Assembly: GCA_023957775.1 (NCBI GenBank)
Contig: JAMLGR010000011.1
Location: 1 to 64,000 of the forward strand
Direction of reading: 5' to 3'
Origin: Fimbriimonadaceae bacterium
GTDB taxonomy: Bacteria; Armatimonadota; Fimbriimonadia; Fimbriimonadales; Fimbriimonadaceae
DNA: 64,000 nucleotides
Shown: positions 1 to 64,000 of the stretch, in pieces
How positions within the stretch are numbered: the stretch's first letter is position 1
Layout of the letters: the number at the start of each line of letters is the position of its first letter
Program-made: the position numbers and the translations under genes
Notes under the pieces: model-generated
Told to the model about the DNA's origin: nothing
Database searches by the model: none
The model's input: only the letters and a program-made list of their open reading frames with translations

Positions 1-74
1 CGGTCCCGGAACCGTTCACACTGGGCCTCGCCGGGATGGCGCTGCTGGCCGCCGCCCGCCGCCGACGCGCGTAG
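1..74 (+). CDS. C-terminal end of a PEP-CTERM sorting-domain protein (partial)
   Basis: Only the last 23 codons lie in the window. They read VPEPFTLGLAGMALLAAARR followed by a short Arg-rich end and a TAG stop at 72-74. This is the usual PEP-CTERM layout: a VPEP motif, a single hydrophobic helix and a basic tail, which anchors the precursor for an exosortase-type system. The upstream body is outside the window, so its function is unknown. Two complete proteins here (ending at 33518 and 53657) and a fragment at 63954 carry the same kind of tail. Confidence 0.8.
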   Translation, partial: VPEPFTLGLAGMALLAAARRRRA

Positions 75-97
75 CCCTGCGGCAGTGCCCACCGGGT

Positions 98-161
98 GCC
101 ACGCCCGCTTGTCGGGCGTGCGCGGATTCGCACCGGGTGTCACGCCCGTCCAGCGGGCGTG
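98..161. repeat. Two hairpin repeats with CACGCCCG/CGGGCGTG arms
   Basis: Perfect 8-bp inverted arms CACGCCCG and CGGGCGTG occur at 100-120 (loop CTTGT) and 141-161 (loop TCCAG). The same arms, also with 5-nt loops, recur in the tandem cluster at 62728-62748 and 62808-62828. The first copy starts 26 nt after the upstream stop codon, so it may act as a terminator-like structure. Recurrence at both ends of the window suggests a dispersed palindromic element. Confidence 0.7.
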
Positions 162-243
162 GCATGCGATGAGCACTTCGTGAGCACTCCCACCCCTTGA
201 GTGAAAGCGCCGGGGGTCGGCTAAACTGCGTCCGGAGGATTCC

Positions 244-1551
244 ATGGCATTCAAACCCACTCGACGCGACGTGCTCAAGGCTTCGGTAGCGGCGGCCGCC
301 GGCCTCGCGGCGGGACCCAAGGCGTTCGCCCAGGCGCGGCGCGGGGCGAACGAGCGGCTTCAGTTCGCGATGATCGGCGTCGGCGGGCGGGGCGGTGCCC
401 ATCTCAAGCCGGCTGCCGAACTCGGCGAGATCGTCGCCCTTTGCGACATCGATGCGACGACCCGGACCAAGGTGCTCGCGGACTATCCCAACGCGGCGGC
501 CTTCGCGGACTTTCGCGAGATGCTCGAGACCCTGCGCGGCCAGATCGACGCCGTCGTGGTCGCCACGCCGGACCACGTGCACGCCCCCGCCTCGGCCATG
601 GCGATGAAGATGGGCAAGCACGTCTACTGCGAGAAGCCTCTGACGCGCACGCTTGGCGAGGCGCGCCGCCTCCAGGAGATCGCCAAACGCGCCGGCGTCG
701 CCACCCAGATGGGCAACCAGGGCACGGCGAGCGACGATCTTCGCAACGCCGCGGCCGTGATCCAGACGGGAATGTTCGGCGCCGTCACCGAGGTCCACTG
801 CTGGACCGATCGGGCGGGCGGCTGGTGGCCCCAAGGCGTCGAGCGGCCCGAGCCCAAGCCCGTCCCCGAAACCGTGGCCTGGGACCTGTGGCTCGGCCCG
901 TCGCCGGAGCGACCCTATGCGCCCGGCTACCACCCCTTCGCTTGGCGCGGCTGGTGGGACTTCGGCTCCGGGGCCCTCGGAGACATCGGTTGCCACTGCA
1001 TGAACCTGCCGTTCTGGGCGCTCGATTTGCGCGAACCGACGGCCGTGCAGTCCGAGACGTCCGGCCACAACAAGGACAGCTACCCGAGCTGGTCGATCGT
1101 CAAGATGGAGTTCCCCGAACGCAACGGTCGTCCCCCGGTCACGCTCACGTGGTACGACGGGGGCAAGAAGCCGCCGGCGGAGCTCGCCAACGGCGAGGCG
1201 TTGGGCGGCAACGGCTGCATCCTGGTGTGCGAGCACGCCAACCTGCACGCGCCGGCCGAGTACGGGTCGAACTGCCACATCGCGGGCGGCGGCGGACTGC
1301 CGACGGTGGAGTTCGAGAAGTCGCCAGGGCACTTCAAGGAGTTCGTGGTTGCCGCCTCGGGCGGGCCGCGGTCGAAGGGCGATATCGTCGCCTACTCCGG
1401 GCCGCTGACGGAGACCGTGTTGATGGGGAACCTGGCCGTGTGGGCTTCGGGCGAGCGCCTGGAATGGGACGCGCGGCGGCTGCGCGTGAAAGGGCGGCCC
1501 GAGTTCGACAAGGTGATCCACCCGACGTATCGCGCGGGCTGGATGCTGTAG
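244..1551 (+). CDS. Exported Gfo/Idh/MocA-family oxidoreductase
   Basis: A 435-aa NAD(P)-dependent sugar or polyol dehydrogenase-like protein. The N-terminus has a Tat signal (TRRDVLKASVA, then an Ala-rich core and AFAQA). The Rossmann motif GVGGRGG is at about 45-51, and the family EKP motif (CEKPLTR) is at about 129-135. The C-terminal half is the usual alpha/beta substrate domain. The ATG is preceded by a strong GGAGG at 233-237. A possible promoter is TTGAGT (197-202) and TAAACT (222-227), with a long 19-nt spacer. Tat-exported members are common near polysaccharide-degradation genes in Planctomycetes-like bacteria. The substrate cannot be read from the sequence. Confidence 0.9.
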   Translation: MAFKPTRRDVLKASVAAAAGLAAGPKAFAQARRGANERLQFAMIGVGGRGGAHLKPAAELGEIVALCDIDATTRTKVLADYPNAAAFADFREMLETLRGQIDAVVVATPDHVHAPASAMAMKMGKHVYCEKPLTRTLGEARRLQEIAKRAGVATQMGNQGTASDDLRNAAAVIQTGMFGAVTEVHCWTDRAGGWWPQGVERPEPKPVPETVAWDLWLGPSPERPYAPGYHPFAWRGWWDFGSGALGDIGCHCMNLPFWALDLREPTAVQSETSGHNKDSYPSWSIVKMEFPERNGRPPVTLTWYDGGKKPPAELANGEALGGNGCILVCEHANLHAPAEYGSNCHIAGGGGLPTVEFEKSPGHFKEFVVAASGGPRSKGDIVAYSGPLTETVLMGNLAVWASGERLEWDARRLRVKGRPEFDKVIHPTYRAGWML

Positions 1552-1552
1552 T

Positions 1553-2824
1553 TCAGCCATGGAACCGCTCGTGCGCGGCGCGCTCGAGCGACTCTCGATG
1601 GTCTGGATGCGCGATCGCCGTCAAGGCGTGCGCGCGTTGGCGGAGGTTCTTCGCGTAGAGGTCGGCGATGCCGTACTCGGTCACCACAAACTGCACATGC
1701 CCGCGCGTGGTCACAACGCCCGCGCCCGGGTGCAACATGCCCACGATCCTCGACTCGCCTTTCGACGTGGTCGAAGGGAGGGCGATGATCGGTTTGCCCC
1801 CTTCGCTGAGCGCCGCGCCGCGCACGAAGTCCATCTGGCCGCCGATGCCCGAATACTGGAAGGTGCCGATGCTGTCGGCGACGACCTGACCGGTCAGATC
1901 CACCTCGATGGCGCTGTTGATCGAGGTCATGCGGGGCTGCTTGCGGATGACCGCCGTGTCGTTGATGTAGCCGATGTCCAGGACGGCCACCCGCGGATTG
2001 TCGTCCACGAAGTCATAGAGCCGCCGCGTGCCCAAGATCAAACCGGTGACGAGCTTGCCCCGGTGGTGGCGCTTCTCCTCGCCCGTGACCACCCCGGCCT
2101 CGACGAGATCCACCACACCGTCCGAGCAGATCTCCGTGTGGATGCCTAGCCGCTTGTGTCCCCGCAGCGACGAGAGCACCGCATTGGGGATCGTACCGAT
2201 GCCGAGCTGCAGGGTGGCGCCGTCCTCCACCAGCGAGGCCACGTGCTCCCCGATTCGGCGTTCGATATCGTTAGGTTCCCTAACGGCCACTTCGGGCAGC
2301 TCTTCGTCCTCCCAAATCGTGGCGGCGAACCTCGACAGGCGAACGTGGCCGTCTCCGTGGGTCCGCGGCATGCGCGCGTTGATCTGGGCGATGACGATCT
2401 TCGCGCTGTGAACGGCCGCGACCGTCGCGTCCACCGAAACGCCCAGGGAGCAGTACCCGTGCCGGTCCGGCGGCGACACCTGGACCAGGGCGACGTCGAG
2501 CGGCAGAATCTGCCTTCGGAACAACCCCGGCACCTCGCTGAGGAACACGGGGATGTAGTCCGCGTGCCCCGCCGCCACGGCGTCCCGCACGTTGGCGCCG
2601 ATGAAAAGCGCGTTCACGTGAAAGCTCTCGGCAAGCGCAGCGTCGGCGTAGGGCGCCGCACCCTCGGTGTGGAGGTGGACGATCTCCACGTTGCGCAGTT
2701 CCGGCGCGCGCGCCGTCATCGCGCGGATCAGCGCCTGCGGTGCGCCGGCGACGCTCTGGATGAAGACTCGGGAGTTGGAGGGGATGAGGCGGACGGCTTC
2801 GGCCGCCGAAAGGTGCGATTCCAT
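1553..2824 (-). CDS. Acetyl-CoA hydrolase / 4-hydroxybutyrate-type CoA-transferase
   Basis: A 423-aa protein of the AcoA/Cat/AbfT class, which moves CoA between acyl-CoA and a carboxylate. The N-terminal domain holds the phosphate-binding-like segment near VSPPDRHGYCSLG (about 116-128). The C-terminal domain has GIGTIPNAV (about 208-216) and the conserved Glu in GIHTE (E231), the expected CoA-thioester nucleophile. IGGQMDF and VTEYGIA follow, as in the family. An AAGGAG ribosome site lies just before the ATG. It converges on the upstream oxidoreductase with only 1 nt between their stops. Whether acetate, butyrate or succinate is used is not visible. Confidence 0.88.
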   Translation of the reverse strand: MESHLSAAEAVRLIPSNSRVFIQSVAGAPQALIRAMTARAPELRNVEIVHLHTEGAAPYADAALAESFHVNALFIGANVRDAVAAGHADYIPVFLSEVPGLFRRQILPLDVALVQVSPPDRHGYCSLGVSVDATVAAVHSAKIVIAQINARMPRTHGDGHVRLSRFAATIWEDEELPEVAVREPNDIERRIGEHVASLVEDGATLQLGIGTIPNAVLSSLRGHKRLGIHTEICSDGVVDLVEAGVVTGEEKRHHRGKLVTGLILGTRRLYDFVDDNPRVAVLDIGYINDTAVIRKQPRMTSINSAIEVDLTGQVVADSIGTFQYSGIGGQMDFVRGAALSEGGKPIIALPSTTSKGESRIVGMLHPGAGVVTTRGHVQFVVTEYGIADLYAKNLRQRAHALTAIAHPDHRESLERAAHERFHG

Positions 2825-2898
2825 GCATCTCCTTGTTACCCCGCCAGGCAGGAGTTCGTGTCAGGATCACGAAAGGAAACCCGTCTTCCTACTGAGTC

Positions 2899-4572
2899 AT
2901 GCTTCCCCTCCTCCTCTTTGTCGCCGCCATGCCCAAATCCACCAACGAGGCCCCCGCCAACCTGCGCGAGACCATCGAGGTCTTCCGCGCCGACGAAAGC
3001 GGGTTGCAGCGTGTGTACGCGCAACCCCTGTCCGAGAACCGCCGAGAGCGATTGCGCGCGTTCTACGCCGACCGCCTGAAGGCCCTTCAAACGCTTGATT
3101 TCGGTGCGCTCGGCTTCGACGCGCAGGTCGACTCCGTGCTCCTTCGCAACTACATCGAGCGCGAATCACACCAGCTCGAACTCGACGCCAAGGAGCAGGC
3201 GCGCTACGCCCCGCTGATCCCGTTTGCGAAATCGATCGTGGAGCTGGAGGAGTCGCGGCGCCGCTTCGAGGAGCCCGATCCGGAGAAGGCCGCCGGCGTC
3301 CTGAACGCGCTCATCAAGACCCTCAAAGAGCTGAAGCCCCAACTCGGCGAGAAACTCAAGGCGAAGAAGTACGAGGGAAACCAGGCGTTCCTCGCGATCC
3401 GCGGCCTGCGGAACACGTTGAAGTCGTGGTTCGAGTACTTCAACGGCTACAACCCGATGTTCACTTGGTGGTGCGCGGAGCCGTTCAAACTCGCCGATGC
3501 CGAACTGAAGAGCTACAGCGACGCGGTGCGCGAGAAGATCGTCGGGGTGAAGGCCGACGACGAGGACGCCATCGTGGGGAACCCGATTGGACGCGAAGCG
3601 CTGATCGCCGAGCTGAAGTACGAGCTGATTCCCTACACGCCCGAGGAGTTGCTCAAGATCGCCGACCGCGAATACGCGTGGTGCGAGAAGGAGGCCAAAC
3701 GCGCCGCGCACGACATGGGCTATGGCGACGACTGGAAGAAGGCCTTGGAGCGGGTGAAGAACGACCACGTGGCCCCCGGAGAGCAGCCGGAGTACATCCG
3801 CTTTCTCGCCAACGAGGCCGTGGATTTTCTCGAGGCGCACGACCTCATCACCGTTCCCGAACTCGCCAAAGAGGATTGGCGGATGGAGATGATGTCGCCG
3901 GAGCGCCAGCGCGTCAACCCGTTCTTCCTTGGCGGGGAGTCGATCATCGTCTCGTTCCCGACGGACACGATGACGCACGAAGAGAAGCTGATGAGCCTGC
4001 GCGCCAACAACAAGCACTTCTCCCGCGCCACGGTGTTTCACGAACTGATCCCCGGCCACCACCTTCAGGGCTTCATGAACGCCCGCTACAAGCCGTACCG
4101 CCGCATGTTCGGCACGCCGTTCTGGACCGAGGGGTGGGCGCTGTACTGGGAGATGCTGCTTTGGGACCTCGATTTCCCGAAGACGCCGGAGAACCGCATG
4201 GGCATGCTGTTCTGGCGGATGCACCGGTGCGCGCGCATCATCTTCTCGCTCAAGTTCCACCTGGGCGAGATGACCCCGCAGGAGTGCATCGACTTCCTCG
4301 TCGAGAAGGTGGGCCACGAGCGCGCAAGCGCGGAAGGGGAAGTGCGCCGCTCGTTCAACGGCTCCTACCCCCCGCTCTACCAACTCGCCTACATGATCGG
4401 CGGGTTGCAGTTTCGCGCGATGCACAAGGAGCTGGTCGAGTCGGGCAAGATGACCAACCGCGCGTTCCACGACGCGATCCTGCATGAGAACAACATGCCG
4501 GTGGAGATGGTGCGGGCGATCCTCACGAAGCAGAAGCTCACACCGGACTTCCACAGCATCTGGAAGTTCTAG
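2899..4572 (+). CDS. DUF885-family protein, putative zinc metallopeptidase
   Basis: A 557-aa protein of the DUF885 family. The zinc-peptidase-like motif HELIPGHH is at about 381-388, and EGWALYWE about 25 residues later supplies a likely third ligand. These are the conserved features of the family. The start is uncertain. The ATG at 2899 gives a short hydrophobic lead ([10 protein letters not shown]) and has CCTACT 5 nt upstream, a weak fit to the leaderless pattern seen here. The ATG at 2929 (MPKSTNEAP) would give a cytoplasmic form. Peptidase activity is inferred from the motif only. Confidence 0.85.
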
Positions 4573-4615
4573 GGGAGCGTTTTTCGTTGGTCGCTTGTCG
4601 CTTTTCGTGTGGGGC

Positions 4616-4621
4616 TATGCT
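4616..4621 (+). promoter_or_regulatory. -10-like TATGCT close to the start of the enolase-family gene
   Basis: TATGCT ends 9 nt before the ATG at 4631 and there is no Shine-Dalgarno site in the gap. A convincing -35 element was not found. It belongs to the set of start-proximal hexamers suggesting leaderless transcripts. Confidence 0.4.
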
Positions 4622-4630
4622 AGCTGCGGT

Positions 4631-5734
4631 ATGAACATCCAGTCCATTCGCGCCTACCGCATCGATCTTCCCCTTAAAGAGGGCTCCTATAACTGGTCGG
4701 GTGGGAAATCCGTGTCCGTGTTCGACTCGACCGTCGTGGAGGTGGTGACCGACGAGGGGCTCACGGGCTGGGGCGAGGTGTGCCCACTCGGACCGTTCTA
4801 TCTGCCCGCCTACGCGGAAGGGGTGCGCGCGGGAATCCGCGAGTTGGGGCCGCATCTGCTCGGCGAGAACCCAATGGAACTCGAGAAGCTGAACCGACGC
4901 ATGGACGCGGCCCTGCAAGGTCACCCTTACGTGAAATCGGGCATCGACATGGCGTGCTGGGACCTTCTGGGCAAGGCCACGGGCCAGCCGGTCTGCGTGT
5001 TGCTGGGCGGGCGCTACGGAGAGGATTTCGTGCTGTATCGAGCGATCTCGCAGGAGTCGCCCGAGGCGATGGCGGCCAAGATCGCCGGTTACCGGAACGA
5101 AGGGTACCGGCGTTTCCAGTTGAAGGTGGGCGGCGATCCCGATACGGACATCGAACGCATCCGCGCGGCGGCGGCACAACTCCAACCGGGCGACAAGCTG
5201 ATCGCCGACGCGAACACGGGCTGGCTGCGCCACGAGGCGATGCGCGTAGCGGATGCCGTGCGCTCGCTCGACGTCTATCTCGAACAGCCGTGCCGCACGT
5301 ACGAAGAGTGCCTCTCCGTGAGGCGTCACACCGACCGTCCGTTCGTGCTCGACGAGAACGTGGATTCGCTGGCGATGCTCATGCGCGGCCACCACGACCT
5401 CGCGATGGACGTGGTGAACCTCAAGATCAGCAAGTTCGGTGGGCTGACGAAAACCCGGCAGGCCCGGGATTTGTGCGCCGCCCTCGGCATTGCGATGACC
5501 ATCGAGGACAGTTGGGGCGGCGACATCGTGACCGCCGCGATCGCCCACCTCGCGCACAGTACGCCTACGGAGCTGCTGTTTACCTCCACCGACTTCAACA
5601 GCTACGTGACCGTCCCGTTCGCCGACGGCGCGCCGCAACGCCGCGCGGGTCGGATGGCCGCGTCGGCGGCACCCGGTTTGGGTGTGGATCCGATGCTCGG
5701 CCTGCTGGGCGAGCCGTTGGTCGAACTCTCATAA
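4631..5734 (+). CDS. Enolase-superfamily enzyme, probable cis-3-hydroxy-L-proline dehydratase type
   Basis: A 367-aa mandelate racemase/muconate-lactonizing-type protein. Catalytic features in order are QLKVGGDP (first Lys), IADANTGW (metal Asp), LEQPC (metal Glu), LDEN (metal site) and LKISKFGG (second Lys). The N-terminal capping domain, with [15 protein letters not shown] and the [18 protein letters not shown] segment, resembles cis-3-hydroxy-L-proline dehydratases and proline-betaine racemases as I remember them. Dehydration of a hydroxyproline is therefore the likeliest reaction. Other acid-sugar dehydratases remain possible. I chose the ATG at 4631 because the family N-terminus begins there and the reading frame upstream is not family-like. 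Confidence 0.8.
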
Positions 5735-5768
5735 CGAATTCAGGGGAAGAACCCGTCTGAGGGGTGTT

Positions 5769-7115
5769 ATGCCGAGCGTCAGGCGTTTCTGGACGATTCC
5801 GGTCGGCGCCGCGGTCAGCGCGGTCCTGCTGGTGCTTGCGCTGCCTCTCGGCGAAAGGGCCTTCCTCGGTTGGTTCGCGCTCGCGCCGTTGCTCGCCTCG
5901 GTGCGGGCGCGCGGATTCCTCATCGGGTTTGTCGCCGCCATCGGCACGGTGTTCCTGGCGGCGTGGATCGCGACCCACGGGCTCCTGTACGCATCGCGCG
6001 ACCCGGAGGGCGAGGCGGCTTGGATCGCAACGGGGATGGGGCTGTTCGGATTCGCGCTCGCGGGAGCGGTGGCGGTTTGGGCGGATCCGAAGCTCGGGCG
6101 AAGGCCGCTCTGGTGGCTCGCGGCGGTCGCCGTGCTGCTCGAGGCGTGCCTCCTCGTCGAGCTTCCCGCACATCTTGCGCTCACGCAGTACCGCCAACCC
6201 CTGCCTTTGATGCTCGCGTCGGTGGGCGGGGTCTGGGCCGTGTCGTTCGTGCTGTGGTGGGCGAACTTCTGGGTCGCCTCGATGCCGATGCGCCGTGCTG
6301 CGGGATGGGCCGTGGCGATGGCGGCCGCCGCGCTCCTGCTCCGATCCGCTTGGCTCCCCGTTCCATCGGGGACGGCGATCTTCGTGGCGGCGATCCAAAC
6401 GGAAGGGGACGACTCGGAGACCTTGACCGCCCTGCACCTTCGCGCATCCCAGCGGCAGCCCGCGCTGGTGGTGTGGCCGGAGTTCAGCGGGTTGGCGATG
6501 GGTCTGCCCAACACGGGCCCCCTGAAGGCGCTCTCCAAGCGCGCCTCGCCGTTCGTGACCAGCTTCCGCGACGACCACAAGCCCCTGCCCCACAACGCCG
6601 CGGCGTTGTTCGACGGAGGGCGGGAGTCCGAGCGGTACTTCAAACGCAAGCCATTTGGCGCGGAGCGGGCGATGCACGCCGCGGGCACCGAACCCGTTGC
6701 GGCGCCCCTGGGCCCGCTGTCGGTGGGTCTGAACATCTGCTTCGATTCGTGCTTCCCCTCCGTGATGCGGGAAACGGCGCGCCTCGAGGGCGTGGGTTTG
6801 TTGGCGCTTCCGACGATCGATCCGCGCGCGCCGCACCACTTCATGGCCGCGATGCACGCCGCCTACTCGCCGTTCCGGGCCGCGGAACTGGGCGTGCCCG
6901 TCGTGCGCGCCGACGGCGGGGCCTACTCGTCGATCGTGGACGCGCGCGGGCGCATCGTGGCGGAGGCCGCGCCGGGCGAGACCGTCCTGATGGGCTCGGT
7001 CGTTCCCGGTTCGCACTGGACCGTCGTGCGCTCGCTGGGGGATTGGTTCTTGGTTGCGTGCGGAGGGCTCGTCCTGCTGGGTTGGAAACGACAAACGATA
7101 GACGACAAACGATGA
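5769..7115 (+). CDS. Apolipoprotein N-acyltransferase-like membrane protein (CN-hydrolase domain)
   Basis: A 448-aa protein with several hydrophobic helices in the first 220 residues, then a carbon-nitrogen hydrolase domain. The catalytic triad is present: E238 in VWPEFSG, K292 or K294 in YFKRKPFG, and C324 in LNICFDSCF. That order and the membrane N-terminus match Lnt, which adds the third acyl chain to lipoproteins. At 448 aa it is shorter than typical Lnt (about 500). The last nine codons (KRQTIDDKR) are encoded by a short direct repeat at 7088-7113, so the tail may be acquired. GAGGGG precedes the ATG. Confidence 0.75.
   Translation: MPSVRRFWTIPVGAAVSAVLLVLALPLGERAFLGWFALAPLLASVRARGFLIGFVAAIGTVFLAAWIATHGLLYASRDPEGEAAWIATGMGLFGFALAGAVAVWADPKLGRRPLWWLAAVAVLLEACLLVELPAHLALTQYRQPLPLMLASVGGVWAVSFVLWWANFWVASMPMRRAAGWAVAMAAAALLLRSAWLPVPSGTAIFVAAIQTEGDDSETLTALHLRASQRQPALVVWPEFSGLAMGLPNTGPLKALSKRASPFVTSFRDDHKPLPHNAAALFDGGRESERYFKRKPFGAERAMHAAGTEPVAAPLGPLSVGLNICFDSCFPSVMRETARLEGVGLLALPTIDPRAPHHFMAAMHAAYSPFRAAELGVPVVRADGGAYSSIVDARGRIVAEAAPGETVLMGSVVPGSHWTVVRSLGDWFLVACGGLVLLGWKRQTIDDKR
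7088..7113. repeat. Short direct repeat, period 14
   Basis: ACGACAAACGAT occurs at 7088-7099 and again at 7102-7113. It forms the end of the Lnt-like coding sequence and supplies its stop codon. The A/C-rich composition and the 14-nt (2 x 7) period recall the heptanucleotide tracts at 16153, 30198 and 32527. Confidence 0.6.
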
Positions 7116-7160
7116 CCGCCGGCCAAGCGGTGGCCGTGGGCGAAGGTGAACGGCCGACGC

Positions 7161-7166
7161 TACACT
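7161..7166 (+). promoter_or_regulatory. -10-like TACACT next to the beta-helix gene start
   Basis: TACACT ends 5 nt before the ATG at 7172. There is no Shine-Dalgarno site, which fits leaderless transcription. Confidence 0.45.
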
Positions 7167-7171
7167 AGGCC

Positions 7172-9157
7172 ATGGTGTGGTGTGCACTCGCATTGGCCGC
7201 TCCCGCGTCGGGCATGGTTGTGATCTTCGCCGCACCAAGTGCACGCGGAGGCAACGGGAGCCGGGAGGCGCCCTATTCGCTCCCGGAGGCCCAGGCTGCG
7301 GCCAGAAAAGTGAAGGGGCGAAGAACGGTGCGTCTGATGGGCGGGGTGTACTGGCTCGAAAGGACCTGGAAGGTGACCCCCGAAGACTCGGGAACGACCT
7401 TCGAGGCTGTCCCCGGGGAGTCTCCCATTCTCGATGGCGGACAGCAGCTGGTGAATTGGAATCCGGAACCCGGTGAACTGTGGGAGACCCAGCCAGCCGG
7501 AACCCGCGTTCGGCAGCTCTTCGTCGATGGGAAGCGGGCCGAACGGGCACGCTGGCCCGAGCCTGGCCATCTCGTCCAGTTCAAGTCCGTGAGCGAAAGG
7601 GTCCTCGAGAAGGGCGACGGCCGCAAGCCCCAGCGAACCGAACTCCGGATCGACCTCGGCCCCGAGGGGATGGCGGTGCTCCAACGGATGCCAGCCGAGG
7701 ACCTGGCGCTGGTCGATCTCGTGGCTTATCACAAATGGGACACGACGCGTCGTTCCAACCTCCGGATCGAAGACGGTGTGTTGGTCAGTGTCGGCGAAGG
7801 CATGAAGCCGTGGAACGTGCTGGACACCAGCACCGACTATGTGCTGGAAAACGTGCCGGCTGGGCTCGGTCGGCCGGGCACCTATGTGGAGCGTGCGAAC
7901 GGCCAGGTTCTCTACCGTCCTCTTCCGGGCCAGACCAAGACCCAGGCGACTCCCGTCGCGGGCCGGCTCGATCGGTTGCTCCAGATCCAAGGGGAGCCGG
8001 GGAGCCCGGTGCGAGACGTCTCTTTCGTCGGCCTTGCCTTCAGGTATGCGCGCTTCGCGATTCCGGAGGAGGGCCTCGAACCCGCGCAGGCGGCCTCCAA
8101 CCTTGGCGCGGCCATCGAGGCCGACTACGCGTGGGACGTGACCTTACGCGGCGTGCGGGTCGAAAACGTGGGCGAGTACGCCGTGTGGTTTCGCGAAGGC
8201 TGCCTGCGCGGGCGCGTGCTCGACTCCGTGATGCAAGACCTTGGGGCGGGCGGCGTTCGCATCGGGACCGCCTCGGAGCCTTCGGGCGCCCAGGCCGTGA
8301 CGCGCGAGTGCGTCGTGGAGAACTCGATCATCCGCTCCGGGGGGCACACGGCGCCGTGCGCGGTCGGCGTGTGGATCGGCCACGCGAGCGACAATGTCGT
8401 GCGCTTCTGCGACATCGGCGATTTGGGCTACAGCGGTGTCTCGATCGGGTGGCGCTGGGGCTACAACCCCAGTTTCGCCAAACGCAACGTGATCCGGAAC
8501 TGCCACATCCACGACCTCGGGCACGGGCTGCTGTCCGACATGGCCGGGGTGTACACCTTGGGGCCGTCCGAGGGAACCGTCGTGGCGAACTGCTGGATCC
8601 ACGACGTGCAGTCCCGGCACTACGGCGGGTGGGGTCTCTACACCGACGAGGGAAGCACCGGCATCGTGATGGAGAACTGCCTCGTGCACGACACGACGAG
8701 CGGCGGGTTCCACCAGCACTACGGCAAGGAGAACGTCGTGCGCAACTGCCTCTTCGCGTTTGCGCGGGACCAACAGCTGCAGGCCACGCGTGTGGAGGAT
8801 CATCTCAGCTTCACGCTGGATCGCTGCCTCGTCGTGTGGGACCGCGGCCAGCCCCTCGCGGGACCGTGGTCGCAGGTGAGGCTGCAGGCGAAGGATGTGC
8901 TGTGGGAGCCCCTCGAGGGAGCCGGCCGCTCGTGGGCGGGGATGACGTTCGACCAGTGGAGCGCCTTGCCGGGCGTTTCGGGCAACCGCCTGGTGCAGGG
9001 TTTGTTCGTGGATGCCAAGGCCCGAGACTTCCGCTTGGCGCCGAACTCGCCCGCCAAGGCCATCGGTTTCGTGCCCCTGGACTTGAGGAAAGTGGGGGTC
9101 AGGCCCCGACGAGATCCCCTGCCAGATACTTCAGACCCGAATCGCAGATCACCGTGA
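7172..9157 (+). CDS. Secreted right-handed parallel beta-helix protein
   Basis: A 661-aa protein. A hydrophobic N-terminus is followed by the opening typical of DUF1565/pectate-lyase-like folds (GGNGSREAPYSLPEAQAA). From about residue 270 there are repeated short strands with Asn/His/Gly turns, for example VENSIIRSGGHTAPCAVGVW, VIRNCHIHDLGHG and VMENCLVHDTTSGG. This is the pattern of parallel beta-helix repeats found in polysaccharide lyases, hydrolases and epimerases. No specific catalytic set was identified. The last 59 nt overlap the convergent cysteine synthase gene, so the final about 20 residues (GVRPRRDPLPDTSDP...) may be a read-through tail. Confidence 0.82.
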   Translation: MVWCALALAAPASGMVVIFAAPSARGGNGSREAPYSLPEAQAAARKVKGRRTVRLMGGVYWLERTWKVTPEDSGTTFEAVPGESPILDGGQQLVNWNPEPGELWETQPAGTRVRQLFVDGKRAERARWPEPGHLVQFKSVSERVLEKGDGRKPQRTELRIDLGPEGMAVLQRMPAEDLALVDLVAYHKWDTTRRSNLRIEDGVLVSVGEGMKPWNVLDTSTDYVLENVPAGLGRPGTYVERANGQVLYRPLPGQTKTQATPVAGRLDRLLQIQGEPGSPVRDVSFVGLAFRYARFAIPEEGLEPAQAASNLGAAIEADYAWDVTLRGVRVENVGEYAVWFREGCLRGRVLDSVMQDLGAGGVRIGTASEPSGAQAVTRECVVENSIIRSGGHTAPCAVGVWIGHASDNVVRFCDIGDLGYSGVSIGWRWGYNPSFAKRNVIRNCHIHDLGHGLLSDMAGVYTLGPSEGTVVANCWIHDVQSRHYGGWGLYTDEGSTGIVMENCLVHDTTSGGFHQHYGKENVVRNCLFAFARDQQLQATRVEDHLSFTLDRCLVVWDRGQPLAGPWSQVRLQAKDVLWEPLEGAGRSWAGMTFDQWSALPGVSGNRLVQGLFVDAKARDFRLAPNSPAKAIGFVPLDLRKVGVRPRRDPLPDTSDPNRRSP

Positions 9158-10028
9158 CCACACGTTTCCCCGGGCCCAACGCCCGGGCGACGGCGATTGC
9201 GCTGAACACGTTGGCACCCGCGGTGGGACCGCAGTAGATGCCCTCCTCGCGCCATAGGCGGCGGGCGGTCTCGAACGCGTCCTCGTCGGAGACGGCCACG
9301 ATCTCGTCGATCAAGTCCTGACGGCAACCGGCTGGGACGAACCCGGCGCCCATGCCCTCCAGCCGGTGGCCCAAATAAGGCCCCACCCCCGCCAGAGCTC
9401 GGCATTTCTCAGGCTCGACCGCCACACATCGGGTTGACGGGTTCGCCGCCTTCAGCACCTCGGAGTTGCCGGAGAAGCACCCTCCCGTTCCCACGCCCAT
9501 CACGAAGGCATCCACGTTGCCCAACTCCGTGAGGATCTCGTGACCCATCGCGTGGTACCCCGCTCGGTTGTCGGGGTTCTCGAACTGCTGGGTCCAGAAC
9601 GTGTTGGGTTCGGACGCCAGTTCGCGCACCTTGGCCAGACCGCGCTGGATCAACTCGGGGGTGACCTTGCCGTTCTCGCTCGGAATGATCTCGACCGTCG
9701 CCCCGAACCCGCGCATCGTCTTGGGCTTGTCCTCCGAGAACGCGGCGGACGCGAAGAACTGCGCGCGGTACCCCTTGGCCGCGCAGATCATCGCAAGGGA
9801 AGAGCCCGTGCTGCCGCCCGTGTACTCCACCACGCGACCGCCCGCGGTCAACTCGCCGCGCCGCTCCGCCCCTTCGACCATCGAGAGCGCCATACGGTCC
9901 TTCATGCTGCCAGTCGGGTTGGTGCCTTCGAGCTTCACAAAGATCTCGGCACCGTCAGGATCGGGCATCCGGACGAGGCGGACCAAGGGCGTGTTGCCAA
10001 TCGTGGAGAGGATAGAGCGTCGAGGCAT
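9099..10028 (-). CDS. PLP-dependent cysteine synthase family protein
   Basis: A 309-aa fold-type II PLP enzyme of the CysK/CysM class, making cysteine from O-acetylserine (or O-phosphoserine) and sulfide. The N-terminal IGNTPLVRL, the Schiff-base Lys in NPTGSMKDR, the substrate loop TGGSTG and the glycine loop MGVGTGG are all present. The start is set at the ATG of MPRRSILSTIGN. A CATCAT hexamer 6 nt upstream may be its -10. The in-frame sequence further upstream is Cys/Phe-rich and runs through the repeat element, so it is not coding. It overlaps the convergent beta-helix gene by 59 nt. Confidence 0.9.
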   Translation of the reverse strand: MPRRSILSTIGNTPLVRLVRMPDPDGAEIFVKLEGTNPTGSMKDRMALSMVEGAERRGELTAGGRVVEYTGGSTGSSLAMICAAKGYRAQFFASAAFSEDKPKTMRGFGATVEIIPSENGKVTPELIQRGLAKVRELASEPNTFWTQQFENPDNRAGYHAMGHEILTELGNVDAFVMGVGTGGCFSGNSEVLKAANPSTRCVAVEPEKCRALAGVGPYLGHRLEGMGAGFVPAGCRQDLIDEIVAVSDEDAFETARRLWREEGIYCGPTAGANVFSAIAVARALGPGKRVVTVICDSGLKYLAGDLVGA

Positions 10029-10039
10029 GCGTGGATGAT

Positions 10040-10235
10040 GAACCAGGGGGAACCATAGAAGCCACAGAAACGGGATTGATGTGGAACCACAGAAGGCACA
10101 GAAACCACAGAATATGGGGTTGCAACGGAACCGCGGATCAGCAGGGATTGCACTGAACGTGGCCTGCCCATCCGTGTCGATCCGCGCCAATCCGTGGTCC
10201 TTCCCTTCTGTGCTTTCTGTGGCTCCTCCCTTAGG
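10040..10235. repeat. Imperfect inverted element built of CACAGAA and ATCCGTGG-type words
   Basis: The left side (10052-10111) holds repeats of the type AACCACAGAAGGCACAGAA. The right side (10205-10231) holds its complement, TCTGTGCTTTCTGTGGCT. Inside, ACCGCGGAT near 10130 faces ATCCGTGGT near 10192. The whole intergenic stretch before the toxin-antitoxin pair is therefore a degenerate long inverted repeat. No open reading frame in it looks real. I know of no assigned function. Confidence 0.6.
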
Positions 10236-10286
10236 CCCACGGACAAACTAGGTTCCGTGCTGCCCTCTCAAGGAACCTACAGAGTC

Positions 10287-10299
10287 ATGACGACGTCAT
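10287..10299 (+). promoter_or_regulatory. Inverted repeat ATGACG-A-CGTCAT, probable antitoxin operator
   Basis: A perfect 6-bp inverted repeat with one central base lies 18 nt upstream of the antitoxin ATG. AGGAA at 10306-10310 is the likely ribosome site. AbrB/MazE-type antitoxins usually bind such palindromes to autoregulate their operon. The match to this gene is inferred from position. Confidence 0.55.
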
Positions 10300-10316
10300 A
10301 ACATTAGGAAACGGCC

Positions 10317-10523
10317 ATGAGGAAGAAACTGCAGCAAACGGGCAACTCGCGCGCGCTGATCATCAACAAGGAGATGCTGCGCCACCTCGGCGTCGCCGAG
10401 GTGGTGGAGGTGCGCTACATCGAGGGCGGGATCCTCCTTACGAACCCCGACACCCCGGCCTCCGAGTTTGCACGCGCGTTCTCCACCAAGCACGGACGGG
10501 CGATGAAGCGTCTGGCAGAGTAG
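10317..10523 (+). CDS. AbrB/MazE-type antitoxin
   Basis: A 68-aa protein. The swapped-hairpin DNA-binding motif typical of MazE/PemI/AbrB proteins is clear: KLQQTGNSRALIINKEML, then VAEVVEVRYIEGGILLTNP. The C-terminal 20 residues are the expected toxin-wrapping region. It lies 2 nt upstream of a Doc toxin gene in one operon. Pairing an AbrB-type antitoxin with Doc, rather than Phd with Doc, is a known variation. Confidence 0.85.
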   Translation: MRKKLQQTGNSRALIINKEMLRHLGVAEVVEVRYIEGGILLTNPDTPASEFARAFSTKHGRAMKRLAE

Positions 10524-10525
10524 CG

Positions 10526-10912
10526 GTGGAGTACCTGTCGGTCGAGGAGGTAGTGGACATCCACGCGGAGACTCTACGGCTGAACGGCGGCTCCCCTGGG
10601 ATTCTGGATTTCGGACGCCTCGAATCGGCGATTGGCGCCGCGCGCCAGACCTTCGACGGTCGTCCGCTCTACGACACGATCGGGTCGGTCGCCGCCGCAC
10701 TCTGGCACTCGCTCTCTTCAAACCATCCGTTCGTGGACGGCAACAAGCGCACTGCGGCGATCGCCGCCGCCTACTTCGCCCACAAGAACCGGTGGGAACT
10801 GGCTTTGGACGACGACCAGATCATTGAGATCGGACTCGGCATGGCCGATGGAACGCTGGATCGGGCCGACGTCCTCAGTCGGGTGGAAGCTGCCGCTCGC
10901 CCGATGGAGTAG
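10526..10912 (+). CDS. doc: Death-on-curing (Doc) family toxin
   Basis: A 128-aa Fic-fold protein with the Doc signature HPFVDGNKR at residues 67-75. Doc enzymes phosphorylate EF-Tu and stop translation. The conserved EEVVDIHAETL start and LESAI segment also match the family. The GTG start at 10526 lies 2 nt after the antitoxin stop, so translation is probably coupled. The active-site motif is intact, so the toxin should be functional. Confidence 0.9.
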   Translation: MEYLSVEEVVDIHAETLRLNGGSPGILDFGRLESAIGAARQTFDGRPLYDTIGSVAAALWHSLSSNHPFVDGNKRTAAIAAAYFAHKNRWELALDDDQIIEIGLGMADGTLDRADVLSRVEAAARPME

Positions 10913-10968
10913 TAAACAGCCGGGTGGCGCTGAAGCGACGCAATCCAAACCCGCAGTTGCCAACCGGA

Positions 10969-11466
10969 CTACTCGTTCGGAAGTTCCAATTGCGGGGCTG
11001 GCCCGGGTAGCCAGCGTCGGATGCCGATTCCCGCCAACCAGCCGGCGCCCGTGGCAGCCAGTTCCGCTACTACGATTCGAGAGAGGTACAACGGCCAGTT
11101 GGAGATGACTTCGCCAACGACCCAGCGGACGAACCCGCCGCACAGCGGCGCGAGCACGACCGTGGCGCCAAGGACCGTTGCCACAGAGAACAACCGATGC
11201 CGCCGGTCCGGCGAGAGGACCGCCCCAAAGGTGAAGCAAAGGCCGATGGCGAGCCACCACTGGAGGCCGTTCCATTCGGTCAGCATGCCAGTCATCATGC
11301 TGAACAACCCCAGCCACTGGGCAACAAGGAACGCGGCCACAAGACACGTGGCCGTTGTGGTAGCCAAGGGAGGACTCTCGATGGACCTTCGACTGGGCGG
11401 CGTCCCATGGAGGCGTCGGATAGCCTCTTCGATGAAGGCTTCCTCGATGCCTGCCTCGCCAGCCAC
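10969..11466 (-). CDS. Small membrane protein, four predicted helices
   Basis: A 165-aa protein that I do not recognise. A short charged start (GEAGIEEAFIEEAIRRLHG) precedes four hydrophobic stretches centred near LVAAFLVAQWLGLFSMM, WWLAIGLCFTFGAVL, FSVATVLGATVVLAPL and IVVAELAATGAGWLAGI. The frame stays open upstream through the DUF1501 gene, but that part is Arg-rich shadow sequence. I placed the start at the GTG at 11466, 59 nt after the DUF1501 stop. It is probably the last gene of the cytochrome/DUF1501 operon. Confidence 0.55.
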   Translation of the reverse strand: MAGEAGIEEAFIEEAIRRLHGTPPSRRSIESPPLATTTATCLVAAFLVAQWLGLFSMMTGMLTEWNGLQWWLAIGLCFTFGAVLSPDRRHRLFSVATVLGATVVLAPLCGGFVRWVVGEVISNWPLYLSRIVVAELAATGAGWLAGIGIRRWLPGPAPQLELPNE

Positions 11467-11525
11467 AAGGGGCTGTAAGTATGCGTCTCGGGCGCGAAGC
11501 GCCGCTGCGTGAGACTCGCCCCCAC

Positions 11526-12986
11526 CTACCTCAGCCAATCGTCCACGATCGAGCCCGACACGTCCGTGAGCCGGAAATCGCGACCCTGATACCGGAACGT
11601 GAGGCGCTCGTGGTCGATGCCGAGCAGGTGCAGCAGCGTGGCGTGCAGGTCGTGGACGCTCACGGGGTCCTTCACCACGTTGTAGGAGAAGTCGTCCGTC
11701 TCGCCGTACGACACGCCGCCCTTGATGCCCCCGCCGGCGAGCCAGATCGAGAAGCACCGAGGGTGGTGGTCGCGACCGTAGTCCGTGTCGGTGAGGGTGC
11801 CCTGCGAGTACACGGTTCGCCCGAACTCCCCGCCCCACACCACCAGCGTGTCGTCGAGCATCCCGCGCTGCTTGAGATCCTTGACGAGCGCCGCCGAAGG
11901 CTGGTCCGTGTCGAACGCCTGGCCCTGCATGGCCTTCGGAAGGTTGAAGTGCTGATCCCAACCCATGTGGAACAGCTGCATGAACCGTACGCCGCGCTCC
12001 GCCATTCGCCGTGCGAGCAGGCAGTTGTAGGCGTACGAGCCCGGGCGTTTGACCTCCGGGCCGTACATCTCGAGCACGCTCTCCGGCTCCTTCGAGATGT
12101 CGAGCAGCTCGGGAACCGACGTTTGCATCCGGAACGCCAGCTCGTACTGGCTGATGCGGGTGTCGACTTCGGGATCCCCACTCACGGCCTTTCGGATCTT
12201 GTTCAGCCCCATCAGGTCGTCGAGCATCTCGCGCCGCGTCTCGCGGTCCACGCCGTGCGGGTCCGAAAGGAACAGCACGGGATCGCCCGTGTTGCGGAAC
12301 TTCACGCCCTGGTGCGTCGTGGGCAGGAAGCCCGAGCCCCACAACCGGTCGTAGAGAGGCTGGTCGTCCTTGCGCCCGGTGCCGACGCTGGTGAGCACCA
12401 CGTAGGCGGGCAGGTCGTTGTTCAACGTGCCCAACCCGTAGCTGAGCCACGAGCCGATGCTCGGCCTGCCCGCAAGCTGGAATCCGGTCTGGAAGAACGT
12501 GACCGCGGGGTCGTGGTTGATCGCGTCGGTGTACATGGACCTCACCACGCACAGCTCGTCGGCGATGTCCGCCAGGTGCGGCAGCAGTTCGCTGAACCAC
12601 GCCCCGCCCTGGCCGTGCTGCGAGAACTTGAAGATCGAGTTCACGACGGGGAACTTCTTCTGGCCGCTGGTCATGCCCGTGAGCCGTTGGCCCATGCGGA
12701 TGCTGGCGGGCAGATCTTCGCCGCGCATCGCAGCCAACTTCGGTTTCGGGTCGAAGAGCTCCATTTGGCTGGGGGCGCCGGACTGGAAGAGGTAGATCAC
12801 GCGGTTGGCCTTCGGCGCGAAGTGGGGCACGCCCGGCAGGCCGCCGAACCGCTTGGCGTCCTGCAAGGGCGCTGCGAACCCCTCCTGCGTCAACAAACCG
12901 GCGAGCGCCGCGATCCCGAGCCCGCCCGTGCCCTTGAGGAACGTGCGTCGGTTGAACTGGTCCTGAAGTTGGAAGAGGGGATTCAC
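11526..12986 (-). CDS. DUF1501 domain-containing exported protein
   Basis: A 486-aa protein of the DUF1501 family, related to the sulfatase/alkaline-phosphatase superfamily. The Tat signal is [13 protein letters not shown]. Conserved family features follow: [10 protein letters not shown], the [14 protein letters not shown] segment, [17 protein letters not shown] and GRDHHP. The GTG start is 2 nt after the stop of the cytochrome-type gene, whose last codons provide the AAGGAG ribosome site. DUF1501 genes almost always follow a DUF1549/DUF1553 cytochrome in such bacteria. The biochemical role is not established. Confidence 0.92.
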
Positions 12987-12988
12987 AT

Positions 12989-15900
12989 CTACTCCTTGGT
13001 CACGGTCTCGTCGAGGTTGAGAATGGTGCTGGTCGCGATCGTGTAGGCCGCGAGGACCGCGGGCTCGACCGATGGGTCGATCGGCGCGTCGCCCTCGGCC
13101 AGCAGTTCCTTGGCCGCGGCGGGATCGGCGCGGTATTTGGCGAGGCGCTTGGCGAAGCCGCTCTCGAGGATCGACAACTCCTTGTCGGTCGGCGGGCGGC
13201 ACAGGGCGAGTTCGAACGCCTTGGCCAACCGCTCCCGCGGGGTGCTCCCCAGCTTCATCACGCGCTGGGCGAGGACGCGCGACGCCTCCACGTAGGTGGG
13301 GTCGTTCATCATCGCGAGCGCTTGGAGCGGCGTGTCGGTGATCGCGCGGCGCACGCGGCACGTCTCGCGGGACGGCACGTCGAACAGCAGCATGTTCGGC
13401 GGCGCGGCCGTGCGCTTCCAGATCGTGTAGAGGCTGCGCCGGTAGAGGCCGTCCCCCTTGTCGGGCATGTAGTTGCGCAGGTTGCCGTACACGTTCGTTT
13501 CGTCCCAGATGCCCTTGGGCTGATAGGGGCGCACGGAGGGCCCGCCCAACTTCTCGACCAGGAGCCCGCTCACAAACAGCGCTTGGTCGCGCAACACCTC
13601 GCCAGGGAGCCGATGGCGTGGGCCGCGGCTCACCAATAGGTTCTTCGGATCGGCTTCGAGCAGCTCGGGAGTGACCGCCGACGATTGGCGGTAGGCCGCG
13701 CTCGTCACGATCTTCTTCCACATCGCCTTGAGGTCCCAGCCGGACTCCATGAAGTCCACCGCCAGGGTGTCGAGCAGTTCGGGGTGCGTGGGGAAGGAGG
13801 CGCGCGTGCCGAAGTCTTCGCTGGTCTCCACGATGCCCGTGCCGAAGCAACGCGCCCACATGCGGTTCACGGCGACGCGCGCGGTCAGCGGGTTGTCCTT
13901 CGAGACGATCCACTCCGCGAGACCGAGACGGTTGTCGGGCGCGCCCTTCGGCAGGGGCGGGAGAAACGCGGGAACACTGGCGGTCACCTTGTCGCCGTGC
14001 TGGTCGTACTGCCCGCGGATCAACACGAAACAATCGCGCGGCGTGGGCATCTCCTCCATCACCATCACCGTCGTGATCTCCGAATCGACCTTCTTGCGCC
14101 GCTCCTCGGAGGTCGCGAGTTCGGCGACCTGTTTGCGGAACGCGGGGTCGGTCTCCTCCAGCCATGCACGGGCGACGAGCTTCTGCTGTTCGGGGGTGCG
14201 GTCCTTCGCGGGGATCGCAAGCAACCGCGCCGCGGGACGGACATCGGCCAGGCGAGCGACCTCCTCGGGCTTCAACGCGCGGCTATAGATCGCCAGGTCG
14301 TCGACCCGGCCGCTGAACATGTTCGCTCCCGTGCGCCGCCCCACGGTGAGGGGCACCGTCGTGCGGATCGTGCCCTTCAGGGCGTCTCGCTCGACCTCTT
14401 TCTCCACGGGCTTGCCGTCGATGTAGATCTTCACCCCATCGGGCTTGCGCGAACCGTCCACGGTCACGAACACGTGGCTCCACTGCTTGAGCGGAATCTT
14501 GGTTTTCGAGGTGACCTTGAGAGCGTCGTCCGGCCACTTGTCGATCAGGTGGACCATCGGCTGGCCCGCGGCGAAGAAGAGGTCCCAGCCGCGGAAGTCG
14601 TTCGGGCTGTCCATCCGGGCGATGGCCGCCCCGTTCCCGTCCTCGGGGTAGATCCACGCGCCGTACGAGAAAGCGTCTTTTGAGTCGAATTCGCCGACCT
14701 GCCCGAGGTCGAGGTACGCGTCGGGTTTGGTGACCACCGCGCCGGTGGAGCGTCCGAGATCGTCGGCCACGGGACCCTCGGACTTGGGTTCGGGCGCCTG
14801 GCCTGCGGCAACCTTGGAGTGCGCGCCCAGAACGTAACGCGCCACGAGGCTCTCCCGAACGGGTGCGGGCGGGTGGGCGGCTCCCTTCCAGGAGGCGGCT
14901 TGTTCGACGCTCCCTGCGATGCGCTGGTCGACCACCGCCTGTTGCTTCTGAACCAGCGCCATCAGCCGCGCCAGTTCGGTCCGCTGCTCGGGGTACGGCG
15001 CGCGCATGAGGGGCGGATGGTTGACCGGCCGCTCCTCTCCGGTGCCGCTTTCGGGCACGTTGTTGAAGTAGGCGAAGAGGCTGTAGAACTCCTTCTGCGA
15101 GATGGGATCGTACTTGTGGTCGTGGCAGCGCGCGCACCCGGCGGTCAGGCCGAGCCACGTCTCCGAGGTCGTTTCCACGCGGTCGATCACGTTCTCGACG
15201 CGCCACTCCTCGGCGATCACGCCTCCTTCGGTGTTGATGCGGTGGTTGCGGTTGAAGCCCGTGGCGAGCTTCTGGTCGAAGGTCGCATTGGGGAGCAGGT
15301 CGCCGGCGAGTTGCTCGATTGTGAATTCGTCGTACGGCATGTTCTTGTTGAACGCGGCGATGACCCAGTCGCGCCAGCGGTACTGGTAGCGCTCGTAGTC
15401 CGCCTGGTAGCCGTTGCTGTCCGCGTACCGGGCGTAATCCATCCAGTCCATCGCCATGCGCTCCCCGTAGCGGGGCGAAGCCAGGAGGCGGTCCACCTGT
15501 TTCTCGTAGGCGTTGGGGCTCTTGTCGCGCAGGAAGGCGGCGAGCTCCTCGGGAGTGGGCGGCAGCCCCGTGAGGTCGAGCGCCACGCGGCGCAGGAGGG
15601 TGGCCTTGTCAGCCTCGGGGCTGGGGTGGAGACCCGCGCCTTCGAGTCGGGCGAGGACGAAGCGGTCGATCTCGTTGCGCGGCCATTTCGTGTCTTTGAC
15701 GAGCGGCAGCGGCGCCTTGACGGGCTTGACCCAACCCCAGTGCTCCTTGAACTCGGCCCCCTGCTTGATCCAATCCTCGAGCGCCTGCTTCTCGTCGTCG
15801 GAGAGAGTTTTGTGCGAATCGGGCGGCGGCATCTGGCCGGGGCCGTCGAGTCGGATCCGGCGCACCAGCTCGCTCTGTTCGGGGTGGCCGGGGACGATCG

Positions 15901-16135
15901 CGCGCTCGCCGTTGGGCAGGGTCTTGGTCGCGCGTTCGAACGTGTCGAGCCGCAGGCCGGCGAACCCGTCTCCCGTCGACGGACCGTGGCACGACGAGCA
16001 CTTGCCGAGGATGGGCCGGATGTCGCGGTTGAATTCGATCTTCGCTTCCGGCTTCGGGGCGGGAGTCGGGCGGGAGGCGAGTCCGGCGGTGAGAAGGGCG
16101 AGGCTTGCCAGGGGCAACCACGTGCGCGACGTCAT
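12989..16135 (-). CDS. Planctomycete-type cytochrome c with DUF1549, LamG-like and DUF1553 domains
   Basis: A 1048-aa secreted protein. The signal peptide covers about residues 1-22. The PSCyt1 haem c site CSSCH is at about 46-50. PSCyt2/DUF1549 follows (about 150-360), with a second CxxCH, CARCH, at about 334-338. A concanavalin/LamG-like insert lies at about 430-620 ([29 protein letters not shown]). DUF1553 ends the protein ([25 protein letters not shown]). The LamG insert is absent from the paralogue at 34889. TATACT sits 6 nt before the ATG, so the transcript may be leaderless. It is thought to act in periplasmic electron transfer or carbohydrate handling, but the activity is unproven. 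Confidence 0.92.
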
Positions 16136-16141
16136 GGTTTG

Positions 16142-16147
16142 AGTATA
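16142..16147 (-). promoter_or_regulatory. -10-like TATACT adjacent to the cytochrome gene start
   Basis: On the minus strand TATACT is followed by 6 nt and then the ATG at 16135. No Shine-Dalgarno site fits in between. This is the best match to consensus among the start-proximal hexamers. Confidence 0.55.
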
Positions 16148-16152
16148 CGAGG

Positions 16153-16186
16153 GGTGGTTGGTGGTTTGTGGTTAATGGTTTGTGGG
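16153..16186. repeat. Heptanucleotide-type tract (complement of CACAAACCA)
   Basis: An imperfect repeat of TGGTTTG-like 7-mers fills the gap between the cytochrome and nucleotidyltransferase genes. Its complement matches the tracts at 30198-30225 and 32527-32554. Confidence 0.6.
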
Positions 16187-16201
16187 GCAGGGCGCCGGCG
16201 C

Positions 16202-16789
16202 CTAGCTCAGACCCACTTCCTTGAAGCTCGCTTCCAACAAGGCTTGTACATCGAGGCGAGTAGCCCACTCCCTCAGATAGCCGACGTCGAGTTGACTTGC
16301 CTGCACCTCGAGCACCTGCACCGCGTCGTTCCACTGCCGTTCGCTGGCCCGGTTACCCGATTCGTACCATCGCAGTTTGTTCAGCACAATGTCTTCGGGC
16401 GTCTGGACCATGCATGCCAACCCTTCGGCCAGCACGACGGGCTTGGCTCGATCCAGGACGCTTTGGCCGAACGGCTCGTCGCCCACGAGGAAGAAATCGA
16501 TCTTGTACACGTGCTCGACGTGGAGGGCCTGGACCATGCGGTAGTCGTCTTTGATGGCAAGCGCGCCAAGCAGTTCAGACTCGCTGATGAGGTAGTCGGG
16601 AGTGAACGCCGCCAAGAACTCCAAACCGCGTTCCTCGGATAGCGCGACATTGATATCAAAGTCGTTTGTGTATCGGGGCTGTCCCCAAACGCCGCTTGCT
16701 GCCGAGCCGCCGAGCGCGTAGGGCGAACCCAGCTTCTCGAGTCGGGCCACCACGTCCGCAAGCACAACCAGAGCGAACGACTCGTTCAC
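16202..16789 (-). CDS. Nucleotidyltransferase-fold protein (AbiEii/DUF6036-like)
   Basis: A 195-aa protein. The nucleotidyltransferase signature is ALGGSAASGVWG followed by RYTNDFDI, so a GGS helix and a D-x-D metal pair. PEDIVLNKLRWYESG in the second half is typical of AbiEii/MNT-like proteins. The GTG start overlaps the stop of the 61-aa gene upstream by 4 nt (GTGA), so they are translationally coupled. Small helical proteins paired with such enzymes can be toxin-antitoxin modules, but neither role is shown here. Confidence 0.75.
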   Translation of the reverse strand: MNESFALVVLADVVARLEKLGSPYALGGSAASGVWGQPRYTNDFDINVALSEERGLEFLAAFTPDYLISESELLGALAIKDDYRMVQALHVEHVYKIDFFLVGDEPFGQSVLDRAKPVVLAEGLACMVQTPEDIVLNKLRWYESGNRASERQWNDAVQVLEVQASQLDVGYLREWATRLDVQALLEASFKEVGLS

Positions 16790-16971
16790 GCGTGGCGTTC
16801 GAGGTGTTTGCGCCCCGCCTCGTTGATTTGACGGCCAAAAGCGATGCGGTCCAGAACCATGCGCAGACGCTGCTCGGGAGTCAGTTGGCGCAACAGTTCC
16901 ACGAAGCGGCGGTGCGCAAGATCGCTCGTGTCCAAGAGATCGGTTCGCCGGAGATGGGGACGGTGGAACAC
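16786..16971 (-). CDS. Small helical protein coupled to a nucleotidyltransferase
   Basis: A 61-aa protein. Its core DLAHRRFVELLRQLTPEQRL followed by RMVLDRIAFGRQ resembles small proteins with the pattern HRR-x-ELLR-x-LTPEQRL that often precede nucleotidyltransferase-like genes. I chose the GTG at 16971 because TACACT lies 6 nt upstream, the same spacing seen at many other starts here. It overlaps the next gene by 4 nt. Function unknown; it is a possible antitoxin or activator of its neighbour. Confidence 0.6.
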   Translation of the reverse strand: MFHRPHLRRTDLLDTSDLAHRRFVELLRQLTPEQRLRMVLDRIAFGRQINEAGRKHLERHA

Positions 16972-16977
16972 GGATGA

Positions 16978-16983
16978 AGTGTA
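16978..16983 (-). promoter_or_regulatory. -10-like TACACT before the 61-aa gene
   Basis: On the minus strand TACACT is followed by 6 nt and then GTG at 16971. A TTGTAC with a 15-nt spacer could be a weak -35. Confidence 0.45.
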
Positions 16984-17025
16984 CTGGAGGTGATCCCTGT
17001 ACAATGGAATCACTAGGGGAATCCG

Positions 17026-19023
17026 ATGCTGGCTTCGCTTATCCTCGCAACCGTCTGCTACTCCAACTATGCCCCGACCTCGTTCGACGGCTCTGTCCAG
17101 GAGTACGCGGCGAAGATCAGCGAAACTGGCGCGACTCGGTATTCGGTTGACGCCACCCTCCAGCACGAGCCGATCCTCATCCGCTCCCCCGATCTCGCCC
17201 TCGAGTCGCCCCGCATCCGCGAACTGGTGGCTCAGGCCGTCGAGGGCGAGTGGGTGGAAACGCGCCCCAACCAGTTTCGGCTGGAAATCGGGCGCGCGAC
17301 GGCGGCCAAACTCGCAGAGCGGGACCTCAAGCAGAGAACAGACTCCCTCACCGCTTGGTTCAAAGAGCTGAAGCGCACCCATCGGGCGACCGCCAAGGAG
17401 CAGGTCGCAAGGCTGCTCGAAGAAGTGTCCTCCTATGACCGTCGGGCCGCCGCCGGCGAGTTCACTCGTGCAGGTGGGTTCTCGTACCACGCCCCCACGC
17501 CGGCTCTCGAACTCCTGACGGCGCTGCTCCTCGACCTGGGCCCGACCACCCTTGCCAAGATCCCGCTTGGCGACACCCAAACGTGGAGCAACGTGCCGGT
17601 CGGGGAGCAGGAGCGGTTTCCTCCTGCTTCTCAGAGCGCGCTTGCCACGTTCCAGAGTGTTTCCGAGAAGGTGGCCAGCGCCCTGGCCAAAGAGGACATG
17701 CCCAAGGACACCTATCCTTGGGAAGAGTTCTTCGACAATCTCCGCAGGGACCGCACCTCCTGCCGGGTTCTTCTCACGGTCCTGCCGAATTTCGTGAGTT
17801 CGTATCGCTTGCGCGTCTACGATCGACGAGGCGAACTCGTCGATACCGCAATGCTCCTCGAGCCCTACAGGACAACAACCCTCCGATCCCCCGAGGATGC
17901 CGAGAAGGCGCCGGCGGAGCACATTCCCTTGACCGACTCAAGCGCCGAGTTCATGCGGTTGACCAAAGAGGCCGATCTTTACAATACCGACATCTCGCGC
18001 CATCGGGACCCGCCCCAGGCGAAGCTGCTGACGCTGGAGACGTTCGAGCCCTTGACCGTCGGGTTCGGCGAACTGTTCACGGACATGTCGGATGGATCGG
18101 CGAAATCAATCGTGGCCTACCTCCCGGACACCGCAATCCGAGCCGCCGTGTCCTTGTCCAAGAAGGGTGCGGTGGAGGGCAAGGGCCTTTGGAGCAACCT
18201 CCTCGCAAGCGGACTGGTGGAGGTCGTGTCAGGCCCGGACGCCCTCGTGGTGCGGCCAGAGAATCCCGCGAGGGCACGTCACGGCAGGGTTGGGAGGTTC
18301 GGTCTTCACCACTACGCCCGTCAGGTTTTGGAGCACCAAGGGACGACGCCAAGAATAGAGTGCACGTTCTACTTCGAGGGTGGGCCGGGGGTACTCGCAA
18401 GCCCCGTCTCAAGCGCTTTCCGCCACTGCCTTGTTCCGCTGGTGCCCCTCCGCGGGGCGTTCCTCCGATACTGGTTGGGTGCGCTCCTCGGGGGCCTCGG
18501 CGATCCGATATGGACCGAGTTGGAGGCTGGAAGGGGAGTTGCGGTCCGAAACCTCCCGATGGCTCAGAAGCTCGCGTTTCGAAGGTGGCTCGAGTATGGG
18601 GGACCCGGGCGCTACGAGTACGAGCCCTCGGTGACCTCGTCGAACGCGATCTACGACTACCAGTTGTACTTCGACGTGTCCGACGACCCGCTTGTGCTCT
18701 GCACCACTCTGGGGGAGGGTGCGTGGGCCAACTACCCGCAGTTCCCCAGGCGCTTGAGCGAAATCATCGAATCGCTGGTCTCCAGCAAGATCACCCCGGA
18801 CAAACTCTCGAGCCTCCTCAACGGCCGGTACGACCTGATCGCGTCCACCTCCACCACCGCGGTGGCCAGACTCGGCTATGTCGAATGGGTGGGCGAGACG
18901 CTGGGAGACGACGCCTCGAAGAAGATCGCCACCGACGTCGCATTCAAAGACTGGCCCGAAGCCCTGCGCACCCGCGTAATGCACGCGCTCTCCCCACCTC
19001 CGGGCCAAGGCGCATACCCCTAG
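17026..19023 (+). CDS. Large secreted protein of unknown function
   Basis: A 665-aa protein with a short signal-like N-terminus. I do not recognise a family. Residues about 35-90 (TGATRYSVDATLQ...RELVAQAVEGEWVETRPNQFRL) look like an STN/secretin-type short domain. The order of motifs parallels the 697-aa protein encoded at 44754-46847, so the two are probably distant paralogues. AGGGGAAT precedes the ATG, and TACAAT at 17000-17005 may be its -10. That gives a normal leader, in contrast to the neighbouring leaderless starts. It stands alone between the nucleotidyltransferase pair and padR. Confidence 0.7.
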   Translation: MLASLILATVCYSNYAPTSFDGSVQEYAAKISETGATRYSVDATLQHEPILIRSPDLALESPRIRELVAQAVEGEWVETRPNQFRLEIGRATAAKLAERDLKQRTDSLTAWFKELKRTHRATAKEQVARLLEEVSSYDRRAAAGEFTRAGGFSYHAPTPALELLTALLLDLGPTTLAKIPLGDTQTWSNVPVGEQERFPPASQSALATFQSVSEKVASALAKEDMPKDTYPWEEFFDNLRRDRTSCRVLLTVLPNFVSSYRLRVYDRRGELVDTAMLLEPYRTTTLRSPEDAEKAPAEHIPLTDSSAEFMRLTKEADLYNTDISRHRDPPQAKLLTLETFEPLTVGFGELFTDMSDGSAKSIVAYLPDTAIRAAVSLSKKGAVEGKGLWSNLLASGLVEVVSGPDALVVRPENPARARHGRVGRFGLHHYARQVLEHQGTTPRIECTFYFEGGPGVLASPVSSAFRHCLVPLVPLRGAFLRYWLGALLGGLGDPIWTELEAGRGVAVRNLPMAQKLAFRRWLEYGGPGRYEYEPSVTSSNAIYDYQLYFDVSDDPLVLCTTLGEGAWANYPQFPRRLSEIIESLVSSKITPDKLSSLLNGRYDLIASTSTTAVARLGYVEWVGETLGDDASKKIATDVAFKDWPEALRTRVMHALSPPPGQGAYP

Positions 19024-19063
19024 CGTCCTTTGCGCCTTCTCGCAAAATTCTCCCCCTATCTTC

Positions 19064-19099
19064 TTGATATTCGATGTACATCGTGTTATGATGTACGTC
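19064..19099 (+). promoter_or_regulatory. padR promoter with overlapping GATGTACATC operator
   Basis: TTGATA (19064-19069), a 17-nt spacer and TATGAT (19087-19092) form a near-consensus promoter. The perfect palindrome GATGTACATC (19073-19082) lies in the spacer. A second near copy, GATGTACGTC (19090-19099), covers the -10 and the expected start site. PadR regulators bind ATGTACAT-type operators, so autorepression is likely. Only 8 nt separate the -10 from the ATG, which implies a leaderless or nearly leaderless mRNA. Confidence 0.75.
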
Positions 19100-19100
19100 A

Positions 19101-19445
19101 ATGAGATACAGAACCGACACACGCGCCTTGGTTCTTGCGGTGCTGGCCGAAGAGCCTTTGCACGGCTACGGCATCTCCAAGGCGATCAAGGCCCGTTCGA
19201 GCAAGGTCCTCAAAATGGGCGAAGGGCAGCTGTATCCCATCCTCCACGAGCTCGAGGAGCGGGGGTGGGTCACCGCGGAGTGGGAGATGCAGGACGAAGA
19301 CCCGCCCCGCCGCGTCTACTCGATCACGGAGGAGGGCGGCGGTGAGCTGAAGCGCCGTTCGAAGGAGTGGGAGACATTCGTGTCGGCCGTAGGCACCGTG
19401 CTGCAGCCGCCCCCTCGCCGCACCCTGGAGCCCGGCCATGAGTAG
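19101..19445 (+). CDS. PadR-family transcriptional regulator
   Basis: A 114-aa winged-helix repressor. The PadR signature is complete: ALVLAVLAEEPLHGYGISKAI, then GQLYPILHELEERGWV and RRVYSITEEG. PadR proteins repress their own operon and are released by a ligand or stress signal. It overlaps the next gene by 8 nt, the usual arrangement with a membrane-protein partner. The operator described upstream fits autoregulation. Confidence 0.93.
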   Translation: MRYRTDTRALVLAVLAEEPLHGYGISKAIKARSSKVLKMGEGQLYPILHELEERGWVTAEWEMQDEDPPRRVYSITEEGGGELKRRSKEWETFVSAVGTVLQPPPRRTLEPGHE

Positions 19446-20331
19446 CCGCAGCGAAGCCTATCTCGCCGAACTCGACCGCCGCCTCGCGCGCCGTGTCGCC
19501 GAGCCTCGCCGAGGCGAGTTGATCGCCGAACTGCGTTCGCACCTGCACCTTCATGCCAATGACACAGGCAGCGAATCCGAGGCCCTCCAACCCCTCGGGC
19601 CCGTGGAGCTCGTGGCTGAGGACCTCATCCGCAGCGAATCGGGCTTGGATGTCAGGTCGCCGTGGCGGTTGGCGGCCCTTCCTTTGGTGTTGCTGGTCCT
19701 GTCTTCAACCATTCCGCTGTTCATGGCTTGGGTGCTGCATTTTGAGAGCCTCCCCTACACGACCGTGCAGATCGGCTCTGAGTACGTGATCCTTGCAGCC
19801 TTCGCATGGTGCGTCTGGCGCTCGCGCCGGTGGCTCCTCCTACCAGTCATCGTGGCGCTTCTATTGATCGATGGGATAGGGCTGGTGTCAATGGCTACCA
19901 CTGGCCCCGTCCTCCACGACAGGCAGGCGATGGATGGCAAGGTAGAAGCACTCAGGGTCTACCGAACATGGCCTCCACCAGCAAACACCGCAGTTGAGGT
20001 GGGCGAGACAGCGGACCGACACAGATACTACGTGCCTGGACGGCGATCCCTGACCTTTCCACGGAGACTTCCCTATGGATTCGGTGTTCATTGGAATCTG
20101 AAAGTGCATGAATACGACACCGTCCTTGGAGCACAAGAGGCACGGAGGAGATGGAAGTCGGAGGGCGGAGCTTTCATGGACCGGGTGCTACTCCAGCTTC
20201 TGTTGATCGTCACTTCGACGTTTTGCTGGAAACTCAGCGTGTTCGCGCTACTCAATGGGTGCCTCCTTAAGTTCCACGCGATTCGCCGCCATTTGATTCA
20301 CCGAAGGAAGGTGTTGCCCAAAGTGTCCTAG
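19438..20331 (+). CDS. Membrane protein encoded with PadR
   Basis: A 297-aa protein. The N-terminal about 65 residues (YLAELDRRLARRVAEPRRGELIAELRSHL) form a charged helical domain like the N-terminal part of DUF1700/HAAS-type and permease-prefix proteins. Helices follow at about 75-105, 112-150 and 245-275, with a soluble loop of about 90 residues between the last two. The start overlaps padR by 8 nt. PadR-linked genes of this kind are thought to be controlled by, or to control, the repressor. The specific role is unknown. Confidence 0.75.
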   Translation: MSSRSEAYLAELDRRLARRVAEPRRGELIAELRSHLHLHANDTGSESEALQPLGPVELVAEDLIRSESGLDVRSPWRLAALPLVLLVLSSTIPLFMAWVLHFESLPYTTVQIGSEYVILAAFAWCVWRSRRWLLLPVIVALLLIDGIGLVSMATTGPVLHDRQAMDGKVEALRVYRTWPPPANTAVEVGETADRHRYYVPGRRSLTFPRRLPYGFGVHWNLKVHEYDTVLGAQEARRRWKSEGGAFMDRVLLQLLLIVTSTFCWKLSVFALLNGCLLKFHAIRRHLIHRRKVLPKVS

Positions 20332-20400
20332 CCCCACCCTCCCCGCCTCTGCGACTCTGCGTGAAACCTTAGCGATCTTAGCGTTCTTTGCGTGCAACTC
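20332..20400. repeat. Degenerate interspersed element (GTTTCACGCAGAG family)
   Basis: Read on the minus strand this gap contains AACGCTAAGATCGCTAAGG followed by GTTTCACGCAGAGTCGCAGA. A second, more diverged copy occurs on the plus strand at 28093-28130. Similar words appear between genes in many environmental genomes. Their function is unknown to me. Confidence 0.55.
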
Positions 20401-20403
20401 CCC

Positions 20404-22443
20404 CTACACCAGCCGCAAGGGCAAGTCCCGAAGCCCCTGCCCCGTCGCTGCCAGCAGCGCGTTGCGGATCGCCGGAGCGATGGCGACGATCGGGCACTCG
20501 CCGGCGCCGGAGGACGGGAGGTCCTTTCGGTCGAGCAAGACGACCTCGATCTTCGGCACGTCCCCGAAACGCGGGACCCGGTAACGCGAGAGGCGGTCGG
20601 TGAGGAGCTTGCCGTTTCGGTAGTCAATCCTCTCGAAGAGGGCCCCACCGAGGCCTTGAACGAGGGCGCCCAGTATCTGGCTCTCCAAGTGCTTTGGGTT
20701 GACGACGGCGCCGCAATCGAATACGGAGGTCGCGCGCACGACGCGGAACTCCTTGCCGTCCACCGCGACTTCGACCGCGGTCGCGATGAACCCGCCCTTC
20801 TCCGCGCCGCAGGCGATGCCGAAGCCGTGGCCGTCCGGGGCGGGCGTGCTCCAGCCGAATTCCGACGCGCATAGTTCGAGCACGGCCCGCAGGCGCGTTG
20901 TGGGCGTGGGCCCCGTGGGGATCGAATCCTCGGTGAGGTTCTTCAGCCGGAACGCCACCGGGTCCAAACCAGCGAGGCGCGCCAGATCGTCCATATGCGA
21001 CTCGCGCGCGAAGTGGTTGACGGTCGCCCCGAGGGCGCGATACGAGCCCTGGCGAAGTGGCGAAGGACCATTGGTCGAGCGCTCTCTCGGATTCGAAACG
21101 CGGTAGGGCGTGCGCAACCCGGCACCCCCGGGATTCACGGTCTCGAAGGACCACCCCGTCAACATCCCGTGCGCGTCCACGCCAGCGGCAATCTCGATAA
21201 GCGCCGCCGGGCGCAAGTAGGCGAACCGAAACTCCTCGGGGCGGGTCCACGCGACTTTCACCGGCTCCCCGAGCGCATTCGCGATCCGCGCGGCCTCGAC
21301 GGCCGCGTCACCGGTGTGTTTGCCGCCATATCCTGAACCGGTGTCAGGCACGAGGACGCGCACCAGATCCTCGTTGATCCCCAGTGCCTGGGCCACTTCG
21401 GTGCGGACGCCAAAGGGACGTTGCGTGCCCGTGTGTACGGTCATCTTGCCGTCCACCCATTCGGCGAGCGCCGCGCGCGGCTCGAGCGGAACGTGCGCGA
21501 TGTAGGGCGCCGTATAGGTCGCTCGCAGGACGTGGGCTCCGGCGATGGAGCCGGGGTCGCCGAGCGCTTTGCGGAAGTCCTCGAACAACGTGCTTGCCGA
21601 AGGGCCTGGGACCTCGTTCCACTTGGCCTTCAGCGCGGCAAGGCCGGCCTCGGCCTGCCGGCGGGTAGGCGCCGCGACGGCGACAAACTCGCCGTCGCGC
21701 ACCACGTGGGTCCCGGGCAGCGCTTGCGCTGCGGCCTCGTCGATCGACGCCGCCATTGCGCCCAGGGAGGGTGCGCGGAGAACCACCGCGTGGAGCATGC
21801 CGGGCCGCACGAGGTCGGCGCTGTACCGGTGGCTCCCGGTGACGATCGCGCGGCCGTCGACCTTGGGTACCGACCGGCCAAGAACCTTATGTTCTTGGGG
21901 CGCGGTGAGTGCGATGTCCGAGCGGATCGCCCCGTCCAAGGGCTTTCCGGCCACCAGTTCGCCGTAGGTTGCGGAGTGCTCGGGGCGGTCCGTGATGCGC
22001 CCATCCTCGGTACGCAGCCGCGCGCGGTCCACACCCCACTTTTCGGCGGCGCGATCGAGCAGTGCTTCGCGGGCCGCGGCCCCTGCGCGACGCAGTTGGG
22101 GTGCCATCGTGGGGGTCGTTAGACTCCCAAACGTTCCCATGTCGTACGGCACCAGGGCCGTGTCGCCCATCACCATACGAATGGAGTCGATGGGGACGCG
22201 CAACTCCTCCGCGACGGCTTGGGCCAGCGACGTCCGCACGTTTTGCCCCACCTCGACCTTGCCGGTGAGCACCGTGATCTGCCCGTCTTCGCCGATGTGC
22301 AGCCAGGCGTCGATCGTCTGCGGTGCCTCTGCACCGCGGCGCTGGGCAGAGGCCACAGGGCCGACGGCAAGCACGACCATGCCTGCGCCGAGGGCTTTCA
22401 GCACCGAGCGGCGGGACAGCTCCATGCGGCTCTCGAACGTCAT
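20404..22443 (-). CDS. Molybdopterin-binding subunit, xanthine dehydrogenase/isoquinoline 1-oxidoreductase beta type
   Basis: A 679-aa large subunit of a molybdenum hydroxylase. The Tat signal is LSRRSVLKALGAG. Moco-domain features include VGQNVRTSLAQAVAEEL, the TTPTMAPQLRRAGAAAREAL segment, DTGSGYGGKHTG and the C-terminal SGAGECP, whose Glu is the expected catalytic base. These match the isoquinoline/aldehyde-oxidising branch. It overlaps the small [2Fe-2S] subunit gene by 4 nt (ATGA). No FAD subunit is encoded nearby, which is usual for this branch, where a cytochrome c takes the electrons. The substrate is unknown; N-heterocycles or aldehydes are typical. Confidence 0.9.
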   Translation of the reverse strand: MTFESRMELSRRSVLKALGAGMVVLAVGPVASAQRRGAEAPQTIDAWLHIGEDGQITVLTGKVEVGQNVRTSLAQAVAEELRVPIDSIRMVMGDTALVPYDMGTFGSLTTPTMAPQLRRAGAAAREALLDRAAEKWGVDRARLRTEDGRITDRPEHSATYGELVAGKPLDGAIRSDIALTAPQEHKVLGRSVPKVDGRAIVTGSHRYSADLVRPGMLHAVVLRAPSLGAMAASIDEAAAQALPGTHVVRDGEFVAVAAPTRRQAEAGLAALKAKWNEVPGPSASTLFEDFRKALGDPGSIAGAHVLRATYTAPYIAHVPLEPRAALAEWVDGKMTVHTGTQRPFGVRTEVAQALGINEDLVRVLVPDTGSGYGGKHTGDAAVEAARIANALGEPVKVAWTRPEEFRFAYLRPAALIEIAAGVDAHGMLTGWSFETVNPGGAGLRTPYRVSNPRERSTNGPSPLRQGSYRALGATVNHFARESHMDDLARLAGLDPVAFRLKNLTEDSIPTGPTPTTRLRAVLELCASEFGWSTPAPDGHGFGIACGAEKGGFIATAVEVAVDGKEFRVVRATSVFDCGAVVNPKHLESQILGALVQGLGGALFERIDYRNGKLLTDRLSRYRVPRFGDVPKIEVVLLDRKDLPSSGAGECPIVAIAPAIRNALLAATGQGLRDLPLRLV

Positions 22444-22904
22444 CGCGTCGCCTCCTTCGCTGCGGCCGCGCGTTTCACGGCCGCGACGATGCGCGGGTAG
22501 ACCCCGCACCGGCACACGTGGCCTTGCATCCCCTGGGCGATCTGCGCTTCCGTGGGATTGGGGTTGCGCTCGAGCAGAGCCACGGCCACTAAGATCATTC
22601 CTGTGGAGCAGAACCCGCACTGCATGGCGTCCTCGTCGAGGAAAGCCTGTTGGAGGGGGTGCAGCTTGCCCTCCTGCTCTAGCCCCTCGATCGTCCAGAT
22701 CTTGGCGGGCTCTGCGGCGGAGACCGGGACCATGCAGGAGCGCACGGGTTGCCCGTCGAGGAGCACGGTGCACGCGCCGCACTGCGCCTCGCCGCACCCG
22801 TACTTCGCGCCGGTCAGCCCCAGATCGTCGCGTAAGACCTCGAGGAGCTTGGTTTCGGGCGGCGCGTCGACCGTGTGCTCCTTCCCGTTCACATTGAGTC
22901 GCAT
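22440..22904 (-). CDS. [2Fe-2S] subunit of a molybdenum hydroxylase
   Basis: A 154-aa small subunit. The plant-type [2Fe-2S] site reads CGEAQCGAC then C about 12 residues later, and the second site is CGFC...CRC near the C-terminus. Both clusters needed for electron transfer from Moco are intact. The start is the ATG of MRLNVNGKEH, with GGGAG upstream. It has no signal peptide and probably travels through Tat with the large subunit. It is transcribed away from the iorA locus, with about 100 bp between them. Confidence 0.92.
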   Translation of the reverse strand: MRLNVNGKEHTVDAPPETKLLEVLRDDLGLTGAKYGCGEAQCGACTVLLDGQPVRSCMVPVSAAEPAKIWTIEGLEQEGKLHPLQQAFLDEDAMQCGFCSTGMILVAVALLERNPNPTEAQIAQGMQGHVCRCGVYPRIVAAVKRAAAAKEATR

Positions 22905-23008
22905 GGCGTGGCTCCCCCGCTCCTTCCTACCCGATCGGCGCACGGCCGTGTTCCGCCGCCATGAGCCCTGTCATATCGCTCCTCGGGACCTCGGGCCAAC
23001 ATAGAAGC

Positions 23009-24610
23009 ATGCCCACTATGACCGCAAGACTGTTGTTGGGCGACGAGGCCGTGGCGATGGCCGCGGTCGATGCCGGGATCGGCGGCGCGTTCTCCTACGC
23101 GGGCACCCCCGCGACCGAGATTTTCGAATCGATTCAGGCGATGGCGCCCGACGTTTGGGCCGAGTGGTCGGCCAACGAGAAGGTCGCCTACGAGGAGGCG
23201 CTCGGCATGTCCTACGCGGGCAAGCGCGCGCTCGTGTCGATGAAGCACGTCGGACTCAATGTCGCCAGCGACCCCTTCATGAGTTCGGCGCTGACCGGGG
23301 TGAACGGGGGCTTGGTGCTGGTGGTCGCCGACGACCCGGGCATGCACTCTTCGCAGAACGAGCAGGACTCCCGCTTCTATGCGGAGTTCGCCCACCTCCC
23401 GTGCTTCGAACCGAGCACCCAGCAGGAGTGCTACGACATGACGCGCGACGCCTTCCGGCTCTCCGAAGAGTGGGGCGTGCCGGTGATGGTGCGGCTGGTC
23501 ACCCGCCTCGCGCACAGCCGCTCCGGCGTGCACCAGTGGCCGGAGGACGAGCGCGCCCGCCGGGAAACGGCCCTTCCGCTTCCCAATCCGAACGACTGGA
23601 CGCTGGTGCCGATCAACGCGCGTCGGCGCTACCGTCACTTGTTGGACCTTCAGCCTGCGCTGAGAGCCGCCTCCGAAACCTCGCCGTACAACACGCTCGA
23701 ACTCGGCGGCAAGCGGGGCGTGATCTGTGCGGGGACCGGCTCCAACTACGTGCGCGAGATGCTCGGCGCCGAACCGGAAGACTCGCTGCTGCGCATCGGC
23801 CTCTACCCGCTTCCCGAGGCGCTGATCCGCAAGCTGGTGCAGCACTGCGACGAGATCGTGGTCGTCGAAGAGGGGTATCCCTTCATCGAACAGCGCTTGA
23901 ACGGCTTGCTTGGCCTTTCGGGCAAGGACGTGCGCGGCAAACTCGACGGCAGCCTGCCCCCCGACGGCGAGCTCTTGCCGGAAACCGTCGCCCGCGCGCT
24001 CGGCGTCCCGTTGGCGGAGGGTGCCCCCGAAGATCCCATCGTGGCCGGGAGGCCGCCGCAGTTCTGCAAGGGGTGTCCCCACTCGGACACGTTCAACGCG
24101 ATGCTCGACGCCACGCGGGAGTTTCCCCACGCCCTGATGTTTGGAGACATCGGATGCTACGCGCTCGGAATCATGCCTCCGTACCAGGCCGTGCACTCGT
24201 GCGTGGACATGGGCTCGTCCGTCGGGATGGCGCACGGCGCCCGCCGCGCCGGCGCGTACCCCGTGCTCTGCGCGATCGGCGATTCGACATTCGCCCACTC
24301 GGGAATGTCGGCGCTGTTGGGGGCGGTGCACTCGGATGCGGACATCACGGTCCTGATTCTTGACAACGCCACGACGGCGATGACGGGGGCTCAGGATTCG
24401 ATGGCCACCGGTGAGCCGCTGCTTGAGATTCTGCGGGGCCTCGGGGTGAAGGACCTGCATTTGGTGGAGCCTCTACCCAAACACCGGGCGGAGAACGTCG
24501 AGGTCCTGCGCAAGGCGATCGATCACAAGGGGTTGAGCGTGATCGTCGCCCGGCGGGCGTGCATTCAAATTCGGCCGAGCAAGCGGTCGTCCAACCTTCC
24601 AGTGGAGTAG
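23009..24610 (+). CDS. iorA: Indolepyruvate ferredoxin oxidoreductase alpha subunit, lacking the ferredoxin domain
   Basis: A 533-aa TPP-dependent 2-oxoacid oxidoreductase. The pyrimidine-binding half includes FSYAGTPATEIFES and the NEKVAYEEALGMSYAGKR segment. The TPP/Mg half has FCKGCPH (353-358), GDIGCYALG, MGSSVGMAHG and GDSTFAHSG, followed by the ILDNATTAMTG metal loop. Canonical IorA continues with two 4Fe-4S ferredoxin motifs. Here the protein stops about 20 residues after VIVARRAC, so that domain is missing. The ATG at 23009 gives MPTMTARLL; the one at 23018 is an alternative. The next gene begins 2 nt after the stop. Reaction: aryl pyruvate + CoA + oxidised ferredoxin to aryl acetyl-CoA + CO2. 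Confidence 0.88.
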   Translation: MPTMTARLLLGDEAVAMAAVDAGIGGAFSYAGTPATEIFESIQAMAPDVWAEWSANEKVAYEEALGMSYAGKRALVSMKHVGLNVASDPFMSSALTGVNGGLVLVVADDPGMHSSQNEQDSRFYAEFAHLPCFEPSTQQECYDMTRDAFRLSEEWGVPVMVRLVTRLAHSRSGVHQWPEDERARRETALPLPNPNDWTLVPINARRRYRHLLDLQPALRAASETSPYNTLELGGKRGVICAGTGSNYVREMLGAEPEDSLLRIGLYPLPEALIRKLVQHCDEIVVVEEGYPFIEQRLNGLLGLSGKDVRGKLDGSLPPDGELLPETVARALGVPLAEGAPEDPIVAGRPPQFCKGCPHSDTFNAMLDATREFPHALMFGDIGCYALGIMPPYQAVHSCVDMGSSVGMAHGARRAGAYPVLCAIGDSTFAHSGMSALLGAVHSDADITVLILDNATTAMTGAQDSMATGEPLLEILRGLGVKDLHLVEPLPKHRAENVEVLRKAIDHKGLSVIVARRACIQIRPSKRSSNLPVE

Positions 24611-24612
24611 CG

Positions 24613-27567
24613 ATGCGACACGATCTGGTGCTGGCGGGCGTGGGGGGGCAGGGGATCCTCACCATCGCGCGCGTGCTCTCGTTGGCGGCCGAGGCCAAGG
24701 GCTTACACGTCAAACAAGCCGAGGTGCACGGCATGTCCCAGCGGGGCGGGGCCGTGTACTCGCACCTGCGCATCTCCGACGGCGAGATCTACAGCGACCT
24801 CATCCCGCGCGGGCGGGCCGACATGGTGCTGGCGGTCGAGCCCGTCGAGGCGCTTCGCTACGTGCCGATGCTGCGCCCCGACGGGGCGGTGGTTTCGAAC
24901 AGCAAGGCCCTCACCAACATCCCGAACTACCCGTCGATCGAAGACGTGCTCGCGCACATCGGCGCGTTCGAGCGCCACGTCGCGTTCGACATGGACCGAT
25001 TGGGCCGCGCGGCAGGAAGCCCATTGGCCGCGAATATCGCGGCGCTGGGCGCGGCGTCGCTGTTCCTAGGCTTCTCCGCCCACGAGTTGGAGGAGGCGGT
25101 CGTCGCCCTCTTCACGGCCAAGGCGCCGCGGGTGGTCGAGACCAACGTGCGCGCGTTTCGATTCGGGCGTCTGGCGGCCACGCGGTACACCGAGGCGCTG
25201 CAGCGCGGCGCCACGCCACGCGTCGCCCGGGAGTGGATCGAGTCGATGCCGCCCGAGGACCTCGAATCTCCGGAAGCCGAAGTTCCCACGGCCGAGGACG
25301 CCACGCGCCTCACCGGCGCCGAGGCGCACGCCTTCGAGAACCTGCTCCAGGAGGCCTACGAGGAGGAGCGCGCCCAGCTCTACGAGCACGAGGTGTACAA
25401 CCTCATCGAGTTGGTGGGTGCGATCTCGCCTCCGCGCCACACGTTCGTTCCCCGCGGTTCGACGATCGACCCCGACGTGCTGGCGCAGTATCCGGGCGAT
25501 CGCGTGGTGGTGAAGCTTGTGTCGCAGGACGTCGTGCACAAGACCGAGGCCGAAGCGGTGGCCTTTGTGGCGAAGCACCCGGACGCGGTCGACGAGACGA
25601 TCAAGCGCCTGCTGGCAAAGGTCGGGGAGTCCGCCAGGGTCGCCGGCACGCTCGTCGTCGAGTTCGTGGAGCACGACACGCGGGGCCTGGGCGGGGAGCT
25701 TTTCGTCGGCATCCGCGCTTCGCGGGAGTTCGGTCCCGTCATCGCGGCGGGTCTGGGGGGACAAGACACGGAGTATCTGGCGACGAAGATGCGCCCCGGC
25801 GTGGCGGTGGCCAAGGCCGTGGCCATGGACACCGACGCCGAGACGTTTCTGGAGATGTTCCGTGCGACCGCGGCCTACGATGTGCTCGCGGGCAACGTGC
25901 GGGGGCACGAACGCGTGGTGTCGGATGCCGAGCTGCTGCGTTGCTTCCAGGTGTTCCTCTCGATCGCGCGCCGGTTCTGCGTGGACCGCGGCGAGGAGGG
26001 GCCCGATCTGGCCGAGCTCGAGGTGAACCCCTTCGCGTTCCGCAACCAGCGCTTGGTGCCCTTGGATGGTCGAGGCCGGTTGGGCACCGCTCCGGTCGCC
26101 GCCCCCGTTCGGCCGGCGGATCAGGTGGCGTGCCTGCTGAAACCCGGTTCCATCGCGCTCACCGGAGTCTCGAGCAAGCCCGGGAGTTTTGGGAGGATTC
26201 TTCTGGGGAACGTCTTGGCCGCGGGATTCGACCCCGAGCACGTGACGGTGGTGAAGGAGGGCGTGGAGTGCCTCGACGGGGTGCGCTGCGTGCCGTCTCT
26301 CGACGCGCTGCCCGGCCCGACGGACCTGCTGGTGATCGCGGCGCCCGCGGCCGCGGTGCCGGAGATCGTCCGAGAGGCGAATGGGTCGGGGAAGGTGCGC
26401 TCCGCGATCATCATTTCGGGGGGCGCCGGGGAGACCCCGGGTTCGGAGGAGATCGGTGCCGAACTTCGCGAGGCCATCTGCTCCGGTCGCCAGAGCGGCA
26501 AGAGCGGCGCGGTGTTCCTCGGTCCGAACTGTATGGGATTGCGGTCTCGCCCGGGCAAGGTGGACGCGTTCTTCCTTCCCGAAGACAAGCTGCCTCGATC
26601 TCGCGAAGGGGAGGGACGACCCCTGGCGCTGCTCTCCCAGAGCGGGGCGTTCATCGCCGCGCGCCTCAGCAGTCTGCACTACCTCGAACCGAGAGTCTCG
26701 GTGTCGATCGGCAACCAGGCCGACGTCACGGTCTCGGATCTGCTCAACACGCTCGCCGTGGGCGACGAGGTATCGGTCGCCGGCGTGTACCTGGAGGGCT
26801 TCGCGAACCTTGACGGGTTGGAGACCGTGCGCGCGATCGCGAGGTGGCGCGCGGCGGGGAAGACCGTCGTGTTCTACAAGGCTGGCCGCACGGAGACCGG
26901 CCGAAGCGCGGCCGCGGGCCATACCGCCGCCGTGGCGGGCGACTACGACGTGTGCCTCGCCGCGCTGGAGAGTGCGGGGGCGCTCGTGGCGCACTCGTTC
27001 CGCGAGTTTGGGCAGTTGCTGGAGGTCGCGGCGCTCGGCGCGGAGTGGAACGTGCGGGGGAGCCGGTTCTTCGGGATCACCAACGCGGGGATGGAGGCGG
27101 TGGGCATGGCCGACGCCCACGCCGATTGGACCCGGCTCGACGGGCCTTTCGAGGGAGTGCTCCAGGAAACGCTGGGTCGATTTGGGTTGGATGCTTTGGT
27201 TTCGGCACGCAATCCGCTCGACGTCACCCCAGCGGCCGACGAGGACGCGTACGATGCGCTCGTGCGTTTGACGCTCGATCGGGAGGACGTGGACGCCTTG
27301 GTGGTGGGCTGCGTGCCGCTTGCGCCGAGTCTGCGGACGCTCGAGGGCCAACTGGGGGACCCTGCGGCCTTTCCCGCTCGGGCGGCCCAGTGGCGCGCGT
27401 TGAGCGACAAACCGCTCGTCTTCGTCGTGGATGCGGGCCCGTTGTACGACCCCTTGGCCGCCGCGCTGCGGGGGCAAGGGGTTCCGGTCTTCCGCTACGC
27501 CGACGAAGCCGTGGCGGCGCTCGCCCGCTGGGTGGCGCGCGCTCCTTGTCTATGGCATGGAGCCTGA
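24613..27567 (+). CDS. Fusion: indolepyruvate oxidoreductase beta + ADP-forming acyl-CoA synthetase (beta then alpha)
   Basis: A 984-aa fusion of three modules. Residues 1-190 are the IorB/2-oxoacid oxidoreductase gamma-type domain (GVGGQGILTIARVL, AEVHGMSQRGGAV). About 240-490 is the ATP-grasp beta subunit of an acetate-CoA ligase (ADP-forming), with VVVKLVSQDVVHKTEAEAV at 298-316 and LEVNPF at 469-474. About 505-984 is the CoA-binding/ligase alpha subunit, with IALTGVSSKPGSFG, FLGPNCMG, LLSQSGAF, and H770 in GRSAAAGHTAAVAG at the position expected for the phospho-histidine. The fusion would convert aryl acetyl-CoA + ADP + Pi to aryl acetate + ATP + CoA. The beta-then-alpha order differs from the alpha-then-beta order I know for fused synthetases. 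Alternatively the C-terminal part may be regulatory. Confidence 0.87.
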   Translation: MRHDLVLAGVGGQGILTIARVLSLAAEAKGLHVKQAEVHGMSQRGGAVYSHLRISDGEIYSDLIPRGRADMVLAVEPVEALRYVPMLRPDGAVVSNSKALTNIPNYPSIEDVLAHIGAFERHVAFDMDRLGRAAGSPLAANIAALGAASLFLGFSAHELEEAVVALFTAKAPRVVETNVRAFRFGRLAATRYTEALQRGATPRVAREWIESMPPEDLESPEAEVPTAEDATRLTGAEAHAFENLLQEAYEEERAQLYEHEVYNLIELVGAISPPRHTFVPRGSTIDPDVLAQYPGDRVVVKLVSQDVVHKTEAEAVAFVAKHPDAVDETIKRLLAKVGESARVAGTLVVEFVEHDTRGLGGELFVGIRASREFGPVIAAGLGGQDTEYLATKMRPGVAVAKAVAMDTDAETFLEMFRATAAYDVLAGNVRGHERVVSDAELLRCFQVFLSIARRFCVDRGEEGPDLAELEVNPFAFRNQRLVPLDGRGRLGTAPVAAPVRPADQVACLLKPGSIALTGVSSKPGSFGRILLGNVLAAGFDPEHVTVVKEGVECLDGVRCVPSLDALPGPTDLLVIAAPAAAVPEIVREANGSGKVRSAIIISGGAGETPGSEEIGAELREAICSGRQSGKSGAVFLGPNCMGLRSRPGKVDAFFLPEDKLPRSREGEGRPLALLSQSGAFIAARLSSLHYLEPRVSVSIGNQADVTVSDLLNTLAVGDEVSVAGVYLEGFANLDGLETVRAIARWRAAGKTVVFYKAGRTETGRSAAAGHTAAVAGDYDVCLAALESAGALVAHSFREFGQLLEVAALGAEWNVRGSRFFGITNAGMEAVGMADAHADWTRLDGPFEGVLQETLGRFGLDALVSARNPLDVTPAADEDAYDALVRLTLDREDVDALVVGCVPLAPSLRTLEGQLGDPAAFPARAAQWRALSDKPLVFVVDAGPLYDPLAAALRGQGVPVFRYADEAVAALARWVARAPCLWHGA

Positions 27568-27575
27568 GGCGGCAC

Positions 27576-28049
27576 CTACCGCATCTCGTGATCGCCGTAG
27601 AGGATCTGGATGAAGTTGATCTGGCCTAGGTGATACACGGTGTTCCAGTACGGGTACGCCATGATGTCCGCCATCGACTGGGTGATTCCACCGGCGAACG
27701 GGAGGACAATCTCGATGGCCAGCTCATCGTCGGGAAGCGCTCGAATCTCTGCGTACAGGGCCTCGAGATTTTCACGATAGCGGGTTTCGCATGTGGCGAG
27801 ATCCCATTGGTCGCGCTCCTCCTTGGCTTTGGCCATCACCTCGGGGTCGAAGGGTGGAAACGACCTGGCCTTCAGCAGGGGAACGGCCCACATGGGCGAC
27901 TGAGCGATCTCGCGAAACTGGTCCATCGCCGTGCGTCCCGCGTCGTTCACGCTCCACTCAAGCTTCTCGGCAGGCATGGCCTTGATGCTGTGCACGAAGT
28001 GATCTGCAGCGCCTTGGGTGAGGCGGATCATCTGATCGCGGTAGTTCAT
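27576..28049 (-). CDS. DinB-family protein
   Basis: A 157-aa four-helix-bundle protein of the DinB/YfiT type. The N-terminal LTQGAADHFVHSIKAMP and the C-terminal YHLGQINFIQ, with a metal-ligand His, are the family landmarks. A central metal-binding His is less certain. Members act as metal-dependent thiol transferases or stress proteins; the role here is not known. TAGCCT lies 6 nt upstream of the ATG, so it may be leaderless. The gene converges on the synthetase fusion with 8 nt between stops. Confidence 0.82.
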   Translation of the reverse strand: MNYRDQMIRLTQGAADHFVHSIKAMPAEKLEWSVNDAGRTAMDQFREIAQSPMWAVPLLKARSFPPFDPEVMAKAKEERDQWDLATCETRYRENLEALYAEIRALPDDELAIEIVLPFAGGITQSMADIMAYPYWNTVYHLGQINFIQILYGDHEMR

Positions 28050-28055
28050 GACGCG

Positions 28056-28061
28056 AGGCTA
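28056..28061 (-). promoter_or_regulatory. -10-like TAGCCT before the DinB gene
   Basis: On the minus strand TAGCCT is followed by 6 nt and then the ATG at 28049. The same hexamer and spacing occur before the MBL gene at 29003. Confidence 0.5.
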
Positions 28062-28089
28062 CCCGCGGATGCGAGGGCGCGGACGGGGG

Positions 28090-28170
28090 AGTTTCACGCT
28101 GAGGCGCAGGTGCGCGGAGGGGGCACGCGAAGGACGCGGCACCAGATCTCTCGATTGCGCTCGAGATGAC
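28090..28170. repeat. Degenerate copy of the GTTTCACGC element plus a small hairpin
   Basis: GTTTCACGCTGAGGCGCAG at about 28091-28110 matches the minus-strand copy at 20332-20400. Downstream, TCTCGA-TTGCGC-TCGAGA near 28147-28164 is a perfect 6-bp stem with a 6-nt loop. The rest of this gap between the DinB and MBL genes holds nothing else I can identify. Confidence 0.5.
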
Positions 28171-28190
28171 CCGGGGGGCGGTGCGGGCCA

Positions 28191-29003
28191 CTACAGGTCG
28201 AGTCGTTCCGCGACCCGCGCCCTTCCCCGTTCGTCGAACTCCAACCGGGTGGCTCCGACTTCCGGGTCGTGCTCGAAGACCACCACCCAGTTCCCGGCCA
28301 CCGCCGCCTGGAGGAAACATGCTCGCTCCTCCATCACGGTCTGGGCGCACATGTCGTAGCCCATCGGATAGGGAATCGGGAGGTGGTGGGACGTGGGGAT
28401 GAGATCGGTGGGGTACGCGAGGGTCTGCCCGCCGTCGGTGACCTTGACCCAATGCAATCCCCTCGTGTGGCCGTCGGATCGGTGCACCGTGATCCCGGGC
28501 AAGACCTCGTTGCCGTCCTCCAGGAGCCGGTGGTCCACCGCCTCGAGCACGTCGAGGTTCTCGGCGAGGTAGCTCGCCCTCTCGCGGACGTTGGGATGCC
28601 TCGCGTTCTCCAGATTCGCGCGAGAGACGTGGTGGACCGCGTCGGGGTAGTTGGGGACTGCCGTCTTACCCTCGAGGCGTGAAATGCCGCCCGCGTGGTC
28701 GAAGTGGAAGTGCGTGATCAGCACATCGGTGACCCCAGCGACCGGCTCGTAGGGCGTTGCTGGAAACTCGAAGATCGCGCGGGTCTTCTCGCTCCACTTG
28801 TCGCCGCACCCGATGTCGACCAGCATGCGGCGAGGCCCTTCCTCGATCACCAGGGAACGGGTCGCCATCAAGATGCGGTTGGCGTCGTCGGCAGGGGCGA
28901 CCCTCGACCACATGGTCTTCGGCACCGCCCCGAACATCGCTCCGCCGTCGAGGCGGAAGAAACCGTGGTTGTGGGCTCGAACCGTGTAGCGGCCTATCTG
29001 CAT
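28191..29003 (-). CDS. MBL-fold metallo-hydrolase
   Basis: A 270-aa metallo-beta-lactamase-fold enzyme. The metal motif is THFHFDHAGG (H-x-H-x-D-H). Later ligands lie in GHTRG and near VVFEHDPE. The FRLDGGAMFGAVPK start and the lack of a signal suggest a cytoplasmic lactonase or hydrolase of the quorum-quenching-like group. The exact substrate is not visible. TAGCCT lies 6 nt before the ATG. Confidence 0.88.
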   Translation of the reverse strand: MQIGRYTVRAHNHGFFRLDGGAMFGAVPKTMWSRVAPADDANRILMATRSLVIEEGPRRMLVDIGCGDKWSEKTRAIFEFPATPYEPVAGVTDVLITHFHFDHAGGISRLEGKTAVPNYPDAVHHVSRANLENARHPNVRERASYLAENLDVLEAVDHRLLEDGNEVLPGITVHRSDGHTRGLHWVKVTDGGQTLAYPTDLIPTSHHLPIPYPMGYDMCAQTVMEERACFLQAAVAGNWVVVFEHDPEVGATRLEFDERGRARVAERLDL

Positions 29004-29009
29004 ACGCCA

Positions 29010-29015
29010 AGGCTA
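29010..29015 (-). promoter_or_regulatory. -10-like TAGCCT before the MBL gene
   Basis: On the minus strand TAGCCT is followed by 6 nt and then the ATG at 29003. No Shine-Dalgarno site is present. Confidence 0.5.
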
Positions 29016-29105
29016 CCGCGGCGCGCGCGGGACCCCGAAATGCGAAAGGGAGCGTTCCAGCCAATTCCAAGCCGAAGCTTGGCCTGACCGAAACGGCTCC
29101 CTTCG

Positions 29106-29123
29106 CCTCGGCGCGAGCCGAGG
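29106..29123 (-). terminator. GNRA-type hairpin after the CBS gene
   Basis: A perfect 7-bp stem CCTCGGC/GCCGAGG encloses a 4-nt loop, 3 nt beyond the CBS-domain stop codon. There is no T tract, so it may be a transcript-end stabiliser or a Rho-dependent site. Confidence 0.45.
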
Positions 29124-29126
29124 GGC

Positions 29127-29549
29127 TTATGCGTACGCCATCTCCTTTTCCAGGATGCTGGCGACCGCGCCCATCTCCTTTCCAACGAGCCGCAGCACAT
29201 CGTCGACCGTGAAGAAGCCCGTCAGGTGACCGTTGGAATCGATCACCGGGAACCGACGGATCGGTTTGCCCCGGGCTTGTTCGAGGGCCTCGTAAAGGCC
29301 GAGGTCCTCGCTCAGGATCGTCGGGTTGCGGGTCATGGCTTCGGAGACGCGCATCGTTCGCGGGTCTTTGCCTTTGTTCATCACGCGAACCACAAGGTCG
29401 CGATCGGTGAGGATGCCCACCGGCCGACGTTGATCTACGATGACCACGCAGCCGATGTTGCGCTCCTCCATGGCTCGGGCCGCTTCGATGACCGGCACAT
29501 CCATTTCGAACGTCGCTACGTCCTTACGCACCATTGTCTTGAGACTCAT
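29127..29549 (-). CDS. Tandem CBS-domain protein
   Basis: A 140-aa protein made of two CBS motifs, residues about 10-65 (VIEAARAMEERNIGCVVIVD) and 75-130 (LYEALEQARGKPIRRFPVID). Stand-alone CBS pairs bind adenine nucleotides and act as energy or redox sensors. An AAGGAGG ribosome site precedes the ATG. It lies 45 nt downstream of hsp20 on the same strand, so the two are probably cotranscribed as a stress operon. Confidence 0.92.
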   Translation of the reverse strand: MSLKTMVRKDVATFEMDVPVIEAARAMEERNIGCVVIVDQRRPVGILTDRDLVVRVMNKGKDPRTMRVSEAMTRNPTILSEDLGLYEALEQARGKPIRRFPVIDSNGHLTGFFTVDDVLRLVGKEMGAVASILEKEMAYA

Positions 29550-29594
29550 GGCGATCCTCCTTGGCGGCCCGAGCGGTGGGTCCGCCGAGCGTTG

Positions 29595-30029
29595 TTACTT
29601 CTCGATACGGCGCACGGGCACATGGTGCGACTTCGCACCCTTCGCCTTCGGCACCATCACGGTGAGCACGCCCTTCTTGTACTGGGCGTCCACCTTGTCG
29701 GACTCCACGGGGAACTCAAGGTTGAAGCTGCGCTGGTACGAACCGAACGTGCGCTCCATGCGCACGTAGTCGTCGCGCTTCTCCTCCTTCTCGAGCTCCC
29801 GCTGCGCGCGGATCGTGAGCCTGTCGCCCACGACCTCCACGTCGATGTCCTTCTCTTCGACGCCGGGCAGGTCCATCACGAAGGTGAGGTCCTTCTCGGT
29901 CTCGAGGATATCGACTTGGGGCTGATTCGCCCAGCGCGCTTCATCGGCATTGGGCCAGAGTTCATCGAACATCTTGGCCAGCCTGTCGGCGTTGCGGAAC
30001 GCCGGCCATCCCTGGTAACGGGTGATCAT
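29595..30029 (-). CDS. Hsp20/alpha-crystallin small heat-shock protein
   Basis: A 144-aa small chaperone. The alpha-crystallin domain (about 42-135) includes FVMDLPGVEEKDIDVEVVGD and the KKGVLTVMVPKAK segment. The C-terminal VPVRRI gives the I-x-I/V-type anchor for oligomers. The AGGAGG site 7 nt from the ATG is very strong but can pair with an upstream UCCUCCU in its own leader. It heads an operon with the CBS protein. Confidence 0.95.
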   Translation of the reverse strand: MITRYQGWPAFRNADRLAKMFDELWPNADEARWANQPQVDILETEKDLTFVMDLPGVEEKDIDVEVVGDRLTIRAQRELEKEEKRDDYVRMERTFGSYQRSFNLEFPVESDKVDAQYKKGVLTVMVPKAKGAKSHHVPVRRIEK

Positions 30030-30033
30030 TGTC

Positions 30034-30077
30034 GTTCCTCCTCACGCTCGCGGTGTGGCTCAATCGCCAAGGAGGAC
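30034..30077 (-). promoter_or_regulatory. Candidate RNA thermometer in the hsp20 leader
   Basis: On the minus strand UCCUCCU (30076-30070) is fully complementary to AGGAGGA (30042-30036), which contains the Shine-Dalgarno site. A GU/AC pair extends the helix after a one-base bulge. Between them UGGC-GAUUGA-GCCA forms an inner hairpin. This would mask the ribosome site at low temperature, as in known small-heat-shock RNA thermometers. The pairing is visible in the sequence; the function is inferred. Confidence 0.5.
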
Positions 30078-30140
30078 CCTTCCGCTCGTCTCTCGTAGGG
30101 GGCTCTCCCAGAGGTCGAGCCATGCGCGAGCGTCATCCCC

Positions 30141-30170
30141 ATTATGGTCCGACAAGAGGGGTGTTTGCAA
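30141..30170 (-). promoter_or_regulatory. hsp20 promoter, sigma-70-like
   Basis: On the minus strand TTGCAA (30170-30165), 18 nt and CATAAT (30146-30141). This puts the start near 30134 and gives a leader of about 105 nt, much longer than for most genes here. No CIRCE element was seen. Confidence 0.5.
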
Positions 30171-30197
30171 GGTCCAGGCGGTGGAAAACGGTCAGCC

Positions 30198-30230
30198 CAA
30201 ACCACCAACCACAAACCACAAACCCATAAT
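30198..30230 (+). repeat. Heptanucleotide-type tract ending in a -10-like CATAAT
   Basis: AAACCACCAACCACAAACC-type 7-mers run from 30198 to 30225. The tract leads directly into CATAAT (30225-30230), which lies 5 nt before the GTG start of the next gene. Confidence 0.55.
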
Positions 30231-30235
30231 GAACC

Positions 30236-32575
30236 GTGGTCTCACTCTTGCTGTTGCTCGCCGCCAGCCCCTTCGGCCACGACCACTACGTGGCGCAAGA
30301 CAGCGCCTGGTGCTGGTTCGCCGATCCCCGGGCCCTTTGGGTCGATGGCCGAATCGTAGCCGGAGGCGTCTCCTCGCAAGGCGACCTCCTCGTCAACCGC
30401 TACGACCCGAGGACGCACACGGCCCAGACCGCAACGCTCGAGAAGGGATTTGAGCGAGACGACCACGCCGTCCCGGCCCTTCTCCCGCTGCTCGATGGCC
30501 GCATCGCCGCGTTCTACTCCAAGCACACCGGGAAGGACCTCTGGATGCGCGTCTCGGAGCGAGCCGGCGATCCCACCGCCTGGGGCGCCGCCCGCAGCAT
30601 CTCGCCCAACGATCCGAACTACAAGGGCCCGAAGGGCGCCCTGACGACCTACACCTACCCGAATCCGCAGCGACTCGCTTCCGAGAAGAACCGGATCCTC
30701 CTCTTCTGGCGCGGCATGAACTGGAAACCCACCCTGAGTTGGTCGGACGACGATGGAGAGACGTGGGCCACAGGCCGAATCGTGGTGTCTCCGGCCAACG
30801 AGGACACCAACAACCGCCCCTACGTGAAGGTGGCGGGCGACGGCCGCTCGCGCGTGCATCTTGCGTTCACCGACGGGCATCCGCGAAACGAGCCCACGAA
30901 TTCGATCTACTACGCCCGGTACGAGAAAGGGGCGTTCCACCGCATCGACGGATCGCTCCTTGCCAGCCTCGATAAACTGCCGTTCCGTCCCACCGATGCC
31001 GACGTGGTTTACGACGGTCGCGCCGAAAACGTACGGGCGTGGATCTGGGATATCGCCGACGATCGTGGAAACCCGGTGATCGTCTACGCCCGGCTGCCCG
31101 GCGAGGACCACCATGTCTACCGCTACGCGTGGTGGAATGGTCGCCGATGGGTGGACCGGCTGATCACGGATGGAGGGAAGTGGTTCCCCACGACACCCGA
31201 AGGCAAGCGCGAACCCGAGCCGCACTACTCCGGCGGCGTGGTGCTGGACCCGCAGGACCCCCGCTTCGTGTACCTCTCGCGGCCCATCGACGGGCGCTTC
31301 GAGGTCGAGCGCTGGTTCACCCCCGACGGGGGCGACACGTGGAGTCACGTGGCGCTCACCGGCAACAGCAAGCACGACAGCGTAAGGCCTTTCGTGCCCC
31401 GGGGCACCCGCCCGGCCACAGGCCCCGTCGCGGTGTTCATGAACGCGAACCGCTACGTGCACTACACCGACTATCGATCGACGCTGCAGGCGGCGGACGA
31501 GGATCGCGGGCCCTGGAGCGCAAACCAACCCCGTCGGGTTCTCGATGCCGTGTGGCGATGGGTGCGAAGCAACCCCTCGCCCTATACGAAGACCGAGTGG
31601 ATGCTCGCCCCCCTCTACGCCGGGGTGCTGGCGTACGCCGATCAGACCGGCCAGGACGAACCGAGCGAGTGGGTGCAGAGCATCGCCGAGGGCTTGTCCT
31701 GGAAACTGGGACCAAGGGAGTTCATGGCGGACGACCAAGCCGTGGGACAGGCTTACCTCTCGCTCTATCATCGGGACCGCAAACCGGAGCGCATCGAGGC
31801 GGTGAAGAAGTGGGCGGATGCCCAACTCGCCCGATCGCACGACGAATCCCTCGAGTGGAAGGACGGCATCCACAACCGCGAGTGGGCGTGGTGCGACGCG
31901 CTGTTCATGGCGCCGCCCGTGCTGGCGATGTTGGCGAAAGAGACCGGCGACCGGCGCTACCTGGAGCTGGCAAGCCGCCTCTGGTGGAAGACGTCGGACT
32001 ACCTCTACGATCCGAGCGAGCGGCTCTTCTTCCGCGACAGCCGCTACTTCGAGCCCCGGGAGGCGAACGGAGAGAAGGTCTTCTGGGCGCGAGGGAACGG
32101 GTGGGTGCTCGCGGGCCTCGCGCGCGTGCTCGACGCGATGGCACCGGACGATCCCTTGCGCGCGAAGTGGGTGGAGCAGTTCCGGGCCATGGCGTCGCGG
32201 ATTGTGGAGATCCAGCAGCCGGACGGCATGTGGCGTTCCAGCCTTCTCGATCCTGGGTCCTACCCGGCGAAGGAGACGAGCGGCACGGGGTTCTTCTGCT
32301 ACGCGCTCAGCTGGGGCGTGCGAACGGGCGTGCTGCCCGAACCCAAATTCCGAACGGCCTCGGACCGCTCCTTCGCCGCACTGGTGGGAGCCGTGGACCC
32401 GAACGGCCGTCTGGGATGGGTGCAGCCCATTGGCCAGGACCCGCGGACGGTGAAGGCGAGCGATACGGATACGTTCGGGGTCGGAGCCTTGTTGCTGGCC
32501 GGAACGGAACGGCTGCAACTGTCCGCACAAACCACAAACCACAAACCACAAACCACGACTCACAGGGGCGGCTAA
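30236..32575 (+). CDS. Secreted BNR_4-type beta-propeller fused to a GH105/GH88 unsaturated glucuronyl hydrolase
   Basis: A 779-aa protein with a short hydrophobic signal (VSLLLLLAASPFG). Residues about 15-430 are a BNR_4-like propeller (YNPQR-type strands such as YTYPNPQR, LSWSDDDGETWA, GPVAVFMNANRYVHY). That family includes seven-bladed ulvan lyases of PL24/PL25. Residues about 445-760 are a GH105-type alpha/alpha toroid (DDQAVGQAYLSLY, EWAWCDALFMAPPV, FWARGNGWVLAGLAR, ETSGTGFFCYAL). A lyase making unsaturated uronides joined to the hydrolase that removes them would be logical, but it is inferred. The last about 16 residues (QTTNHKPQTTTH...) come from the heptanucleotide tract. Confidence 0.8.
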   Translation: MVSLLLLLAASPFGHDHYVAQDSAWCWFADPRALWVDGRIVAGGVSSQGDLLVNRYDPRTHTAQTATLEKGFERDDHAVPALLPLLDGRIAAFYSKHTGKDLWMRVSERAGDPTAWGAARSISPNDPNYKGPKGALTTYTYPNPQRLASEKNRILLFWRGMNWKPTLSWSDDDGETWATGRIVVSPANEDTNNRPYVKVAGDGRSRVHLAFTDGHPRNEPTNSIYYARYEKGAFHRIDGSLLASLDKLPFRPTDADVVYDGRAENVRAWIWDIADDRGNPVIVYARLPGEDHHVYRYAWWNGRRWVDRLITDGGKWFPTTPEGKREPEPHYSGGVVLDPQDPRFVYLSRPIDGRFEVERWFTPDGGDTWSHVALTGNSKHDSVRPFVPRGTRPATGPVAVFMNANRYVHYTDYRSTLQAADEDRGPWSANQPRRVLDAVWRWVRSNPSPYTKTEWMLAPLYAGVLAYADQTGQDEPSEWVQSIAEGLSWKLGPREFMADDQAVGQAYLSLYHRDRKPERIEAVKKWADAQLARSHDESLEWKDGIHNREWAWCDALFMAPPVLAMLAKETGDRRYLELASRLWWKTSDYLYDPSERLFFRDSRYFEPREANGEKVFWARGNGWVLAGLARVLDAMAPDDPLRAKWVEQFRAMASRIVEIQQPDGMWRSSLLDPGSYPAKETSGTGFFCYALSWGVRTGVLPEPKFRTASDRSFAALVGAVDPNGRLGWVQPIGQDPRTVKASDTDTFGVGALLLAGTERLQLSAQTTNHKPQTTTHRGG
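32527..32554. repeat. Four perfect tandem copies of ACAAACC
   Basis: A 7-bp unit is repeated four times without change and followed by a partial copy. It lies inside the 3' end of the GH105-fusion reading frame and encodes its odd Gln/Thr/Asn/His/Lys-rich tail. Confidence 0.85.
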
Positions 32576-32796
32576 TCGATTCGGATCTCCGTCCCGTCGG
32601 CAAGCACGACCACGTCTCCCGAACGGAGTTTGCGGCCGCGGCGGTTGTCCTCCTCGCCGTTGACCCTCACGCCACCTTCGGCGAGCAACGCCTTGGCCTC
32701 GCCGCCTCCACCCACGATGTGGGCGGCCTTGAGGAGTTGCCCCAGGGTGATGTATTCGGTCTTCAGAGTGAAGGTCTTCACGGTTGCCAAGAGCAT
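32572..32796 (-). CDS. S4-domain RNA-binding protein (YaaA/RlbA-like)
   Basis: A 74-aa protein consisting of one S4 domain: ITLGQLLKAAHIVGGGGEAKALLAEGGVRVNGEEDNRRG in overview, with the conserved VRVNGE and RRGRKLRSGDVV segments. Stand-alone members of this type are ribosome- or replication-associated RNA binders. Its stop overlaps the convergent GH105-fusion stop by 4 nt, and the start is only 8 nt from the divergent AlkD-like gene. Confidence 0.88.
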   Translation of the reverse strand: MLLATVKTFTLKTEYITLGQLLKAAHIVGGGGEAKALLAEGGVRVNGEEDNRRGRKLRSGDVVVLADGTEIRID

Positions 32797-32799
32797 ACT
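32794..32799 (+). promoter_or_regulatory. -10-like CATACT before the AlkD-like gene
   Basis: CATACT ends 5 nt before GTG at 32805, which supports that start codon. It lies over the first codon of the divergent S4 gene. Confidence 0.4.
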
Positions 32800-32804
32800 T
32801 AGGT

Positions 32805-33521
32805 GTGGACGTGGAGGCGGTTGTCGAGCAGGTTCGCATGGATCTCTTGGAGGTCTCCAAGCCGGGGCGCGCCGAGTTTGAGAAGCGGTATCTCAAAAGC
32901 AGTTTGGAGTTCATCGGCGCGCCGGTGCCCGAACAGGCCAAGCTCGCCAAGGCGCTCTGGCGAGCGATCAAAGGGTGTTCGCGGCAGGAGATGTGGGGCC
33001 TCGTCGAGGCGATGTGGAAGACCCGTGTCCACGAGATCCGCGGGGTGGCGTTGGACTTGTTGGCCCTCGCTCCTGCGCTCGTCACGAAGCGCGATCTTCC
33101 GCTCCTGCGTCGCTGGGTGATCGAGTCGAATGGCTGGGCGCACGTCGACACGATCGCCACGTCGATACTGCCCGCGGTGATCGCCGCGGACCCATCGGCG
33201 CTTACGGTGATGGATCGCTGGGCACTGGACGCCAACTTTTGGGTCCGCAGAGCCGCGATGCTGTCGCTCCTCCTGCCACTCAGGCGCGGTGACTTGGGCC
33301 AATGGGAGCGTTTCGTCGCGTACGCCTCTCCCCAACTGGGCGAGAAGGAGTTCTTCATCCGAAAGGCGATCGGGTGGGTGCTCCGCGAGACCGGCAAGCG
33401 TCAACCTCAGGTCGTCTTCGAGTTCCTGATGGAGCACCGGAGCGCAGTCTCGGGATTGACGCTCAGAGAGGGTGCCAAGTACCTGCCTCCTGCGATGCGA
33501 GCCGACCTAGGACTTCCCTAG
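32805..33521 (+). CDS. DNA alkylation repair protein (AlkD-like)
   Basis: A 238-aa all-helical HEAT-like protein. Family landmarks are WRAIKGCSRQEMW, ESNGWAHVDTIATSILP, WALDANFWVRRAAMLSLL and FFIRKAIGWVLRETGK. AlkD-type enzymes excise bulky or cationic alkylated bases. I chose the GTG at 32805 over upstream TTG because a -10-like CATACT is correctly spaced and the conserved sequence starts there. Its stop overlaps the convergent PEP-CTERM gene in a CTAG. Confidence 0.88.
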   Translation: MDVEAVVEQVRMDLLEVSKPGRAEFEKRYLKSSLEFIGAPVPEQAKLAKALWRAIKGCSRQEMWGLVEAMWKTRVHEIRGVALDLLALAPALVTKRDLPLLRRWVIESNGWAHVDTIATSILPAVIAADPSALTVMDRWALDANFWVRRAAMLSLLLPLRRGDLGQWERFVAYASPQLGEKEFFIRKAIGWVLRETGKRQPQVVFEFLMEHRSAVSGLTLREGAKYLPPAMRADLGLP

Positions 33522-34294
33522 GACTGCTTTCGCGAGGCTCGTCGCCGTCGGTACGCCGCCCCGAGGCCCATGGTTCCCAGCGCCATCGTGATCGGCTCAG
33601 GAACCGGACTGTTGGTCATCGCCACCAAGCCGATGTTCTGCGAGAGCTCGGGGCCGCCTCTAAGGGCGACCGTTGCGCCGCTGGTGACCGAGATGTCGTG
33701 GCCCCAACCGTAGGTGAAAGTGGTTACGCCGGCATGCAGAGGATGGACACCCGCATCGACCGTCACATTGAGCGTGCTCGACGGATCGATCCAGGCACCC
33801 CCGATGGAGATGCCATAGAGCGAAGTCAGGCTATTCCATGCGGCGGATTCAGCAGCCGCATTTCCAAAGTCTCCCGTCCCGCAGGCCAGATAGACCGATC
33901 CGCCTCCTACAATGTAGGTTGTCAGCGCGGTCAGGTTCGCGGCGACATCCGCGCGACCGATGGCGCCCGCCAAGAACACCGCATCGTAGGCCTGAAGCTG
34001 AGCAAGGGTGAACGTGGTCGAGGTGTCGGTGGTGAAGGAGTAGCCTGCCGTGGTCAACGTGGTAGCAAGTGTCGTCCCATTGAAGAGACCGTTATTAGAC
34101 TTCCGAAGGATGCTCCCGCTCGAGCCGATGAGCTGCTGAGCAACGTTGTTGGCAAACGCGTTCGTGGACGCGGCGTTGTTGGTGAAGGCGTAGTCCGAAA
34201 GAGACCACTCGTCGCCACACACAATCAAGCGCCCCTGAGCCGAGGCCAGCGACGCGCCCGCAACGATAATGAGACAAACTCCCAGCCCTTTCAT
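33518..34294 (-). CDS. PEP-CTERM sorting-domain protein
   Basis: A 258-aa secreted protein. The signal peptide is about residues 1-19 (VCLIIVAGASLASA). The middle is Ala/Thr/Ser/Asn-rich and resembles a glutamine-amidotransferase-like fold (QAYDAVFLAGAIGRADV, GGGSVYLACGTGDFGN), as in some PEP-CTERM proteins. The tail reads VPEPITMALGTMGLGAAYRR plus basic residues. A GGAGG ribosome site lies upstream. Function unknown; probably an exported surface protein. Confidence 0.85.
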   Translation of the reverse strand: MKGLGVCLIIVAGASLASAQGRLIVCGDEWSLSDYAFTNNAASTNAFANNVAQQLIGSSGSILRKSNNGLFNGTTLATTLTTAGYSFTTDTSTTFTLAQLQAYDAVFLAGAIGRADVAANLTALTTYIVGGGSVYLACGTGDFGNAAAESAAWNSLTSLYGISIGGAWIDPSSTLNVTVDAGVHPLHAGVTTFTYGWGHDISVTSGATVALRGGPELSQNIGLVAMTNSPVPEPITMALGTMGLGAAYRRRRASRKQS

Positions 34295-34364
34295 GAACCG
34301 ATCCTCCGCAAGTCCGAGGCTCCATCGTAACCCAATACGATGGTCCGGCGGTGATCCTCAGTCA

Positions 34365-34388
34365 CAAACCCGCAATTTTGCGGGTTTG
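34365..34388. promoter_or_regulatory. 24-bp palindrome CAAACCCGCAA-TT-TTGCGGGTTTG
   Basis: Eleven perfect base pairs flank a TT centre between two divergent genes. As RNA it could fold with a 6-nt loop. No terminator is needed between divergent starts, so an operator is the more likely role. Confidence 0.5.
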
Positions 34389-34394
34389 CGCCTT

Positions 34395-34400
34395 CATAAT
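34395..34400 (+). promoter_or_regulatory. -10-like CATAAT before the SRPBCC gene
   Basis: CATAAT ends 6 nt before GTG at 34407. The palindrome ends 6 nt upstream, where it could block RNA polymerase. Confidence 0.45.
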
Positions 34401-34406
34401 CACGTT

Positions 34407-34859
34407 GTGGCCACCCTTGAGGTCCTGACCGCCATCGCCGCTCCCCCCTCGGTTTGCTTCGACCTCGCTCGTGATATGGATCTCCACACGCGCTCGCTCA
34501 AGGGCTCGGGAGAAGAGGCGATCGCCGGGATCACGACGGGGCTGATCGGGATGGGCGAAGAGGTGACGTTTCGCGGGCGCCACTTTGGGGTCTCGCTCAC
34601 GCACACGTCCCGCATCACCGCGTTCGATCCGCCTCGCCACTTTCGCGACGAGATGGTGAAGGGTCAGTTCCGCACCTTCACCCACGATCATCTCTTCGAG
34701 ACCGATGGGGAGGGTACGCGGATGATCGATCGAGTCAATTACGAGGCGCCGCTTGGCGTCCTTGGGCGAATTGTCGAAGCGCTGGTGCTGAACCGCTATC
34801 TCGAACGCCTGTTGCGACAGCGCGGGGAAGCGATTAGGCAAGAGGCTGAGAATCGCTGA
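34407..34859 (+). CDS. SRPBCC-family (START-like) protein
   Basis: A 150-aa ligand-binding-fold protein. The opening (TLEVLTAIAAPPSVCFDLARDMDLH), the central FGVSLTHTSRITAFDPPRHFRDEMVKG and the closing helix (VLGRIVEALVLNRYLERLLRQR) are typical of cyclase/dehydrase-like SRPBCC proteins. These bind hydrophobic ligands, and some affect cell division. The GTG start is supported by the spacing of CATAAT upstream. It ends 2 nt before a possible ATG of the next gene. Confidence 0.85.
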   Translation: MATLEVLTAIAAPPSVCFDLARDMDLHTRSLKGSGEEAIAGITTGLIGMGEEVTFRGRHFGVSLTHTSRITAFDPPRHFRDEMVKGQFRTFTHDHLFETDGEGTRMIDRVNYEAPLGVLGRIVEALVLNRYLERLLRQRGEAIRQEAENR

Positions 34860-34888
34860 AGATGTGCCATATTGCCGCAGAGGGCTCT

Positions 34889-37474
34889 ATGCGGGGTGGA
34901 CTGACCTTCACGGCTCCCAATTGCGTCTTTCGGGCACTGCTCCCGGTGAGCTTGGCCGTGTTCGGTGTGTTGGGTTTGGCGGTGCCCTCGCAAACGCCTC
35001 AGTCCCCATCGCAGGTGGGTTTCGCGGACGTCCAGTCCCTCTTCAAAGCCCGATGCATCGGTTGCCACGGCGCGGCCAGCCCCTCGGGAGGCCTGGCGCT
35101 CGACTCCTTCGAAGGCGTGATGCGCGGGGGAGCGACGGGCCCGGCCGTCGTCGCCGGCAAACCCGACGCCAGCCTCTTGATCCAACGCGTGAAGGGAACC
35201 GACGGCAAGCCGCAGATGCCGCTCGGGTTCGCACCCCTCGGCGCCACCGAAATCGCGACGCTCGAAAGGTGGATCGCGGCCGGATGCCCCAACCAGGTCG
35301 CGGCCGGACCTCAGCACTGGGCCTACGTGGCGCCCGTGCGCCCCTCGCTCCCCCCCGTGAAGACCCCCGGATGGGTGCGCAATCCGATCGACGCCTTCGT
35401 GCTCGCCCGCCTCGAACGAGAGGGGCTCAAAACCTCCCCCGAGACCGACCGGGCAACCCTGATCCGTCGCGTCACCCTCGACCTCACGGGTCTGCCTCCC
35501 ACCTTGGCGGAGGTCGACGCGTTCCTTGCCGACGCGTCGCCCGGCGCCTACGAGAAGGTCGTGGACCGCCTCCTGGCCAGCCCGCACTACGGCGAGAAGA
35601 TGGCCCTGCCGTGGCTCGACGCCGCGCGCTACGCCGACAGCAACGGCTTCCAGATGGAGGGCGACACCTACCAGTACGTGTGGCGCGACTGGGTGGTCCG
35701 CGCCATGAACGCCAATATGCCGTTCGACCGGTTCACGCTCCTGCAGATCGCCGGAGACCTGATGCCGGGCGCAACGCAGGCCACGCCGGAAGGGCGCGAC
35801 ATGCTCATCGCCACCGGCTTCAACCGCAATCCCATGCTCAACGGCGAAGGCGGCGCGATCGCCGAAGAGCAGCGCAACGTGCTCCTCTTTGACCGCGTGG
35901 ACACCACGTCCACCACGTGGCTCGGGATCACCATGGCGTGCGCCCGCTGCCACGACCACAAGTACGACCCGTTCAAGCAGCGCGACTACTACAAGCTGCT
36001 CGCCTACTTCAACAACGTGCCGGAATCCGGGGTGCCGGAAGGCGGCGTGCCGTACAGCATCGCCAAACCGTGGATCTACGCCGGGACGCCGGAGCAGATG
36101 CGGCGCCTCCACGCGCTGGAGGCGCAGTCGGCCGCTGCGGCCAACCTGGCGGCGTGGATGGAGCGAGCGCCCGAGACCCGGCGCGCGGAGGCGGAGTGGC
36201 TGTCTGGCGCGAGCTCCGACAACGGGCTCCCCGAAGAGATTCGAAACGTGCTCGCCGTCAAGGATCGCTCCCCAGAGCAGGCGAAGAAGCTCCACGCGTA
36301 CTTCATGGACCATGGCCTTGCGGGCGAATCGAAGGCGCGTTGGGAGAAGGCCAAGGCTCTGAAGGCCGAATTGGCGGCGCTGAAGGCCGCGCTGCCTCGC
36401 CCGATGGTGATGTCCGACCAGCAGCCTCGCGTCACGCACATCTATTCGCGTGGCGACTACACCTCGCCCATGGACGAGGTGGCGTGTGGGACGCCCGAGC
36501 CGCTGCCGCCGGCCAAGGGAGACGTTCCGCCCAACCGGCTGGGTCTGGCCAGGTGGATCGTGTCGCGCGACAATCCGCTCACGGCCCGGGTGCAGGTGAA
36601 CCGGTACTGGCAGACCTTCTTCGGCCACGGGCTCGTGCGCACTCCGGAGAACTTCGGCGTCCAAGGCGAACCTCCGACGCACCCCGAGCTGCTCGATTGG
36701 CTCGCGGTCGAGTTCATGGAGTCGGGTTGGGACGTGAAGGCGATGCATCGGCTGATCGTCACCAGCGCGACGTATTGCCAAAGTTCGAAGCTCCGCCCGG
36801 ATCTGCAGCAGCGCGACCCTTCCAACGCCCTGCTGGCCCGTGGCGCCCGGTTCCGCCTGCCGGCGATGCTGCTGCGCGACGAGGCTCTGGCGGCCAGCGG
36901 ATTGATCGACCTGCGGATGGGGGGCAAACCCGTCTATCCGTACCAGCCGACCGGCATCTGGGACGGGCTCGGCATCACGGACGAGCGCGACTTTCGCTAC
37001 CCGCAATCCAAGGGTGCGGACCTCTATCGCCGCAGCCTCTACACCTTCTGGCGGCGCACGGCGGCGCCCGGCAACATGTTTGATGCCGCGTCTCGCCAGG
37101 TGTGCACCGTGCGCATGTCCCAAACCTCCACGCCGCTGCACGCGCTGACGACCCTGAACGACACGACGTGGGTGGAGGCGGGCCGCGCCCTTGCCCAACG
37201 GGTCATGCTCGCCGAGAAGGATCGCCAAAAGCGCCTCGCCCTCGCGTTCCGGCTCGTATGCGCAAGGACCCCCGATGCGCAAGAGATGGCCGTGCTGAAC
37301 CGCGGGGTTCAGCGCGGACTGGACTACTACCGCGCCCACCCCGACGAGGCGGCGCACTACCTCTCCCAGGGCGACTCCGTTCGCGACAGCCGCCTCGCAG
37401 CCCCGGAACACGCCGCCTACGCCGCCGTGTGCCTTTCGATCCTCAACCTCGACGAGGCGTTGACCAAGGAGTAA
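34889..37474 (+). CDS. Planctomycete-type cytochrome c with DUF1549 and DUF1553 domains
   Basis: An 861-aa secreted protein. The signal peptide is about residues 15-36. The PSCyt1 haem site CIGCH is at about 56-60. DUF1549 follows, with [16 protein letters not shown] and a second [11 protein letters not shown] haem site. DUF1553 ends the protein ([36 protein letters not shown]). Unlike the protein at 12989 it has no LamG insert. I prefer the ATG at 34889 because GAGGG and a good signal follow from it; an in-frame ATG at 34862 adds nine residues. The DUF1501 gene starts 2 nt after its stop. Confidence 0.92.
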   Translation: MRGGLTFTAPNCVFRALLPVSLAVFGVLGLAVPSQTPQSPSQVGFADVQSLFKARCIGCHGAASPSGGLALDSFEGVMRGGATGPAVVAGKPDASLLIQRVKGTDGKPQMPLGFAPLGATEIATLERWIAAGCPNQVAAGPQHWAYVAPVRPSLPPVKTPGWVRNPIDAFVLARLEREGLKTSPETDRATLIRRVTLDLTGLPPTLAEVDAFLADASPGAYEKVVDRLLASPHYGEKMALPWLDAARYADSNGFQMEGDTYQYVWRDWVVRAMNANMPFDRFTLLQIAGDLMPGATQATPEGRDMLIATGFNRNPMLNGEGGAIAEEQRNVLLFDRVDTTSTTWLGITMACARCHDHKYDPFKQRDYYKLLAYFNNVPESGVPEGGVPYSIAKPWIYAGTPEQMRRLHALEAQSAAAANLAAWMERAPETRRAEAEWLSGASSDNGLPEEIRNVLAVKDRSPEQAKKLHAYFMDHGLAGESKARWEKAKALKAELAALKAALPRPMVMSDQQPRVTHIYSRGDYTSPMDEVACGTPEPLPPAKGDVPPNRLGLARWIVSRDNPLTARVQVNRYWQTFFGHGLVRTPENFGVQGEPPTHPELLDWLAVEFMESGWDVKAMHRLIVTSATYCQSSKLRPDLQQRDPSNALLARGARFRLPAMLLRDEALAASGLIDLRMGGKPVYPYQPTGIWDGLGITDERDFRYPQSKGADLYRRSLYTFWRRTAAPGNMFDAASRQVCTVRMSQTSTPLHALTTLNDTTWVEAGRALAQRVMLAEKDRQKRLALAFRLVCARTPDAQEMAVLNRGVQRGLDYYRAHPDEAAHYLSQGDSVRDSRLAAPEHAAYAAVCLSILNLDEALTKE

Positions 37475-37476
37475 CG

Positions 37477-38943
37477 ATGAACCCCTTCTTCGAGCGAGAC
37501 CTCCGACTTTCCCGCCGCCAGTTCTTCTCGGCCGGCGCCAAGGGGTTGGGTGCGGTGGCGCTGACCTCGCTCCTTGCGCGCGACGGCCTCGGGGCGTTGC
37601 TTCCAGGCACGCATGGAACCCAGGGCCTTCCGGGCGTGCCGCACTTCACGCCCAAAGCCAAGCGCGTGATCGTGCTGTGGCAAGGGGGCGCCCCGTCGCA
37701 GGTGGATCTGTTCGACTACAAGCCCGGACTCGAAGCGCACCGCCTGGAGGAGCTGCCGGCCTCGCTGAGGGAGGGGAAACGGCTTTCCACCATGACCTCG
37801 GGGCAAGGCAAGTACCCCGTGTTGCCCGCGATCAAGCCGTTCCACCAGCACGGAGAGTCCGGGATGTGGCTCAGCGACCTGCTTCCCCACACCGGCTCGA
37901 TCGCCGACGAGATCTGCCTCGTGCGCTCGATGCACACGGATGCCGTGAACCACGCGCCGGGAGTCACGTTCTTCCTCACCGGAAGCCAGATTCCGGGCCG
38001 TCCGAGTATGGGCGCCTGGGCGGTGTACGGGCTGGGGAGCATGACCGACGAGCTGCCCTCGTTCGTGGTGATGACGTCGAGCGACGAGAAGAAGACGTGC
38101 GGGCAACTCTTTTACGATTACTACTGGGGCAGCGGGTTCATCCCCTCGAAGTACCAGGGCGTACGGTTCCGGCCCGAGGGCGACCCGGTGCTCTACCTCT
38201 CCAACCCGCCGGGCATGACCCCCGAACTGAGGCGAGGCGTGCTGGACGACATCGCGGAGCTGGACCGCAAACGGCTGCAGGATTACGGCGATCCGGAGAT
38301 CGAGACCCGTATCACGCAGTACGAACTCGCGTTCAAGATGCAAACCAGCGTGCCCGAGCTGACCGACATCTCCAAGGAGCCGAAGGAAGTGTTGGCGATG
38401 TATGGCCCCGACGTGGAGAAGAAGGGCACCTACGCGCACAACTGCCTTCTGGCGAGGCGACTGATCGAGCGCGGCGTGCGGTTTGTCCAGCTCATGCACT
38501 CGGGTTGGGACCAGCACCTCAACTTGGATACGCAACTGGCGCTGCAGTGCCGCGACACGGACCAGCCCTCGGCGGCGCTCGTGAAGGACCTCAAACAGCG
38601 GGGGCTCCTCGACGACACGATCGTGCTCTGGTGCGGCGAGTTCGGGCGAACGGTGTTCGTGCAGGGCGACATCAAGAAACCCAACGGGCACGGCCGCGAT
38701 CACTTCGGCTCGTGCTATAGCCTGTGGGTCGCCGGCGGCGGATTCAAGGGCGGTCACGTCTACGGCGAAACGGACGACTTCAGCTACAACGTGGTGAAGG
38801 ACCCGGTGGGGGTGCACGACATGCAGGCCACCTTGCTTCACCAACTCGGGATCGACCACGAGCGCCTCACGTATAACTATCAAGGTCGGAACTTCCGACT
38901 GACGGACGTCGCGGGCCAAGTGGTGCCTGGGCTGCTTGCCTAG
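37477..38943 (+). CDS. DUF1501 domain-containing exported protein
   Basis: A 488-aa paralogue of the protein at 11526. The Tat-like signal is LSRRQFFSAGAKGLG. Family features are SQVDLFDYKP, VRSMHTDAVNHAPG, MHSGWDQHLN, WCGEFGRTV and GRDHFGSC. AAGGAG, within the end of the upstream gene, serves as its ribosome site. It forms an operon with the cytochrome gene and probably with GH31, which starts 4 nt later. Confidence 0.93.
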   Translation: MNPFFERDLRLSRRQFFSAGAKGLGAVALTSLLARDGLGALLPGTHGTQGLPGVPHFTPKAKRVIVLWQGGAPSQVDLFDYKPGLEAHRLEELPASLREGKRLSTMTSGQGKYPVLPAIKPFHQHGESGMWLSDLLPHTGSIADEICLVRSMHTDAVNHAPGVTFFLTGSQIPGRPSMGAWAVYGLGSMTDELPSFVVMTSSDEKKTCGQLFYDYYWGSGFIPSKYQGVRFRPEGDPVLYLSNPPGMTPELRRGVLDDIAELDRKRLQDYGDPEIETRITQYELAFKMQTSVPELTDISKEPKEVLAMYGPDVEKKGTYAHNCLLARRLIERGVRFVQLMHSGWDQHLNLDTQLALQCRDTDQPSAALVKDLKQRGLLDDTIVLWCGEFGRTVFVQGDIKKPNGHGRDHFGSCYSLWVAGGGFKGGHVYGETDDFSYNVVKDPVGVHDMQATLLHQLGIDHERLTYNYQGRNFRLTDVAGQVVPGLLA

Positions 38944-38947
38944 AACG

Positions 38948-41008
38948 ATGACGATCACGCTGGCGGCATGGACCGCGATCACCTTCGCCCTCGCTGCGAG
39001 CGCGGCGGCCTCGTGGGAGGAGGTTCAACCCGGGGTCTGGCGGACGCAGGTCGGCAAGCGGGACCGCCCCACGCTGACCGAAGCCGCGGAGTCGCAACCG
39101 CGGGCCGACCGGCTCTCCGAGATGCCCACGGGCGCACTCCCGTTCGAGGTTGCGAGCGTCCGGTTGGCTGCGAACAAGGACTATGCCACGGCCCAGATCC
39201 CCCTCCAGCCGGGGGAGCGGATTTTCGGGTTGGGATTGCAGATGTCGGGCAGCGACCGAAGGGGCGGGGTTTACCACCTCCAGGTCGACCACTACGCGTC
39301 GGGCCACGATCGCCTCCACGCCCCGACGCCGCTTTACGTGAGCAGCCTGGGGTACGCGGTGTTCTTCAACACGTCGCGACCCATCAACGTGTACGCGGGC
39401 GTGGGAAACCGCCTCGACGATCCCGATCGGCCGCCGTTCCGAGATCGGAACACGGACCGCAAGTGGGACGCGCAACCCGATAGCGGGAAGGTCGAGGCCA
39501 GCGTCCAGGCGCCGGGCCTCGAGGTTCTCGTGTTCGAGGGTCCAACCCCGATGGATGCGCTGCGGCGCTACAACCTCTATTGTGGGGGTGGGCCGATGCC
39601 GCCCCGGTGGGCGCTCGGGTTTTGGCACCGTCTGCGTTCGCTGGCAACCGCCGAGGAGGTGGTGGCCGAGGTGGACGAGTTCCACACCCGCGGATTCCCG
39701 TTGGACGTGGTGGGGCTCGAGCCCGGGTGGCAGTCCCGTTCGTATCCCGGCACGATGGAGTGGAGTCCCGAGCGCTTTCCCGACCCCGCGAAGCTCATGG
39801 CCGCGATGGCGGAGCGGGGTCTGCACGTGAATCTGTGGGAGAACCCGTACGTGGCGCCGGGGTCGGACCTGTTCCGGCAGTTAGGGACCAAGTTCGGCTC
39901 CCATACGGTGTGGCTGGGGGCGGCGCCCGACCTCTACGACCGGAAGGCCGCGGAGATCGTCCGGGCCTTCCACAAGGAGCACCACCTGGCGTTGGGCGTG
40001 AGCGGCTACAAGATCGACGAGGTCGACGGGTTCGACGTGTGGCTGTGGCCGGACCACGCCACGTTTCCTTCGGGGCCTTCCGGGCTCCAGATGCGCCAGA
40101 TCTACGGTCTGTTGTGGCAGAAGGAGATCGACCGCATGTTCCGCACCGACGGGAATCGGACCTTCGGGCTCGTGCGGGGTTCGAACGGAGCGGCCAGCCG
40201 ATTTCCGTTCGCCATCTACAGCGACACCTACGATCACCGGCAGTACGTGACGGCGTTGACCAACAGCTCGCTGGCCAGCGTGCTCTGGTGCGCGGAGATC
40301 CGGTCCGCGGGGACGGGGGAGGAGTGGGTGCGGCGCATGCAGTCGGCGTGTCTCGCGCCCATCGCGCAGTTGAACGCGTGGGACAGCGGCAAGAAGCCGT
40401 GGAGCTTCCCCGAGGTGGAGAAGCAGGTGCGCGACACGATGCTGCTTCGCGAGTCGCTGGTGCCGTACCTCTACACGACGTTCTCGCAGTATTGGCGGGA
40501 CGGCGTGCCCCCGATACGTCCCATGTCGCTGGTCGATGGCGGTTTGGAGACCGACCAGTATCTGCTGGGAGACGACCTGCTGGTCGCCCCAATGTTCGCG
40601 GGCGAGAAGTCGCGAAGCGTCCGTCTGCCCAAGGGCAAATGGTTCGACTACCGAACGGGTCGGCTGGTCGGATCGGGCGAGACCATCCAGGTCAGCCCCT
40701 CGTTGGACGAGATCCCCTTGTTCGTGCGGGAGGGGGCGGCGGTGCCCACCTTCGAAGGCGTTTTGAACGTCGCGCACCTGGCGTCCACGACACCGATCTC
40801 GCTGCGATGCTACGGCCCCGGCCCGTGGCGTGGGTGGCTGTTCGAGGATGACGGCGTGGGTTTCGGGTTCGAGAAGGGCGCGTTCGGGCTGTTCGAGCTG
40901 AAGGTCGTCGGGGACAAGGCGACGCCGACGCATCGGGCCGGAGGAGTCAGGGAACTGGCGCGGCCCGTGCGAGTGGTGCGAGTGGGCGGGACTGCGCCAC
41001 ACCTCTGA
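38948..41008 (+). CDS. Secreted glycoside hydrolase family 31 protein
   Basis: A 686-aa alpha-glucosidase/alpha-xylosidase-type enzyme with a signal peptide (about 1-20). The N-terminal beta-sandwich gives way at about 215 to the (beta/alpha)8 barrel (PPRWALGFWHRL). The nucleophile region is GYKIDEVDG, where the Asp of KID is the expected nucleophile. The acid/base Asp is likely in IYSDTYDH. The C-terminal QYLLGDDLLVAPMF and KGKWFDYRTG segments are typical. It follows DUF1501 with a 4-nt gap, linking the cytochrome/DUF1501 pair to sugar breakdown. Confidence 0.9.
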   Translation: MTITLAAWTAITFALAASAAASWEEVQPGVWRTQVGKRDRPTLTEAAESQPRADRLSEMPTGALPFEVASVRLAANKDYATAQIPLQPGERIFGLGLQMSGSDRRGGVYHLQVDHYASGHDRLHAPTPLYVSSLGYAVFFNTSRPINVYAGVGNRLDDPDRPPFRDRNTDRKWDAQPDSGKVEASVQAPGLEVLVFEGPTPMDALRRYNLYCGGGPMPPRWALGFWHRLRSLATAEEVVAEVDEFHTRGFPLDVVGLEPGWQSRSYPGTMEWSPERFPDPAKLMAAMAERGLHVNLWENPYVAPGSDLFRQLGTKFGSHTVWLGAAPDLYDRKAAEIVRAFHKEHHLALGVSGYKIDEVDGFDVWLWPDHATFPSGPSGLQMRQIYGLLWQKEIDRMFRTDGNRTFGLVRGSNGAASRFPFAIYSDTYDHRQYVTALTNSSLASVLWCAEIRSAGTGEEWVRRMQSACLAPIAQLNAWDSGKKPWSFPEVEKQVRDTMLLRESLVPYLYTTFSQYWRDGVPPIRPMSLVDGGLETDQYLLGDDLLVAPMFAGEKSRSVRLPKGKWFDYRTGRLVGSGETIQVSPSLDEIPLFVREGAAVPTFEGVLNVAHLASTTPISLRCYGPGPWRGWLFEDDGVGFGFEKGAFGLFELKVVGDKATPTHRAGGVRELARPVRVVRVGGTAPHL

Positions 41009-41059
41009 TCGCTCAAGAAACCGTCAGAGAGGGAGCGATCCCCTGCCTCCGCACGCAGA

Positions 41060-41089
41060 AAGGAGTGGGGACCCGTGGTCCCCAAGGAG
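41060..41089 (+). promoter_or_regulatory. Two Shine-Dalgarno sites flanking a hairpin
   Basis: AAGGAG at 41060-41065 is followed by a 7-bp hairpin GGGGACC-CGT-GGTCCCC (41067-41083) and a second AAGGAG at 41084-41089. The first is spaced for a GTG at 41075 inside the hairpin, the second for the ATG at 41096. The two starts are in frame, so alternative initiation is possible. Confidence 0.5.
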
Positions 41090-41095
41090 ATTGCC

Positions 41096-41347
41096 ATGAA
41101 AGAAGTGGAAGTAAGCCTTCCGAAGATCGCGTTGGTGGCCGCAACACGCGCGATGCTGGGGGCGGGCGTCGCACTGTTGCTGGGTCCGAAACTGCCGAAC
41201 GAAGAGCGCAAGGCGATCGGCAAGAGCCTTCTGTGGGCGGGATTGCTTTCAACGATTCCCCTGATGGCCAGCGTCCTGCACGGGCGAAAGGAAACGGGTG
41301 AGGCGGCGAAAAAGGAAACCCGGGCCCCCATCGCCCAGGCGAGTTGA
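41096..41347 (+). CDS. Small two-helix membrane protein
   Basis: An 83-aa protein of unknown family. Hydrophobic segments lie at about 10-33 (IALVAATRAMLGAGVALLLG) and 50-66 (LLWAGLLSTIPLMASVL). A charged turn (NEERKAIGKS) separates them and a Lys/Glu tail follows. The ATG has AAGGAG 6 nt upstream; a GTG at 41075 with its own Shine-Dalgarno site would add seven residues. Nothing nearby explains its role. Confidence 0.65.
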   Translation: MKEVEVSLPKIALVAATRAMLGAGVALLLGPKLPNEERKAIGKSLLWAGLLSTIPLMASVLHGRKETGEAAKKETRAPIAQAS

Positions 41348-41428
41348 TCCCAAATCCCTAGCGTCCGCTGAACGAAGGCCGGCGTCTACCCGGCTTCAAC
41401 TCGTACGCGCGCGCCCTCTCGGCGGCCA

Positions 41429-42781
41429 TCACCCACCGGCCGCATAGACGAGTTCGCCCAGCCGCTTCCGCATCTGATCGAGCGTCTTGCCATGGCCGGG
41501 ATCGTTCGCCAGGTTGCGAAGCTCTCGCGGGTCCTGCTTCAGGTCGTGGAGGAACTCGAAGACCGGCTCTTGCTCGAAGTAGCGGGCGTAGACGGTGCGC
41601 TCGCCGCGGACCCCTTCCCACTTCGGAATGTCCGGGTTCACAAGCAGGTGCTCGCAAAGGAAGTCCTTCCGCCAGGATGGTTTCTTGCCTTGCGCCAGCG
41701 GCACGAGGCTGCGGCCTTGGAAGCCCTTGGGCAGCTGGACTCCGGCGTACTCGAGCAAGGTCGGGGCGATGTCGAGGTTCAGCGCCATCTGCTCCACGGA
41801 CCGTCCTTTCTGTTCCGGGTGGCGGGGGTCGATGACGAGCAGGGGAACCCGAAGCGACTCCTCGTAGTGCACCCACTTGCCGGAGAATCCGCGCTCGCCG
41901 AGGAAGTAGCCGTTGTCCGACATGAACACGAGGACGGTGTTCTTGGCGAGCCCGAGTTTGTCGAGTTCGCTGGTGAGGCGTCCGATCTCGTGGTCGATGC
42001 CGGAGATCATGCGGTAGTAGGAGCGCACGTTCTTGACGTACTTTTCCGGTGTGTCGAATTGCCAAAACCAGCGGATGCGGTTCATGGCCTTTTGGAGGAA
42101 CGCGGGCTCGGCGTTGAAGATCCGCTCCTCTTCGGGGGGCGGGACGGCGATGGGGACATCGTCGTACAGCCCGTCGACGGTCGAGGGCCACGGGTAGAGG
42201 TTGTCGAGGCTGCCGTCCTCGGCGTGGGGACTGTTGAAGCTGACGGAGAGGCAGAAGGGTTGATCGGCCGGCTGCTGCTCCAGGAACTCGATGGCGCGGT
42301 CGGTGGCGATCTGGTCGATGTGGCGTGTCTCGCCGTTGGGCTGTTTGCGCAGGAAGGGGTAGCCGATGGGTGAGAGGACGTCAAACATCTTCGCGTTCTC
42401 GCCCTTCGCCGTGGAGATTCCGTACTTACCGATGAGGCCCGTACGGTAGCCCGCTTGGCGGAGAAGGGCGGGGTAGCTGCTTTCGCAGAACCGCTCGGCG
42501 AGCGGCGGCGTGCCGAAGTTGAAGTGGTGCGCGCGCTCGTAGCGGCCGGTGAGGATCGACGCCCGGCTCGCGGCGCAGATGGGCGTGGTGACGAACGCGT
42601 TGGGGAATCGGACGCCTTCGGCGGCGAGGCGGTCGAGGTTCGGGGTCTTGAGGAAGGGATGGCCCAGGTACCCCGCGGCGTCGAACCGCTGGTCGTCGGT
42701 AAGGATGAAGAGCAGGTTGGGGCGTGGCGGAGCCGCTGTTCCCGTCCAGACGGCACTCAAAGCAAGAATCACGCAGTTCAA
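41429..42781 (-). CDS. Sulfatase
   Basis: A 450-aa arylsulfatase-like enzyme. The metal site NLLFILTDDQR (DD) opens the domain. The formylglycine motif CAASRASILTGRY carries Cys as the residue to be oxidised. GKYG, SFNSPHAEDG and the MSDNGYFLGERGF segment supply further active-site residues. The signal is short and the TTG start has GGGAGG upstream. It is likely to desulfate a polysaccharide; specificity is unknown. It is the intact counterpart of the broken sulfatase at 48942. Confidence 0.92.
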   Translation of the reverse strand: MNCVILALSAVWTGTAAPPRPNLLFILTDDQRFDAAGYLGHPFLKTPNLDRLAAEGVRFPNAFVTTPICAASRASILTGRYERAHHFNFGTPPLAERFCESSYPALLRQAGYRTGLIGKYGISTAKGENAKMFDVLSPIGYPFLRKQPNGETRHIDQIATDRAIEFLEQQPADQPFCLSVSFNSPHAEDGSLDNLYPWPSTVDGLYDDVPIAVPPPEEERIFNAEPAFLQKAMNRIRWFWQFDTPEKYVKNVRSYYRMISGIDHEIGRLTSELDKLGLAKNTVLVFMSDNGYFLGERGFSGKWVHYEESLRVPLLVIDPRHPEQKGRSVEQMALNLDIAPTLLEYAGVQLPKGFQGRSLVPLAQGKKPSWRKDFLCEHLLVNPDIPKWEGVRGERTVYARYFEQEPVFEFLHDLKQDPRELRNLANDPGHGKTLDQMRKRLGELVYAAGG

Positions 42782-42853
42782 AGCATCCTCCCAGCTTTTC
42801 GACGTCCCAGTGCGGCCTCTGAGTCAGGACGTGCCGAGTCGGCGAAAGGAAGA

Positions 42854-42929
<76 letters not shown>

Positions 42930-43094
42930 ACGAACGGCTTTCATTTTACCGCACCCGGAACGGCGCGGCTTGGGCAACTCGCTTTCGACGGTTGGATCGC
43001 ACCTCTCCACCGTTGTCAAAGGGCGAGCGTCGCGGTCGCCGGGCAAGGCGAAACGCGGGTGGCCGGGCATACTGAGCCTTCGAGTTCTTCGACC

Positions 43095-44954
43095 ATGAAA
43101 CACACCGTCCTGATCGTAGCGTCCCTCTTGCTGGTCCCCGCGGCTGCCTCTGCCGGGCCGCGGCAATCCGACACGAAGACCGTGCGCGTGTTCATCTTCG
43201 CGGGGCAGTCGAACATGGTCGGTTCGGATTCGAAGGTGAAGGACATCCAGCGCTTCCCGCCCTTCGTTGGCCTGGACAAGCCCCAGGACAAGGTCCTGTT
43301 CTCCTACAACATCGGCCGCGAGCAGAAGCGAACGTCGAACGGATGGGTCGCGCTACAGCCGGTGGACGAAGTCGTCGGTCCCGAGCTCAGCTTCGCCCGG
43401 AAGGTCTCGCAGGAGACGAAGGCGCCCATTGCGATCATCAAGTGCGCCTCGGGTGGCACGACCTTGGGCGCGGATTGGAATCCGGACGATCCCAGCGGCT
43501 ACAAGCTCTACCCGCTGGCCCTGCAGCTGGTCCGTTCCTCCCTGGCGGAGCTGGACCGGCGGAAGGTGGCCTACCGCATCGAGGGCTTCATGTGGCACCA
43601 GGGCGAGAACGACATGTTCGACCAGGAGTTCAAGCCGAACTACGGCAAGAACCTGAAGAACTTCCTGGCCAAATGGCGGCGCGACCTCCACACCCCGAGT
43701 CTGAGGTTCTACATCGGGGAGCTTTGCACCAAGACCGTCTGGGGGATGGACAACCGCGAGAACATGGACGCCATCCGCGTCGGGCAGAAGGCCGTCACCG
43801 ACTCCGATCCGCTGGCGGAGTACATCCCGACCTCTCACGACGCGGTGGAGATCGGCGGCGGGGCCGGGCTGCATTACCACTACGGAACCCTGGGGCAGCT
43901 CGAACACGGGGTGAACTACGCCGACGCGTACCTGAGAACGATCGGCAAGAAGCCCGCCCCCGAGCGCACGCTGAAGACCCTGCCCTATGCCAAGGGAAGC
44001 CCCGTCAAGCTCTTCATCCTCGCCGGACACCGCAACATGGAGGGCGAGCGCGCGTTCGTTCAGGAACTGCCCGGGTTGCCGGGAGGCGCGGCGCTGGCCA
44101 AGGCGAACGACAAGATCGCGTTCCGGTACAGCATCGGGGGCCGCTACAAGACCTCGCCAGGCTGGGTGCCGCTGAAGCCCGCAGGCTTCTACGACACCTT
44201 CGGTCCCGAGCTCAGCTTTGGCCGAACGCTGCAGGCCGGGGGGATCGGCAACATCGCGATCGCCAAGTTCACCCACAGCGGCTCGCAGATGAACGACTGG
44301 ACTCCCCAGGGGACGACTACCCCCGACCGGAACCTCTATCCGAAGTTCATCGCCTTCGTCCGAGAGTCGATCAGGGAACTCGAGGCCAAGGGGCATCCCG
44401 TGGAGCTGGCCGGCATCTTCTACCACGTCGGGGAGAACGACATGTCCTTCGGCGCGTACCGCAGGGACGCGGCCAAATGGCTGAAGGCCACGGTCGAAGG
44501 GAGCCGCCGGGATCTGGGGCTCCCCTCGCTGAAGTGGTTCGTCAGCCAGCAGCCGCCCATCGACGAGAAGGGGCTGAACGCCATCGACGTGACCGCGGAT
44601 CTCGATGCCCTCGCGGCCGCCGACCCCGCGTTCATCCACCTCAAGGCCTTCGATCTGCCACCCCAACCCGAGCAACTGGTCGTGACCACGCCCGGGATCG
44701 TCCAGTTGGGGGAATTGCTTGCCCGAAGCTACCTCGACCGCAGGCCGGAGCCGTTAGGAACCGGGATTGCTCAGCGCTCCCCGGGAGTTAGGGAAGGGAC
44801 CTCTACCCCGGAATACGGGCGGTGGCTTCTGCCGCCCCACAATCTCCCTGACCGCGGTGGCGACTGGATCTGGCAGTTCGTTCCAAGGGACGGGCCTCGC
44901 GTGATCGTCGACCTCAAAATCCGACAGAACCGCTTCTTGTCCGGCCCGGTCTGA
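43095..44954 (+). CDS. Duplicated SASA-type (sialate O-acetylesterase-like) esterase
   Basis: A 619-aa secreted protein with a signal peptide (about 1-19). Two SGNH-type esterase domains lie in tandem. The first (about 30-300) has GQSNM at 36-40 with the catalytic Ser, WHQGEND at 167-173 and a late His. The second (about 305-550) has GHRNM at 311-315 in place of GQSNM, so the Ser is lost, and YHVGEND at about 443-449. The second domain is probably inactive and may bind substrate. The C-terminal about 66 residues overlap the convergent gene by 201 nt and look like read-through beyond a lost stop. Confidence 0.85.
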   Translation: MKHTVLIVASLLLVPAAASAGPRQSDTKTVRVFIFAGQSNMVGSDSKVKDIQRFPPFVGLDKPQDKVLFSYNIGREQKRTSNGWVALQPVDEVVGPELSFARKVSQETKAPIAIIKCASGGTTLGADWNPDDPSGYKLYPLALQLVRSSLAELDRRKVAYRIEGFMWHQGENDMFDQEFKPNYGKNLKNFLAKWRRDLHTPSLRFYIGELCTKTVWGMDNRENMDAIRVGQKAVTDSDPLAEYIPTSHDAVEIGGGAGLHYHYGTLGQLEHGVNYADAYLRTIGKKPAPERTLKTLPYAKGSPVKLFILAGHRNMEGERAFVQELPGLPGGAALAKANDKIAFRYSIGGRYKTSPGWVPLKPAGFYDTFGPELSFGRTLQAGGIGNIAIAKFTHSGSQMNDWTPQGTTTPDRNLYPKFIAFVRESIRELEAKGHPVELAGIFYHVGENDMSFGAYRRDAAKWLKATVEGSRRDLGLPSLKWFVSQQPPIDEKGLNAIDVTADLDALAAADPAFIHLKAFDLPPQPEQLVVTTPGIVQLGELLARSYLDRRPEPLGTGIAQRSPGVREGTSTPEYGRWLLPPHNLPDRGGDWIWQFVPRDGPRVIVDLKIRQNRFLSGPV

Positions 44955-46847
44955 GTAGCGGACGCGAAGATGGAACTGCTCGACCTGGCCCATCGCGTAA
45001 CCTGCCGCAAATGGGCCACCGTATCGAGCGATGGCGCTAGGTGACTCATAGCCTGCGATGTCGCTTGGCGACACGCCTCGAAAGGGAACCACCGTCTCGC
45101 CTCGCCTGATAAAGGCGATCGGAGTTGGCGACCTTAGGTTCTCGAGCGAAATCTCGGTGTCCCCCGGGATTCCCGACGCGAAGGTCACAGTGGGTTCGAG
45201 AACCACCCGTCGAGGTTTTGAGGGGTCTGAATAGTCGACGCCAGCTTGAATCTCGCGGGAGAATGCCCACTCCGCGATCAACTCCTTTAGGCGCGGGGGC
45301 GCCTCGCCGTACCGCAGGGTCCGGCCGCCCTCAAGGGCTCTCACCTGGTCATCCGTAAGGGCTCCAAAGACGCGGACACCCTCCCAATCGGCCGTGAACT
45401 GCATCAGCGAAGGATAGGCGCCCAAGAACTGCATGGGGATCGCACCGAGATGCCCTGTGCGCTCCTGCAGGCTTTGCGCGAAGGCTGCGTAATCTCGCAA
45501 CGTAGCGCGGCCTTTCGAATCCACCGCTCGGGCAAAGACCCCAAGCGCCTCTCGGTTCGTTTGAAGCCTTCGGGCACCTACCGGGTCGGTCGGACGGCCT
45601 AGCAGCCACCCGTCCTCTTCCCGCAGCGCCAACCCGTACGGCCTCGCCTCCAAAAGCCTCTCCACGTCGCGGCAGCGCAAGGGCCGGCTCGCCGCCGCGT
45701 TGAACGTGAAGAACTCGCTGTCCGACACCCACGCGATGAGGGGCCTTTCCCGTACCCGTCCGACACCGATCAGACAGTCGGATGCGAGCAGTTGCAGGGG
45801 GTCGTGGGCCACCGGATCGAGCAGCACCGCCCGCAGGTCCGCGGGCAGGTGAATCTGCTTCTGGCCGAACACCTCGTTGAAGCAGACGGCAAACTCCGAG
45901 GAGAGATGAGAGAGGGTGATGGGCGAATCTCCAGCAGGGTCCTTCTCCTGCCCGCTTTCCCTCGTGATCCTTGGGAAAGGGAGTTGCCAGATTGCGACGA
46001 CCTCGCCCACTTCGGGAGACCCGGGCTCGACGAGAGCCAGTTCGAAGGCAATGTTTCCGGGTCCAACCTCGGTCGCGATAACCCTGAAGTCCGACTCTGG
46101 CGGCACCGGGTCCCGCCCCCTTCGCAACGGCGTTCCGATCGGCAGTATCCGTCCGTCGGGGTCCTGCTGAGCCAGCTCTTTTGCCCAGAGAGACTGCTCC
46201 TTTCGCATCTGATCGAAGATGGCTTCGGCGCCGGTGCCCAGCCTCCCCTGCTTTGAAGTTGGGTGAAGGGAGAACACGCTGCGCCGACCGATGTTGGCCA
46301 ATGCTTCAGGGGGGATCGTTCGAACGAGCAAGGCGAGGGACCTGCTCATCGGAGAACGGGCAATCGACGAGGCGTAGGCGCCACGGTACGTGTCGTTCGT
46401 CGGTTCGGCGTCCATCTGGCCGCGCAGGACGAGGAGGTTCTTGATCGTCGCCCGCGCCTCGTCGTCCGAGAGCCCAGCGTCGTCAAGCTTCGGGCCACGT
46501 TCCAGTGCCGCATTGATCGCTTGAACCCGTCCCTTGAGCGAGACCTTCTCCTCCTCCTTGACGTCGTCCGAGGTCTGGGATAGGACCCTGTAGCCTTGTC
46601 CGTCGCGCCAATGGGCACCTACGACGGCAGCGAGTCGATCGAGGAACTCCTCGACCGGGACACTCTGAACTGCTGTGACGAGGATTTCGGAGGCGAGCCG
46701 GTCGTCGCATCGGAGGTCGCCTCCGGTGCGGTCGCTCACTTCGAGAAGGAGTCGGCGCAGGGAGACTGCAGGGCGTTCCAGGGTTAGGGATGGGGCGGGG
46801 GCGCGTGCATTCCCCACGGCGATCAGGGCCAGGCAACAGGCCAGCAT
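44754..46847 (-). CDS. Secreted protein of unknown function, STN-like N-terminus
   Basis: A 697-aa protein with a signal peptide (about 1-16). Residues about 25-95 (VSLRRLLLEVSDRTGGDLRCD...VPVEEFLDRLAAVVGAHWRDGQGYRVLS) resemble an STN/secretin-type domain. The remainder is unrecognised. The order of several motifs matches the 665-aa protein at 17026, suggesting distant paralogy. Its ATG shares the A of the upstream stop (TAATG), so it is coupled to the 336-aa protein. The 3' end overlaps the convergent esterase gene by 201 nt, but its C-terminal sequence looks genuine. Confidence 0.72.
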   Translation of the reverse strand: MLACCLALIAVGNARAPAPSLTLERPAVSLRRLLLEVSDRTGGDLRCDDRLASEILVTAVQSVPVEEFLDRLAAVVGAHWRDGQGYRVLSQTSDDVKEEEKVSLKGRVQAINAALERGPKLDDAGLSDDEARATIKNLLVLRGQMDAEPTNDTYRGAYASSIARSPMSRSLALLVRTIPPEALANIGRRSVFSLHPTSKQGRLGTGAEAIFDQMRKEQSLWAKELAQQDPDGRILPIGTPLRRGRDPVPPESDFRVIATEVGPGNIAFELALVEPGSPEVGEVVAIWQLPFPRITRESGQEKDPAGDSPITLSHLSSEFAVCFNEVFGQKQIHLPADLRAVLLDPVAHDPLQLLASDCLIGVGRVRERPLIAWVSDSEFFTFNAAASRPLRCRDVERLLEARPYGLALREEDGWLLGRPTDPVGARRLQTNREALGVFARAVDSKGRATLRDYAAFAQSLQERTGHLGAIPMQFLGAYPSLMQFTADWEGVRVFGALTDDQVRALEGGRTLRYGEAPPRLKELIAEWAFSREIQAGVDYSDPSKPRRVVLEPTVTFASGIPGDTEISLENLRSPTPIAFIRRGETVVPFRGVSPSDIAGYESPSAIARYGGPFAAGYAMGQVEQFHLRVRYSDRAGQEAVLSDFEVDDHARPVPWNELPDPVATAVREIVGRQKPPPVFRGRGPFPNSRGALSNPGS

Positions 46848-47857
46848 TACTCTTCGACGGCCTCCGGTCGAATGGGAGGATCGGCAAAAAGCTCTTTGAT
46901 CCCGAGGCTTCCCGGAACGAAGGGCAGGCTCGATGCATGGCCTGCCTCGTCGACGACCTCGAAGGTATCGCCTGCGTGCATTCTCGACAGGACGTCCTTG
47001 ATCGAATAGCCCTGATAGGCCTTCGACGCCTGCTCGAGCGAATAGGACTCCGACCTGAGCTTGAGATTAGTCGGCATCGAGTTTGGATCGTCGTGGCGGA
47101 ACATGGTAACCACGGTCTTGGACGCCATCGGCGCGAAGCCGGCCCAGGTTCGCGTGTATTCGAACGCAATCGACTGTAGCGGCTGCGTCGGACTCACTGC
47201 ATAAAGCGCGCTAAGGCGGGGACCCGACGGGCCCTCGGTCGCCTTCACGAAGCCGACCAGGTAGGACGGGGGATCGAGGTTGCCCGGTTGGTAGTAGACG
47301 TCGGCGCGGTGGGGGCCTGGTGGCAGGTGGAGCTTTTCGTACAGCTCGGGATTGGCGTTTGCTTGGAACAAGGGCGATCCAAGTATGGATGTGCCGAAGA
47401 GGGGCGGATGCTGGATTCCCCCAAGCTGCTTGCCTGTGTGCACCGTCAGGTGCCCTCCAAGAAAGGCATAGGTTCGGATTCCGTTGTAGTAGACGCAAAC
47501 CTCCGGCATCCGCGCCGGTTGCCCAGCCTTGGCCACATACGACACGCGGCGCCCGTCGATGGCGAGGACCACGGAGTAGCTCGCGGTCGATTTGGGATGC
47601 TGGGGCGCCACCTTGTCGGACGGGTCGTACGCGTCGACGACGACGTTGTAGGTCAGCGTATAGGCACCAGCACATGGGCGGCGTGTTCGCAACTCTTCAT
47701 AGGCGGCGTTTGAGAGGCCTTGAGGCTGCAAAGGGGCAGATTCGGCGCGATGCCCAACTTCGACGAAGCGAGGCTCAGCCGCCAATCCCAGCCTTTCCAC
47801 ACAGGCGCCTTGATGCGCAATCAGCAAAGCAATCAGAAATGCGAGCACGTGGGTCAT
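46847..47857 (-). CDS. Secreted protein of unknown function
   Basis: A 336-aa protein with a signal peptide (about 1-18, LAFLIALLIAHQGACVE). The rest is beta-rich: TLTYNVVVDAYD, YSVVLAIDGRRVSYVAKAG, VCVYYNGIRTYAFLGGHLTVHTG. That pattern fits a lipoprotein-carrier or outer-membrane beta fold, but I cannot assign a family. It is the first gene of a two-gene operon, joined by TAATG to the STN-like protein. The pair may work together in the envelope. Confidence 0.68.
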   Translation of the reverse strand: MTHVLAFLIALLIAHQGACVERLGLAAEPRFVEVGHRAESAPLQPQGLSNAAYEELRTRRPCAGAYTLTYNVVVDAYDPSDKVAPQHPKSTASYSVVLAIDGRRVSYVAKAGQPARMPEVCVYYNGIRTYAFLGGHLTVHTGKQLGGIQHPPLFGTSILGSPLFQANANPELYEKLHLPPGPHRADVYYQPGNLDPPSYLVGFVKATEGPSGPRLSALYAVSPTQPLQSIAFEYTRTWAGFAPMASKTVVTMFRHDDPNSMPTNLKLRSESYSLEQASKAYQGYSIKDVLSRMHAGDTFEVVDEAGHASSLPFVPGSLGIKELFADPPIRPEAVEE

Positions 47858-47941
47858 TACCGAACCGTGGCATCCGATGCCAGGGGACTATTATGCGTAG
47901 AGTGTACATCGGTTTGGGTTTGTTGCGGAAGACCCACTCAT

Positions 47942-48412
47942 TCACTCTCTCGAACGAAGGCGAGCGAACCTGGACGTCAAGTGTCTCCGAAATCGGTCGT
48001 TGAGCACCTTCAAATAATCTCCCGGATGCGTCGCGTTGATTCCCCAAGGGTCGAGCGCATCCGGCTTGAAGTCCTTCACGTTGAAGGTCGCGATCGTCTC
48101 GGTCTTGGAGTGAATCGCGGCCGCGAGCACATGGCGGTCGTCGGGATGATTCGTGCAGGCTGGAATGATGTGCTCGAATCCGGAGACCATCGCTTCCGGA
48201 AAGACCTCTGTGGCGGCTTGGATGCGTGAGTCGGCCAGTGCCTCGGGCCAGCCCAGTTTGTCGATGAAGACCCTGCGGGTTTCCTGCCAGATCGGTTCGG
48301 ACCATCTGGGCAAGAGAAGGCGCGGCTCTTCGGAGAGCCGCAGGAAGAGATCCGAGACGGCTGCTTCAGCAAGGACGCAAGCGTCAAGGACGACTGGGAA
48401 GTCGGCCCTCAA
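47942..48412 (-). CDS. PIN-domain toxin
   Basis: A 156-aa PIN-fold RNase-like protein. The first acidic residue lies in VVLDACVLAEA. HPDDRHVLAAAIHS supplies the central acidic pair and TFNVKDFKP the last. VapC-type PIN toxins cleave tRNA or rRNA. The TTG start lies 3 nt after the stop of the antitoxin-like gene, so translation is coupled. All expected acidic residues are present, so it should be active. Confidence 0.85.
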   Translation of the reverse strand: MRADFPVVLDACVLAEAAVSDLFLRLSEEPRLLLPRWSEPIWQETRRVFIDKLGWPEALADSRIQAATEVFPEAMVSGFEHIIPACTNHPDDRHVLAAAIHSKTETIATFNVKDFKPDALDPWGINATHPGDYLKVLNDRFRRHLTSRFARLRSRE

Positions 48413-48415
48413 TGG

Positions 48416-48886
48416 CTACTTCTCCGAACCTTCACGCTCCAGTGGGACGTGCCGATCGTAGACGCCCGCCTCGACGAGTTCATCGGTCATCGAATCCAGC
48501 TTCGCACGCCTGGCGATGCTTCGATCGTGTTGGAAACGCACCAGGTCCTTGAAGAAGACTCTTCGATGGGTTCCAGCATGGTGGAACGGAATCTTGCCGT
48601 CCTCAAGGAGTCGAACAAGGTATTGCCGAGAAACACCGAGAAAGTTCGCAGCCGCTTGCGTGGTGAACGCCTCATTCTCGTGCATGAGGAACACTGCCTC
48701 CTTGCGCTTCATCGCTTCGATGACGGCGACGAACAGGTCGTTCAGCACTTTGGGCAGCGCGATCGGGTCGCCGTTCGGCCCGATAAGCACCGGGCGGGCA
48801 CCTCCTTCCACGACCTGAAGGAGATTCTTCAACTGCTCGTCCGACATGTCAGACGGTCCGATTCGGTTCTCTACGAGTGCGCTCAT
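48416..48886 (-). CDS. Excisionase-type HTH antitoxin
   Basis: A 156-aa protein. The centre is a MerR/excisionase-like helix-turn-helix: EAFTTQAAANFLGVSRQYLVRLLEDGKIPFHHAGTHRRV in overview. N-terminal helices and a charged C-terminus surround it. Genes of this kind commonly precede PIN toxins. A clear promoter lies 6 nt upstream of the ATG, so the mRNA is probably leaderless. It likely represses its own operon. Confidence 0.85.
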   Translation of the reverse strand: MSALVENRIGPSDMSDEQLKNLLQVVEGGARPVLIGPNGDPIALPKVLNDLFVAVIEAMKRKEAVFLMHENEAFTTQAAANFLGVSRQYLVRLLEDGKIPFHHAGTHRRVFFKDLVRFQHDRSIARRAKLDSMTDELVEAGVYDRHVPLEREGSEK

Positions 48887-48892
48887 AGTTCC

Positions 48893-48921
48893 ATTATTGC
48901 CTCTATTCGCTATAAACGCAA
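48893..48921 (-). promoter_or_regulatory. Promoter of the HTH/PIN operon
   Basis: On the minus strand TTGCGT (48921-48916), 17 nt and AATAAT (48898-48893), then 6 nt to the ATG. This is one of the few start-proximal -10 elements in the window with a good -35. Confidence 0.6.
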
Positions 48922-48941
48922 CTAGTAGGGTTGCGGGTTCC

Positions 48942-49364
48942 TTAGGTTCCCTCGAAGAACGTCAGGCCGACATGGCACTTGCCGGTCATCGCCGTGGCGT
49001 AGCCCTGGGTGCGAAGCATCTGCGGCAACGTGAGCTGGTCCTTTGTGATGAGGCACGGTCCGCCCACGCCTTCGAACACGCTGCGGTAGGGGATGCGGAA
49101 GGTCATCCGGCCCGTCAACAGGCCGTACCGGCTGGGCGTGCACACCGTGGAGGGCGCGTGCGCGTCGGTGAAGCGCATCCCCTCGCGCGCGAGCCGGTCC
49201 ACGTTCGGGGTGGCCACTTTGGATTCCGAGTTGTAACAGCGCAGATCGCCGTAGCCCAGGTCGTCGGCGAGGATGACCACGATGTTGGGTTTGTCCGGCG
49301 CAGGGGCATGGACCGGGTCCGGCGAAGCGAGCGTTCCTGCGAGAAGGGCAAGGGTGAGCATCAT
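48942..49364 (-). pseudogene. Truncated sulfatase (N-terminal fragment)
   Basis: A 140-aa fragment of a sulfatase. It has a signal peptide, the metal site NIVVILADDLGYGDLR and an intact formylglycine motif CTPSRYGLLTGR. It stops just after GKCHVGLTFFEGT, where normal sulfatases continue for another 300 or more residues. No continuation was found in the other frames beyond a few codons. The break lies about 20 bp from the -35 of the PIN/HTH operon, so insertion or deletion linked to that operon may have removed the rest. Confidence 0.8.
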
Positions 49365-49469
49365 GGTCGGCGGCGATCTTCTCCCACCCCGTCAGATTCC
49401 ACTCGGCATGCGAAGGTCCTTCCCGCACGAGCGAGTACGGAGCGCGGGGACGTGTTGACGATCCGCCGG

Positions 49470-49478
49470 TGATATGAT
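49470..49478 (+). promoter_or_regulatory. Extended -10 (TGATATGAT) of the BTAD gene
   Basis: TG-A-TATGAT at 49470-49478 fits an extended -10. It lies 18 nt upstream of the TTG start, leaving room for the GGAG ribosome site at about 49487. Confidence 0.45.
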
Positions 49479-49496
49479 TCGGGGCGGAGATCTTCT

Positions 49497-51284
49497 TTGA
49501 GTTGCATCGTTCAGTTGTTCGGAGCCTTTCGCGTGGTCCGGGACGGCGAGGTCGTTGCATTCTCAACGCGTCCGACAGCGAGTGTCTTTGCGTTCCTTGC
49601 CAGTCGCGCCGATCGGCTCGTGCCTCGACTTGAGCTCGCCGCAGCAATCTGGCCGGATGTCGAGATCGAGGTGGCGGCAAACCGACTGCGCACCGCTCTG
49701 GTCCATGCGCGCCAGGGTCTTGCCCCTTGGCAACCTCTGAGGGCAGAGGGCGGCACCCTCTGTTTCTCGAGCGTCGAAGCATCGATCGATGTCCATGCAG
49801 CCGAAGGGCTCTACAGGTGCGGTCGGATCGCGGAGAGTCTGGAGGAGGAGAAGAGGAGCCTCGAGAGACTGCTCGACATGATCGGGGTGGACTTCCTCGA
49901 AGGGGAACGATGGACGTGGGCCGACGAGCTGCGCGGACATTGGCGCGAAAGGCGGATCGAGGTCGCGCTTCGACTTGCCCGCATCGGCATCTCCCAGGAC
50001 GAGTTGGAACTCGCCGAGTCGGAGTCTCTTCGGGCGCTGGAAACGGACGGGCATCATGAAGAAGCCTGGACCACCTATTTGCATACTCTTGCCGCGGCGG
50101 GGAAATCCCCGGCAGCGGCTAAGCGGTTCGAGTCGGCGCGCCGGCGCCATCTTGCGGAGTTTGGGTTCGACTTCTCGCCCGACCTGCTCAACCTGGCGAG
50201 GCGTGTGTCCCTCGGCCAAGTTCCAGCGAGACGGCGGACTCCAACCACCAGCGCACCGGCGCGGGAACTGATGGCGAGGACGATGGAGCGCCAACTCGCC
50301 ACGGATCCCAACTCGTTGCTGCCCTTGTTTGCGAGCGATTCGTTTCGAAAGGAGGCTCTTGGCTCGCCCACCCAGGCGTGGGAGCTGGTTCAGCAAGCCG
50401 TGGACAGCACCTCCGGGATATCGGAGGAACGCGTCGCAGTCATGATGCTCGCCCTCAGCCTTGCCGACATGGTGGACGCATACCGCAAAGGGCTCGAATA
50501 CGCAGAGTGGCTGGTGGATAACCTCCCCGAAGGGCGACGAGAACATCGGTACGCGATCAACATCCTGGGGTTTATCAGCTTCGATGTACGCGAATGGGAC
50601 GACGCTTGGAGGTATCTTCGCCGGTTCGAACAACTGGCCGAAGCGCATGGCGACCCACTGGATATCGCGACCGCGAGGAGTCAGATCGCCACGCTCCATT
50701 GGCATCGAGGCGAGTTGGAACTTGCCCTTGGTCAATACCGCGATCAACTCGCCTTGTTCGACCACGACCCCACGACGCGCGGCCTCCACAACTCGGCGAC
50801 GTTGCGGGCGAACATCGGTATCCTCTTGACCGTCATGGGAGATTGGGTCGGAGCGAGGGAGTCGCTTTCTCAGGCTTACTCCATGGCGCTCGCCAACGAG
50901 TTCGACCACGTCCGAGGTCTCGTCATGGCGCCACACGGGCTCTCGCTGATCATGGCAGGCAGGGAGTCCGAAGGGCGCCGATTGGTATCGCTCGGCATGA
51001 GCCATACGTTCCGATCCCACTATCGTCGAGCGCACCAAGTGGCCGCCGACTATGCCGCAGGCGCGCTGGCCAGGACAGGCTTCGAGCCCCTGGCATTGGC
51101 CGTGCTGAACGTGTACGCGTCGTTTCGCGAACGGACAAGCCATGCCAGATCGGTCTCCGAGTGTCGGTTCGCGTCGTGGGTCGAGGCTCAATGCGGCGAC
51201 GCGGTGCCGGACGGATCGGTTTCTGCGCAAGCGCGAGTGGCCGCAGTGGTCGCCCGGGCGTGCGATGCCCTGGACCGGCCCTAG
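49497..51284 (+). CDS. SARP/BTAD-domain transcriptional regulator
   Basis: A 595-aa protein. The N-terminal about 95 residues form an OmpR-like winged helix (VQLFGAFRVVRDGEVV, RPTASVFAFLA, AAIWPDVEIEVAANRLRTAL). About 100-245 is the BTAD helical domain. The rest is TPR-like (AWRYLRRFEQLAEAHGDPLDIATARSQIA in overview). SARP-type regulators activate nearby operons; the target is not obvious, since the next gene converges. The TTG start has GGAG upstream. Confidence 0.85.
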   Translation: MSCIVQLFGAFRVVRDGEVVAFSTRPTASVFAFLASRADRLVPRLELAAAIWPDVEIEVAANRLRTALVHARQGLAPWQPLRAEGGTLCFSSVEASIDVHAAEGLYRCGRIAESLEEEKRSLERLLDMIGVDFLEGERWTWADELRGHWRERRIEVALRLARIGISQDELELAESESLRALETDGHHEEAWTTYLHTLAAAGKSPAAAKRFESARRRHLAEFGFDFSPDLLNLARRVSLGQVPARRRTPTTSAPARELMARTMERQLATDPNSLLPLFASDSFRKEALGSPTQAWELVQQAVDSTSGISEERVAVMMLALSLADMVDAYRKGLEYAEWLVDNLPEGRREHRYAINILGFISFDVREWDDAWRYLRRFEQLAEAHGDPLDIATARSQIATLHWHRGELELALGQYRDQLALFDHDPTTRGLHNSATLRANIGILLTVMGDWVGARESLSQAYSMALANEFDHVRGLVMAPHGLSLIMAGRESEGRRLVSLGMSHTFRSHYRRAHQVAADYAAGALARTGFEPLALAVLNVYASFRERTSHARSVSECRFASWVEAQCGDAVPDGSVSAQARVAAVVARACDALDRP

Positions 51285-51302
51285 CGCCCAACGGCCCCGC
51301 TT

Positions 51303-53498
51303 CTATGGGAAGGTTGCCGAGAGGGTGGTGTTCGTCTGATGCCTCATGACCGCCTCGCGGGTTTGCTGGATCTGGTCGGGCGTGCTGCTGCCGGGGAAGA
51401 AGATGCCGACCATTTTGATCAACACAAGCCGGTCGCCGAGGTCGTAGCAATCGATGCCGGCAAATCCGCTCGTCCCGCCACCCACCGAGGGGTTGATCTT
51501 CGGGCCCGCAAACTGCGGCGGCGTCTCGGAACTTCCAGGCAAGCCCGTGAAAGGTGGCACGATGAACTCCATGTGCCGGGTGTCGTGGATGTTCTGCGCG
51601 AGGTCGCTGTAGATGATGTCCGCTCGGACGGTGCCACCCACGTAGTGGTTGCCCCCTTCCGGCGTATGCGGCTTGGGCAAGACCGCCATGAGGTCCACAT
51701 AGGTGGTGCCGCCCAGGGTGAACTCCTCGATGAAGAGGCTTGCGCTTCCCGTGTGAAGAAGAATCGTGGTGGCGTTGCCGATCGAATACCTCTCCGACCC
51801 GGTGCCCTCGAAGACCTCCACGTTTACCGCGGCGTTGCCGATCGAACTCGGATTCGTCTTGAGCAGAACTTGGTTGTGCGAGGTCTCGAACTCAATGCCC
51901 GTTTGGCCGTTCTGATCGTCCAGTGTCGCCGCGGAGATCCCGTAGAGGTTCCATTTGTACGTGGCGTTTGGGCTCGCGTGATCGGCGGTGGCCGTGAACT
52001 GGATCGTGTCCCCCGGAGTGTAGTTGCCGCCATTGGGGCTGAGCCTGACGTGGGGGAGGTAGGCCAGAAAGTGCAACAGGTTGCCGCTCTCCCCCTCGGT
52101 CAAGTCCTTGTATTCCGGCCCCAGTTCGAGCGAGAGCGCCATCGCGCCAAGGATCGAGACGAGCCGAAGGGCGCTTCGGACCCGGGCCAGGTCCGCGGAC
52201 TTGAAGTTCCGCTGCGCCAAGTCCCTCGCCAGAACCGGATGGACCTTCTCGATGAGGGGCGCGACGGCCGCAAGAAAGTCGAGGGCGCCCTGATCGCTGC
52301 CGCTTGCCAACTGAATCAGACTCTTCACACCCGCAGACAGACCGGTGCCGTTGCGGGCCGCCAGCACGAGATCCGAAGCGGCAGGACTAATCGCCTGCAT
52401 CGCGTCGATCGTCCGTTCGAGCGCCGCCGAGTCCAGCGGGATGCCGCATACCCCGACCGACTCGAGCAGGATCTTCGAAACGAGGCCGATCTCCGCTCGC
52501 TGGAAGAGCTTCGCGTGGTCCGCCCGCCAAGCGGCCTTCTCCCCTTCGTACGCGTTGTTGGTGTAGATCCCCGGTTCGGGGGCGTCGAACACGGGGGTCA
52601 CATAGATGATTTCGAACTTGTCCGCGACATCCTGTCCATCGAGCTGGATCGGAACTTCCTTGGTGTTGCCTTTGGGGGGAACGATCATCGGTTCGACGAT
52701 CTGTCGAGGTGGATCGGGGACCGTGTCCACGTTGTTCTCGTCCGTCTTGAGGGCCAAATAGATCCGTGCCATGCCCTCGCGCCGCGTGAAGTTGCTCGCG
52801 AACACGCCTTGGTCGTTGTCGTTGATCAGATCGAGGCCGTTGACGGGATACAGGTTCGGGATGGCGATCTCCAGCGACGAGGGCTCCCGAGTGCCGGACT
52901 GGGCGCCGGTAGGACGCCTCGCCGCACGGCCAATAGGACCTGCCTGGTGCGCGGCTTGGTCAAGCGCATCCACGATCGCCGCGTCGCCGTCTTCGAGGGC
53001 GAGGGCATTCGCTGCAAGGCGGGCCGCAACGACGTCGGCCAGCCCGGACGTTGCCGTGTCTGCCAAGAGGGCACTCCAAGCGGTCTGCCGCTCTGCTCCG
53101 AAGAGTTGGGAGCCGCCAAGCGCGTAGAGGAGCAAGGTGGCCGCGCAGTTCGCCGCATCGAGGAGTTGGTTGTTCGTGTCGGGATCGAGGGTGCCTACCA
53201 GGATGGTCTTCCCAGTGGTGATATCGACGATCGAGACCGGGCCCGGAAAGTCCCGAATCCCCTTTGCCGCAAACGTGGATCCCGTGATCTTCGAGGTCGA
53301 GAACGGTCCCATCACGCGGAGATTCGCCGTGTCGATGCCGGAAGGCAACAGGACGGTCCCGGAGTACGACCGCAACGCAAGTGTTCCCGCTCCAAAGCCC
53401 CCCGACGAGCCGCCGAGCCAGCCGCCGCACCCACCCATGGCAAGGAGGGTCGAAGAGCCAAGGGTGATGAGGCACGTGCGTCGAGAGATCTGTTCCAT
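51303..53498 (-). CDS. Large lipoprotein of unknown function
   Basis: A 731-aa exported protein. The start (EQISRRTCLITLGSSTLLAMGGCGG) combines a Tat-type twin Arg with a probable lipobox ending at the Cys near residue 24. A Gly/Ser-rich spacer follows. About 300 residues later there is a mostly helical region, then a PKD/Ig-like segment near NYTPGDTIQFTATADHASPNATYKW. No enzymatic motif was seen. It converges on the BTAD regulator. The ATG at 53498 is chosen because the signal begins there. Confidence 0.72.
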   Translation of the reverse strand: MEQISRRTCLITLGSSTLLAMGGCGGWLGGSSGGFGAGTLALRSYSGTVLLPSGIDTANLRVMGPFSTSKITGSTFAAKGIRDFPGPVSIVDITTGKTILVGTLDPDTNNQLLDAANCAATLLLYALGGSQLFGAERQTAWSALLADTATSGLADVVAARLAANALALEDGDAAIVDALDQAAHQAGPIGRAARRPTGAQSGTREPSSLEIAIPNLYPVNGLDLINDNDQGVFASNFTRREGMARIYLALKTDENNVDTVPDPPRQIVEPMIVPPKGNTKEVPIQLDGQDVADKFEIIYVTPVFDAPEPGIYTNNAYEGEKAAWRADHAKLFQRAEIGLVSKILLESVGVCGIPLDSAALERTIDAMQAISPAASDLVLAARNGTGLSAGVKSLIQLASGSDQGALDFLAAVAPLIEKVHPVLARDLAQRNFKSADLARVRSALRLVSILGAMALSLELGPEYKDLTEGESGNLLHFLAYLPHVRLSPNGGNYTPGDTIQFTATADHASPNATYKWNLYGISAATLDDQNGQTGIEFETSHNQVLLKTNPSSIGNAAVNVEVFEGTGSERYSIGNATTILLHTGSASLFIEEFTLGGTTYVDLMAVLPKPHTPEGGNHYVGGTVRADIIYSDLAQNIHDTRHMEFIVPPFTGLPGSSETPPQFAGPKINPSVGGGTSGFAGIDCYDLGDRLVLIKMVGIFFPGSSTPDQIQQTREAVMRHQTNTTLSATFP

Positions 53499-53603
53499 TG
53501 CGAGTTCCGATAGGCGCGCTGCCCGAGCGGCAGGGCACGAAGACAATAACCCGCTCGCGCTAAATCCGCGCTAAACCGGTTTGCGCGCTCCCTCTGCCTC
53601 CAA

Positions 53604-53636
53604 CAAAAAAAGCCCCCGAAGCGTCGCTTCGGGGGC
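53604..53636 (-). terminator. Intrinsic terminator after the PEP-CTERM gene
   Basis: On the minus strand a perfect 12-bp stem GCCCCCGAAGCG/CGCTTCGGGGGC with a single-base centre is followed by seven T. It lies 21 nt beyond the stop codon of the PEP-CTERM gene. Confidence 0.92.
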
Positions 53637-53656
53637 CCGGAGAAGAGAAGCGGTTG

Positions 53657-54277
53657 CTACTTCTTGCGCCGGCGAAGGGCGACGGCGATGGCCGCCGCAC
53701 CAAGGCCCATGGTGAAGGGCTCGGGCACCGGCGTCAGGGTGATCTGATCCAAGAAGGCGCTGTTGTCTCCGGTGCTGTCACCGGTGAAGGTCAGCGTGGC
53801 GCTCGCGCCGGTCGCGGTGAAATCGAACGAGTTGTCTCTCCATCCGCTCGTATCCACCGGCGAGTTGCCGTAGACGGTGGCGCCGATACCGTACGTGTAG
53901 GTGCCGCTGCTGTTCTGGTAAACGCGGGTGAGGGACTTGAAGGTGACCCGGTAGGTCTGGCCGTTCGCAACGTCGAAGGTCTGCGTGAGCACGGAGCCGG
54001 AGCCGCCCTGGATGAAAGCGTACGAGGTGCCCTCGGGAGCGGTGAAACTCGTCCACGCGCTCGAGTTGTGGCTGACCCCCGTGCCTCCGACGAACGTCCA
54101 ACCCGTCGCGGCCACGTTCTCATGGCCCGGCGCGCTGACGCCTGGTGCGTACTTGTAGTCGCCTGCAGGTACGTTGTTGAACTCGAAACCGCCGTTTTGA
54201 AACGCCGCGGCGTGGCTAACGGCGGCGAATGCCCCGAGGACAACGCCTATGCCTACCATCCGAAAGGTCGATCGCAT
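53657..54277 (-). CDS. PEP-CTERM sorting-domain protein
   Basis: A 206-aa secreted protein with a signal peptide (about 1-23). The body is a carbohydrate-binding-like beta-sandwich: NGGFEFNNVPAGDYKYAPG, then SGSVLTQTFDVANGQTYRVTF and DNSFDFTATGASATLTFTG. This matches the choice-of-anchor or DUF642-like modules found in PEP-CTERM proteins. The tail is VPEPFTMGLGAAAIAVALRR plus basic residues. AGGAG precedes the ATG, and an intrinsic terminator follows. Confidence 0.88.
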   Translation of the reverse strand: MRSTFRMVGIGVVLGAFAAVSHAAAFQNGGFEFNNVPAGDYKYAPGVSAPGHENVAATGWTFVGGTGVSHNSSAWTSFTAPEGTSYAFIQGGSGSVLTQTFDVANGQTYRVTFKSLTRVYQNSSGTYTYGIGATVYGNSPVDTSGWRDNSFDFTATGASATLTFTGDSTGDNSAFLDQITLTPVPEPFTMGLGAAAIAVALRRRKK

Positions 54278-54316
54278 CACTCTCCTCCAAACGCAGTACC
54301 AACCGCACCGCGTACG

Positions 54317-54332
54317 CCTTGACTATACAAGG
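54317..54332 (-). promoter_or_regulatory. Inverted repeat CCTTG-TATAGT-CAAGG upstream of the PEP-CTERM gene
   Basis: On the minus strand 5-bp arms enclose TATAGT, a good -10 hexamer, 40 nt upstream of the start. It may be a promoter overlapped by an operator. A -35 was not clear. Confidence 0.4.
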
Positions 54333-54461
54333 TTTTTGGCACCGGGAGAGCCCGCACCCTCCTTAGCTGGTAGATTTACCGGGCTTCGAAAAGTTGGGCG
54401 ATGATGGAGCATCAGTAGACTCACGGAACCCTAACAACCGCCCGTTAGAGTTGCCCCAGCC

Positions 54462-55676
54462 ATGAAACCAACGATGGACTCCCCCAAACTGATCGTGCTC
54501 ACGGTGGTCCTCGCCGCACTGGCGGCGGTGATCGTCGCCCAGGTCACACGCCTCGTACCGGCCACGCAACAGCCCGCGTACGCCAGCGAGGTCAAAATCG
54601 TTGTCGAAGGCGGCAAGCGCGTCATCACGGCCAACGGCATCCCCGAGCACGCCGTCGGTCGGTTCCCGAATGCGGGAAACCCCAACGCCATTCGGCCCCA
54701 GAACTACAAGTTCGAAGTCCCGCTGAAGCCGACTCCAGCCACACGTCAGGCCCGAGGCGCCTTGTTCGGAGTCGCCGTCAACGGCGTTCCGTTCGATCCC
54801 GGCACCGCGGAGCTTTGGAACAACGACTTCGCCTGGCACTACGAGGCGCTGAGCGGGCAGATCGCCAACGGGCGCGGACTTGGCGTCGACGCGAATTTTG
54901 CCCACGTCCAGCCCAACGGGGCCTACCACTACCACGGTCTCCCGATGGGGCTCCTCGCCAAACTCGATTACAAGAACAAGATGGCGATCGTGGGGTGGGC
55001 GGCCGACGGCTACCCGGTCTACGGAAACTACGGCACGACCGATCCGAACGACCCCAAGAGCCCGATGCGCAAGCTCACGTCGAGCTACCGCATGAAGACC
55101 GGCACCCGACCCGACGGGCCCGGCGGCGCCTACGACGGCTCCTTCGCCTCGGATTTCGAGTACGTGAAGGGAGCGGGCGACCTCGACGGGTTCAACGGCC
55201 GCACCGGGGTCACCCCGGACTTCCCCGCGGGCACTTACTACTACGTGCTAACGGATACGTTCCCGTTCATCCCGCGGCAACTCAAGGGACAGGTGGATCC
55301 CAGCTTCCTCAAACGCGAGGGTCCCGGTGGCCCCGGCGGGGGACCGGGTGGTCCCGGAGGACCTGGCCAGGGTGGACCTGGACGGCCCGGCTTTGGCGGC
55401 CCAGGCGGACCCATGGGGCCCCCTCCGGGCCTTGTGCCTGCCGACGCGCTGGGCGAGTACCTCCAACTCAGCGCGGAACAGAAAGTGCGGCTGGCCACCT
55501 ACAAGAAAGCCGTCGCCGCTCTGCGCGACGCGGGCGTGATGCCCCACCTCGTCGAACCTCTGAAACTCACCTCGGGCCAGATCGAAAGGCTCGGAAAGGG
55601 TGAGAAACCCGACCAGGTGTTGACCCAGGAGCAGCGACGGATCGCGGACGGGGGGCGGGGCCCCGGTGGCGGGTAG
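54462..55676 (+). CDS. YHYH-domain secreted protein
   Basis: A 404-aa protein with an N-terminal signal anchor (about 9-27). The YHYH domain (about 45-280) includes RPQNYKFEVP, NDFAWHYEAL, the name motif NGAYHYHGLP and VGWAADGYPVYGNYG. A Gly/Pro-rich linker with GGPGGP repeats follows (about 286-325). A C-terminal helical segment (YLQLSAEQKVRLATYKKAVAALRDAG) ends the protein. YHYH proteins are probably metal-dependent, but their reaction is unknown. Its stop is directly followed by the ATG of the HupE-like gene. Confidence 0.85.
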   Translation: MKPTMDSPKLIVLTVVLAALAAVIVAQVTRLVPATQQPAYASEVKIVVEGGKRVITANGIPEHAVGRFPNAGNPNAIRPQNYKFEVPLKPTPATRQARGALFGVAVNGVPFDPGTAELWNNDFAWHYEALSGQIANGRGLGVDANFAHVQPNGAYHYHGLPMGLLAKLDYKNKMAIVGWAADGYPVYGNYGTTDPNDPKSPMRKLTSSYRMKTGTRPDGPGGAYDGSFASDFEYVKGAGDLDGFNGRTGVTPDFPAGTYYYVLTDTFPFIPRQLKGQVDPSFLKREGPGGPGGGPGGPGGPGQGGPGRPGFGGPGGPMGPPPGLVPADALGEYLQLSAEQKVRLATYKKAVAALRDAGVMPHLVEPLKLTSGQIERLGKGEKPDQVLTQEQRRIADGGRGPGGG

Positions 55677-56687
55677 ATGAGACTCCGGATTCCCCTGTGG
55701 CTGGTCGTTGCGGTCCTTCTTCCCGCCGCGTCGATCGCGCACGACCTGAACCTCACATCGGTCCGCCTCATCGAAGGGCCCGACGGGTTCTTGGTCGTGG
55801 CGCAGACGCCCCTTTCCAAGCTTGCGGAGAGCACAGGGTGGAAGGTCGAGTCCATCGACCTCGGCCGCGCCGAGCAGGCCCTCGATGCGCGCCTCAAGTT
55901 GGATCTTGCCTCGGGCGAGCGCGTCTCGAGCCAAGTGATGCTCGATGTCGCCGGAGACAAGGTCACCCTCCAGCGGTCGTACCGAGGCGCCCTCCCGGCG
56001 GCCTCGCTTCGGGCCCGCTTCTACCCCGAGCAACCGCAATCCGTGACGGTGTTCACCGTGATTCGGAACGGGCAGGTGGTCGGCGAGACGGTCCTGGACC
56101 GGACCCACCCGGGCAGCGAGGACGCACCCTCGCGCAGCCCGTTTGTGGAGTTTCTCCTGATGGGAATCAGCCACATCGCCCAGGGGTACGACCACCTCGC
56201 CTTCATCGTCGGGCTGGTGTTGCTCGGCGGAACCGTCCGCTCGCTGCTCAAGACCGTCACGGCGTTCACCGTGGCCCACAGCATCACCCTGTCGTGCGCC
56301 GCGTTGGGCTACGCGTCGCTTTCGCCGCGCCTGGTGGAGCCGCTCATCGCGCTGAGCGTGGTCTATGTGGGCGTGGAGTACTTCCACGGCTCGCTCAAAG
56401 AGAACTGGCGGCCGGTGCTGACCTTCCTGTTCGGGCTCATCCACGGGTTCGGGTTCGCCGGGGCGTTTGCGGAGGCCGGCATCCCGCGGGAGGCGCTCCC
56501 GGTCGCGTTGGGCTCGTTCAACCTGGGGGTGGAGGTCTGCCAGGTCGCGATCATTCTGGCCACGTTCCCGCTCCTCGCCGGTCTGCTGAAGCGGCACCCG
56601 AACCCGACAGCGTGGATGAAGGCGGCCTCTGCCCTGGGCGTCATCGGTCTGGGCACGTTCTGGCTCGTGACCCGAATGATCGGCTAG
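55677..56687 (+). CDS. HupE/UreJ-family membrane protein
   Basis: A 336-aa protein. A signal peptide and about 120-residue exported beta domain (HDLNLTSVRLIEGPDGFLVV) precede six or more helices. The membrane part has FLLMGISHIAQGYDHLAFIVGL, TAFTVAHSITLS and the LIHGFGFAGAFAEAGIP segment, the conserved His-rich helices of HupE/UreJ_2. Such proteins are proposed to move nickel or cobalt. The ATG abuts the stop of the YHYH gene, so both are made from one mRNA and probably act together at the envelope. Confidence 0.9.
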   Translation: MRLRIPLWLVVAVLLPAASIAHDLNLTSVRLIEGPDGFLVVAQTPLSKLAESTGWKVESIDLGRAEQALDARLKLDLASGERVSSQVMLDVAGDKVTLQRSYRGALPAASLRARFYPEQPQSVTVFTVIRNGQVVGETVLDRTHPGSEDAPSRSPFVEFLLMGISHIAQGYDHLAFIVGLVLLGGTVRSLLKTVTAFTVAHSITLSCAALGYASLSPRLVEPLIALSVVYVGVEYFHGSLKENWRPVLTFLFGLIHGFGFAGAFAEAGIPREALPVALGSFNLGVEVCQVAIILATFPLLAGLLKRHPNPTAWMKAASALGVIGLGTFWLVTRMIG

Positions 56688-56759
56688 CGTTCGGCCTCTT
56701 GCAACGCGTTGGCAATGGTGCGAAGGCGCGCCGCTGTGCGTTCATAGTGACGGGGGCCA

Positions 56760-57785
56760 ATGCAAATGGAAATCGGAATGATCGGACTCGGAAGGATGGG
56801 CGCCAACATGGTGCGCCGGCTCATGAAGGGCGGGCATCGATGCGTCGTCTACGATCTCCAGCCAGGCTCCGTGAAGGCTCTCGAAGGCGAGGGCGCCGTG
56901 GGCGCGGCCTCGCTCGAAGAGTTCGTCCAAACCCTGGCGAAACCGCGCGCGGTCTGGATGATGGTCCCCGCGGGAGTCGTGGACGCGACTCTGGAAGGAC
57001 TCGTTCCGCTGCTTGAGGAGGGTGACGTGCTCGTGGACGGCGGAAACTCCTACTACCACGACGACCTTCGCCGCAGCTCCGAATTGAAGCAGCGTGGAAT
57101 CCACTACCTCGACGTCGGAACGAGCGGAGGCGTGTGGGGTGCGGAGCGCGGCTACTGCCTGATGATCGGGGGCGACGAGGCGGCCGTGGCTCGGCTCGAC
57201 ACCGTGTTCGCAACCCTGGCGCCGGGCCAGGGCGAGGTGCCGCCGACTTCCGGCCGCGAAGGCGGAACCGCGACCCGCGGCTACCTCCACTGCGGTCCGA
57301 GCGGAGCCGGGCACTTTGTGAAGATGGTGCACAACGGCATCGAGTACGGCATCATGGCTGCCTACGCGGAAGGGATGAACGTGCTGCACCACGCCAACGC
57401 GGGGAAGCGCGAGCGAACTCAAGATGCCGAGACCACCCCCCTTCGCCACCCGGAGCACTTCCAGTACGATCTGAACCTCCCGGATATCGCCGAAGTCTGG
57501 CGCCGCGGGAGCGTGATCTCCTCGTGGCTGCTCGACCTCACCGCGGCCGCGCTTCTGGACAGCCCGGGTCTCGAGAAGTTCGCTGGACGCGTGTCGGACT
57601 CGGGAGAGGGACGCTGGACCGTACAAGCCGCGGTGGACGCCTCCGTGCCGGCACCCGTCCTGAGCGCCGCCCTGTTCCAGCGGTTCAGCTCGCGAGGCGA
57701 AGCCGACTTCGCCGACAAACTGCTCTCGGCGCTTCGCTTCCAGTTCGGAGGCCACGTGGAGAAGGGAGCCGATGGCCATGAGTAA
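56760..57785 (+). CDS. gnd: 6-phosphogluconate dehydrogenase (decarboxylating), short form
   Basis: A 341-aa enzyme. The Rossmann motif GLGRMGANM is near the start. The substrate signature [11 protein letters not shown] is intact, and the catalytic Lys/Asn lie in [16 protein letters not shown]. The length fits the short, often NAD-dependent form rather than the 470-aa enzyme. It converts 6-phosphogluconate to ribulose 5-phosphate and CO2. It is the first gene of a five-gene sugar-phosphate operon and overlaps zwf by 14 nt. Confidence 0.93.
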
Positions 57786-59175
57786 GCCCCTCTCAGGCGC
57801 GCTCGTGGTGTTTGGCGCGACGGGCGACCTCGCCCACAAGATGATCTTTCCCGCGTTGTACGCGATGAAGCGTCACGGCCACTTGAAGGTGCCGGTTCTC
57901 GGCGTCGCTTCTTCCGACTGCAGCCTCGATGATTTCCGCAAGCGCATCTCCGAAAGCGTGCGCCAGGCCGTGCCGAAGGTCGATGGGCCAACGCTGGACG
58001 CGCTGCTGGCCGCGGCAAGCTACGTCCAGGGCAACTACAACGACTTCGCGACGTTCCAACGCCTGAAGGAGGCCTTGGGCAACGTCGCGCGGCCCGCGTT
58101 CTACCTCGCGATCCCGCCCTCGCTCTTCGGCACGGTGATCCACGGGCTCGGCGATGCGGGCCTCGCCAACGATGCGCGGGTCATCGTCGAGAAGCCGTTT
58201 GGACGCGACCTCCAATCGGCCCGCGAGTTGAACCGCATCGCCCAGGCGGTGTTCCCCGAAGAGGCCATCTTCCGAATCGACCACTACCTCGGGAAGGAGG
58301 CGATCATGAACATCCTCTACTTCCGGTTCGCCAACTCCTTCCCCGAGCCCATCTGGAACCGCGACCACGTCGCCAGCGTGCAGATCACGCTCGCCGAGGA
58401 CTTTGGCGTCGAGGGTCGCGGCGGGTTCTATGAAAGCGCGGGCTGCCTGCGCGACGTGGTGCAGAACCACATGTTCCAAATCGTCGCCCTCCTCGCAATG
58501 GAGCCTCCCGCGATTCGTGACTACCGTGCGGTGCATACCGAGAAAGCCAAGGTGTTTCAGGCCATGAGCCCCCTGCGGCCGGAGGACCTGGTGCGGGGGC
58601 AGTACGAGGGGTACCGGGACGAGGCGGCCGTCGCTCCCGACTCCGATGTCGAGACGTTTTGCGCGTTGCGGCTGCACATCGACTCGTGGCGGTGGGCCGG
58701 GGTCCCGTGGTACCTGCGGTCCGGCAAGCACCTCCCGGTGAAGGCCGCGGAGGTGCTGGTGCAGCTCAAGCCGCCCCCGACACCCCTCTTTGGCGACTCT
58801 GTGCCGAAGGATGGACGCGCGAACTACGTCCGGTTCCGCCTCGGACCCGAAGCGGCGGTCGCGCTTGCCGCGCGGATGAAGTTGCCCGGCGAGGAGTACT
58901 TGGGAGAGCAGCACGAGCTGTTTCTTCTCGAGGAGCTGTTTGGAGAGGAGGCGCCCTACGAGCGGCTCCTCACGGACGCCATGAAGGGGGTTTCGGCCCT
59001 GTTCACCCGACAGGACGCCCTTGAAGCCGCTTGGGCGGTGGTGGATCCGGTGCTTGAGAACCACCAGGCGGCCATTCCCTACAAGCGGGGCACTTGGGGC
59101 CCCGAAGAGGCGTCCGCGCTCATCGCCGCGGACGGCGGGTGGCACAATCCGCTTCCCGCGTCGGTGCCCGAGTGA
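57772..59175 (+). CDS. zwf: Glucose-6-phosphate 1-dehydrogenase
   Basis: A 467-aa enzyme. The nucleotide motif [15 protein letters not shown] is at about 14-28. The active-site signature RIDHYLGKE spans about 168-176. [11 protein letters not shown] and the Cys/Asn-rich [14 protein letters not shown] segment are conserved. It oxidises glucose 6-phosphate to the lactone. The ATG at 57772 overlaps gnd; a second ATG at 57778 is also possible. The stop overlaps the GTG of pgl (GTGA). Confidence 0.95.
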
Positions 59176-59924
59176 AGCGGGACGTCCTGGTGTGCGCCGA
59201 TCCTGCCGAACTTGCGACGGCGGCATCCTCCATCCTCGTCGAGGCGGCACGAAGCGCGCAGGCGGAACGAGGGGTCTTCTCGCTTGCTCTTGCGGGCGGT
59301 TCGACTCCGCTGGAGACCTATCGTGGCCTCTCCAAACACGCTTTGGATTGGGCGAGGACCCAACTGTTCTTCGGCGACGAGCGGGTGGTGCCGCCGGACG
59401 ACCCGGCGAGCAACTTCGGAAGCGCACGCCGGCACCTCCTCGACCCGGCAGGGGTCCCCGCGTCGTCCGTCTTTCCGATTCCCACCGAGGGTGCGTCCGC
59501 GGACGCGTGCGCGCGTACCTACGAGGGCACCTTGCGGGCGCGCTTGATCGAGCCGCCTAAGATCGACCTTGTGCTGCTGGGTTTGGGGGAGGATGGCCAC
59601 ACCGCTTCGCTGTTTCCCGGGTCCTTGGCTCTGGAGACGAAGACGAGGTGGGTAGTGGCTGCTCCTCCCGGAAGACTTCCGCCCGACGTGGAGCGGATCA
59701 CCCTCACTTTGCCGGTCCTCAACGCGGCCAGGCGGGTGTTGTTCCTGGTTCAAGGCGCGGCGAAGGCCGAGGTTTTACGGGAGGTTCTTGAACTCGTTCC
59801 AGGGCGTACGACGCTGCCGGCCGCTCGGGTCCAGCCCGTCGACGGGGATGTGCTTTGGCTCGTCGATCGTGCCGCGGCCGAGGGCCTCACGGAGCGCACG
59901 TCCCGCCGCCAGTGGGCAGGGTAG
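59172..59924 (+). CDS. pgl: 6-phosphogluconolactonase
   Basis: A 250-aa DevB/SOL-type lactonase. Signatures are [32 protein letters not shown] and [17 protein letters not shown]. It hydrolyses the product of Zwf. The GTG at 59172 overlaps the zwf stop by 4 nt, which fixes the start. The sequence is intact and of normal length. Confidence 0.95.
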
Positions 59925-59940
59925 GTTTAGGGTGAGATCG

Positions 59941-61584
59941 ATGACAGAACCCTCCATCCCCCACTCCCCGCTGACGGCCCTTGCGACGTGGAAGGCCCTC
60001 GCTGCGCATCGGCAGTCGATGACGCGCCTGTCTCTGCGCACGCTCTTTGCCAACGAGCCCTACCGCGCGGAGAAGATGTCGGTGGAAGTCGACGACCTGT
60101 TGTTCGACTACTCCAAACACTTGGTGACGGACGAGACCCTGGGACTCTTGATCGCTTTGGCGGTGGAAACGGGGCTGCGTGAGCATATCGACGCGATGTT
60201 TCGGGGCGACCGTATCAACACGACCGAGGATCGCGCGGTGCTCCATGTGGCGTTGCGCGCTCCGCGCGGCACCTCCATCGAGGTCGACGGCGAGGACGTC
60301 GTCCCCCATGTGCACGCGGTGCTGGACAAGATGGGCGCGTTCGCGCGCGCGGTCCGGGAGGGTCAGTGGACCGGCCATACGGGCAAGCGGATCCGCAATG
60401 TGGTGAACATCGGGATCGGCGGTTCGGATCTGGGGCCGGTGATGGCGTACGAGGCGTTGCGCCACTTCAGCGATCGCAATCTCACCTTCCGGTTCGTTTC
60501 CAACGTGGATGGAACGGACTTTGCCGAGGCCGTGCTCGACCTCGACGCGGAGGAGACGCTGTTCATCGTCTCCTCCAAGACCTTCACCACGTTGGAGACG
60601 ATGACCAACGCGCAGACGGCCCGCGCCTGGGCGCTCGAGAAACTCGGAGACGAGGCGGCCATCGCCAAGCACTTCGTGGCCGTCTCCACCAACGAGGACG
60701 GAGTGGCTCGGTTCGGCATCGATCCCCGGAACATGTTCGAGTTCTGGGACTGGGTCGGAGGACGATACTCGATGTCCTCGGCGATCGGGCTCTCCACGAT
60801 GATCGCGATCGGGGACGCTCGGTTCCGGGAGATGCTCGACGGCATGCACCGGATGGACGAGCACTTCCGCACCGCCCCGTTCGAGCGCAACGTGCCGGTG
60901 CTGATGGGTTTGCTGGGCGTGTGGTACGCGGATTTCGTCGGGGCGCGCACGCTGGCCGTGCTGCCTTACGAACAGTATCTCAAACGGTTCCCCGCCTACC
61001 TGCAGCAGTTGGCGATGGAGAGCAACGGAAAGCACGTCACCCGCCACGGAAGGGAGGTCGACTACGCGACCGGGCCGGTCGTGTGGGGCGAGCCCGGGAC
61101 GAACGGACAGCACTCCTTCTACCAACTCATCCACCAGGGGACGGAGCTGATCCCGTGCGATTTCATCGCCTTTGTCCAACCGCTGTGGGATCTGGGACGT
61201 CACCACGAGGTGCTTCTGGCAAATGCGATCGCGCAAGCGGAGGCGCTCGCGTTCGGCAAGAGTGCCGAGGAGGTCGCCGAAGAAGGCACGGCGCCCGAGC
61301 TGGTGCCCCACCGCACGTTCGCCGGCGACCGTCCGTCAACCATGATCCTCATGGACCGGCTCACCCCGCGCAGCCTGGGCATGCTGGTGGCGATGTACGA
61401 GCACAGCGTGTTCACGCAAGGATCGATCTGGGGGATCGATTCGTTCGACCAGTGGGGGGTCGAGTTGGGAAAGGTCTTGGCCCAGCGGGTCCTTCCCGAG
61501 CTTGAGTCCCGTGCGGAGCCGGACCTGGCGCATGACGCCTCCACCAACTCGCTGATCCGGCGCTGCCGGGAGCGACGGGCATGA
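59941..61584 (+). CDS. pgi: Glucose-6-phosphate isomerase
   Basis: A 547-aa enzyme of the classical long form. Landmarks include [55 protein letters not shown], the active-site His in [13 protein letters not shown], and the C-terminal QWGVELGK. It interconverts glucose and fructose 6-phosphates. It begins 16 nt after pgl. Its ATG at 59941 starts [11 protein letters not shown]. The end overlaps manA by 4 nt. Confidence 0.96.
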
Positions 61585-62528
61585 GCGGTCTGACCGCGCC
61601 GCTTCGGTTCGAGCCCATCTTCCAGTATCGCCTTTGGGGCGGACGGCGGCTGGAGCGCGTCCTGGAGACCCCGCTTCCCGGGGAGGGCCCGATCGGGGAG
61701 GCTTGGGTGCTGAGCGATCGGGACGACTTCCCGAGCGTGGTGGCCGACGGGGCTTTCCAAGGACGCACGCTTTCGGACCTCGTGCAGGAGCACCACGCCG
61801 CGATTCTGGGACGGTTTTCCAGTCGCTACGAGCGCTTTCCGCTTCTGCTGAAGTTCCTCGATGCGCGCGAGATGCTTTCGGTTCAGGTTCATCCGTCGGA
61901 CGACCAGGCCGACCTGCTTCCGCCGGGCGAGCGCGGCAAGACCGAGGCGTGGGTGGTGCTCGAGGCCGACGCGGACAGTGCGATCTCCGCCGGCCTCAAG
62001 CCTGGGACCACGCCCACCAAGCTGAAGGCGGCGCTTGCCGAGGGCTCGGTCGAACCGTTGCTCCATCGCTTCGTGCCCAAGGCCGGCGACGGGGTGTTCC
62101 TCCAGTCGGGAACCGTGCACGCGTTGGGCGGGGGCGTCATGGTGTTCGAGGTGCAGGAGAACAGCGACGTGACGTTTCGCCTCCACGACTGGGGAAGGGT
62201 CGACGCCAAGACGGGAAGCCCCCGAGAGCTTCATATCGAACAGGGGCTCCGGAGCATCGACTTTGACCGCGGGCCCGTGGATCCGGTGGACGCAGGGGCA
62301 GATCCGCTGTTCGATTGCGAGCACTTTCGGGTTTGGCGAAGACAGGGGGCGGATCCGTTTGCTGTCGGTGAGACCGATGAACCGCGGGTGCTGGTGTGTT
62401 TGGAGGGCTCCGCCGAGGTGTCGGGTACTTCGTTGCGCTCGGGGGACGTGGTGTTGTTGCCCGCCTCGCGGGGCAGGTGCACGTGCCGCCCGGTGGGAAT
62501 GGCCAACGTGCTCGAAATCGCGTTGTAA
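61581..62528 (+). CDS. manA: Mannose-6-phosphate isomerase, class I (short form)
   Basis: A 315-aa cupin-type isomerase. The zinc ligands are in [11 protein letters not shown] (Gln, His), [12 protein letters not shown] (Glu) and [11 protein letters not shown] (His). The [18 protein letters not shown] segment is also typical. It links mannose 6-phosphate to fructose 6-phosphate and so to pgi. The ATG overlaps the pgi stop (ATGA). It is the last gene of the operon and is followed by a large repeat cluster that could end transcription. Confidence 0.93.
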
Positions 62529-62900
62529 ACACTCTGGGAGTGCGCGCGCTTGCGCGTCGCCCTGAACCCGCCGGGCTCGCCCGGCGCCTTGGTGGTCGCC
62601 GCAAGCGGCTCGGTGAAAGGCGACGCGCAAGCGCGCACCTCGGTGCCGCCCGCTCGACGGGCGTGCGCCGAAGGCGAAGCCCGGCGAATGCAGGGCGACG
62701 CGCAAGCGCGCGCACTCCCAGGGGTGCCACGCCCGCTCGACGGGCGTGCACCGGGCGAGCCCGGTGAGTGCAGGGCGACGCGCAAGCGCGCGCACTCCCA
62801 GGGGTGCCACGCCCGCTCGACGGGCGTGCGCCGGGCGAGCCCGGTGAGTGCAGGGCGACGCGCAAGCGCGCGCACTCCCAGGGGGCCACGTCCGTTCGAG
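62529..62900. repeat. Cluster of 80-bp GC-rich tandem repeats with nested hairpins
   Basis: Two 80-bp units at 62721-62800 and 62801-62880 differ at one base. A diverged unit lies at 62643-62720, a half unit near 62605-62642 and an inverted half unit at 62530-62587. Each full unit holds a CACGCCCG-CTCGA-CGGGCGTG hairpin, a CCGGGCGAGCCCGG hairpin and a CGCGCAAGCGCGCG palindrome. All six frames give Arg/Ala/Gly-rich peptides, so it is not coding. It lies between the convergent ends of manA and the ThuA gene. Confidence 0.95.
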
Positions 62901-63899
62901 TTAGTGCGGCCAGGCGAGGTCTGCTGGCTTCACACCTTTGCGGAACCCGTCGAACCCGAAGGGGCTGGGTTGGTACGGTCCGACGAGGTCGACATCGGCC
63001 CTCGATGGAACGTCGAGACCAACCCCCCAGTACGCGGCGTTGACCAACAGTCGTCGAAGGTCTTCGTTCAGCAGGTCGGTGGCGGCGCCCATCGTGGTCG
63101 TGAAGACCTTCCCGAACCCGTTCCGTGGAGCGCGGGTCCATGCCACGGGCATCATGGGCTCGTTGAGCGGCTGTTCCGTGCCTTGGGCGGTCTTCTTTCG
63201 GCCCGTGGCCGGCGGATCGTCGGGGCCCATGCCTTCCACGACCTGACCGCGGACCAACACCTCGGCGTCCGTGGGTGGAGATGCCTCGTAAACGTCGGTC
63301 GTGCAAAACAGGTCGTGAACGCCGTTCAGAAGCGGGGCGTCCTTCGCGACCGGGACGCCCCGGGTCGCCTGTTTGCCGTGGACGCCCCAGTGGCTGATCC
63401 ACGTTTCACCCAACACGTGGCGCCCGAAGCCGCCCGGCCATTCGCCGCTCCGCCACCCGAATCGGCGATAGGGGCTGGGCGAGTCGGCTGGGTAGTCGAA
63501 GGCGTGGGTGCTGGTCCGCAACGCAACGATCGGTTTGCCTGAGGCCAGGTAATCCGCGAAGTGCCGCAACTGCGCGTCGGGCCATTGGCGAAACCGCAGG
63601 AGCATGACGCACAGGTCGGCCGAGTCGAGCGCTTCCATGCCGGGCTGGTGGTCGTGGCGGTTGGGGTCGATCGTTCCGTTCGGGCCGATCGAGAACAGAA
63701 CCGTGCATTTGAAGCCGTGCCGGAACGCGAGGATGCGGGCGAGTTGGGGCAAGCCCTCTTCCGAGCGATACTCCTCGTCGCCTGCCAAAAACACGACGTG
63801 CTTGCCTTGGCCCGGCCCCGAATTCCCTTCGTAAACCACCCAGGAGCGTTGCGTCGGCAGGGTGGTCAGAGCAAGCGCTGCGAGCGCGGCGAGAAGCAT
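62901..63899 (-). CDS. ThuA-domain secreted protein
   Basis: A 332-aa protein with a signal peptide (LLAALAALALTTLPT). The ThuA/amidotransferase-like fold shows HVVFLAGDEEYRSEEGLPQLARIL, the DHQPGMEALDSADLCVMLLRF segment and PIVALRTSTHAFDY. Members are linked to trehalose or other sugar use and often occur with cytochrome/DUF1501 genes. The ATG at 63899 is chosen because TATGCT lies 6 nt upstream; upstream in-frame ATGs would place the promoter inside the coding region. Confidence 0.88.
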   Translation of the reverse strand: MLLAALAALALTTLPTQRSWVVYEGNSGPGQGKHVVFLAGDEEYRSEEGLPQLARILAFRHGFKCTVLFSIGPNGTIDPNRHDHQPGMEALDSADLCVMLLRFRQWPDAQLRHFADYLASGKPIVALRTSTHAFDYPADSPSPYRRFGWRSGEWPGGFGRHVLGETWISHWGVHGKQATRGVPVAKDAPLLNGVHDLFCTTDVYEASPPTDAEVLVRGQVVEGMGPDDPPATGRKKTAQGTEQPLNEPMMPVAWTRAPRNGFGKVFTTTMGAATDLLNEDLRRLLVNAAYWGVGLDVPSRADVDLVGPYQPSPFGFDGFRKGVKPADLAWPH

Positions 63900-63905
63900 G
63901 GATCG

Positions 63906-63911
63906 AGCATA
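63906..63911 (-). promoter_or_regulatory. -10-like TATGCT before the ThuA gene
   Basis: On the minus strand TATGCT is followed by 6 nt and then the ATG at 63899. No Shine-Dalgarno site is present. Confidence 0.5.
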
Positions 63912-63918
63912 AAGCATC

Positions 63919-63946
63919 GGGCCCGAAGAGTGCACTCTCCGGGCCC
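63919..63946 (-). terminator. 28-nt palindrome after the PEP-CTERM gene
   Basis: GGGCCCG(G/A)AGAGTG and CACTCT(T/C)CGGGCCC arms pair fully on the minus strand, with one G-U. It lies 7 nt after the stop of the PEP-CTERM fragment. There is no T tract, so it is a weaker terminator candidate than the one at 53604. Confidence 0.6.
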
Positions 63947-63953
63947 GGTTGGG

Positions 63954-64000
63954 TTAGACCTTGCGTCGGCGTCGCAGCAGTGCGGCGGCGCCGAGTCCGA
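63954..64000 (-). CDS. C-terminal end of a PEP-CTERM protein (partial)
   Basis: The last 14 codons read GLGAAALLRRRRKV and end in TAA at 63954-63956. This matches the hydrophobic-then-basic end of the other PEP-CTERM proteins here. The VPEP motif and the body lie beyond the window. Confidence 0.7.
   Translation of the reverse strand, partial: GLGAAALLRRRRKV

Follow-up and report, generated by a model that had tools for sequence, protein, structure and literature searches.

In a 3.5 Mb Armatimonadota assembly, the beta subunit of an indolepyruvate:ferredoxin oxidoreductase (IOR) is fused, in a single 984-aa frame, to both parts of an ADP-forming acyl-CoA synthetase, directly downstream of iorA. 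The link between the two activities is strongly supported, and iorA and the fusion probably constitute one enzyme unit, a tethered arylpyruvate oxidoreductase and ADP-forming arylacetyl-CoA synthetase in which the oxidative direction is favoured. No report of an IorB-synthetase fusion was found in the open-access literature, and the architecture appears not to have been previously described.

The iorA-fusion locus

The features of the gene pair, as placed in the 64,000-nucleotide stretch of DNA analysed here (the window), are as follows.

23018-24610, + strand: iorA, IOR alpha subunit, short form, ~530 aa from M20 (TIGR03336, POR_N, TPP_enzyme_C, fold match)
24065-24067, 24074-24076, 24155-24157 and 24560-24562, + strand: codons of the invariant IorA cysteines C369, C372, C399 and C534
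24613-27567, + strand: iorB-acd fusion gene, 984 aa (ORF, profile matches, relatives)
24643-25170, + strand: IorB module, POR/gamma-type domain, residues 11-186 (PF01558, E 9e-35; NF005324)
25171-25353, + strand: linker, residues 187-247, comprising a C-terminal tail of IorB and then the first synthetase helix (alignment, predicted structure)
25354-26073, + strand: synthetase beta part, ATP-grasp, residues 248-487 (PF13549, E 1e-21; 1wr2, Z 24.6 over 237-492)
25537-25539, + strand: His309 codon; the residue corresponds to the phospho-histidine on the ATP side, H535 of Nmar_0206 (aligns with the HKT of 9y43)
26149-26544, + strand: CoA-binding subdomain, residues 513-644 (PF13380, E 2e-13)
26620-27024, + strand: Succ_CoA_lig subdomain with the swinging phosphohistidine loop, residues 670-804 (PF13607, E 6e-30)
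26920-26922, + strand: His770 codon; the residue corresponds to the swinging phosphohistidine, H256 of Nmar_0206 (aligns with SHTG in 4xyl and 9y43)
27070-27552, + strand: C-terminal ligase subdomain, approximately residues 820-980 (alpha-part fold match)

The fusion ORF extends from an ATG at 24613 to a stop at 27565-27567, and an alternative GTG start at 24559, 5' of this ATG, falls within iorA. The two genes form a tight pair, as the iorA stop codon (TAG, 24608-24610) is followed 2 nt on by the fusion ATG. The iorA frame is open from 22961 to 24610 and lies directly upstream of the fusion, in line with the first-pass annotation, which had put the two genes side by side; translation probably starts at 23018, since the relatives align from M20 and this residue is nearly invariant. 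The three-module composition that the same annotation had assigned to the frame was likewise recovered, with all four Pfam domains in order and above their curated cut-offs (POR/IorB, 11-186; ATP-grasp_5, 248-487; CoA_binding_2, 513-644; Succ_CoA_lig, 670-804), and the same architecture occurs in ~20 genomes. GC3 was 0.82-0.91 throughout the fusion gene, the linker and every module included.

Clustering of neighbouring genes identified no conserved neighbourhood of the fusion beyond iorA. Upstream, a divergent molybdenum hydroxylase pair (20404-22943, - strand) points away from iorA, with a large subunit carrying MoCoBD_1/2 and a small subunit whose translation contains a CGEAQCGAC [2Fe-2S] motif; the pair was not seen beside other fusions in the neighbour clustering. 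Elsewhere in the window, a PadR-type regulator and, after it, a HAAS-domain membrane protein constitute a typical regulator pair (19101-20331, + strand), and a secreted protein (33518-34294, - strand) ends in a PEP-CTERM-like sorting signal, VPEPITMALGTMGLGAAYRRRR, read from the translation alone. The whole genome contains five POR-domain matches. Two further POR-domain frames occur on the same contig past the window (G000:C11:103949-110768), one of which is a PFOR-like frame of 1222 aa with Fer4.

The oxidoreductase subunits

IorA scored 524.7 bits against TIGR03336, below the cut-off of 650.9, with a match covering positions 3-542 of the 595 in the profile, and its Pfam domains were limited to POR_N and TPP_enzyme_C. 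The C-terminal 2[4Fe-4S] ferredoxin domain was absent, the C-termini having one conserved cysteine and no CxxCxxC. The IorA model aligned with whole-length PFORs (Z ~29, ~500 residues), and C369, C372, C399 and C534 were cysteine in 77 of 77 aligned IorA sequences. By analogy with the OFOR family, these four residues are proposed as putative ligands of a single proximal [4Fe-4S] cluster. IorA combines the features of the OFOR superfamily (TPP domains, proximal-cluster cysteines and the PFOR fold match), and PorA- and PorB-like parts are fused in it as in the IorAB of P. furiosus, methanogens and Bacteroides. Compared to classical IorAB, the two-cluster ferredoxin domain is missing from IorA and IorB is joined to an acyl-CoA synthetase. 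A single proximal [4Fe-4S] cluster without a ferredoxin domain, as proposed for IorA, is found in StOFOR of Sulfolobus (5b46/5b48); in StOFOR, unlike in the pair described here, the gamma and PorA parts are joined and the substrates are pyruvate and 2-oxoglutarate (PMC5020499). The single-cluster OFORs of Sulfolobus depend on an external ferredoxin (PMC5020499).

Residues 1-192 of the fusion passed the curated cut-off of NF005324, 'indolepyruvate oxidoreductase subunit beta' (241.4 bits; cut-off, 222), and fell short of that of TIGR03334 (143.7 bits; cut-off, 205.8). We take the IorB module to correspond to the domain of PFOR that closes over CoA. Fold searches with the whole 984-aa model gave lists filled by the synthetase, with no separate IorB row, and have no bearing on IorB. 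Because IorB passes a family cut-off and IorAB is ~50% identical to Bacteroidales IorAB adjoining a PaaK-type ligase, we infer from sequence that the oxidoreductase acts on an arylpyruvate. This type of ligase has been confirmed in Bacteroides as an arylacetate-CoA ligase (PMC13285125). The same two observations argue against other 2-oxo acids, such as branched-chain ones, serving as substrate with the synthetase acting on the matching acyl-CoA, in which case the 'indolepyruvate' label would be wrong. Such substrates would be consistent with IorA and the synthetase both scoring under curated equivalog cut-offs, and with a gut OFOR set in which indolepyruvate use was not predicted by sequence (PMC13290082); overall, we consider them improbable.

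The synthetase half and the proposed reaction

The AlphaFold model of the fusion protein (pLDDT, 90.6; pTM, 0.87) matched 9y43, the 3-hydroxypropionyl-CoA synthetase of N. maritimus, over 690 residues (Z 35.2, rmsd 4.1), and the alpha part (residues 501-982) matched 8wzu (Nmar_0206), 4xym and 4xyl (ACD1) at Z ~39. H770 was located where the first-pass annotation had placed it, the VVHKTEAEAV motif that it had named spans residues 307-316 and contains His309, and H309 and H770 were invariant in every fused or unfused relative with residues at those positions. Together with the fold match to solved ADP-forming synthetases, this invariance upholds the earlier proposal of an intact synthetase. Phosphotransfer through two histidines has been described for Nmar_0206 (PMC11494057). 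The CoA-binding, ligase and ATP-grasp subdomains of the ADP-forming superfamily (ACD1, 4xyl; 9y43; Nmar_0206, 8wzu; PatZ; DddX) were all present, as were both phosphotransfer histidines. The fusion protein differs from these enzymes in the oxidoreductase subunit attached at its N-terminus, in identity (23-27% over structure alignments) and in the motif of the H770 loop, which in the fusion's group reads GHTAxVAGDY. The beta-then-alpha order of the synthetase, regarded as unusual in the first-pass annotation, was rejected as a novelty because the solved 9y43 has the same order; the Archaeoglobus acetate-CoA ligase family model also aligned collinearly across most of the synthetase. The synthetase scored far under all curated equivalog cut-offs, and acetate specificity was not supported, given 206 bits against TIGR02717 (ADP-forming acetate-CoA ligase alpha subunit), for which the cut-off is 567.

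In the proposed reaction, IorA, with TPP and its single [4Fe-4S] cluster, would act together with the IorB module in the CoA-dependent oxidative decarboxylation of an aromatic 2-oxo acid, which could be phenyl-, hydroxyphenyl- or indolepyruvate, and ferredoxin, as a protein of its own, would receive the electrons. The resulting aryl-acetyl-CoA would be accepted by the synthetase that IorB carries as a tether partner, phosphate would be transferred to His770, then to His309 and then to ADP, and the aryl-acetate would be released; the whole cycle would be reversible. We infer that ferredoxin is the electron acceptor, that IorA and the fusion form a joint complex and that transfer takes place between their sites. 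That the two proteins operate as one machine, in which the CoA ester leaves the TPP site for the phosphohistidine site of the tethered synthetase as a single-complex process in bacteria, in either direction, is more speculative, and we hold it to be doubtful. If true, one bacterial complex would combine 2-oxo acid decarboxylation with substrate-level phosphorylation or, in reverse, drive reductive carboxylation with ATP.

Distribution and origin of the fusion

With overlaps removed, the fusion was present in at least ~20 genomes from the Armatimonadota, the Planctomycetota and Myxococcota/'delta' MAGs. Within the window's phylum (291 genomes searched), it occurred in nine genomes, all of one family, with a tenth partial match, and it was found in 3 of 392 sampled Planctomycetota. 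Ten MAG contigs among the best 80 of 591 matches carried it, mostly Phycisphaerales/Planctomycetota, plus one Myxococcales and one 'delta' MAG, and the true count may be higher. An assembly join at the linker, a possibility flagged by the first-pass annotation, was excluded because the same single open frame, without stops, occurs in these ~20 independently assembled genomes; the chance that the fusion is an assembly or frame artefact is negligible.

The same three genes occurred as a separate, adjacent iorA-iorB-acd trio at 18 loci in the Aminicenantota, the Acidobacteriota (Thermoanaerobaculia and Holophagae), CSSED10-310, a proteobacterial MAG and others, with gene spacing at many loci of -4 to 79 nt, including 4-nt overlaps, and an unfused adjacent trio was also present in two Planctomycetota. 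This arrangement is likely the pre-fusion state. In a tree of IorA and IorB (76 rows, quick method, SH-aLRT support alone), the 16 fused loci formed one clade (SH-aLRT, 100) and the fused label changed once. The synthetase tree was congruent, with the triad and fused synthetases in one clade (98) and the fused synthetases together (100), except for L034 (Phycisphaerales), whose synthetase is nested among them and lacks iorAB in the stretch examined. Within the sample, these sequence trees show a single origin of the fusion. The synthetase can persist alone, as seen in L034 and in some Planctomycetota with a related synthetase and no iorAB within the several kb read. The fusion may have arisen by loss of the stop codon between neighbouring genes, since the unfused Acidobacteriota IorB bears a C-terminal tail that, compared by eye, is similar to the linker.

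Loss of a stop codon could also have fixed no more than 1:1 co-expression, with no hand-over of the CoA ester, an explanation to which we give somewhat less than an even chance. Fusion would be an easy step because the unfused operon genes overlap by 4 nt or are close together, and the linker is less conserved (0.57) than the modules (0.60-0.74). The IorB-to-ATP-grasp linker is, against this explanation, 61-66 aa in 17 of 17 aligned fusions across three phyla and contains predicted helices (202-211, 214-218 and 235-250 in the AlphaFold model), and L034 represents the single split or loss seen within the fused clade; neither observation is proof of channelling.

Two variants of the unfused locus were observed. 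The order in L126 and L127 (Planctomycetota) is acd-iorA(-iorB), which suggests that the trio has been repeatedly rearranged. In a Thermoanaerobaculales MAG (L047:1694-3600), the synthetase is present as two overlapping ORFs, probably owing to a frameshift in the assembly or in the gene.

Direction of the reaction

Prephenate dehydratase, chorismate synthase and a haem-copper oxidase gene are all present in the window genome, where no PF02153 prephenate dehydrogenase was found, and prephenate dehydratase is kept in the four other Armatimonadota carriers examined. Among the Planctomycetota, prephenate dehydratase (PF00800) was missing from 12 of 12 genomes with the fusion or a related unfused synthetase, compared to 158 of 392 overall (hypergeometric P 1.4e-5, genomes counted without correction for relatedness). 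Chorismate synthase was present and prephenate dehydratase absent in the carriers G292-G295, G297 and G301, most of which also lacked prephenate dehydrogenase, while prephenate dehydratase was present in G291, a Planctomycetota carrier outside the 392-genome sample, and in G296. The Aminicenantota carriers examined may be auxotrophs living on amino acids, as they mostly lacked chorismate synthase too (G307 has it). The missing aromatic genes fit either amino-acid-consuming auxotrophs, in which the pair would run oxidatively and make ATP, or the salvage of aryl-acetates by reductive carboxylation.

In such a salvage, the synthetase would spend ATP to activate aryl-acetates and IorAB would reductively carboxylate the CoA ester to an arylpyruvate for Phe/Tyr. 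This reverse use also fits because many carriers outside the Armatimonadota lack prephenate dehydratase, including all 12 of the Planctomycetota and several carriers that retain chorismate synthase, and the IORs of methanogens and Bacteroides are thought to run reductively (PMC13285125, PMC6737245). It is countered by the retention of prephenate dehydratase in the Armatimonadota carriers, G291 and G296, by the possibility that the Aminicenantota are plain auxotrophs and by the 40% of sampled Planctomycetota that lack PF00800 regardless, so that another route may exist. Reverse use is rated as unlikely, if a serious contender, and the oxidative, ATP-forming direction is ahead in this host, given its prephenate dehydratase and chorismate synthase.

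Other pairings of IOR with CoA-ester enzymes

The gene fusion is strong evidence that the two steps belong together, and it ties the VAGDY-motif subfamily of ADP-forming synthetases to IOR in several little-studied phyla. It can guide the annotation of synthetases otherwise labelled by acetate, and the two-gene system is suited to testing the coupling of 2-oxo acid oxidation to ATP or, run backward, aromatic amino acid salvage. The same two-step chemistry has been proposed for archaeal peptide fermentation, with IOR and an ADP-forming synthetase, and for the IOR/ligase clusters of the Firmicutes (PMC13285125), but with separate proteins in both. According to a 2026 paper, ADP-forming ligases (PF13607) occur in the vicinity of IOR clusters in the Peptostreptococcales, and activity on phenylacetate, hydroxyphenylacetate and indoleacetate is reported there for a C. 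difficile ligase linked to a related oxidoreductase (PMC13285125). Independent pairings were also observed here. In a genome from the window's order (G038), the gene for a distant ADP-forming synthetase immediately precedes a classical IorA-ferredoxin-IorB fusion. In the Bacteroidales the same short iorAB as in the window precedes an AMP-forming ligase plus an ACT-domain protein in some cases and an aminotransferase plus a CoA hydrolase/transferase in others. From these arrangements, the CoA-ester partner is exchangeable, while its pairing with IOR recurs.
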